Positions 1-32,329 of a stretch of DNA of 32,329 nucleotides are shown in pieces (within the stretch, counting starts at the first letter, position 1; each line of letters begins with the position of its first letter). The stretch comes from an uncultured Victivallaceae bacterium (lineage in GTDB: Bacteria; Verrucomicrobiota; Lentisphaeria; Victivallales; Victivallaceae): contig CALXXL010000022.1 of NCBI GenBank assembly GCA_944392655.1, positions 1 through 32,329 on the forward strand. The letters run 5' to 3'. The position numbers and the translations under genes are program-made. The notes under the pieces are model-generated. The model had not been told where the DNA came from. It saw only the letters and a program-made list of their open reading frames with translations, and made no database searches.

Positions 1-430
1 GCTGGAGCTTGTAGAGTTTTTTGACAATGCTATATTTTCTTTCATTTTTTTATCCTTTAGTTTACGGCTGGAGCTTGTAGAGTTTTTTGACAATGCTATA
101 TTAGGATTGTTTACGGGGGTCTCTTTTTTGAGCTGGAGCTTGTAGAGTTTTTTGACAATGCTATATTTTATAAGGAGCTTGTTTATGAGTGCTAGTGGCT
201 GGAGCTTGTAGAGTTTTTTGACAATGCTATATTATTCTTAAGAGACATATATATTAGGTACATGCTGGAGCTTGTAGAGTTTTTTGACAATGCTATATTC
301 AAAGGGGCGTTGAAACGCCTGCATGATTTGCTGGAGCTTGTAGAGTTTTTTGACAATGCTATATTCTTGCCCAATAGCCTTATTTTCTTCTTTCGCTGGA
401 GCTTGTAGAGTTTTTTGACAATGCTATATT
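1..430 (+). CRISPR. Type II-C CRISPR array, 7 repeats and 6 spacers, open at the left edge
   Basis: Seven identical 36-nt repeats start at 1, 67, 132, 198, 264, 330 and 395. Each begins GCTGGAGCTTGTAGAG and ends GACAATGCTATATT. The six spacers (37-66, 103-131, 168-197, 234-263, 300-329, 366-394) are 29-30 nt, the usual length for type II. The first repeat starts at base 1, so the array probably continues outside the window. Orientation is set by two signs: the repeat 5' half pairs with the tracrRNA anti-repeat at 4833-4850, and the repeat 3' end carries an extended -10 box. Both give plus-strand crRNA transcription, convergent with the cas genes. No repeat is degenerate, so neither array end can be called as the old end. 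Spacer targets cannot be identified without a database search. Confidence 0.98.
403..430 (+). promoter_or_regulatory. Promoter inside each CRISPR repeat (example: last repeat)
   Basis: Repeat positions 31-36 read TATATT and are preceded by TGC, giving an extended -10 (TG-N-TATATT). TTGTAG at repeat positions 9-14 lies 16 nt upstream as a weak -35. The same element is present in all seven repeats. Transcription would start about 7 nt into the following spacer and leave roughly 23 nt of guide. Repeat-borne promoters of this form are known in Neisseria type II-C arrays, whose repeats end in a similar TG-C-TACAAT. Its activity here is inferred. Confidence 0.7.
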
Positions 431-479
431 GTACTTTTCACAATCTGTTATTAATGTGAATTTTACAATACAGTTTGCG

Positions 480-827
480 TCAAAAAAGCAGGAGTTGTTC
501 AGGCTTTTTTTCAACTTCCTGCACACTTTTTCCATAAAGCGATACCATTTCGCCAAACTGCTTCTCCGTTACCATGAGAATACGGACGCGGCCACCGGCA
601 GGAACTATCTCCCCAATATAACGATAGTATTTCCGCGCATTCTCCCGGCACGCCGAATAACGGGCGTATACTGAATACTGCAACGCAATAAAGCCCTCCC
701 TCAATAAATATTTGCGAAACCGGGTATAATCCCGCTTCTCCTCTTTCGTTATCGTGGGTAGATCAAACATCACCATAATCCACATGGCTTTTATCTCCGA
801 AATTGGTATCCGTTTACCTGCATTCAT
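480..827 (-). CDS. cas2: CRISPR-associated endonuclease Cas2
   Basis: This small protein (115 aa from the ATG at 827) belongs to the Cas1-Cas2 integration complex, which inserts new spacers into the array. The family motif WIMVMFDLPT sits near the N terminus, with the conserved acidic residue in FDLP. A ferredoxin-like fold is expected through YSVYARYSACRENA, and the tail ends PEQLLLF, as is common in type II Cas2. The reading frame can be extended two codons upstream to a TTG. The ATG at 827 is preferred because it overlaps the cas1 stop as TGATG, a translational coupling arrangement. It is the last gene of the cas operon, and its stop lies 49 nt from the last repeat of the convergent array. 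Confidence 0.95.
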   Translation of the reverse strand: MNAGKRIPISEIKAMWIMVMFDLPTITKEEKRDYTRFRKYLLREGFIALQYSVYARYSACRENARKYYRYIGEIVPAGGRVRILMVTEKQFGEMVSLYGKSVQEVEKKPEQLLLF

Positions 828-1711
828 CAGCAAAAATCCAGCAGATTTTTATTTTGCGCAAAAGAGTTGGCCAGCTGACCGGCATGAATTGTCAGAAGAT
901 TCCCCAAATCCCGCCGGTTTTCATGCCAGACTATCTCCGCATTCAACAGTTCTGCAATAATCTCTCCACGCATATTGCGCGATAATTCATCAAGTAAAGC
1001 GTTATCCGGATTTATCCGCGCTACCGCACGGTCAACTATATAACGGTAAGGCTCCATAAGATCGTCCGCCAGACAATAAGCGTTATAACGGTTGTGATGG
1101 TGTATCCCAATAGTCGGGTGCAACCCGGCACCGCATAACGCACGGGCGGTCATCGCCCGCAATATCGCATAACCGTAATTCAGTAATATGTTATTATCCG
1201 GCATATCGCGATCCCGCAGAAATGGCGAGTTAAACAATTGTTTCCAGTAAAGCACTGCCGCCCTCCCCTCCAGATTCTCCGGATCTCCGGATTTCACCTT
1301 ATCGGCCAAATGAAAAAATTCATCCCCCACGCCGTGCAATTCCATGAGCAAATTACCCTGAGAGCGGATTTTTGCCGCTACCACCGATTGCCATAAGCGT
1401 TTATATAACGGCAACGGCGCTTCCGCCTGTGCCCGGAAACGCTCATTCTGCAAATAATGAGCAGATAATGGCAACTGCATCGCCACCGGCAGACATTTAT
1501 TGTTGGAGATAATCACCATCACTCCCGCTTCAGCCAGCTCCGCCAGCAATGCGCCGGTAACCGATACGGCCGACGTCCCGAGTATCAGACACTCGATATC
1601 ATTTACCGGAATCCGGTGTTCCCCACCGTCAGTCAGCATCAGCACCAGCAGATGGTTGTCCATACTCAGCCGGGCGCCGCGCTCCACCACCTCAATAACT
1701 CTTTTAGTCAT
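827..1711 (-). CDS. cas1: CRISPR-associated integrase Cas1, type II
   Basis: This 294-aa protein is the catalytic subunit of spacer acquisition. The N-terminal beta domain includes RGARLSMDNHLLVL, and a helical catalytic domain follows. The expected metal ligands are visible: E148 in ENLEGRAA, H204/H205 in GIHHHNRYNAY and E220 in DDLMEPYR. These positions are almost the same as those known for Streptococcus pyogenes Cas1. The length is typical for type II. The ATG overlaps the end of cas9 by 8 nt (ATGACTAA), so the two are probably translationally coupled. The neighbours are cas9 upstream and cas2 downstream, with no csn2 or cas4. That composition defines subtype II-C. Confidence 0.97.
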   Translation of the reverse strand: MTKRVIEVVERGARLSMDNHLLVLMLTDGGEHRIPVNDIECLILGTSAVSVTGALLAELAEAGVMVIISNNKCLPVAMQLPLSAHYLQNERFRAQAEAPLPLYKRLWQSVVAAKIRSQGNLLMELHGVGDEFFHLADKVKSGDPENLEGRAAVLYWKQLFNSPFLRDRDMPDNNILLNYGYAILRAMTARALCGAGLHPTIGIHHHNRYNAYCLADDLMEPYRYIVDRAVARINPDNALLDELSRNMRGEIIAELLNAEIVWHENRRDLGNLLTIHAGQLANSFAQNKNLLDFC

Positions 1712-4700
1712 TGGCGCGCCTTAATTCACCCAATGCCGTAGTAGTGAATTTTTCCATTTTTCCTTTAAATGCGGCTGATAAAGTAGGAGTAAACCATTTT
1801 TTAGCCGATTTCAATGCCTTTACATCTCTTGCCTCATAAACAGGCACACATTGAAATTGTGGAAGGGCAACCCCGCGGATAACGCATAACTGCTCTTCTC
1901 CGTCTTTTATCCACCGCACAATATCGCCTTTGCGCAGGGTGAATTTTAATGGATTGCCGTTCTTTTCCTTTGGATAAATGGCTTCGCCTTTAAGCATCCG
2001 CAAACGGGCATCCATAAGTGAAACGATTTCGCCAGTCCAGCCAGTCTCGTTGCCATCCTTATCCAAAACTGAGTAGATGGCTAAAACGTGATTCGCCCCA
2101 TTGGCAACTTCGCGCTGACCATCACCGGAGCCGATTGTCCGGGTACTTTGCGTCTGCAATACCCGTACCCGTTTTATTATATTGACAATATTACCGTTAC
2201 GGTCACGCAAAACCGGCAGGTTAGTCCCGCCTTTGAACGCTTTCTTGGGATCGGCAATCCCGAGATCGTCCAATTTCTCTTCCACCGCCTTGCGGATCGC
2301 ATCATCAACAATGTCTTTAACTTTATCAGCCTCCAGGTCCTCCAACGCCTTTCGGGCATGGCGGACATCGCCACCGTAAGATTTGCTGTAGATCGTCTCC
2401 TTATGCAATGCTCCGCGCAATTTGTTCACGGTATGATGCGAGATTCCGGCGGAGTCCAGCTTGGCTTTCGCCTGAGTATAAAGGTCTGTAACCACTAACG
2501 GCCGTTTTTCTTCTATCGCTCTACGCCTGTCCTCCCCCTTCAACCCCGCAATGAGCTTTACAATAGCAGGCGATGTGACCGCTATCGTTAATGCGTCTAT
2601 GGCATGGTGCCGGTGATCTCCACGCACTTTCTCACCCTCGCCCAGCAGATAGTTGCCGCCCCACGCCCGACGCACCACCGCGGTGCAGCCACCCGCACTG
2701 CATTGGATGCGTTGAACCCCGTTGCGGTCATTCCTGCCACCGTACAGCAGGGCAAGATACTCGGTTGCCAGTTTACTGGCGTAACGGGTATCGTTCAAAT
2801 TACGATTGATAAAATCCTGTACCTCCGCCGTTTCAAGCTCAAATTTTTCCAGCTTGATTTTGGCAAACGACCCTTTAAAATGACGCACCCGTTCGATTAT
2901 TTCAGCATATTTTGCAGAGTCAAATGCTTCAAAAGGCAACTTGTCACTTTTAGCCATGTTGGCATCACGGTAGCTCAGGGTCTTATTGGCGTAGGAGTCA
3001 TCCATTGAACGGGAGTACGGAACAATATGCTCTATGTGGATTTCACCGCCATGCAACAGCTGATTTAAAGAAAAACTTTTACCAGTATAAGGACAAGTGT
3101 AGTCGCACTCTTCCGCCAGCATAACTTTTAAAATATCACGCGGCGAAGGATTCTCTATCCCCGCCTCCCGGGCAATCTTTTCCGCAATTTTTTTACGCTC
3201 TTTCTCCCGCTCACTATTTTTACGGCTTATATTCTCACGATCCTTACTGCTGTTCTTTAAATCACGCGCCAGCTCCACCCGGATCAAATCAGGTTTGCCA
3301 TATTTGCGGATTACCGCATTGACCACCCGGCGCAATTCGCTCAACGTACGCTGTACTATCGGATTGCGGATATCCAGATCAACTTCTTCCAACCGCGGCA
3401 GAACCGGCTCAACCACATCCGATGGCTGATACTGCTCCGGATATTTCAGTTTTATAATCGTATTCAACGCTATTCCAGCTTCCATATCCGGCAACAGATT
3501 TTCTATCGCCTTACGCGAATAATTGCAATAATCATCCGGCAGAACAATGTGGCTGAGTTCCTCAGCCGTCTCTTCATTGAAATGCCACTTCTCCATTAAG
3601 ATTTTCCGCATTACAGCGTTGTTTTCTACCGAATTAAGCGTGTTCAGAAATATATTACGCTCGGCTTCACTCAATTCAACCGCCTTATCGCCAAATGCAC
3701 GGAACAGAATTGCATTCAATTCGTTGCCGCATATATCTTTATCATCATCTCCAAGCGTGAACTTTTCTCCTTTGTCCAAGCCAACGAGCTTACCAAGCTT
3801 GGATAGCGCTATGCGACCTTTGCTGTTTAAATGGCCACTTAAACCATCCAGCACCACAAGAGCATTTTCCCGCTCGTCCTCTGTAAGCTCTCTTATCACA
3901 CCTGACTTATTGCTTACCTTCAGATTATTGACCCCCTGAACCAGCCGGAAACGCTGTGCCGCCATAGTAGAATAAGAACAGCGCTTTTTATCCGGCTCCA
4001 ACCGGCAGTTACCGATAAGATGTTTACAGCTCCTCAGCTTACGCTGGAAAAATATGGCGTGATGTAACTCCGCTTCTACCTCCACGCTGATAATATGCCG
4101 CTGAGCCACACAGATTTTATGAAATTCATCCTCAAACATTCCACGCTCAGTATAACGGGTGCGGATTCTGCTCTCTTCCGGATCAAGCATGGAAAAGTAT
4201 TCTCCTAATGTACGAGCCCCGGAATCTGCCATCGCCTGCTTAAGATCGGCAATCCCGGAAAGCACTTTTCCCGATTCTGAATCTTTAGCCTCCTGCTTGC
4301 GGTTGCTCTTATACCCACGACGCTGCGCCAGTTGATACAAAGCACGCCCCAGCTGATATCTATCCAACGGACGATCCAACGCCAGAGAACGCAGAAGATA
4401 TGGCACCACATGAGCCGCTCTTTTGCGCTCATTTTCCGGCAGTGTCAACAGAAAATCACGGTCAACCTTAACAAAAAACTCCGGAGTAAGTTTTTCCGGC
4501 AACATCCCTTCCCGCATTAAAATTGCAGTAACCTCCTCTTTATGTCTGCGCCGACGCTGATACATACGCCTCAAAGAACGTTTCTGCCGACGCACCGAAC
4601 AACGAGACTCCCCTTTCCCGGCACGTATCTCGTCTTCAGTGGCATCAACCCCAGGCTCAAAGATCCGGCTACCCCAATCAATAAGTTCTATCCTGTTAGT

Positions 4701-4772
4701 ATTATCATCATCTATCACTGCCCAACCAACAGAGCTGATACCCAAATCCAGTCCCAATACTCTCTGTTTCAT
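1704..4772 (-). CDS. cas9: Cas9 RNA-guided DNA endonuclease, compact type II-C
   Basis: This 1022-aa effector cleaves DNA matched by crRNA paired with tracrRNA. RuvC-I is LGLDLGISSVGWAVI with catalytic D9. The arginine-rich bridge helix follows (RRQKRSLRRMYQRRRRH, about residues 61-77). RuvC-II holds E500 in RVELARDLK. The HNH domain includes CPYTGKSF and IEHIVPYSRS with catalytic H582, then NKTLSY. RuvC-III holds HHAID with D726. All nuclease residues are present, so the enzyme should be active. The C-terminal 250 or so residues would form the wedge and PAM-interacting domain; the PAM cannot be read from sequence. At 1022 aa it is in the small II-C class (Neisseria Cas9 is 1082 aa). The ATG has a GAGG ribosome site 6 nt upstream. 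It is the first gene of the cas operon. Confidence 0.98.
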   Translation of the reverse strand: MKQRVLGLDLGISSVGWAVIDDDNTNRIELIDWGSRIFEPGVDATEDEIRAGKGESRCSVRRQKRSLRRMYQRRRRHKEEVTAILMREGMLPEKLTPEFFVKVDRDFLLTLPENERKRAAHVVPYLLRSLALDRPLDRYQLGRALYQLAQRRGYKSNRKQEAKDSESGKVLSGIADLKQAMADSGARTLGEYFSMLDPEESRIRTRYTERGMFEDEFHKICVAQRHIISVEVEAELHHAIFFQRKLRSCKHLIGNCRLEPDKKRCSYSTMAAQRFRLVQGVNNLKVSNKSGVIRELTEDERENALVVLDGLSGHLNSKGRIALSKLGKLVGLDKGEKFTLGDDDKDICGNELNAILFRAFGDKAVELSEAERNIFLNTLNSVENNAVMRKILMEKWHFNEETAEELSHIVLPDDYCNYSRKAIENLLPDMEAGIALNTIIKLKYPEQYQPSDVVEPVLPRLEEVDLDIRNPIVQRTLSELRRVVNAVIRKYGKPDLIRVELARDLKNSSKDRENISRKNSEREKERKKIAEKIAREAGIENPSPRDILKVMLAEECDYTCPYTGKSFSLNQLLHGGEIHIEHIVPYSRSMDDSYANKTLSYRDANMAKSDKLPFEAFDSAKYAEIIERVRHFKGSFAKIKLEKFELETAEVQDFINRNLNDTRYASKLATEYLALLYGGRNDRNGVQRIQCSAGGCTAVVRRAWGGNYLLGEGEKVRGDHRHHAIDALTIAVTSPAIVKLIAGLKGEDRRRAIEEKRPLVVTDLYTQAKAKLDSAGISHHTVNKLRGALHKETIYSKSYGGDVRHARKALEDLEADKVKDIVDDAIRKAVEEKLDDLGIADPKKAFKGGTNLPVLRDRNGNIVNIIKRVRVLQTQSTRTIGSGDGQREVANGANHVLAIYSVLDKDGNETGWTGEIVSLMDARLRMLKGEAIYPKEKNGNPLKFTLRKGDIVRWIKDGEEQLCVIRGVALPQFQCVPVYEARDVKALKSAKKWFTPTLSAAFKGKMEKFTTTALGELRRAND

Positions 4773-4798
4773 TTTTTCCTCTTTTTTTATTTTTTTAT

Positions 4799-4826
4799 TT
4801 GCAAAATGTTAAATACATATTATTGT
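4799..4826 (+). promoter_or_regulatory. Predicted tracrRNA promoter
   Basis: TTGCAA (4799-4804), a 16-nt spacer and TATTGT (4821-4826) point into the tracrRNA. The predicted start is near 4833, the first base of the strong anti-repeat. It overlaps the predicted minus-strand cas9 promoter, so the two could compete for RNA polymerase. The AT-rich setting makes chance matches likely. Confidence 0.4.
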
Positions 4827-4842
4827 TTTAATAACTCTACAA
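4814..4842 (-). promoter_or_regulatory. Predicted cas9 operon promoter inside the tracrRNA anti-repeat
   Basis: On the minus strand TTGTAG (4842-4837), a 17-nt spacer and TATGTA (4819-4814) face cas9, with a start expected near 4807 and a leader of about 35 nt carrying the GAGG site. The geometry closely follows the promoter in each CRISPR repeat (TTGTAG, 16 nt, TATATT). Both boxes are weak matches to consensus and there is no extended TG, so this is a moderate prediction. Confidence 0.4.
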
Positions 4843-4914
4843 GTTCTGGTAAAGAACTTTCGCAGGCTACTTCCCGCGGGAAGTCCTCATAGCGGCTTCA
4901 ATAGCCGCTTTTTT
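4815..4914 (+). ncRNA. tracrRNA of the type II-C system
   Basis: Bases 4833-4850 (AACTCTACAAGTTCTGGT) pair along their whole length with the first 18 nt of the CRISPR repeat, with only G-U wobbles as imperfections. A weaker match, with one insertion, continues back to about 4815, covering the full 36-nt repeat in inverted orientation. Downstream lies a hairpin, ACTTCC-CGCG-GGAAGT (4869-4884), which can extend through AGG/CCT (4864-4866, 4885-4887) past a 2-nt bulge. An intrinsic terminator follows, AGCGGCT/AGCCGCT (4891-4909), then a T-run. The RNA is divergent from cas9 and leads towards the DXS-like gene. Mature ends are not known; a start near 4833 would give about 80 nt. Confidence 0.9.
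4891..4914 (+). terminator. Intrinsic terminator of the tracrRNA
   Basis: A 7-bp stem, AGCGGCT (4891-4897) with AGCCGCT (4903-4909), closes a 5-nt loop and is followed by a run of T. It also serves as the final hairpin of the tracrRNA. Confidence 0.85.
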
Positions 4915-5079
4915 ATTTTATATACAAATATCTTACTGATCAGAATTATAGCACAATATATTTTATTTTACAAATGAACCCATTCCATATTATATTATTA
5001 TTATTTATTTTTATCTATTAATATAAAACTGCATTTTATATAGCTTATACACACTATGAATTTCCAGATTTTCTCCATA
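4915..5079. other. AT-rich spacer between tracrRNA and the DXS-like gene
   Basis: About 165 bases of very AT-rich sequence. I see no reading frame with a ribosome site, no RNA gene and no clear repeat. It probably just insulates the tracrRNA terminator from the downstream promoter. Confidence 0.5.
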
Positions 5080-5108
5080 TTGATTTATTTATCTGAATGT
5101 TGTATATT
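5080..5108 (+). promoter_or_regulatory. Sigma-70-type promoter of the DXS-like gene
   Basis: TTGATT (5080-5085), a 17-nt spacer and TATATT (5103-5108) give a near-consensus promoter with optimal spacing. The expected start is near 5115, which leaves a very short leader. The ribosome site AAAGGGG (5118-5124) sits 8 nt before the ATG at 5133. Confidence 0.75.
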
Positions 5109-5132
5109 AAAAAAACGAAAGGGGAATAATTT

Positions 5133-6890
5133 ATGTATATTGAAAATATTAAATCACCTCAAGATGTTAAACGCCTTAATTACGAACAACTGAACTCCAT
5201 GTGCGACGAACTGCGCAATGCTCTACTGGAAAAACTGAGCGCCCACGGCGGACATATCGCCCCCAACCTGGGATTTCTGGAGGCTACCGTCGCACTGCAC
5301 TATGTATTTAATTCACCCGTTGATAAATTTGTCTTCGACGTATCTCACCAGTGCTACGTTCATAAAATGCTTACCGGACGTATGGAGGCGTTTACCAATC
5401 CAGAAAAATATGACCTCGTTTCCGGATATACTGAACCATCCGAAAGCGAACACGATCTGTTTATTGTCGGACACACTTCAACCTCTGTAAGTCTGGCATG
5501 CGGCGTCGCTAAAGCACGCGATTTGAAAGGCGGAAATTATAACGTTATCGCCGTTATCGGAGACGGTTCCCTCTCCGGTGGCGAAGCATATGAAGGCCTT
5601 AATAATGCCGCTGAGGCCGGAACCAATATGATCATAGTCGTCAACGATAACCAGATGTCTATCGCCGAAAACCACGGCGGACTGTATCAGAACCTTAAAC
5701 TGCTCCGGGAAACCAATGGCAAGGCAGAATGCAACTTCTTTAAATCCATGGGGTTCGATTATGTTTATCTCAATGACGGCAATGACGTTGAAAAACTTAT
5801 CGCTACTTTCAAATCCGTAAAAGATACCAAACATCCTGTCGTTGTACACATCAATACCTTGAAAGGGCATGGATATAAGTTTGCCGAACAGGATAAAGAG
5901 ACTTTCCACTGGGGAATGCCATTCGATCTCGCTACCGGTAAACCTAAAGTAAGTTATGACGGCGAAAATTATTCCGATTTAACCGCTGAATATCTGCTCA
6001 GCGAAATGAAGAAATATCCGGAAATCGTCGGCATCACCGCAGGGACACCAACCGTATTCGGATTCACTCCGGAACGACGGAAAAAGGCAGGAAAACAGTT
6101 CGTCGATGTTGGTATCGCCGAAGAACATGCCGTCGCCCTCGCCTCCGGCATCGCCACCAATGGAGGAAAACCGGTGTTCGGCGTATTCAGTACTTTTATT
6201 CAACGCGCATATGACCAGCTCTCTCAGGATCTCGCCATCAATAACAGCCCTGCCGTAATCCTCGTATTCTTCGGCTCGCTTACCTCGATGAACGACGTTA
6301 CTCATTTGTGCTTCTTCGATATTCCTTTAATTTGCAATATACCAAATATCGTATATCTCGCCCCAACCTCAAAAGAAGAGTACTTCGCTATGCTTAACTG
6401 GAGTATGCGACAGAATGAGCACCCCGTAGCCATACGCGTGCCGGTAAACGGAGTCATTGCCAGCCATAATCCGGTGGATTCCGATTACTCCGATTTGAAC
6501 CGGTATCAAATCAATAAAAAAGGCAGCAAGGTCGCTATTATCGCCCTCGGCAGTTTCTACGAACTGGGTGAAAAAACCGTGGATGTGTTACACAAAAAAT
6601 ACGGCATTGATGCAACCCTGATCAACCCGCGTTATATATCCGGAATTGATTCAGAGATGCTCGATTCTCTGAAACACGACCATAAACTCGTTATCACGCT
6701 GGAGGATGGAGTGCTTGACGGCGGATTCGGTGAGAAAATTACCCGATTCTATGGCAACTCAGATATGAAAGTCCTTAACTTCGGCGGTAAAAAAGAGTTC
6801 GTTGACCGCTTTGATATCGACGAATTTATCCGGAAAAACCATCTGACAGCAGAGCTGATCGCTGAAGATGTAATGAATGCTTTAAAATAA
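5133..6890 (+). CDS. dxs: 1-deoxy-D-xylulose-5-phosphate synthase-like thiamine enzyme
   Basis: DXS condenses pyruvate and glyceraldehyde 3-phosphate to start the MEP isoprenoid pathway and feeds thiamine and pyridoxal synthesis. This 585-aa protein has the full fold: an N-terminal thiamine-diphosphate domain with GGHI (H41), GDGSLSGG (143-150) and NDNQMSIA (171-178), then the pyrimidine domain with GIAEEHAVALASG (E330 as catalytic glutamate), and a C-terminal domain with TLEDGVLDGGFG. It is shorter than classical DXS (about 620 aa). The usual DGxTHQ segment reads NDVTHLCFFDIP, as in a shorter DXS-like subfamily common in gut anaerobes. It is a single-gene unit with its own promoter and terminator. 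ispF at 14837 shows that the MEP route is present. It could be a paralogue with another substrate. Confidence 0.85.
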   Translation: MYIENIKSPQDVKRLNYEQLNSMCDELRNALLEKLSAHGGHIAPNLGFLEATVALHYVFNSPVDKFVFDVSHQCYVHKMLTGRMEAFTNPEKYDLVSGYTEPSESEHDLFIVGHTSTSVSLACGVAKARDLKGGNYNVIAVIGDGSLSGGEAYEGLNNAAEAGTNMIIVVNDNQMSIAENHGGLYQNLKLLRETNGKAECNFFKSMGFDYVYLNDGNDVEKLIATFKSVKDTKHPVVVHINTLKGHGYKFAEQDKETFHWGMPFDLATGKPKVSYDGENYSDLTAEYLLSEMKKYPEIVGITAGTPTVFGFTPERRKKAGKQFVDVGIAEEHAVALASGIATNGGKPVFGVFSTFIQRAYDQLSQDLAINNSPAVILVFFGSLTSMNDVTHLCFFDIPLICNIPNIVYLAPTSKEEYFAMLNWSMRQNEHPVAIRVPVNGVIASHNPVDSDYSDLNRYQINKKGSKVAIIALGSFYELGEKTVDVLHKKYGIDATLINPRYISGIDSEMLDSLKHDHKLVITLEDGVLDGGFGEKITRFYGNSDMKVLNFGGKKEFVDRFDIDEFIRKNHLTAELIAEDVMNALK

Positions 6891-6906
6891 AAATTGTAAG
6901 CTGAAA

Positions 6907-6933
6907 AAGCCGGGGTAATCCCCGGCTTTTTTT
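6907..6933. terminator. Bidirectional intrinsic terminator
   Basis: A 9-bp stem, AAGCCGGGG (6907-6915) with CCCCGGCTT (6920-6928), closes a TAAT loop. It is flanked by A's on the left and T's on the right. It would stop the DXS-like transcript on the plus strand and the polysaccharide operon arriving on the minus strand, whose last stop codon is at 6932-6934. Confidence 0.9.
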
Positions 6934-8245
6934 ATCTTGATTGAAGATCGCAGTAATGCAATGTTACAGTGCCAGATTCCACCCCGATGGCAAGCCGGAA
7001 GCGATCGGTATTATCCGGAAATAACGATTTATCAACTGTAAAACAGAACTCTTTCAACTCATTATCACTTTTGAAAGTAAATACTGCAAGTGGCACCGTA
7101 ACAACAAATGCAGCGCCATTGTCGCAATAGAGAAACAGCCTTATTTTACTGCCCTCGCTGCCGCTCGCCGCAATCACTCCGCTATAACTGCCCATGGGGA
7201 TCTGCGTCCGGCTGTTAATAATCAGACCACCGTCTGGACTGGCAATTTTTAAACCGTTGTCCACATCGCCGGTAAAATTAATAATTCTCAGCCCTACTCC
7301 CGGCAAAGTCACGGTGTGATGCGGGTTGACTATCCAATCCACCGGAAATTCACCCGACTCCAACGCAGAAAACTCTTTTACTCCGAATTTTTCTACAAAA
7401 TCACGCCACGGCGATTCTGTCAGATTTACCTTCGAAAAAATAGAAAAGTTGCCGTTTTTTACCGTCTCCGGTGTTTTACTGCGTAAAGAAGCAAGCTCTT
7501 CCTGACTGATAAGCCGACCATTGAAATCAGCGTCATGTTCGATCTTCAATGTACGGACATCACGGCTGCGTTCTGCATAATCCGCCAGAACCGTTGTCTC
7601 TGCCCCATAACGCCTGCCGCGCTCCGTCAACTCCGCTGTAAGCTCATCAAGATTATCTCCACGCAGCACCAGATAGTAAACATCGTACAGATTGAACATC
7701 CCCATTATATCATCGTAGCGGGCAAAAAACTCTTTCTCCGGCAGCAGACGATCCTGAAATGGATACATCTCCATATCCGCATAGTAACCGGCACGCTGAT
7801 CTTCATCAAAATCCAGCCATACCTTATACTCAAAGAACTTCTCCGATGCAATGTCCGCTTTTATATCGTCCCCCAGCTCCAGCAGATACCCTTTGTGAAA
7901 TGGAGGATTCAACGCCTTACCCACCGCAAAACAGACGTATATCAACAAAAATATCCGCATGGCTCCACGCCAGAACAACGCCTTTTCACTCAACAGAAGC
8001 GGCAAGGCCGCCAGGCATATACCGGGAACGATCAATACACAGAAATAACGCCGTACTTCAGCAACCAGCATCCCGCGCCACAGCATCATTGTCACAAATG
8101 CAAATAATAGAAAAAGCCAGATCCGCCTCCGCCCATTCAGCCAATCCGGTTTCCGGCATATCACCGCCAATCCCGGCAGAAGCAGTATAAATAAAGGCGG
8201 AAATACTACATGCGACGCGGCATCAATCATCTCCAATATCCACAT
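6932..8245 (-). CDS. C-terminal part of a split GT39-type membrane glycosyltransferase
   Basis: This 437-aa frame starts with membrane helices (about residues 10-30, 40-62, 66-85, 92-110) and continues into a long soluble, beta-rich region ending at HYCDLQSR. No catalytic motif of its own is visible. It is in the same frame as the upstream 272-aa GT39-type fragment: only one TAG and three codons separate them. The joined protein would have 713 residues, a normal size for lipid-carrier-dependent transferases with an extracytoplasmic C-terminal domain. AGAGGTGG just before the ATG at 8245 is a good ribosome site that overlaps the TAG, so separate translation is possible. It is either the second half of a broken gene or a naturally separate subunit. 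Confidence 0.7.
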   Translation of the reverse strand: MWILEMIDAASHVVFPPLFILLLPGLAVICRKPDWLNGRRRIWLFLLFAFVTMMLWRGMLVAEVRRYFCVLIVPGICLAALPLLLSEKALFWRGAMRIFLLIYVCFAVGKALNPPFHKGYLLELGDDIKADIASEKFFEYKVWLDFDEDQRAGYYADMEMYPFQDRLLPEKEFFARYDDIMGMFNLYDVYYLVLRGDNLDELTAELTERGRRYGAETTVLADYAERSRDVRTLKIEHDADFNGRLISQEELASLRSKTPETVKNGNFSIFSKVNLTESPWRDFVEKFGVKEFSALESGEFPVDWIVNPHHTVTLPGVGLRIINFTGDVDNGLKIASPDGGLIINSRTQIPMGSYSGVIAASGSEGSKIRLFLYCDNGAAFVVTVPLAVFTFKSDNELKEFCFTVDKSLFPDNTDRFRLAIGVESGTVTLHYCDLQSR

Positions 8246-8254
8246 GCCCCACCT

Positions 8255-9073
8255 CTATATATTCCTGTGCTCAAAGAAAACAATAAATTTCCTGAAGTGA
8301 TTCCGCCAGTAGCCGGACGGAATACCCATTACAACCGATGCCAATGCCAGCATTGCAAAAAATCCACCCAAGAAAAACAGCAAACGCAAAACTGCCGTAC
8401 GCCAGAAACTACGATCATACCATACCTGCAAAACAAGATAACACGGCATTATCAGCAGAAGTTCAAAAGATTCCTGACGGTTCAGCACCATCAATGCCGC
8501 TGTAAGACCGGAAGCTCCCCACCCCCAGGATCGCTCACGCACTTCAGCATAAATTATTCCCCAGAAAAAATAGGCCAACAGCATAACATAGATACCGTCG
8601 CGCTCAATCAGCGCCGCCATCCGGATAGCGTATGGGTGGGTGGCCGCAAGCGTCATCAAAAGCAGACCGGCTCCATTGCTGTTACGCCACAGCAGACGCC
8701 CGATAAAAAAGAATGGAATTACAAACAATACCCCCGCAACAACCGCAACAATTTTACCTGAGGTAATAACATCAAGCCCGGTACGGGCGATACTTTGTGT
8801 CAGAAAAAGCAGTAACGGCGGCACAGTCATCGATTCGTCGCTGTATACTGCGGAAAATCCACCGGACAACCAGCGCTCCGCCGCCTCTACATAGACGATT
8901 TCATCCCGCTCAAGCAACTGAACCTCAATCACCCGTATCCAGCGCAGAGCACCACTCAAAATGATTAATATGGCAAACAGTATCGCGGTTTTCTTAAACG
9001 AAAAATTAAAACCAACGCCGATACGTTCAAGTTTCGGTTTCAGCCAATCGAAGATTTTTGTCAGCCTATACAT
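8255..9073 (-). CDS. N-terminal part of a split GT39/PMT-type glycosyltransferase
   Basis: This 272-aa membrane protein has the hallmark of dolichyl/undecaprenyl-phosphate-sugar transferases: an acidic pair in the first periplasmic loop (D57-E58 in LLERDEIVYVEAAERW) after the first membrane helix (about 28-48). More helices follow near 105-125, 132-150, 160-178, 190-215 and 225-250. Such enzymes move a sugar from a polyprenyl phosphate to an acceptor outside the inner membrane. The frame ends at a TAG (8257-8255) in the middle of the expected membrane domain, and continues in the same frame as the next 437-aa gene. The ATG overlaps the end of the polymerase/ligase gene as ATGTATAG, so it belongs to the polysaccharide operon. 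The split may be a mutation, an assembly error or real. Confidence 0.75.
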   Translation of the reverse strand: MYRLTKIFDWLKPKLERIGVGFNFSFKKTAILFAILIILSGALRWIRVIEVQLLERDEIVYVEAAERWLSGGFSAVYSDESMTVPPLLLFLTQSIARTGLDVITSGKIVAVVAGVLFVIPFFFIGRLLWRNSNGAGLLLMTLAATHPYAIRMAALIERDGIYVMLLAYFFWGIIYAEVRERSWGWGASGLTAALMVLNRQESFELLLIMPCYLVLQVWYDRSFWRTAVLRLLFFLGGFFAMLALASVVMGIPSGYWRNHFRKFIVFFEHRNI

Positions 9074-10301
9074 CGCTTATCGGGGATTTTTGAATCGGAA
9101 GCGTCTCGGTATGTGACTCTACTGCCGGCATCGACTCCCGGGCAAGACGGTGCAGGCGGAACGCCGCACCCGCGGCAAACCACCATAACTGCCAGCTTAT
9201 ACCCAGAAAAATCGGCGCAGGTTCAAATAACGAAGCAACAAAACCGGAAATAAGTACCGCAGGAATCCAGTAATAATCCGGTCTGGAAAATATCAGTCTC
9301 CAGCTCTTCAACACCATCATTACAATTATAATCATGCAGATTATGAAAAATACCACCCATACCCCGCACTCAATAAACAGCTTCAGCCAAGTATTATGGA
9401 AGTCATATATCAACCCCATGGTCTCATGCGCTACCAACCCGAACCCGAGAAACGCCATGTTCGGAAATATATTGTCTATAAAAAACATATACTGATCTAT
9501 ACGGCCGGAGGTAATGTCTCGCGCGTACAACCGGAAAAATTCCCCGAACCGCAGGATAATACGCCGGGTTAATGTGATGATCAGCAACATGAACAGCGCC
9601 GGATAAAACTTCTGCTTTGAAACTATGATCACCGTAACCGCTACCAGAACCACCGTGGATACAATCCCCCCGCGACCGCCGCTAAGCAGCTGCAATACCA
9701 GCAAAGGCAGCAGCAGTAACCCCAGACGCACATAATCTTTGACCTGACGGAGCGTTCCGGCAAGAATAAACGTTAAACCGGCTATCTGCGCAATACTTAC
9801 CGACCAGCCGGTTCGACCGAACGCAAATCCGGTCTCATTCAGATCAGGAATACCATCCAGCGTGTCCGGGTAGATGTCAAGATAAATATCCATCGGTATC
9901 TGCCACTGCGGGAAACCCCATATCGCATGAGTGAAAATCGGCAGACAGTAGATAATCAACAGCCAGTATACCCACTTCAGAAAATCATAACTCTCTTCAT
10001 AGTTAATACCGGCAACGAAAAATATATAGGCGATCACCAGCGACAGACTGGTCTGCTGCATAACCATCGCCGTGGTGTGGTTGCCGTGATACATCGCTAT
10101 CCCGGCATAACTCAGGGTCATAAACAAAAACACCAGGTGATATACAAACATCTTCGGCGCAAGAAAATTCTTGATATTGAACAATATCACTATGAAAAGA
10201 AACAGATTCTTGACCGCCATCACCTTCCCGAACGGACCATACCACAATATCGGAGACAGGGCAAAGGTTAAAAGCAGCGATATATTATAAAAATTCAACA
10301 T
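9066..10301 (-). CDS. O-antigen polymerase/ligase family membrane protein (Wzy/WaaL type)
   Basis: A protein of 411 aa with about ten to twelve membrane helices. It has the features of the Wzy_C family: a periplasmic loop with SGGRGG followed by helices, and DFHNTWLKLFIECG near residue 310, the usual H-N-x-W-L stretch. Members either polymerise undecaprenyl-linked repeat units or ligate the finished chain to lipid A core. The two cannot be separated here. Its place between a flippase, a glycosyltransferase and a GT39-type gene favours a polysaccharide assembly role. A TTG three codons upstream is also open, but it abuts the GAGAGG site, so the ATG at 10301 (9 nt spacing) is chosen. It stops with TAG. 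Confidence 0.8.
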   Translation of the reverse strand: MLNFYNISLLLTFALSPILWYGPFGKVMAVKNLFLFIVILFNIKNFLAPKMFVYHLVFLFMTLSYAGIAMYHGNHTTAMVMQQTSLSLVIAYIFFVAGINYEESYDFLKWVYWLLIIYCLPIFTHAIWGFPQWQIPMDIYLDIYPDTLDGIPDLNETGFAFGRTGWSVSIAQIAGLTFILAGTLRQVKDYVRLGLLLLPLLVLQLLSGGRGGIVSTVVLVAVTVIIVSKQKFYPALFMLLIITLTRRIILRFGEFFRLYARDITSGRIDQYMFFIDNIFPNMAFLGFGLVAHETMGLIYDFHNTWLKLFIECGVWVVFFIICMIIIVMMVLKSWRLIFSRPDYYWIPAVLISGFVASLFEPAPIFLGISWQLWWFAAGAAFRLHRLARESMPAVESHTETLPIQKSPISDV

Positions 10302-10328
10302 CCAATCCAACCTCTCAAAATCAAATCT

Positions 10329-11465
10329 CTACTCCGCACCCAGCTCCGCACAGATCTTCTTTACCGTTTCAAAATTATTACAGGAATTAAAGAATTTTTC
10401 CGCATTGTTCCGCAATTTATCATAATCCGCATCAATTTTCAACAGAATATCTTTGATTTCTCCGGACGAAATGGAGGAAAAGTTCAAACACACTCCGCAA
10501 CCGCTACGCTCTATCGTATATTTCAGCCCGAGGACATCACTCCCGATCATCGGCAGCCCGAAACCGGAGTATTCCCAAATCTTGTTCGGCGCACAGAACT
10601 CCGTATTCAACGAATGATGCTCATACGTCACCGCACCGATATAAGCATGAGAGGTAACCGATAAATGATCCGGCGCAGGAAGATACGGTATATGTATGAA
10701 ATTGCGGTATCTACTTTTATAAGGCTCCAATTCACGCGCGTACTCATTATGACACTGCACCGCAAAATACCACGGTGCCCCAAGACTCTCCACCGCTTCC
10801 AGCAATGGTTCAAGATTGCGCTCCCTGCCCATTATACCCTGGTAAAGTATCAATTTTGCATTATCCGGCAAAGAATCCAGAATTGTTTGTATCTCTTCAC
10901 TCTTAACCGCCATCTTCGACTGGCGCGGATGATAACTCGGCTTGTTCGGCAGAATCTCCGGCGTCTCCCGTAAATTGAACCACGCACGGAATATGTGCGC
11001 ACGCCCCTCTTCCGGCACCACCACCTTCATCGCACCAGGCATCAGATGACTCAAAGCCTTACGGTAACGCTCGTGCTGCGGCAGATCATACAGCTCCTGC
11101 ACCTGCAATACATAACGGTAATTACTTAATTCCGATTCCCCCAGCGCCATCGCAGCATCAGCACTGCCCAGCCACAGATAATCAGGATTACTCCGTTTTA
11201 TATAACTCAAAGCCATCCGGCGGAAATGCCGCCATATCCGGAGCTTCTCCAGTTTGCCGGGGACAGGCAGCTTGTGCGGCACTCCGGTTAGAAATACTTC
11301 AACCCCACTATGTTCAAAACGGTCACGCGTTGCCTGATTCATCGTCACCGCAACAATCCCGAGCTCAATTTCCGGTATTGATGACAGATGTTCGCAGACC
11401 GATAAAATGGGCGGACGGCGATTCAGGTCATCCTTTATCACTAAAATTATTTTTATTTTTCTCAT
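10329..11465 (-). CDS. GT-B fold glycosyltransferase (GT1/GT4-like)
   Basis: This 378-aa soluble protein has the two-domain outline of GT-B glycosyltransferases. The N-terminal Rossmann half starts MRKIKIILVIKDDLNRRPP. The C-terminal half contains LILYQGIMGRERNLEPLLEAVESL and the nucleotide-sugar site region APNKIWEYSGFGLPMIGSD (about 295-313), which closely resembles GT4 enzymes. It would add a sugar to the lipid-linked repeat unit on the cytoplasmic face. Donor and acceptor cannot be predicted. It lies between the flippase (62 nt gap) and the polymerase/ligase gene (27 nt gap). The ATG at 11465 has only a weak purine-rich ribosome site. Confidence 0.8.
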   Translation of the reverse strand: MRKIKIILVIKDDLNRRPPILSVCEHLSSIPEIELGIVAVTMNQATRDRFEHSGVEVFLTGVPHKLPVPGKLEKLRIWRHFRRMALSYIKRSNPDYLWLGSADAAMALGESELSNYRYVLQVQELYDLPQHERYRKALSHLMPGAMKVVVPEEGRAHIFRAWFNLRETPEILPNKPSYHPRQSKMAVKSEEIQTILDSLPDNAKLILYQGIMGRERNLEPLLEAVESLGAPWYFAVQCHNEYARELEPYKSRYRNFIHIPYLPAPDHLSVTSHAYIGAVTYEHHSLNTEFCAPNKIWEYSGFGLPMIGSDVLGLKYTIERSGCGVCLNFSSISSGEIKDILLKIDADYDKLRNNAEKFFNSCNNFETVKKICAELGAE

Positions 11466-11527
11466 ACTGTCAACTTTTCCACTATTAAGTTGGAAATATA
11501 TACCTGAAGCTGCCGTTCGTCAATACC

Positions 11528-12895
11528 CTAAACCGCTTTTTTACATTTATCTTTACGGATTAGCCACGCCAGATAAAATGACTGCAAAACCGTATGTATC
11601 AGATAACTCAGCAATATCGCCGCTGCCGCCCCCCTGGCTCCAAGCCCGCGCTGCAGAAAAAGATAACACAACCCCAGAGCAACCACACCCCATAATAAGT
11701 TGAAGCCAAAGCCAATCCACATCTTCGACTGACTCGCTATCGCCAGACCAACCACAGATGCAATCGAGGTGAATATTGTCGATAACGCCAGCAGAATCAA
11801 TGGCATAGGTTCAAGAAAATCTCTGCCGTACAGCAGCATTATATTTTTACTGAGACCTATGACTATTGCACTCAGAAATACTGTTACTCCGGCATTCATC
11901 ATAACATTTATTAAAAGTACCCTGGTATAGGTACCGATCTCTCCCTTGCTCCGGATGTTGGATAATATCGGCAGCGCTATACGCGACATCGCTGACGGAA
12001 TAAAAAGTATCATCGTTTTCCACTGATCCGCCGCACCGTATACACCAACTTCACCAAAACCGTCAAATTTGGCCAGCATCATTTTTATCCCTAAAAATAC
12101 CGGCATCACCATCAATGTCGAAAGCATGGCCGGCAGACTGAACTGGTGGATTATCTTGAAATCATCCCGGCTGACACGCGTCCAACGCGGCACTATATTC
12201 TCACGCCGCAAATTAGTACGAATCGCCAACGCATTGGCCAGCGTCCATACCAGAAAACCAACCCCGTAACCAAGTATCGCACCGGTAATCCCCCAAAGAC
12301 GGGCCCCGATTATAATCATTACTCCTTCAACTATTCCGGTAATTATCGAGTTTACCGCCACCATCCTGAAATTTTCAAAGCCAGACAGTACACCCGTTTG
12401 AATTCCGCTCAAGGTACTGAAGAAGAGCCAGAGCCCACCCCAACGGATGCAATCGGTAAGATCCGGCGCCGATACCTTCTCCGCAATAAATGGAGCCACC
12501 AATATAACCACAAAAGCCAGCAATGCACCCATTATACCGCCGGACCAGCCGGAAATTACATAGATACCCGCCGCACGCTCTTTTTGCGTCTCACGGTATT
12601 CTGAGATATATTTGGCCGCAGTGTTGCCCATCCCCATCGCGCCAAGCACAACAAAGATATTGATGGTGTTCTGCACCAGATTGAGTTTACCGAAATTCTC
12701 TTTGCCCAGTATCTTGGCGCATACCATCAATGCTACAAGAATACACAGATACTGCACCGCTGAACCGGCAATCGACCAGAACGCCCCGCCGGATAAACGT
12801 TTGCCTATTCCACTCAGCAGCATACTCTCCAACCGCTGACGCACATGCTCAGGCAGCAACGGTAATAATTTTTTCAGCAGCAGTTCCAAATTCAC
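11528..12895 (-). CDS. wzx: Polysaccharide flippase (Wzx/MATE-like)
   Basis: A polytopic membrane protein of up to 455 aa with about twelve to fourteen helices. It starts from GAFWSIAGSAVQYLCILVALMVC, followed by the family-typical AKILGKENFGKLNLVQNTINIF and GMGNTAAKYISEYR. It should flip undecaprenyl-linked repeat units to the periplasm for the Wzy-type protein. The longest frame starts at a GTG (12895) that lies directly on GAGGGG, too close for a ribosome site. A TTG at 12889 or the ATG at 12823 (GGAG just upstream) may be the real start, so the first 24 residues are uncertain. A possible structured RNA with a T-run precedes it. Confidence 0.85.
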   Translation of the reverse strand: MNLELLLKKLLPLLPEHVRQRLESMLLSGIGKRLSGGAFWSIAGSAVQYLCILVALMVCAKILGKENFGKLNLVQNTINIFVVLGAMGMGNTAAKYISEYRETQKERAAGIYVISGWSGGIMGALLAFVVILVAPFIAEKVSAPDLTDCIRWGGLWLFFSTLSGIQTGVLSGFENFRMVAVNSIITGIVEGVMIIIGARLWGITGAILGYGVGFLVWTLANALAIRTNLRRENIVPRWTRVSRDDFKIIHQFSLPAMLSTLMVMPVFLGIKMMLAKFDGFGEVGVYGAADQWKTMILFIPSAMSRIALPILSNIRSKGEIGTYTRVLLINVMMNAGVTVFLSAIVIGLSKNIMLLYGRDFLEPMPLILLALSTIFTSIASVVGLAIASQSKMWIGFGFNLLWGVVALGLCYLFLQRGLGARGAAAAILLSYLIHTVLQSFYLAWLIRKDKCKKAV

Positions 12896-12900
12896 CCCTC

Positions 12901-12970
12901 AAAAAAAATTCAAGATGCGGCCGATACCGGAAGATATATCCCGCTCCCGGAGTAATCTAAAGACCGCATC
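12901..12970 (-). promoter_or_regulatory. Possible attenuator or structured leader before the flippase
   Basis: On the minus strand GGATGCGG (12971-12964) pairs with CCGCATC (12920-12914, plus a closing G-U), enclosing 43 nt that can form two small hairpins (CTC/GAG and GATA/TATC). Five bases later comes a run of eight T's (12908-12901), then GAGGGG before the flippase start. The outer stem plus T-run resembles an intrinsic terminator or attenuator inside the operon. No known riboswitch class is recognised. Confidence 0.35.
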
Positions 12971-12987
12971 CAGATAAAATCAGCTCT

Positions 12988-14193
12988 CTATTTCGCCAGC
13001 ACACCACAGAAGTCCAGCAGCACTTTGTCATCCGTCACCGGCAGTGTCTTGAACTCTTTATGCGCCACCAGATAAACTACTATGTCCGCCTTATCAAAGG
13101 CGGTTTGATAATCGGTAAGATTAAATACCTTGTGAGTAGCTACGTTCGGCTCCACTATCAGAATTTCACAACTGCCGGAGTACTGCAATACGCGGCTTAC
13201 CACATATTTCGCCGGAGATTCACGCAGATCGTCTATGTCCGGCTTGAACGCCAGTCCCATCATCGCTACCACCGGACCGCGCCCATTCTTTACCTGAAAA
13301 TCGGTTATCGCACGCACCACCTTTTCCGCACACCAGAACGATTTGTAATTGTTCACCTCACGCGCCTGAGCAATCAAACGCGACTCCATCGGAAAATCAG
13401 ACGTGATAAAGTACGGGTCTACCGCAATACAGTGCCCCCCTACCCCGCAACCGGGTTTCAGTATATTCACCCGCGGATGCTTGTTGGCCAGACGGATCAG
13501 CTCCCAGACGTTGATCCCAGCCTTGTCACATATAAATGACAACTCGTTGGCAAAGGCAATCTGCACGTCACGCGAGGCATTCTCCGTAAGTTTGCACATC
13601 TCCGCCGTCTTCGCATCTGTCTTATGCAGTTCACCCTGCACAAAGTGCGCATAAAATTCCGCCGCCTTAACCGTCGACTCCGGCGTCATCCCACCGATAA
13701 CCCGGTCGTTATGCACAAGCTCGTAGACCGTGTTCCCCGGCAGAACCCGCTCCGGACAGTAGGCCATATAAAGTTTGCCCTCAAGATCGGGGCGCTCACT
13801 GTAAATAAGATGCGCCATAAGCTCCGTCGTTCCCACCGGAGAAGTAGACTCTATCACATAAAGATCACCCGCTTTCAAATATGGCAGAAGACTGCGGGTG
13901 GCGGCCTCTACAAACGAAATGTCAGGCTCATGATTGTTCTTGAACGGCGTGGGAACCACGATAAAATAGGCATCACTCACCTCCGGGGTCAGCGACGCAC
14001 GCAGCTTGCCGCTATTTACCGCCTCGCGGCACAACTCCTCCAGCCCCGGCTCTACTATGTGGATCTTACCCTGATTTACCGATTCCACCACCTTTTCATT
14101 TATATCCACCCCGACAATATCCACCCCGTGACGGGCGGCAATTATCGCAGTCGGCAATCCAATATAGCCAAGACCGACAAAACAAGCTTTCAT
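12988..14193 (-). CDS. wecC: UDP-N-acetyl-D-mannosamine dehydrogenase (WecC-like)
   Basis: This 401-aa enzyme of the UDP-glucose/GDP-mannose dehydrogenase family oxidises UDP-ManNAc, or a related UDP-sugar, to the uronic acid with 2 NAD+. The N-terminal NAD domain begins MKACFVGLGYIGLPTA. VESTSPVGTT-type residues appear as YVIESTSPVGTT. The catalytic cysteine lies in CGVGGHCIAVDPYF (second cysteine, about C255). NKHPRVNILKPG just before it is typical of WecC rather than Ugd. The partner epimerase WecB is not in the window. A TTG two codons upstream is open, but the ATG at 14193 has AGGGAAA at good spacing. It is the first gene of the polysaccharide operon, which suggests a ManNAcA-containing polymer. 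Confidence 0.9.
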   Translation of the reverse strand: MKACFVGLGYIGLPTAIIAARHGVDIVGVDINEKVVESVNQGKIHIVEPGLEELCREAVNSGKLRASLTPEVSDAYFIVVPTPFKNNHEPDISFVEAATRSLLPYLKAGDLYVIESTSPVGTTELMAHLIYSERPDLEGKLYMAYCPERVLPGNTVYELVHNDRVIGGMTPESTVKAAEFYAHFVQGELHKTDAKTAEMCKLTENASRDVQIAFANELSFICDKAGINVWELIRLANKHPRVNILKPGCGVGGHCIAVDPYFITSDFPMESRLIAQAREVNNYKSFWCAEKVVRAITDFQVKNGRGPVVAMMGLAFKPDIDDLRESPAKYVVSRVLQYSGSCEILIVEPNVATHKVFNLTDYQTAFDKADIVVYLVAHKEFKTLPVTDDKVLLDFCGVLAK

Positions 14194-14241
14194 TATCAAC
14201 TTTCCCTTATATATAAAAGCGGTTGCATTTTTTATCCTATT

Positions 14242-14270
14242 AAAATAATACAGAAAAATACTTTTTACAA
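14242..14270 (-). promoter_or_regulatory. Predicted promoter of the polysaccharide operon
   Basis: On the minus strand TTGTAA (14270-14265), a 17-nt spacer and TATTTT (14247-14242) lie about 50 nt upstream of wecC. The site sits between two 7-bp inverted half-sites, GCGGTTG (14219-14225) and CAACCGC (14277-14283), which could be a regulator site or chance. The gap to dut is AT-rich and has no other gene. Confidence 0.45.
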
Positions 14271-14309
14271 ATCATTCAACCGCCATTCAGCAATAACAGA
14301 TTTTTTACC

Positions 14310-14750
14310 CTACTCACGGCCGGTGGAACCGAATCCACCCGCACCACGCCCGCTTTCACTTAAACTCTCTACCACACTGAGCTCAACTTCCGGCAGACGG
14401 CAGATCACCATCTGCGCAATGCGGTCGCCGCGTTTTACCTGAAACGGTTCACTGCCGGCATTATACATGATTATACCAACCTCACCACGGTAACCGGCAT
14501 CCACCGTACCGGGCGAGTTCGTCAGCATCAGATTGTGTTTTAAGGCAAGCCCGCTGCGCGGACGCACCTGTGCTTCATAACCCTCCGGCAATTCAATGTA
14601 TACTCCAGAAGGCACCACCACCGAACGACCAACCGGCAGCTCCATATCCACCCGCGAACGCAAATCAAACGCCGCATCATCAGAATGAGCCTTGCGCGGC
14701 AGAAGATCATCACAGCCTTCGTGCATTACCACTTTTATTTTTACACACAT
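14310..14750 (-). CDS. dut: Deoxyuridine 5'-triphosphate nucleotidohydrolase (dUTPase)
   Basis: This trimeric enzyme of 146 aa hydrolyses dUTP to dUMP and pyrophosphate, keeping uracil out of DNA and supplying dTMP synthesis. The five family motifs are visible: AAFDLRS (motif 1), PRSGLALKH (2), PGTVDAGYRGEVGI (3), RGDRIAQMV (4) and the flexible C-terminal RGAGGFGSTG (5). The open frame extends 11 codons upstream to a TTG. The ATG at 14750 with AAGAAGG upstream gives the usual length and is chosen. It is divergent from ispF across 86 bases and precedes wecC by 116 bases. A separate transcript from the polysaccharide operon is likely, though read-through is possible. Confidence 0.96.
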   Translation of the reverse strand: MCVKIKVVMHEGCDDLLPRKAHSDDAAFDLRSRVDMELPVGRSVVVPSGVYIELPEGYEAQVRPRSGLALKHNLMLTNSPGTVDAGYRGEVGIIMYNAGSEPFQVKRGDRIAQMVICRLPEVELSVVESLSESGRGAGGFGSTGRE

Positions 14751-14793
14751 ATTTCTGTCCCTTCTTGATTTTTTAAACTTCAAAGAGTAATTT

Positions 14794-14826
14794 ATGGCGA
14801 CAAAAGAGAAAAAGCAAGAGCTGTAA
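14794..14826 (+). other. Possible 10-residue upstream reading frame before ispF
   Basis: An ATG with AAAGAG upstream opens a frame reading [10 protein letters not shown]. It stops 10 nt before the ispF ATG, and the ispF ribosome site (AAAGGT) follows the stop at once. It could be a leader peptide that couples to ispF, or simply chance in AT-rich sequence. Confidence 0.2.
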
Positions 14827-14836
14827 AGGTAAAAAA

Positions 14837-15325
14837 ATGTTCAGAATCGGTACCGGTTTCGATGTTCATAAACTTGTGGAGAACCGCAAACTTATTATAT
14901 GCGGCGTGGAAATACCATATAAGCTCGGCCTGCTGGGACACAGCGACGCCGACGTGGCACTTCATGCACTGATGGACGCCATGCTCGGAGCTTTAGCCCT
15001 CGGCGATATCGGCGCACACTTCCCCGACAGCGACGGACGGTTCAAGGATATCTCCAGCATCGTTCTGCTGAAGGAAACCGCAAAGCTGATCGCTCAGAAA
15101 AATTACCGCCTCGCCAACGCTGATGTTACCATTATCGCACAGCGCCCGAAATTCCGCCCGTATATCGGAGAGATGCGGCAGAATATAGCCAATGCTCTGA
15201 ATGTCAGCACCGAACAGATCTCGGTAAAGGCTACCACCACCGAAGAACTGGGGTTTACCGGACGGGGAGAAGGCATCGCCGCCGAAGCTGTAGTGCTATT
15301 GCAGAAGAAAATGAATGAATTTTAA
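14837..15325 (+). CDS. ispF: 2-C-methyl-D-erythritol 2,4-cyclodiphosphate synthase
   Basis: IspF (162 aa) cyclises CDP-methylerythritol 2-phosphate, releasing CMP, in the fifth step of the MEP isoprenoid pathway. The metal ligands match the family: D9 and H11 in GTGFDVHKL and H43 in [11 protein letters not shown]. The signature LLGHSDADV and the C-terminal [22 protein letters not shown] are also present. The length is typical. AAAGGT lies 8 nt before the ATG. Its 3' end overlaps the 3' end of the convergent GT2 gene by 30 bases. No ispD is fused or adjacent. With the DXS-like gene in this window it indicates that the cell makes isoprenoids by the MEP route, including the undecaprenyl carrier used by the glycosyltransferases nearby. 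Confidence 0.97.
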
Positions 15326-16405
15326 TGTCCGGAAGGCATCGAACCAAGTCATAAATCCGCGCCGCAAAGCCAGTTCATCTCCAACTTTGACGTTGGCGGC
15401 AATCTTCTGCCAACTCGATTCAAAGTTGTTCGCAGTAAAAAAATTCCAGCTCTTCTCCGTAAGGCGGCTACGCATTGTCTCAGGCAGATTTTTCAGCCCG
15501 TAAAAATCACTGCACTCACGCACACAATCCAGTACCAGACGGAGTTCATCAAACACCCACTCCGGTTCAAAATCCATCCGTCCACCCGCATCGATAATCT
15601 TACGCAACCCCGGCCCGGTACCAAATGGAACCCGCGCAGAAATCCGCCCGGAAGGATAGACTTTTGCTCCGGTTATCCCGCCAATCTCTCCGGTTTTCCG
15701 CAACGCCTGCAAAAAATAGAAATCTTCACCCCCTGCCCGGCTCCGCATACCGCCGCATTTTATATAAGCGTCACAACGGGTCACCATAGCCGAACCGATC
15801 GGAATATAGGCATAGGGAGATCCGGCACGCGCCAGACCATCCCGGTAATGACGCAGATAATTTTCGTATACCCTTATCGCACCAACGGTATCCTCCGGAA
15901 CCGGACGGTGGACAAAATCAAATATCGCACCGCTCCAATCCGGATTTTCACCAAATGCAGTCAGCGCCGCGTCAAAATAACCATCATCCACCAATGTGTC
16001 ACCATCCAGCGAAAACAACAGCTTTTCATGCGCATTGCTGAAATCAGCTACCACACCCAATGCCGCATCCAGCCCGATTTTCCTCGCCGTTCCAACCCCG
16101 GGAGGCGAGATGTAATTTTCCGTATAATCAAGCCAGAAAACATTCTCCTGCCGATACTCCGCCAGCCATGAAAGCAGTTCGCGGTTCTCCCGCCGGTAAT
16201 CCTCAGGCGAATCCGCCTGCTCGTTGATCACCAGAACCACCGGGAAACGGGGATCTGCCAGCTGCGGCAGCAGTTCCGGCAGCGTGACCATCTCCCCCAA
16301 TACCGGTATAACTACCGCACCGAGATAGTCGCCCTCCGGAGCATGGGGATGCCAGTCAACCGCAACGGCTTTATTTAGATATTTCTGAAAATCCCGCTCT
16401 TTCAT
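15296..16405 (-). CDS. Family 2-like glycosyltransferase
   Basis: This 369-aa protein has a GT-A outline: [20 protein letters not shown] near residue 30 as the nucleotide-sugar strand, [12 protein letters not shown] near 105, and the metal site [15 protein letters not shown] with D134-G-D136. [15 protein letters not shown] near 225 matches the ED acceptor-side motif of GT2 enzymes. No membrane helix is visible, so it is probably cytoplasmic. The ATG overlaps the stop of the upstream U32-family gene as ATGA, which implies translational coupling. The substrate is unknown and the link to a U32 protein is unusual. It stops with TAG inside the 3' end of ispF, so the two convergent transcripts would overlap. 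Confidence 0.8.
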
Positions 16406-18624
16406 ACCAGTTCAGTCGAGAAATTGAACTCGCTCAACTCTTTAGCCCCCCAGTGCGCATTGGTGAGATCATAAAAATCCGCCGCTCCCGGCAACCGGGG
16501 AATGCTGAGTACTTTGGCACTGTACAGTCTGGTCAAGCCTGTACCTTTCTCCTTTACCACCATATATTTATTGCCACGGGCATCTTTTATCTCGCCCTCA
16601 GCCGGAATCTGTGCACGCGTCGATAATATGGGAATACGCCCGAAACGGTACAGTTCCACCCGCAACGGCGAACCTTCTATCAGCTTTTCCAATGCCGCCT
16701 TTTCCAACTCTACATGCGCCTGAACCTGACACGCGCCAAGCTCCTGCAACTCATAAGCCGCCAGAGAGTTGCATACCGGCAGAGGATCACCGGTCACGAT
16801 CTCCAGACCATCAAACTCACTCAACAGCTTAAAGTGATACAGCGCCGTCGCACGGAAACGGCAGAAGCCCTCTTCCACCGCACGCAGAATCATCTTCTTT
16901 AACGCGCCAATCTTTTCCGGAGGACAGAAGTCCGGCAGTATTATCTCATCAATCTTTTTACTGTATGAAAATATACTCGACGCCCGACGCGCTTTGGGAT
17001 TGCCAGGCACCGCACTGTGCGGCGTTACTGCAACAGTCTCCAAAACCGCCGGCTCCGGCACCAAACGCGGACGGCTCAGCTCCGACGCACGGAAACGTTC
17101 CAGACGCACCGCACCTGGATCAATCCAGCTTATGCTACCAGCATTCAAGGCCGCTTCCACTTCACCCCACAACTGCTTGCGCACCTTCTTTATCTCACTC
17201 AATGGCCAGAAGTAATCTCCGCCAATCTCCGCCGATATCGAACCGGAAGCATATTCCGGATTGGACCGCCAGGCCAGCTCCGACGTTAGCTGTTCAGCCG
17301 TAAGCGCACGATTGACCGCCTCCTGCAAATCAAGTTCACACCGGAACTCAAAACGCGGTACCGTATTTACCGCAACCGCATAAAACTCTTTCGCCCCGAC
17401 CCGCACTTCAATATCAATCTTTTTACGCGGAACCGGAAGATTCTTTACCGCCGGCAGCGCCGCCGCCTGACCGATCTTATAGACCAACGCCTTATATTCC
17501 ACCGGCTTGTCGCACGGAATAAAACAGTAATCTCCCGCAGAAGCAACCGTTGCCGCTGCGTCGTTGACAAACATCTTGGTAATCGTCATCGACGGACCTT
17601 CATCGCCGCTCGACGGCTGCAGACGCACCCGATCCCCAAGATGAACCCGCCGCGTAGCGGTAAATCCAAAACCGTTTACCCCGACATCCGATATTCGACC
17701 GCACGGAATACCGGACGCCCCAAGCGATTTGAACTGTATCAGCTTGCGCATAGATTCTTCACTGTAAAAGCCGTCCGACCATTTGCGGCCGCAGCCATCC
17801 GCCAACAGCGCCCTCGCTTCACCCAGAACCTTTTTATTCAACTCCTCCGCATCCAGAACTTTGCGGTAGGCGCGAACTGTATTGTAAACGTAATCAGCCT
17901 GTTTTAAACGCCCCTCGATCTTTAATGAGGCTATCCCGAGACGCTTCAACTCCGGAATCATCTCCATTGTGCATAAATCGGCAGTAGAGAAGAAAAATCC
18001 ATTCCCCTCCCGCGAGAAAAACCGCCGCCGGCAGGGCTGTTTGCATTTGCCGCGGTTGCCACTGTAGCCTCCCGACCATGACGAGAATAGACATTCGCCC
18101 GAAAGTGAACAGCATAATGCACCGTGTATAAAAACTTCCAGCTCAACCGGTGACTTTTCCGCCAGACGGGCAATATCCGGCAATGTCAACTGCCGCTCAA
18201 GCACCACCCGCTTAAATCCGAGTTCCGCCGCCAGCTCCAAGCCCGGCTGATTATGTATGCCCATCTGCGTTGACGCATGTAACGTCAACTCTGGAAAATA
18301 CTCCCGCAGCATCCGCGCCACGCCGATATCCTGCACAAGAACCGCATCCGGAAGCGCACCGTAAAGCTGCGCCACCTGCTCCGCAACCGCGTCAAGCTCG
18401 TTCTCTTTTATCAACGTATTTAAAGTAAGATAGACCTTCCTGGATTTTGAATGTGCGTATTCTATTACTCCAAGCATCTCATCCAATGTAAAATTTTCAC
18501 CCCGTTCGCGGGCATTGAATTTACCCAACCCCGCATACACCGCATCCGCCCCCGCATCCAGCGCCGCAAACGCCGAAGCAAGATTCCCCGCAGGAGCCAA
18601 TAATTCAGGCGTAAATCCCCTCAT
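16402..18624 (-). CDS. U32 peptidase-family protein (RlhA/TrhP-like)
   Basis: A 740-aa protein of the U32 (collagenase-like) family. E. coli relatives RlhA and TrhP hydroxylate cytidine in 23S rRNA or uridine in tRNA, and are not proven proteases. It starts ELLAPAGNLASAFAALDAGADAVY, the family N terminus. It carries the U32 signature from EVFIHGALCCSLSGECLFSS to GGYSGNRGKCKQPCR (residues 163-199), with cysteines C171, C178, C194 and C198 fitting an iron-sulfur or metal site. A long C-terminal extension resembles the domain found in the long RlhA form. The ATG has GGGGGAA upstream. It is the first gene of a two-gene unit with the GT2 gene and is divergent from the lol operon. Confidence 0.88.
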   Translation of the reverse strand: MRGFTPELLAPAGNLASAFAALDAGADAVYAGLGKFNARERGENFTLDEMLGVIEYAHSKSRKVYLTLNTLIKENELDAVAEQVAQLYGALPDAVLVQDIGVARMLREYFPELTLHASTQMGIHNQPGLELAAELGFKRVVLERQLTLPDIARLAEKSPVELEVFIHGALCCSLSGECLFSSWSGGYSGNRGKCKQPCRRRFFSREGNGFFFSTADLCTMEMIPELKRLGIASLKIEGRLKQADYVYNTVRAYRKVLDAEELNKKVLGEARALLADGCGRKWSDGFYSEESMRKLIQFKSLGASGIPCGRISDVGVNGFGFTATRRVHLGDRVRLQPSSGDEGPSMTITKMFVNDAAATVASAGDYCFIPCDKPVEYKALVYKIGQAAALPAVKNLPVPRKKIDIEVRVGAKEFYAVAVNTVPRFEFRCELDLQEAVNRALTAEQLTSELAWRSNPEYASGSISAEIGGDYFWPLSEIKKVRKQLWGEVEAALNAGSISWIDPGAVRLERFRASELSRPRLVPEPAVLETVAVTPHSAVPGNPKARRASSIFSYSKKIDEIILPDFCPPEKIGALKKMILRAVEEGFCRFRATALYHFKLLSEFDGLEIVTGDPLPVCNSLAAYELQELGACQVQAHVELEKAALEKLIEGSPLRVELYRFGRIPILSTRAQIPAEGEIKDARGNKYMVVKEKGTGLTRLYSAKVLSIPRLPGAADFYDLTNAHWGAKELSEFNFSTELV

Positions 18625-18744
18625 GCTTTTCCCCCGTGTTTTTTTTTATCTTCGTTTTTTTTATATAATATACTTTTAAAAGACTTTTAGCATAGTATAT
18701 TATCAAATAATTTTGAATTTTTAGCAAGTGAGAAAGCGTTTTCA
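18625..18744. promoter_or_regulatory. Divergent promoter region between the U32 gene and the lol operon
   Basis: This is 120 bases of very AT-rich sequence. TATATT at 18696-18701 is a candidate plus-strand -10 for the lol operon, but I see no clear -35. The minus-strand promoter of the U32 gene must also lie here, but I cannot assign its boxes. Confidence 0.4.
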
Positions 18745-20019
18745 ATGCGAGCAGAACTTTTTTTGGCCCGTCGTTACCTGCGCCCCAAGCGCAATGAAAT
18801 ATCAATTATAACCATTATTTCTATTATTGGAGTCATGCTCGGCGTGGCTGTGCTGATCGTTGTACTCGCCGTTATGACCGGTTTCGGCAATGAAATGCGC
18901 AGCAAAATGTTGCAGACCCAGCCGCATCTCGATATCGTCACCCTCTCGCCGGCAGGCGGCGTTATCGCCACTACCAATACCGCCCCGGTAAAACAGAAAA
19001 TTACCGACATCGGCGGAGAAGCTGCCGAAATGATCCGTTCGGCAGTAATGGTGCAAATGGGAAAAATATTTGAACCGCAATATGTTATCGGTATTGATCC
19101 GGAAGCGTTCGCTCCACATATGGATTTTAAAGCCGCGCTCAAATCCGGCAATTTTGACCTGAATACCGGAGAAATCGCCATAAGCAGCGAATTTGCCAAC
19201 AAGTTCGGGCTGGCGCTCGGTGACCGTATTTTAGTCCACTCGTCCACTAAATTTACCGAAATGCTGAATATCTCAGAGTCCGGTAAACTCTCTATTAAAG
19301 AGAATCCGGAAGTGATCCTGCCCAGCGAATTTACTATCGCCGGAATCTTTCACTTCGGCAAATATGACTTCGACACCCAGGTGCTGTTTATGAATATCAA
19401 CGACGCAGCGGAACTCTTCAACCTCCCGTGGAACAGCGCTACCGACGTGGTCGGATGGGTTGAAGATCCGGAAAACGCCGCCCAGTATGCCAGAATCCTG
19501 AAAAAAGAGCTGCCATACTCCATCATTTCCACATGGGAGGACAGCAACCGGATGCTGCTTAATGCGCTGCATGTCGAAAAAAATATGATGTTCTTTCTAT
19601 TGATCTTTATCGTACTCGTGGCCGCTTTCAGCATCAGCAACAACCTGATTACCTCGGTATATCAGAAAACCAGAGAAATCGGACTGCTGAAAGCCCTCGG
19701 CGCCAGCAACTGGCAGCTTATGCGGATATTTCTCTTTCAGGGACTGCTCGTGGGTATATTCGGTACCGGATGCGGCGTGGCGCTGGGGTTGCTGGTCATC
19801 AAATTCAGAATGGCCATTATGGAGACTATCTCACGCATAACCGGAAGAGAGATGTTCCCCAATCAACTCTATTTCTTTGACGAACTCCCCGCTCAGGTGG
19901 TGCCAAGCGACCTCATGTGGATCATTATCATCTCCGTAGTTCTATGCACCCTGGGCGGACTCCTGCCGGCATGGCGGGCCGCTAAACTCGACCCGGCAAA
20001 AGCATTCAGATACGAATAA
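18745..20019 (+). CDS. lolC: LolC/LolE-type lipoprotein-releasing permease
   Basis: This 424-aa permease has the family layout: a cytoplasmic start (ELFLARRYLRPKRNEISIITIISIIGVMLGVAVLIVVLAVMTGF) with the first helix at about 21-45, a large periplasmic domain (about 50-275), and three C-terminal helices near 278-300, 325-350 and 388-410. KTREIGLLKALGASNWQLMRIFLFQG is the coupling-helix segment that contacts the ATPase. With LolD it would lift outer-membrane lipoproteins from the inner membrane to LolA. Only one permease gene is present, so the complex is probably a homodimer of a LolC/E hybrid (often called LolF). The gene stops 14 nt before lolD, and the two form an operon. Confidence 0.9.
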   Translation: MRAELFLARRYLRPKRNEISIITIISIIGVMLGVAVLIVVLAVMTGFGNEMRSKMLQTQPHLDIVTLSPAGGVIATTNTAPVKQKITDIGGEAAEMIRSAVMVQMGKIFEPQYVIGIDPEAFAPHMDFKAALKSGNFDLNTGEIAISSEFANKFGLALGDRILVHSSTKFTEMLNISESGKLSIKENPEVILPSEFTIAGIFHFGKYDFDTQVLFMNINDAAELFNLPWNSATDVVGWVEDPENAAQYARILKKELPYSIISTWEDSNRMLLNALHVEKNMMFFLLIFIVLVAAFSISNNLITSVYQKTREIGLLKALGASNWQLMRIFLFQGLLVGIFGTGCGVALGLLVIKFRMAIMETISRITGREMFPNQLYFFDELPAQVVPSDLMWIIIISVVLCTLGGLLPAWRAAKLDPAKAFRYE

Positions 20020-20033
20020 TCAGGGAAATCATT

Positions 20034-20711
<678 letters not shown>

Positions 20712-20743
20712 TCTGTAAATTTTTAACAGGAGTATAACCGACC

Positions 20744-22444
20744 ATGAATGAAAAAAAATTATCACGACTGCTGCCGATTGTATTCTTTATCTGCGTATAT
20801 ATTATCCCGCTCGCATGGCGCCCAATGATTACACCGGATGAGTTCCGTTACGGCGAAATTCCACGCACCATGCTGCATACCGGTGAGTTCATCTCCCCAC
20901 ATCTGCTCAATGTACGCTACTTTGAAAAACCGGTGTTCGGATACTATATGACCGCAGCAACGATGGCTGTTTTCGGCGAAAACGCCTTTGCGGTAAGGTT
21001 GCCAAGTGCATTGTCGGTGGGGTTGACTGCATTGCTCATCTTCTGGCTGGTCAAAAAGATCTTCGACGATGAACCTCTGGCCTCCCTCGCCACCATGCTG
21101 TATATGACCTGCGGAATGGTTTTCGGCATCGGAACCTTTGCCGTACTCGACAGCCAGACAACTTTGTTTGTAACAGGTACCATTATCCCATTTTATCTCG
21201 CTCTCCAGGCAACTTCTAAAAAAAGCTGGGTAGCCTTGCTCGCTCTGGCCGGCGTATCATGCGGACTCGCATTCCTCACCAAAGGATTTCTCGCATTCGC
21301 TGTGCCGGCTCTGACTATTGTACCTTATCTTATATGGAGTAAAAAATTCAAGTCATTCCTGACTACTCCATGGATTCCGCTTGTCTGCATACTTATTGTG
21401 GTACTCCCATGGGCAATTGCAATTCACATCAAAGAACCGAAATTCTGGCACTATTTCTTCTGGATCGAGCATATCCAGAGATTTACCACTGAAAGCGAAG
21501 GACAGCACGCTGAACCATTCTGGTTCCTCATTCCTCCCATGCTGGGAGGGATATTCCCCGGAGCACTGGTGGCCCTCGGTGCATTTATCACGCTGAAAAT
21601 GAAGTTCAAGACGATGCTTAAGGACGACTTCTGCCGTTTTCTGATATGTTACCTCGTTCTGCCTTTTATCTTTTTCTCCGCATCTACCGGTAAACTGGCT
21701 ACCTACATACTCCCGTGCTTCCCACCGGCTGCTATACTGCTGGCAATTGGACTCAAAAAATATATCGAAGACAACCGGCAACATAAGACGCTGGATTGGA
21801 CTTTGATTATACTGCCATGGGTTCTGATTGCCGGAGCCGCCGGATTTACCATAGTTCAGATATTAATGTATTTTGACCTGATTCCTACCCTGTTCACCAA
21901 AAATGAATGGTATAAGTGGGTGATCGCAGGAGTTGCGGTCATCTTCTGGTGCTGGATGATTCTGAAAAACCGCAACGCAGATGTAAAAAAGAAGATTATT
22001 GCATTCTTTGCCGGCATGATCCCTGTCCTGATGGCCGGGCAGATGGCATTCCCGGAACACGTCCTGCATGGAAAAATTCAGGAGGCTCCCCTGCAGCGAC
22101 TGACCGCATATATACCGGAAAATTCCCAGATTTTAGTTCAACACAACGTTATGCATGCAGTAAGCTGGGTGACTCAACGCGATGACCTCGACTTCTTCCT
22201 TACCGCCGGAGAACTCAATCACAGCATTCAGGAGGATTATCCGGATGAGTACGGCGAACGGCTGTACGGCCTGGGACAATTCCGCAAATGGGTCAAATCC
22301 CCAGAAAGAACCCGGCCGCTGGTTGTGATATGCCGGATCCGTAAAGAGAAATTCGACAAAGACTACAACCACTATTTCAAAGACGTGGAAGAGTATATAA
22401 AAGCTCAATATTACGACGAAGAAATATATATGGTCGTATTCTGA
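20744..22444 (+). CDS. ArnT-like lipid-linked glycosyltransferase (GT83)
   Basis: A 566-aa inner-membrane enzyme of the ArnT/PMT superfamily. ArnT moves 4-amino-4-deoxy-arabinose from undecaprenyl phosphate to lipid A. The acidic pair D32-E33 in PMITPDEFRYGEIPRTM and YFEKPVFGYY (near residue 65) match ArnT strongly. About a dozen helices follow up to residue 445, then a soluble C-terminal domain. The real sugar could differ, since no arn biosynthesis genes are seen. It follows lolD by 32 nt with AGGAG 11 nt upstream of the ATG, so it probably shares the lol transcript and an envelope role. Its stop codon directly abuts that of the convergent AmpG-like gene. Confidence 0.87.
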   Translation: MNEKKLSRLLPIVFFICVYIIPLAWRPMITPDEFRYGEIPRTMLHTGEFISPHLLNVRYFEKPVFGYYMTAATMAVFGENAFAVRLPSALSVGLTALLIFWLVKKIFDDEPLASLATMLYMTCGMVFGIGTFAVLDSQTTLFVTGTIIPFYLALQATSKKSWVALLALAGVSCGLAFLTKGFLAFAVPALTIVPYLIWSKKFKSFLTTPWIPLVCILIVVLPWAIAIHIKEPKFWHYFFWIEHIQRFTTESEGQHAEPFWFLIPPMLGGIFPGALVALGAFITLKMKFKTMLKDDFCRFLICYLVLPFIFFSASTGKLATYILPCFPPAAILLAIGLKKYIEDNRQHKTLDWTLIILPWVLIAGAAGFTIVQILMYFDLIPTLFTKNEWYKWVIAGVAVIFWCWMILKNRNADVKKKIIAFFAGMIPVLMAGQMAFPEHVLHGKIQEAPLQRLTAYIPENSQILVQHNVMHAVSWVTQRDDLDFFLTAGELNHSIQEDYPDEYGERLYGLGQFRKWVKSPERTRPLVVICRIRKEKFDKDYNHYFKDVEEYIKAQYYDEEIYMVVF

Positions 22445-24184
22445 TTACTGCTCACCATGCGCCGCCCGCCCGAAACTCTTCGGAACCCGGCGCATGGCAA
22501 TGAGCGTAACGACAAAACTTACCAGCGTGGCACACATAACCCACCAGAAGAATTTCGGATAAGATTCATTGCACCCCTCTGAATAAATAATCCCGGAGAA
22601 CGATCCAGGTATCATTATACCTACCGCCATCAGTCCGGTCATTATCGCATAATGACTGGTCGCGTATTTCCCACTGTCTTCAGCAACAAATATCATGAAT
22701 AGCATATAGGAGGCAAAACCAAATCCATAACCAAACTGCTCAACGATTATCGATAACGTTACCGGCAGCAAACCATCAGGCAGAACTGTAGCCAGATACA
22801 CATATACCGCGTCCGGCAGATTCAAGGCCAGCGCCATCGGCAGCATCCAGAAACGCAACCCCTGTTTTGATAATGCCCAGCCACCTAAAATTCCACCGGC
22901 GGTCAGACTTATTACCCCGAAAATCCCATAGATTACCCCGTAACTGCTGTTGCTTAAACCAAGTCCGCCATATTCAGGATAATCAATTAAAAACGCCGTT
23001 CCCAGCTTCAATAACTGAGCCTCGGCAAAACGGTAAAATAAAATAAACAGCAATGCCGAGACTATCCCCTTTTTGGTGAAAAAAGTGACAAACGCACTGC
23101 CGAACTCACGATAAAACTCTTTTGCGGAATTTATACGTCCGCTGTACCGCTCTTCCGCAGGCAGCGCAAATGCATGATAGACCGGCAGCAGCAGATAGAG
23201 CAGTGCAACCGCACCCAGGGCAACACTCCACGCCAGAATAAAATTACCACTCTGTACTTTGAATACCGCCGGACTCACATCATCGGCGATACCCGCCGGA
23301 GTAATTATTGCCAACTGCGGCATATGTTGATTTTCCGCCGTAAATACCAGACGGTCGGCATAAGACAATCCAAACGACTTGCTTCCGGAATGCACCAGTG
23401 CCAATTGACGCTGTTCACTCCCGGATAATTTGTGTTTCAAAAAAACTTTTACCAATAGAGCATTCCCCGGCGCATTGACCGCATCAAGTCTGGCTTCCGA
23501 AGGCGATTCATTATAGCTGGTCAGCGCAAATTCACACTCAGACGCCGATTTGTGAATATTGCCGCGCCCACGCTCCAACTCTATAACGATATCATCATTG
23601 GCAAACTGCATCGGCTCAAACGATTCATACTGTGCACGGGTCAACTCAAACTGCAACGGCTGCAATCCCGTAGATTCCTGCACAATCCCGGCCAGCAATA
23701 CTACCCCTCCTTGCGCCGCAATCATCGAAATCCGGTAAAAAGTACTACGCACCCCGGTGAAAAACGCCTGCTGATCCTGCTCCAGCCCCAGAATATAAAA
23801 ACCGTCCGCCGCCGCATCGTGAGTGGCAGAGAAAAACGCCAGCAGCATAAATATCAGCAACAGCAACTGCGTCGCAAACGTTAAAGGCATGACAAATGCC
23901 GCTACCGCAAAACAGATACCCATAGTAAACTGCGTCAGCATAATCCAGCGCTTTTTCAGCCAGTACATATCCAGCAAAGGCGTCCATAACGGCTTGATCA
24001 CCCATGGAAACATCAGAAAACTGGTGAAAAATGCCAGCATGGCGTTGCTCATGCCCAACTGTTTGAAGATCAATATCGATACCGTATTGACTATCATGTA
24101 CGGTATGCCTTCGGCAAAATAGAGACTCGGAACCCATAACCATGGAGAACGACGGCGAATATCGGCAGAAAAAATGTTTCCCAT
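22445..24184 (-). CDS. AmpG-like MFS transporter with a large soluble insert
   Basis: A 579-aa MFS protein of the AmpG (PAT) family. AmpG imports GlcNAc-anhydromuropeptides for wall recycling. The N terminus PSLYFAEGIPYMIVNTVS, the segment KPLWTPLLDMYWLKKRW and FFSATHDAAADGFYI (compare ATQD-type motif in AmpG) support the call. Unusually, about 140 polar, beta-rich residues (roughly 169-312) lie between the helix VVLLAGIV and the helix FILAWSVALGAVALLYLLL, where AmpG has a short loop. By helix count the insert is probably periplasmic. The rest is a normal second half. It has its own predicted promoter inside the end of the helicase gene. The substrate may be a muropeptide or another sugar, and this is not certain. 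Confidence 0.78.
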   Translation of the reverse strand: MGNIFSADIRRRSPWLWVPSLYFAEGIPYMIVNTVSILIFKQLGMSNAMLAFFTSFLMFPWVIKPLWTPLLDMYWLKKRWIMLTQFTMGICFAVAAFVMPLTFATQLLLLIFMLLAFFSATHDAAADGFYILGLEQDQQAFFTGVRSTFYRISMIAAQGGVVLLAGIVQESTGLQPLQFELTRAQYESFEPMQFANDDIVIELERGRGNIHKSASECEFALTSYNESPSEARLDAVNAPGNALLVKVFLKHKLSGSEQRQLALVHSGSKSFGLSYADRLVFTAENQHMPQLAIITPAGIADDVSPAVFKVQSGNFILAWSVALGAVALLYLLLPVYHAFALPAEERYSGRINSAKEFYREFGSAFVTFFTKKGIVSALLFILFYRFAEAQLLKLGTAFLIDYPEYGGLGLSNSSYGVIYGIFGVISLTAGGILGGWALSKQGLRFWMLPMALALNLPDAVYVYLATVLPDGLLPVTLSIIVEQFGYGFGFASYMLFMIFVAEDSGKYATSHYAIMTGLMAVGIMIPGSFSGIIYSEGCNESYPKFFWWVMCATLVSFVVTLIAMRRVPKSFGRAAHGEQ

Positions 24185-24250
24185 TATTATACCTGTCTGC
24201 GTGTTATAATTTCAGGCGGCTCCTGTAACCGCACTTTTTGTTTTATAACA

Positions 24251-24279
24251 ATTATAATACCTGAAACATTAATCCGCAA
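24251..24279 (-). promoter_or_regulatory. Promoter of the AmpG-like gene
   Basis: On the minus strand TTGCGG (24279-24274), a 17-nt spacer and a perfect TATAAT (24256-24251) form a strong sigma-70-type promoter. It overlaps the last codons of the SNF2 gene. The leader would be about 60 nt and contains a small hairpin, GCGGTT/AGCCGC, around 24210-24230. Confidence 0.65.
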
Positions 24280-27200
24280 ACAGATATTCCAATTCTTTCA
24301 GCGAAAGTTTTTCCGAAGCCAGTTCCGGATGATCAATGACACGCTCAAAAACCTCCTGCTTTTGACGCTTCATCGCCATTATCCGCTCTTCAATCGAGTC
24401 CTTAACCAGAAGTTTGTAGGTGGTTACTGTACGCGTCTGACCAATCCGGTGCGTACGGTCCGACGCCTGATCCTCTACCGCGGGATTCCACCACGGGTCA
24501 TAGATTATCACCGAATCTGCCGAGGTTAAATTCAATCCGGTTCCACCGGCTTTCAAACTCAGAAGAAATATCGGAATATCAGTGGAGTTATTGAAGTTGT
24601 CCACCCGCTGCTGGCGGTTCTTGGTTGCTCCGTCAAGATACTCAAACTTAATCCCCTCCTCAGTAAGCCAGTCCCGAATATAGGCCAGCAGAGAGGTGAA
24701 CTGACTGAAAAACAGTATCCGGCTCCCGGAGGCTATCAGCCCGGTTATCAATTCACGCGCCAACTCCATCTTGGCAGAACTGGCTTCACTGCCCTCTTCC
24801 CCCAACAGTGGCGGATGACAGCAGATCTGGCGCAGACGCAGCAGCGTTGTCAGTATCTCAAACGGCATCTCTTTGGGTTTGCCACGCAGTTCACGCAACT
24901 GCTTCAACCCGTATTTACGATAATTTTCATATAACTCATACTGCCCGTCGTCCATCTCGCAATAGAGCTGTTTCTCAATCTTGGGCGGCAACTCTTTGCA
25001 TACATCGGATTTCAACCGGCGCTTTATAAACGGCGCCACCCGGGCAGCAAGCTCATTCTGCAACTTTTCGTCCGTCCTGATATTACAGTAACGCTGACGG
25101 AAATTGTTGAACGCACCAAGAAATCCCGGATGCAGAAATTCAAACAAGCTCCATAAATCCTCCGGAGAGTTCTCCAACGGAGTACCGGTCAGCACCACCC
25201 GGTGCTCAGCTTGAATCGCCTTGCAACTCTGCGCGTTTACTGTGCCCGCATTCTTAATATGCTGGGCTTCATCCAATACCAGAAAACTGAATTTCAGCTT
25301 TTTGAGTCTCTCAATATCATGCCGGGCCGTAGCATAAGACATGGCAATAAAGTCAAAATCCATGCCCTTTTCATACAGAAAATCACGATCCCCACCGGAA
25401 ATTCCAACCGCCTTGAACTCCGGTACAAAACGATTACACTCACGTACCCAGTTCGCTACTAAACTGGCAGGACAGATAACAAGAGCAGGAGGATCCGATT
25501 TACTGCGCATACGAGTCAGCAAAGCCAGCAATTGAATGGTTTTGCCAAGCCCCATTTCATCCGCCAGAATGAAGTTGAAGTGACGCGACGCCATATTGTA
25601 CATCCAACGCACTCCCTCTTCCTGATAATTCCGCAGCTCACCATTCAGCTTGAATGGAACTTCAAGACTCCTTGCCACCTCTTCCGGAATCGCATCCACT
25701 CCACATTGACTGAGTTCCGGCGGCACCGCAAACGGCAATCCATCCGCTAAGTAACGGTAAAAATGCAGCTGATGCATCGGCAGTTCAAAACAACCTTCAC
25801 GGTCATTTACCTTGGAAACAATGTTCTCCAAACCACACAACAGCTTCGATAATTCCGGCGTAATCTTAGCCAATCCGCCACCAGGCAGTCTGAAATAACG
25901 GCGCTTCTTTTTCGCCAGCTTTATCGCATCGTTTAACGGCAGCAGTTCCTTCCCGGCAAGCAATTTATACCCGACCTTAAAACCATTGGCCCCTTTTGAC
26001 AATACTTTACAACGGAATTCCAACGGCTGTATGCCCAGATGATTCCCGGATAATTGAAGCACCGTGTCCGCCACCATCAGTCTGCGTCCGGCCTGCAGCA
26101 TCGCAGGCAGCATCTCATCCAGAAACATCCCCTGTACTTCAGGATCATCCAGCTTGAACTCCTCACCCTCCTCCGCACAACGCATCATACGAAGCGCATT
26201 CTCAATATTGAATTCCCCCAATTCATCTCTCTGGAAAAATTTACCGGAACGCCACGCCAGTCTGCCACCATCCGCCGGCAACAGCACATCCTGATAGAAA
26301 TACTGCAACTTTAAAAACAGTTCACCGGAATCCCCACGCCGGCCTGAAATAACTGTGGTCGCTACTTCATTCTTAAGCTCTCCGGAATCCAGCTCCACTA
26401 CCGGAACAATCGCTGAGTCATTCTCCAACAGACGGTACAAGGCAGTGTCGCCTATGCGCTGCTCGCCCAGACGGAAAAAGTTGCGCAGCCAGTTGATCTC
26501 TATCGAAGCAGGAATGAAAAAATACTCTCCGTCACGGCCAACCCAGCACCCGGAACGTCCGACGATTACCTTCGCCGAATTTACCGGCAATGCCGCACCT
26601 TCATAAATGATTCCCGGCGTATAATAGTCGTCATCCTTGTTCTTTATATGCAATATCGCCGCACGGGCAGGAATATTATGAATAATCAGCCGGCGCCCTC
26701 CACGGGAAAAACGGTTAAAACCACCAAGACAATGGAAAAACTCCGCAGTCACTTCAGAATTCATCAGCAGCTGCGAATTCTCCGATTCAGCGTGCACCGC
26801 CAGAAACTGAATTATCTGGCGATCCTGTAACGAAAAGTCTTCCAGCTTCAGCGTAAGCGCCAGAACTTTGTCAAAATAGAGCTTCCGCAAATTGTTGAGA
26901 CTGCCGACATATTCACGCTGCGAATTCTTCAGCTTAACCGATAAAACCGCATTCTCCCATTTGCTCGGAACATGCGGAAATTCCGATTCAGCTTTGATAA
27001 ATACCTGCGCTCCCGGTGAAGACGGAACACGGGATAACAGCTCCTTCAGCGATTCCTGTTTCATCCCCGCATAACTGCCCATTTTATCCTCCACTCCGGC
27101 TGGACGGCGGGAGGCAAAGTTGGCATTGTACATTATCGCGGCAACCGCATGCGGACACAACCCGTCACCATCAAAATCACAGTCGCAGATCATTGAGGGA

Positions 27201-27571
27201 TTATCACCAGGAGTCACTTTTACCCGACAATAGCTCTTGTTTTCATTGAAGATAGCCTTGATTCCACCATCCGGCTCGCGAAAAGCCCCGGCAAGACGCC
27301 CCTGCTTCAACAACAGCTTGGCGCTTTTCAGCGTCTCCGCACTCGATGCGGCAATCAATTTTTCTTCAAAAGAACCACCCACGGTAAACTCCTGTTTTAT
27401 ATTTCCAAACAATAAATCTTTTAATATGCCATCAATACCTGTTTTTTCAAGAATTATAACTGATTTTAATTCCGTTTTTTTTGCCAATATTCCCACGGTT
27501 GACAATTGCAATTTGGACAACACCATGGCTGACAGCCGCATCAACCCAGGAGGTTCTATATGTAAAAACAA
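24269..27571 (-). CDS. SWIM zinc-finger SNF2-family helicase/ATPase
   Basis: This protein of up to 1100 aa has an N-terminal SWIM finger (C129, C131, C139, H141 in ICDCDFDGDGLCPHAVA), a middle region of about 450 residues typical of bacterial SNF2 proteins, and a C-terminal two-lobe motor. Motor motifs include LADEMGLGKTIQ (K677), LDEAQHIKN, LTGTPLENSPEDLWSL, and in lobe 2 FFSQFTSLL, LKAGGTGLNLTSAD and DRTHRIGQTRTV. It should be a DNA-dependent ATPase that moves proteins or polymerase on DNA; its exact role is unknown. The longest frame starts with TTG. ATGs at residues 11 and 16 are alternatives, none with a clear ribosome site. It is a single gene, divergent from the YD-repeat gene by about 60 bases. 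Confidence 0.92.
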   Translation of the reverse strand: MFLHIEPPGLMRLSAMVLSKLQLSTVGILAKKTELKSVIILEKTGIDGILKDLLFGNIKQEFTVGGSFEEKLIAASSAETLKSAKLLLKQGRLAGAFREPDGGIKAIFNENKSYCRVKVTPGDNPSMICDCDFDGDGLCPHAVAAIMYNANFASRRPAGVEDKMGSYAGMKQESLKELLSRVPSSPGAQVFIKAESEFPHVPSKWENAVLSVKLKNSQREYVGSLNNLRKLYFDKVLALTLKLEDFSLQDRQIIQFLAVHAESENSQLLMNSEVTAEFFHCLGGFNRFSRGGRRLIIHNIPARAAILHIKNKDDDYYTPGIIYEGAALPVNSAKVIVGRSGCWVGRDGEYFFIPASIEINWLRNFFRLGEQRIGDTALYRLLENDSAIVPVVELDSGELKNEVATTVISGRRGDSGELFLKLQYFYQDVLLPADGGRLAWRSGKFFQRDELGEFNIENALRMMRCAEEGEEFKLDDPEVQGMFLDEMLPAMLQAGRRLMVADTVLQLSGNHLGIQPLEFRCKVLSKGANGFKVGYKLLAGKELLPLNDAIKLAKKKRRYFRLPGGGLAKITPELSKLLCGLENIVSKVNDREGCFELPMHQLHFYRYLADGLPFAVPPELSQCGVDAIPEEVARSLEVPFKLNGELRNYQEEGVRWMYNMASRHFNFILADEMGLGKTIQLLALLTRMRSKSDPPALVICPASLVANWVRECNRFVPEFKAVGISGGDRDFLYEKGMDFDFIAMSYATARHDIERLKKLKFSFLVLDEAQHIKNAGTVNAQSCKAIQAEHRVVLTGTPLENSPEDLWSLFEFLHPGFLGAFNNFRQRYCNIRTDEKLQNELAARVAPFIKRRLKSDVCKELPPKIEKQLYCEMDDGQYELYENYRKYGLKQLRELRGKPKEMPFEILTTLLRLRQICCHPPLLGEEGSEASSAKMELARELITGLIASGSRILFFSQFTSLLAYIRDWLTEEGIKFEYLDGATKNRQQRVDNFNNSTDIPIFLLSLKAGGTGLNLTSADSVIIYDPWWNPAVEDQASDRTHRIGQTRTVTTYKLLVKDSIEERIMAMKRQKQEVFERVIDHPELASEKLSLKELEYLFAD

Positions 27572-27632
27572 ACAACACTAAACTTACTGCCAATAAATGC
27601 TAAACAAGATAAATTTTTTTAAGGAGAATATT

Positions 27633-30600
27633 ATGAATTCAATTAATATCAGTGCAATTTTTGTCAAGGCCTATAATAATATCGTGCGAGAAATTCACCG
27701 TGTAGGAGACGGGGATAATCTGACTGAACTGCCTATAAACTCACAGGTCGCCCAGGGCAGCTTGAATAAATTACGCAGCGCAGTAGATGGCTTGATGGCA
27801 AAGTCCAAAAATTTCGATATTGAATATAAATATGATGATGACGACCCGGATCATGAGAAAACGCCGGTTGATGTAGTACCAGTTATAACCTCCAAGGAAG
27901 TTAATGGTGGAAAAGGATGGCTTATTGTTCCGGCAATGAACGGCAATGAAGCTGTATATGAATATCCTGATCCTGATAACCGAAACATACACAACAGTAT
28001 CCCCGATACTCTGCCGGTGCTTCCGGAACATATCCAGGATATTATTTCCAATCTTAACAGCATTGATAACTTCAGCGCCAACGAAGGTTACAGCTTTGAT
28101 ACCGTTTATGAAAATGGTGTCAGCAAAGCAAAAGCCAATCCTGAAAACAGCTATCAAACAACTTATTTTGATCCCGAAGAAAAATCATATATGTTAATGC
28201 ATGGGAACGACCTTTGCTATTCTCATGCTGATGGACATTGGCATAATTATGGAGCTTCAGGCGGATACAGCAATAATATAGTATATGCAACATACAAATG
28301 TACCGCCACTTCAGATAATGATCCGAACGGCAACTCCGGCAATCGGGCAATAATGATTTTTAAAAAAGATGTTTACTTCCATAATGAATGGCATGATGAT
28401 CTCCAAAACGATGACGGGGGAACTATAACATTTGAAGCAAAATGGGAAAGATGTGCCTACCCGACAGCTCAAATATCAGATCCGATAGAATCTTTGGAAA
28501 TAACAACAGGGTTTGTTGGAGTATACGAGAAATACGAAAAGCATATCGCCACCTCCCCGTATGTAATAGTACCAGTGAGTATGAATGTGGAAAATGTTCC
28601 TCTGGCTGACAATGACCATTCGGAAAACGGCTTGATTGAAACCGGATGTTCTGCAAGCGCAATCGGCGAAGGCAGAACTATCAGCGATACTGAAATAAGA
28701 TATTCACTCGGCTCGGGAAATCTTGTTGACGGCGTTGCTAAATTTATATTGTATCTGACCAATTTATTTGTTGAAGATGCAATGGACGGCTATTTTACCA
28801 ATATTGAAACAGTAGGTGTATACCATTGGCCGACAACTTATACTTTTAAAACGTCAGAAAACACCAATGTCTCTATCAAACTCGGCGTATTGCGCCGGCC
28901 AAACGGTGCCTATGCTCCGATAATATGGCAAAATCCAGGTGATGGCGGCTGGGGAGAACCGTTAACCGGTGGAGGGTATCGGGTATTGGATAATGAAGAG
29001 GAAGAAACACTTACCGTTTATTTCAATGACGGCGCTATTCACAAATTTACCAAACTTGGCGGGTTCTCAGGAGCATATATGAGATCCAAGGATGGAATTG
29101 TCCAGATACCGCAATCCGGGATCAGCATAAGTTCAGCCAGCAACCCTACGCGCGAAATAACTCATGCGGTCGAGGGAAGTGCTTCTATTTATTGTTCTCA
29201 GAACGGCAACCTTATTAATGTTTCTCAAATTACCTTTGCTCCGGAAGGCATCTCTGTTTTCGATATTCCAGATGATGACCGGGAACGATTCTCTCACAAA
29301 ATCACAATTTCAGGTAACCGGAATTATATGAACTATCGCGCACCACATGAACCACTGCCAATAGAAGAACTTCCAGCTATCGGAGGCGGCTCCATATCAG
29401 GAGGAGCAATTCTAAATCCGGAAGATGCAGGTTCATATAATTCCACCGAAACGGTCTCCTCATCAGAAGGTATTTATGCTCAAACGACTAAAAATTATGT
29501 CCACGAAGATGACGGCACATGGACCAGCACGTCGACCACTACTAAAGGAAATGATTCGTTTAGCTTCACCGAACAATTGATTAATTTTCACGGCAGAAAT
29601 CTGCCGCTGACTAAGAACATCGGTGGCAGAATCACACAATACGGCTATTATGATAACGGTCTGTTAAAGTATCAGATTAATCCGGACGGGTCGTGGGTAT
29701 ACAATATATATGATTCGGACAACCGTATTGTAAAAGCGATTTCTCCTTTCGGAAATATTGCACTGGCGTTCAATGAAGTAACCGGCGAAGTAATTACCCC
29801 GACTGAATCATCCTGCCGGGTTACTGAATATGATTATACCGCCCAAATGACCGGCGACTCACCGTTACCGGGAGATGTTCGCCCGCGCCGCGTTGTTGAC
29901 AAAGTTCAGAATGTCGAAATTTCGCGCCGGTATTATGTTTATCTGGCCAACGAATACCGGGAAATCATCTGCCGCACCGCCAATGCGACAATCAGTAACG
30001 CAAACAATCTTGTCACTATTCATACATCATACGCTTCCGGTAATTATGAAGGACGTCCGCACAAAGTGATCTATCCGGACGGCACGATTTCCATCACCAC
30101 TTATGCCGCCACGGCGGATGGTGAAACTGTCACTACCACTACCGGTAAACCCAATGCGGATAAAAGCGCGGTTGTTGATGGAACAAAGATTGTCAAAACT
30201 ATGAACAGCGCCGGATTTACCGTGCAAAAACAGGAAATTGACATCGCCTCTGGACTGATTATCGACATTATTCAAACCGAATATTACCTCGGTAAACCAT
30301 ACCGGACCACCTATCTTGATGGGTCGGAGGAAATTACCGAGTATTCATGCTGCGGCATTCAACGGCATATTGCCCGCGATGGCAGCGAAATTATTTACCA
30401 ATATACCCCCGATCACCGGTTGGCTCAAACAACAAAGAATCAGCTCGTTACCACCAATGAATACAATGCCGCCGGACAGATAATCCGTACCACCGTATTC
30501 CCCGAAGGCGTCGCAAACGCATCTTATCTGCTTACTCTGCGCGAATACAACAATTCGGGCGAGTTGCTGAAGGAAAAAGTCGCCATCAACCCGGTATCCG

Positions 30601-32329
30601 GCAGCGACCCGACCGATGATGCAAGTTATGCCGTAACCACTTATTCCCAGAGCAAAGTCGGCGATTACTGGCGACGCACCCGGACCAATCCGGACGGCAG
30701 TGTAATTTATGAGGATTACAATTGTGACGGCACTTTGGCCGCCGTATCCGGCTCCGGAGTCGCCGCGCCGTGCACCTACTCCACAACCGTGGTCAATGGT
30801 CAGGTGTGCCGTACCCGGAGCTATGCCAGAGCCAACGGCGAAAATGAAACCGTAAGCACATACACCGACTTTGCCGGAAACAGCTACAAAACCTCGTACA
30901 GTGCGGGCAACAACGACATCTATGAATATGATTCCGCCGGACGGGTCAAATATCATACCGATGTCAATAATGTGGTGACCTTTTATGAATATAACGACAA
31001 GGGCGAACTCTACCGCACCTCCATTCTGCTCGGCGGTCGCTACAAGGAGGACGGTTCGGACAACACTCCGCAAAGCAACGACCCGGCAACGGAGACGGTT
31101 TCCGACTGCATTGCGGCGGAAAACAACAGCATCTACGGGGTTAAACGCCAGCGCGTATTCGAGTACGGCGACAATGCTTCCTCCGGTACACTTGTGCGCA
31201 CCACACTGACCTCCAATGTGGACAACTCCACCTCTACCAACGAATTCGGACGCGTCACCACTACGGTGGTCACCTACATCAACGATGAATCTGAACAGGG
31301 CAGAAGCGAAGTTATTACCTATCCGGACAACTCCACCGTCACCAACAGCTACTCCGGCGGATTGCTCGAATCCAGCACTCACAGCGTACTGGGAACGACA
31401 ACCTACACCTACAACCAGTTCAATCAGCTGGAATCGGAGGAACGTAATGACGGCGGCACGACGGTAAAAACCGTCTACACCTATGACGGACGCGGCAACA
31501 ACCTAACCCAGACTACCACCTTCAACGGCGGCAACTCCCGGGTGTACAGCCGCACCTATGACAAAATGAACCGGGTACTTACTGAAACTCAGCCCGGCAA
31601 CCGCACCGTAACCAACGTCTACTATGAAAACGGGCTCTTGAAACACACCTCCGGCTACGGCGTATATCCGCAGGAGTATACCTACGAAAATGGACGCAAA
31701 GTCTCGATGACCACCTGGCAGGATGAGGATACCCCAGCGGTAACCAGCTGGAGTTACGACCTCTCAGGACGCCTGACCGCAAAAACCTATGCCGATAACT
31801 CCGCCACCACCTATACTTACGGAGCAAACGGCAAACTCTCCCGGCGCACCTGGGCAAACGGCGTGAAGACCGACTACACCTATGACGGCGCAGGCCGGTT
31901 GACCGGAGTAAATTACAGTAACGACACTCCGGACGTATCCTACGTTTATGACCGGCGCGGCCGCACCGTGCAGATTACCGACGGCTCCGGCACCCGCAAT
32001 CTGGCGTATAATAACGACAACTCTCTGAAATATGAGGAACTGCCGTATTTCAGCAGTTACCGGCTGGAAAAAGAGTATGACGCGCTCGGACGGTTGACCA
32101 AAACCGGGCTGAAACAGCCTAATGGCGACAACTGGGCCTATGCGGTAAGTTATACTTACGATGCGATGAGCCGACTGGCGACCTTGAGTCAGGGCGGCAA
32201 AACACTCACCTATTCGCGACTCGCCAACTCCGACCGCCTCGACAAGGCAGAGTTCTCACCGGCCTCCGCCGCCCCGGCAGTCGAATACTCCTACGACACT
32301 AAACTGCGCCTCATCTCCAAGGGATGCGG
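27633..32329 (+). CDS. Giant YD-repeat (Rhs-like) protein, 3' end outside the window
   Basis: An uninterrupted frame of 1565 codons starts at an ATG with an ideal AAGGAG site and runs off the window. About the first 600 residues have no recognised domain and are acidic and Asn/Asp-rich; there is no signal peptide or membrane helix. From about residue 660 come YD-type repeats, such as YYDNGLLKYQINPDGS, YEYDSAGRVKYHTD, YTYDGRGNNLTQT, YTYDGAGRLTGVNYS and YVYDRRGRTVQITDG. They become dense after residue 1090. Such repeats build a hollow beta cocoon that often encloses a C-terminal toxin in Rhs, Tc and wall-associated proteins. The cocoon end and any toxin tip or immunity gene lie past the edge. 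The 5' part is visibly more AT-rich than the repeat part. Confidence 0.93.
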   Translation, partial: MNSINISAIFVKAYNNIVREIHRVGDGDNLTELPINSQVAQGSLNKLRSAVDGLMAKSKNFDIEYKYDDDDPDHEKTPVDVVPVITSKEVNGGKGWLIVPAMNGNEAVYEYPDPDNRNIHNSIPDTLPVLPEHIQDIISNLNSIDNFSANEGYSFDTVYENGVSKAKANPENSYQTTYFDPEEKSYMLMHGNDLCYSHADGHWHNYGASGGYSNNIVYATYKCTATSDNDPNGNSGNRAIMIFKKDVYFHNEWHDDLQNDDGGTITFEAKWERCAYPTAQISDPIESLEITTGFVGVYEKYEKHIATSPYVIVPVSMNVENVPLADNDHSENGLIETGCSASAIGEGRTISDTEIRYSLGSGNLVDGVAKFILYLTNLFVEDAMDGYFTNIETVGVYHWPTTYTFKTSENTNVSIKLGVLRRPNGAYAPIIWQNPGDGGWGEPLTGGGYRVLDNEEEETLTVYFNDGAIHKFTKLGGFSGAYMRSKDGIVQIPQSGISISSASNPTREITHAVEGSASIYCSQNGNLINVSQITFAPEGISVFDIPDDDRERFSHKITISGNRNYMNYRAPHEPLPIEELPAIGGGSISGGAILNPEDAGSYNSTETVSSSEGIYAQTTKNYVHEDDGTWTSTSTTTKGNDSFSFTEQLINFHGRNLPLTKNIGGRITQYGYYDNGLLKYQINPDGSWVYNIYDSDNRIVKAISPFGNIALAFNEVTGEVITPTESSCRVTEYDYTAQMTGDSPLPGDVRPRRVVDKVQNVEISRRYYVYLANEYREIICRTANATISNANNLVTIHTSYASGNYEGRPHKVIYPDGTISITTYAATADGETVTTTTGKPNADKSAVVDGTKIVKTMNSAGFTVQKQEIDIASGLIIDIIQTEYYLGKPYRTTYLDGSEEITEYSCCGIQRHIARDGSEIIYQYTPDHRLAQTTKNQLVTTNEYNAAGQIIRTTVFPEGVANASYLLTLREYNNSGELLKEKVAINPVSGSDPTDDASYAVTTYSQSKVGDYWRRTRTNPDGSVIYEDYNCDGTLAAVSGSGVAAPCTYSTTVVNGQVCRTRSYARANGENETVSTYTDFAGNSYKTSYSAGNNDIYEYDSAGRVKYHTDVNNVVTFYEYNDKGELYRTSILLGGRYKEDGSDNTPQSNDPATETVSDCIAAENNSIYGVKRQRVFEYGDNASSGTLVRTTLTSNVDNSTSTNEFGRVTTTVVTYINDESEQGRSEVITYPDNSTVTNSYSGGLLESSTHSVLGTTTYTYNQFNQLESEERNDGGTTVKTVYTYDGRGNNLTQTTTFNGGNSRVYSRTYDKMNRVLTETQPGNRTVTNVYYENGLLKHTSGYGVYPQEYTYENGRKVSMTTWQDEDTPAVTSWSYDLSGRLTAKTYADNSATTYTYGANGKLSRRTWANGVKTDYTYDGAGRLTGVNYSNDTPDVSYVYDRRGRTVQITDGSGTRNLAYNNDNSLKYEELPYFSSYRLEKEYDALGRLTKTGLKQPNGDNWAYAVSYTYDAMSRLATLSQGGKTLTYSRLANSDRLDKAEFSPASAAPAVEYSYDTKLRLISKGC

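Follow-up and report, generated by a model that had tools for sequence, protein, structure and literature searches.

The DNA analysed here (the window, 32,329 nt, an entire contig) begins with a type II-C CRISPR array in which, very probably, each repeat ends in a sigma-70 extended -10 element from which RNA polymerase would start transcription inside every spacer. The array appears to be a well-supported further example of a repeat-promoter arrangement known from the same CRISPR subtype, and the finding is confirmatory. It occupies positions 1–430 of the + strand and consists of seven identical 36-nt repeats (GCTGGAGCTTGTAGAGTTTTTTGACAATGCTATATT; 1–36, 67–102, 132–167, 198–233, 264–299, 330–365 and 395–430), which we counted as one observation, and six spacers of 29–30 nt. 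Base 1 of the window is the start of the contig and falls within the array; the array is therefore cut, and seven is a minimum for its repeat number. All seven repeats end in TGCTATATT, a TG-N-TATATT motif (TGC-TATATT at 28–36, 94–102, 159–167, 225–233, 291–299, 357–365 and 422–430, + strand), whose hexamer matches TATAAT at five of six positions. A -35-like hexamer, TTGTAG, precedes TATATT by 16 nt at repeat positions 9–14 (9–14 of the window in repeat 1, + strand) and matches TTGACA at only three of six. Both boxes and their spacing had been pointed out in an earlier reading made from the letters of the window (the sequence-only reading), and the repeat sequences bear this out. A generic scan of the array for the sigma-70 -35/-10 consensus returned one site against 1.4 expected in shuffles; this site was another than the one in the sequence-only reading, and the repeats were not flagged.

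The array adjoins, on the opposite strand, an operon cas9-cas1-cas2: cas2 (480–833, - strand; TIGR01573, PF09827), type II cas1 (827–1711, -; TIGR03639, PF01867) and cas9 (1704–4772, -; 1022 aa, TIGR01865, with HNH_4 and RuvC_III). Neither csn2 nor cas4 was found by reading, and there is no other ORF of at least 90 aa on the cas strand between the array and cas9. Upstream of cas9, on the + strand, lies a putative tracrRNA (about 4833–4915) comprising an anti-repeat (4835–4850), a tail and an intrinsic terminator (stem 4891–4909 followed by a T-run); the gene beyond it encodes DXP synthase. The putative promoter of the tracrRNA (TTGCAA-16-TATTGT, 4799–4826, +) is weak in the window and clearer in relatives, whose putative tracrRNA promoters contain the hexamers seen in the repeats (e.g., TTGACT-16-TATATT), a point in favour of the -10 reading. 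The tracrRNA is predicted to pair with the repeat, with a duplex energy of -29.0 kcal/mol for the + strand repeat vs -9.6 kcal/mol for the other strand, and shuffled repeats (n = 500) gave a mean of -14.1 and a minimum of -24.4 kcal/mol against the same anti-repeat. The locus is thus a type II-C CRISPR-Cas9 system, as the sequence-only reading had it. Since the tracrRNA pairs with the 5′ half of the + strand repeat, the + strand is the crRNA strand, again in agreement with that reading; the crRNA direction therefore points towards cas2, and each repeat has TGCTATATT at its 3′ end.

In a single repeat, the -10 could be a matter of chance. For comparison, we gathered the arrays at Cas9 loci recovered by searching (118 loci examined, several fetched twice); a first scan of genome contigs with one Cas9 had yielded no relatives. 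Of the 67 distinct arrays that we kept, 56 have a reading direction opposite to that of cas and 11 share its direction (read with cas); this classification rests partly on hand assignment. In L070 to L118, many anti-repeats upstream of cas9 match the repeat over its full length and so take in the complement of the -10. Because of such whole-repeat coverage, the automatic orientation was read with cas for 20 loci (L070, L071, L075, L085, L091–L093, L097, L098, L101–L103, L105, L106, L111, L115, L118, L150, L152 and L173) and undecided for L081, L088 and L108; we moved all of these by hand to the opposite class, judging by where the tracrRNA tail and terminator lie and which way they run. Among them are L101 and L103, where no tracrRNA was visible in the stretch viewed, and L102, where it was partly visible. 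Similarity of repeats decided the class of L050, for which a weak match had given the score read with cas, and of L043, L046, L072, L154, L155 and L170, with weak or missing tracrRNA calls. Three loci of undecided orientation, L156, L162 and L168, were assigned by hand to the arrays read with cas. L153, with two repeats, was first removed by a three-repeat filter and restored for the final count, and two eroded repeats upstream of L040, one with TATATT and one with CATATT, were left out.

The end of the repeat is strongly conserved among these relatives. Arrays read opposite to cas gave 49 distinct repeats, and 48 of these have TAnnnT at exactly positions 31–36; in 2,000 within-repeat shuffles, the motif stood there in 1.1 repeats on average and in 6 at most. 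A further search and a second look at loci skipped at first added two arrays of this class without the motif, L187 and L153, which brings the count to 48 of 51. Among arrays read with cas, one of ten distinct repeats has TAnnnT at this place. With L147 excluded from the column analysis, T31, A32 and T36 are the sole invariant columns of 36 among the 48 repeats, and the same three are invariant in a set of 24 repeats thinned to less than 80% identity. Of the 48, 45 have A34 and 34 have G29, and positions 33 and 35 vary. The invariant positions are those of greatest weight in a -10 element. The conserved pattern, TAnAnT, is that of a sigma-70 -10 and points to a promoter. Conservation of the repeat end in relatives, which the sequence-only reading had named as a check, holds for TAnAnT and fails for the preceding TG, present in only 16 of 49 repeats. 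In the clade of the window, the repeat end stays TATATT or TACATT as the middle of the repeat varies. Records with such arrays carry the labels of nine phyla (Lentisphaerota, Kiritimatiellota, Verrucomicrobiota, Planctomycetota, Acidobacteriota, Zixiibacteriota, Elusimicrobiota, Pseudomonadota and Actinomycetota), these being unchecked labels of metagenome-assembled genomes.

Some arrays speak against the -10 reading. Three of the 51 repeats are without TAnnnT at the usual place: L147 has TACACT shifted to positions 26–31, five bases upstream, L187 ends in AACAGT and the two repeats of L153 end in TGCAAT. Conversely, L156 is read with cas yet has TACAAT.

The -35 fared differently. TTG at positions 9–11 was seen in 32 of the 49 repeats from arrays read towards cas2 but also in four of the ten from arrays read with cas, which are nearly all without a -10; the mean match to TTGACA at 9–14 is 3.5 of 6 vs 4.0 of 6, respectively. 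Moreover, TTG at this place falls in the half of the repeat that pairs with the tracrRNA. A full -35/-10 promoter with a -35 specific to the arrays that have the -10 is accordingly not supported as a general feature, and the role of TTGTAG as a -35, proposed in the sequence-only reading, is unsupported. Some relatives have near-perfect pairs of boxes, such as TTGACA-17-TATATT in L115 and TTGACA-16-TACATT in L075. The proposal of a promoter in every repeat is therefore supported as to the -10, its conservation, the strand, the predicted guide length and the type II-C setting, but not as to the -35.

If the -10 is used, RNA polymerase would most likely initiate about 7 nt into each spacer. With the start at this distance from the hexamer, each crRNA would begin with a predicted guide of 23–24 nt, in keeping with the roughly 23 nt given in the sequence-only reading. 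A single cut per crRNA would follow on the 3′ side, presumably by RNase III where the tracrRNA pairs with the next repeat. The crRNA supply in this clade would then need no leader promoter and little processing, and every new spacer would be expressed wherever it is inserted.

The layout of the array suits promoters in the repeats. The flank between the last repeat and cas2 (431–479, + strand) is leader-like and contains a weak inverted repeat in the window. In nine arrays of the window clade (36 pairs), flanks on the cas2 side had a mean identity of 0.52 compared with 0.38 on the far side, where three of the nine (L038, L039 and L040) still contain an eroded or cut repeat. Eroded repeats sit at the cas-distal end of arrays. 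Together with the conserved flank, these probably fit an entry of spacers beside cas2, downstream in the reading direction, and the leader-like end would be the probable spacer-adding end. The same entry side has been described for new spacers in Flavobacterium columnare (PMC8092290). No spacer was common to any two of the arrays, which might have told the older end. With the leader-like flank on the downstream side, a promoter in the leader could not drive the array, and promoters borne by the repeats would suit this arrangement.

An improbable alternative is that one long precursor is transcribed from a cas-distal promoter off the contig and cut by RNase III with the tracrRNA, as in type II-A, the -10 remaining unused. 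The contig begins inside the array, so there is room for an upstream promoter, and the tracrRNA-pairing half is retained in seven of seven repeats. The lower identity of the cas-distal flank in relatives argues against such a promoter, and a long precursor leaves the -10 fingerprint unexplained.

A distinctly unlikely reading is that the needs of Cas1-Cas2 during spacer integration on the leader side keep the repeat end constant, its likeness to a -10 being coincidental. The repeat end does face the leader-like flank, and integration could conserve it. L147 (G149:C6:15000-34000), the only array without cas1 and cas2 nearby, has lost the end TATATT; this array directly adjoins cas9, and cas1 and cas2 were not found in the 19 kb of that stretch. 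However, L147 retains TACACT five bases upstream, and TAnAnT, in which positions 33 and 35 are free to vary, has the form of a -10 element. The outermost repeats at the far end also weigh against integration. In 37 arrays, the outermost cas-distal repeats showed 93 mismatches, 82 of them in positions 1–18, eight in 19–30 and three in 31–36, with none at 31, 32 or 36. The 5′ half of this repeat serves no spacer. The pattern is mirrored in arrays read with cas, where all 20 mismatches in eight units are at positions 21–36; erosion of the edge alone could therefore suffice for the gradient, and the finding is consistent with a promoter without being decisive. Internal repeats had 19 mismatches in 880 copies, too few for weighing selection.

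A palindrome, which often abuts the end of the repeat and to that extent favours integration, was seen beside the last repeat on the cas2 side of many arrays (e.g., L151, L169 and L172; weak in the window, 431–466). It starts 1–4 nt and ends 32–48 nt after the last repeat, and its stem has at least nine pairs in 28 of 56 arrays. The z-score of the fold was below -2 for 29 of 56 flanks on the cas2 side vs three of 41 far flanks. This palindrome is possibly a spacer-integration element. We do not call it a terminator: the T content after the stem is similar on both strands (3.9 vs 3.6 of 10), and the stem is also found in some arrays read with cas.

That the repeat end is conserved solely for pairing with the tracrRNA is barely credible: anti-repeats covering the whole repeat, including the -10, do occur in many Planctomycetota, Acidobacteriota and Zixiibacteriota loci, but in the window clade the tracrRNA pairs with repeat positions 1–18 and a few bases at 23–26, leaving the last 9 nt unpaired, so pairing does not account for the TATATT or TACATT kept there.

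Gain and loss of promoters in the repeats may be tied to the direction of the array. In the Cas1 tree and in the Cas9 tree alike (quick and FastTree methods, long branches flagged), the orientation with cas requires at least two changes, and L156 and L162, both read with cas, nest inside a clade read the other way. Ten of the 11 arrays read with cas are without the -10, L156 being the exception. The direction with cas is supported in L160, L161, L164, L167 and L168 by a tracrRNA-like gene that is placed between cas2 and the array and shares the direction of both. A simple search for leader promoters of arrays read with cas found none in several of them. As far as the trees and repeats indicate, the polarity of the array would have changed on two or more occasions, in most cases together with loss of the -10, an aspect that is possibly less known. 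We regard it as an evenly balanced proposition that, in cas9-cas1-cas2 loci, repeat promoters are needed in arrays read towards the spacer-adding end and are mostly lost after a switch, with L156 as an intermediate. The contrast between arrays of the two directions would serve as a natural experiment on the reason for repeat promoters in some Cas9 loci.

In Neisseria meningitidis, the last nine nucleotides of the repeat were reportedly shown by experiment to be an extended -10 (Zhang et al. in 2013, as cited in PMC7038990 and PMC8616872), in an array opposite to cas. The window shares with it the extended -10 in the terminal nine nucleotides, here from sequence alone, and the array read opposite to cas; with the Neisseria and Campylobacter kind in general, it has in common a -10 at the 3′ end of the repeat on the crRNA strand and an array running towards cas2. 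The Neisseria repeat differs in its end (TGCTACAAT in N. lactamica, PMC4607530, table 1) and has no TTG at 9–11. For the type II-C system of Campylobacter jejuni, starts have been mapped in every spacer, with GGTAAAAT at the repeat end (PMC3656092). The window resembles it in its cas9-cas1-cas2 locus, the extended -10-like repeat end and, by prediction, an own start per spacer; C. jejuni differs in that its starts, at spacer position five, were determined by dRNA-seq and primer extension, and in its repeat sequence (PMC3656092). A survey whose set includes 58 type II-C systems gives gnTAnaaT for the 3′ end of type II-C repeats, along with convergent orientation, a degenerate proximal repeat and, in a few species, a box shifted upstream (PMC4607530). 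The arrays studied here resemble these systems in all four respects, with a gnTAnaaT-type end, a convergent array, a degenerate outer repeat and an occasional upstream-shifted box. Given the C. jejuni starts (PMC3656092) and this survey (PMC4607530), the novelty implied by the sequence-only reading, which saw an extension to a different lineage, is largely gone. The main text of the survey names no Lentisphaerota, Verrucomicrobiota or Acidobacteriota, and its section on type II-C repeats does not describe arrays read with cas and lacking the box (PMC4607530).

The last nine nucleotides of the Clostridium cellulolyticum H10 repeat also resemble an extended -10, for which the report suggests a promoter role only (PMC7038990). 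Like the window, this array is opposite to cas, and its guides measure 23–26 nt; it differs in that RNA was observed, in E. coli carrying the locus (PMC7038990). A repeat-encoded promoter has been predicted for F. psychrophilum (PMC10309648). The report on Riemerella gives no promoter as found in its repeats (PMC5006608) and that on F. columnare did not find the usual motif (PMC8092290); as far as these accounts go, the repeat promoter is not universal. The opposite orientation is given as the rule for type II-C (PMC3936727, PMC6737040). In the literature on Lentisphaerae, CRISPR and Cas9, judged by titles, none concerned such arrays, and on array direction vs repeat promoters the nearest source was again the survey (PMC4607530).

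The bacterium is Victivallaceae-like. Its Cas9 has 13 near-full-length relatives at 52–69% identity (L052–L064), of which 11 are labelled Lentisphaeria, Lentisphaerae, Victivallaceae or Victivallis, one only bacterium and one Alloprevotella. Elsewhere on the contig, positions 9066–14199 (- strand) hold polysaccharide genes, among them a polysaccharide-synthesis membrane protein and a UDP-glucose/GDP-mannose dehydrogenase, with an O-antigen ligase match under its cut-off. At 27597–32327 (+ strand), an open frame with RHS repeats (PF05593) runs off the end of the contig.

Follow-up and report, generated by a model that had tools for sequence, protein, structure and literature searches.

Repeat-borne promoters are established in type II-C CRISPR arrays of Campylobacter jejuni, and Neisseria meningitidis is also named in this respect (PMC3656092). 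In II-A systems, tracr-L represses Pcas (PMC11417352), and scaRNA is a repeat-like RNA that acts on genes (PMC6199352, PMC13431127). The matching of Cas9 to tracrRNA supply in II-C systems is little studied. The N. meningitidis II-C system with repeat-borne crRNA promoters was reportedly described by Zhang et al. in 2013.

Here we analysed a stretch of 32,329 nucleotides (hereafter the window), which contains a type II-C CRISPR-Cas9 locus of an uncultured Lentisphaeria/Victivallaceae-like bacterium. Positions refer to the window. Promoters are given as -35 box, spacer length and -10 box.

Organization of the locus

The array (1-428, plus strand) contains seven copies of the 36-nt repeat GCTGGAGCTTGTAGAGTTTTTTGACAATGCTATATT and is truncated by the contig start. 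The interval between array and cas2 is without further gene. Genes cas2 (480-833; NCBIfam TIGR01573), type II cas1 (827-1711; NCBIfam TIGR03639) and cas9 (1704-4772; TIGR01865, 637 bits) are all located on the minus strand. This set of cas9, cas1 and cas2 only, with type II Cas1 and Nme-like Cas9, is that of II-C systems, as is the presence of a tracrRNA with repeat-complementary anti-repeat and terminator. The II-C Cas9 is 1022 aa long. Its nearest solved structures, retrieved by phmmer from PDB, are Cas9 chains of 1082-1092 aa, presumably of the N. meningitidis type. Close Cas9 relatives are 52-69% identical; the majority belong to uncultured Lentisphaeria and Victivallaceae from the gut of animals or humans. 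Viral contigs contained no Cas9 relative, and plasmid Cas9 matches (below 60% identity) were left out of comparison. Rfam at gathering thresholds gave no match in the window.

The divergent neighbour upstream of cas9 is dxs (5133-6890, plus strand); read-through from dxs into cas9 was ruled out, since dxs points the opposite way. Genes for surface polysaccharides and glycosyltransferases (PMT-like, Wzy-like, Polysacc_synt, UDP-glucose dehydrogenase) are found near the CRISPR locus, at 8255-14199 and 20744-22444.

Like repeats of the C. jejuni and N. meningitidis type, the window repeat carries a promoter, TTGTAG-16-TATATT (score 8.9), which faces each spacer. That of the last repeat (393-428) points towards the 3' end of cas2, and transcription from it would enter this gene in antisense orientation. 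Repeats of four related loci (L039-L042) end with TTGATT instead of TATATT, and the repeat promoter looks lost (score 1.5 versus 8.9); these arrays may need another promoter.

The tracrRNA gene

The anti-repeat (4833-4850, plus strand; AACTCTACAAGTTCTGGT) pairs with repeat nucleotides 1-18 at all 18 positions, by 14 Watson-Crick and 4 G-U pairs. This stretch had been noticed in an earlier, sequence-only reading of the locus, as had the tracrRNA promoter TTGCAA-16-TATTGT, and both were confirmed at their places. The promoter spans 4799-4826 on the plus strand (-35 box at 4799-4804, -10 box at 4821-4826), with predicted +1 at about 4833, the first nucleotide of the anti-repeat. Its score in the window is weak (5.9-7.2), yet its position is conserved in relatives: the aligned sites are TTGCAA-16-TATTAT in L023 and L024 and TTGAAA-17-TATTAT in L025, and the register of the -10 box is conserved across loci with partial anti-repeat. 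The tracrRNA body with its hairpins occupies 4833-4917 on the plus strand (fold z = -3.76 for 4830-4917) and leads into an intrinsic terminator at 4891-4919 of the same strand, made up of a stem-loop (4891-4909) and T-run. Alignment reveals that the terminator is nearly identical in L023-L025 and that the tracrRNA gene as a whole is nearly invariant. The anti-repeat of the window appears to end at 18 nt because the tracrRNA is predicted to start there, the remainder being promoter.

Promoters facing cas9

The sequence-only reading had assigned a second function to the same bases. In its account, one degraded inverted repeat may provide the anti-repeat and, on the minus strand, a cas9 promoter TTGTAG-17-TATGTA (4842-4814). 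We ranked all 234 cas9-facing positions in the 260 nt before cas9 with a generic sigma70 matrix of E. coli type, promoters of Lentisphaeria being unstudied. The literal boxes are in place, but as a promoter the site scores only 0.8-0.9 and ranks 20th of 234. An independent consensus scan of the window does not list it. Equivalent sites in relatives rank between 2nd and 53rd and first in none. We therefore judge the match at 4814-4842 to be due to chance.

The relic itself was also examined. Beyond the 18 paired nucleotides, the distal part of the repeat had been reported to match at 13 of 19 positions with one insertion. This does not exceed chance level: the gapped score of 2.0 is equalled by 17% of shuffles of the same bases (P 0.17), 122 of 680 20-mers from the same AT-rich intergenic region score as well, and the match is absent from L023 and L025 despite identical repeat. 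The distal match was rejected as a true relic in the window.

Could the remnant (4814-4842, minus strand) nevertheless be the working cas9 promoter and exclude the tracrRNA promoter? Apart from the literal boxes, this idea gains from distant II-C loci, where full-length inverted repeats bear good cas9-facing promoters (TTGACA-17-TACAGT in L068, TTGACA-17-TACATT in L074, TTGACA-17-TATATT in L114). Set against it are the low rank of the window site, a -10 box that matches the consensus at 3 of 6 positions, the chance level of the distal match and the availability of a better conserved site at 4973-4945 of the minus strand. Moreover, L023-L025 retain the tracrRNA-facing boxes but not the cas9-facing -10 box, although the anti-repeat is kept, an outcome that the sequence-only reading had itself named as contrary to its proposal. 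We consider this possibility very unlikely, though a promoter derived from the repeat, albeit weak, could still contribute to cas9 expression.

A cas9 start upstream of the tracrRNA terminator, the other observation named as contrary, is indicated as well. The top cas9-facing site of the window, TTGTAA-17-TGCTATAAT (minus strand, 4973-4945), lies beyond this terminator and is also listed by the independent consensus scan. By itself it is marginal (p = 0.057; the region has 26% GC). The top site is found at the same place in all four members of the clade, i.e. the window and its three nearest relatives, L023-L025, with p of 0.010 in L023, 0.033 in L024 and 0.020 in L025; the members are related and these p-values are not independent. 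The relatives' sites are TTGCGA-17-TATTCT (L023), TTGCGA-17-TATTTT (L024) and TTGCAA-17-TATTAT (L025), and TGC precedes each -10 box. In the alignment of the four loci, these boxes (TTG..A, then TGCTAT) form a conserved island amid diverged flanks, adjoining the tracrRNA gene. Loci L046, L047 and L048 are the same as L023, L025 and L024, respectively. A consensus scan of 361 bp of L047 yielded exactly two promoters, that of tracrRNA and the upstream cas9-facing one. Upstream neighbours differ between the loci, divergent dxs being found in the window and tRNA-Gly on the cas9 strand in L046-L048. Since the block is kept despite the different neighbours, it travels with the tracrRNA-cas9 unit.

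We propose that in the window clade cas9 is most likely transcribed from this extended -10 promoter of sigma70 type (TTGTAA-17-TATAAT with TGC; 4945-4973, minus strand). With predicted start at about 4938, transcription would proceed antisense through the tracrRNA gene into cas9. The resulting cas9 5' leader of approximately 165 nt would hold the complete tracrRNA antisense, including an 18-nt sense repeat-like stretch. A shared promoter would then not be what links cas9 and tracrRNA expression; instead, the link would be convergent transcription and possibly pairing of tracrRNA with the leader.

An alternative is that cas9 is driven by a non-sigma70 promoter, or by a weak site within the 71 nt that separate the anti-repeat core from ATG, with the upstream block serving another transcript, e.g. 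a stand-alone antisense RNA to tracrRNA. Two points would suit such a scenario: transcripts from the block have some 165 nt to run before the cas9 start codon, with the tracrRNA gene in their way, and most other Lentisphaeria have the cas9 promoter between anti-repeat and cas9. On the other hand, only 41 nt separate the projected repeat end from ATG, and the best site there is weak (1.2 in the local-composition model); the sole minus-strand terminator-like match (4878-4861) is likewise weak, its T stretch being interrupted. We regard this alternative as unlikely, albeit less so than a working promoter in the remnant. A cas9 promoter within the 41 nt itself was rejected on the score of 1.2. With a different background and a wider stretch, TTAACA-17-TAAAAA scores 6.1; its -10 box adjoins the ribosome-binding site.

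Taken together, the explanation that we find best, and probable as a whole, is that the bases singled out by the sequence-only reading represent the tracrRNA promoter together with the initial 18 nt of the gene, that the tracrRNA start has moved inward, and that cas9 is driven from beyond the tracrRNA terminator. That reading had further proposed that the two overlapping promoters exclude each other, which would balance Cas9 against tracrRNA. Because the remnant's -10 box is lost in L023-L025 and the best cas9-facing site lies beyond the terminator, such exclusion is not likely in the window.

Comparison of related loci

The comparison set comprises 47 loci in which an anti-repeat lies upstream of cas9. 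In 22 of them (full-length class), the match of the anti-repeat covers the entire inverted repeat or the distal part of it, with a score of at least 18; these loci come from Planctomycetota, Acidobacteria, Zixiibacteriota, Synergistaceae and other taxa. The other 25, among which are the window and every Lentisphaeria locus placed, show a strong match in the proximal part alone or have a distal part that is clearly degraded. Predicted tracrRNA starts, derived from the best tracrRNA-facing promoter, fall at repeat position 35-39 (37±2, the repeat's end) in 21 of 22 full-length loci and at position 16-19 in 24 of 25 others.

The Cas9 tree separates the two classes. Partial loci form one main clade (99*) with one stray, L102; the window groups with L023-L025 (support 100) inside the partial clade, and full-length loci lie outside. 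The full-length state would be ancestral, on a rooting with one long branch (L110). L102 has, some 530-670 nt before cas9 and outside the array, a single repeat-like copy in one orientation and, near it, a full-length copy that is inverted.

Outgroup loci retain a full-length inverted repeat between tracrRNA and cas9, the promoter of which faces cas9 head-on to the tracrRNA promoter. When four zones were compared, the inverted repeat ranked first among cas9-facing promoters in 10 of 22 full-length loci versus none of 25 others (Fisher p = 0.00012, related loci not being independent), and another zone outscored it in the remaining 12 full-length loci. The inverted-repeat promoter is strong in L068, L069, L074 and L114 (p <=0.005, maximum over 260 nt) and fair in L104 (0.065). 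Consensus scans of L068 and L074 list exactly two promoters, one per strand, belonging to tracrRNA and to the inverted repeat; in L114 these are the top two. Conservation of the boxes does not prove promoter use, because pairing with the repeat would keep the same bases.

By predicted positions, the repeat -10 box of full-length loci lies at 31-36 and the tracrRNA +1 at 37, and the cas9-side +1 falls at about 43, on the edge of the tracrRNA -10 box (43-46). As far as this geometry can tell, two open complexes could not coexist on such a repeat. In L069, L086, L089, L092, L096, L104, L114 and similar loci, the tracrRNA -35 box CTTGACA (TGTCAAGG on the cas9 strand) lies on or beside the cas9 ribosome-binding site, 9-15 nt before the start codon, and one short stretch may serve both.

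Judged from these outgroups, the ancestor probably possessed a single complete inverted repeat in the tracrRNA/cas9 interval, all of it anti-repeat, with its own promoter facing cas9. In the Lentisphaeria lineage, predicted starts suggest that the tracrRNA start moved inward from the end of the repeat to the middle, a shift of roughly 19 nt. The distal half, no longer transcribed, would then have turned into promoter sequence for tracrRNA, and its cas9-facing -10 box would have been lost. The proposal that one inverted repeat gave rise to both anti-repeat and cas9 promoter is therefore sustained for the likely ancestor of the tracrRNA/cas9 spacer, outgroups having kept the full-length repeat, but not for the remnant as a present cas9 promoter. 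As a mechanism, it is unlikely in the window and plausible in distant relatives.

A broader model can be put forward tentatively, and we would rate it as possible rather than probable. In many II-C systems outside Lentisphaeria, the inverted repeat encoding the anti-repeat might also be the cas9 promoter, placed head-on with that of tracrRNA. Each start would coincide with the -10 box of the opposing promoter, so that the two could not be open at once, which would set the balance of Cas9 and tracrRNA. The window lineage would have lost this arrangement through the 19-nt inward shift and rewired cas9 to a site beyond the tracrRNA gene.

Most Lentisphaeria loci with longer gaps (L028-L042) have their best cas9-facing promoter between anti-repeat and cas9, the -10 box commonly lying 44-51 nt before ATG (e.g. 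TTGACA-17-TATATT in L035). Exceptions to this pattern are L027 and L038, and L026 fits only via a weak site. In L028-L042, 65-120 nt before cas9, the -35 boxes of tracrRNA and cas9 abut back to back on opposite strands (e.g. GTCAAATTGCAT, TCAAGTTGACA), a divergent arrangement in which polymerase footprints would overlap. In L033 (G039:C16), the anti-repeat and its promoter side are present twice in tandem, with cores at 352 and 115 nt before cas9, as though by a duplication of the tracrRNA unit.

Should the comparative pattern hold, tracrRNA anti-repeat and cas9 promoter would share a simple origin in an inverted repeat, and the tracrRNA start, with its two states at the end or in the middle of the repeat, would predict where cas9 transcription starts in uncultured lineages. 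In the window clade, the predicted cas9 mRNA would bear the full antisense of its own tracrRNA, which is directly testable.

Comparison with known systems

In the open-access papers searched we found no report of an inverted repeat as cas9 promoter or of overlapping tracrRNA and cas9 promoters; absence elsewhere is not thereby proven. The window shares with C. jejuni and N. meningitidis II-C systems the gene set cas9-cas1-cas2, a repeat of 36 nt with a -10 box at its 3' end that is directed at the spacer, and a tracrRNA with anti-repeat. It differs from them in that its tracrRNA lies upstream of cas9 and is divergent from it, and its relatives hold an extra inverted copy of the repeat promoter facing cas9.

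The nearest known cases of a tracrRNA region or repeat-like RNA acting on genes are tracr-L and scaRNAs, and neither fits the arrangement of the window. As with tracr-L, a tracrRNA locus would control the neighbouring cas promoter. However, tracr-L is a long tracrRNA with a 5' guide matching Pcas beside a PAM and directs Cas9 to this promoter, whereas the predicted window tracrRNA starts at the anti-repeat and the proposed coupling consists in transcription across the tracrRNA gene. Shared with scaRNA is an element of repeat-like RNA that lies close to cas9, not in the array, and can pair with tracrRNA. Of scaRNA features, the minus strand of the window displays a promoter-like site and, as terminator, only the weak match at 4878-4861, upstream of the repeat-like stretch. 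Unlike scaRNA, this stretch would reside in the cas9 mRNA leader, antisense to tracrRNA itself and without a strong terminator of its own.
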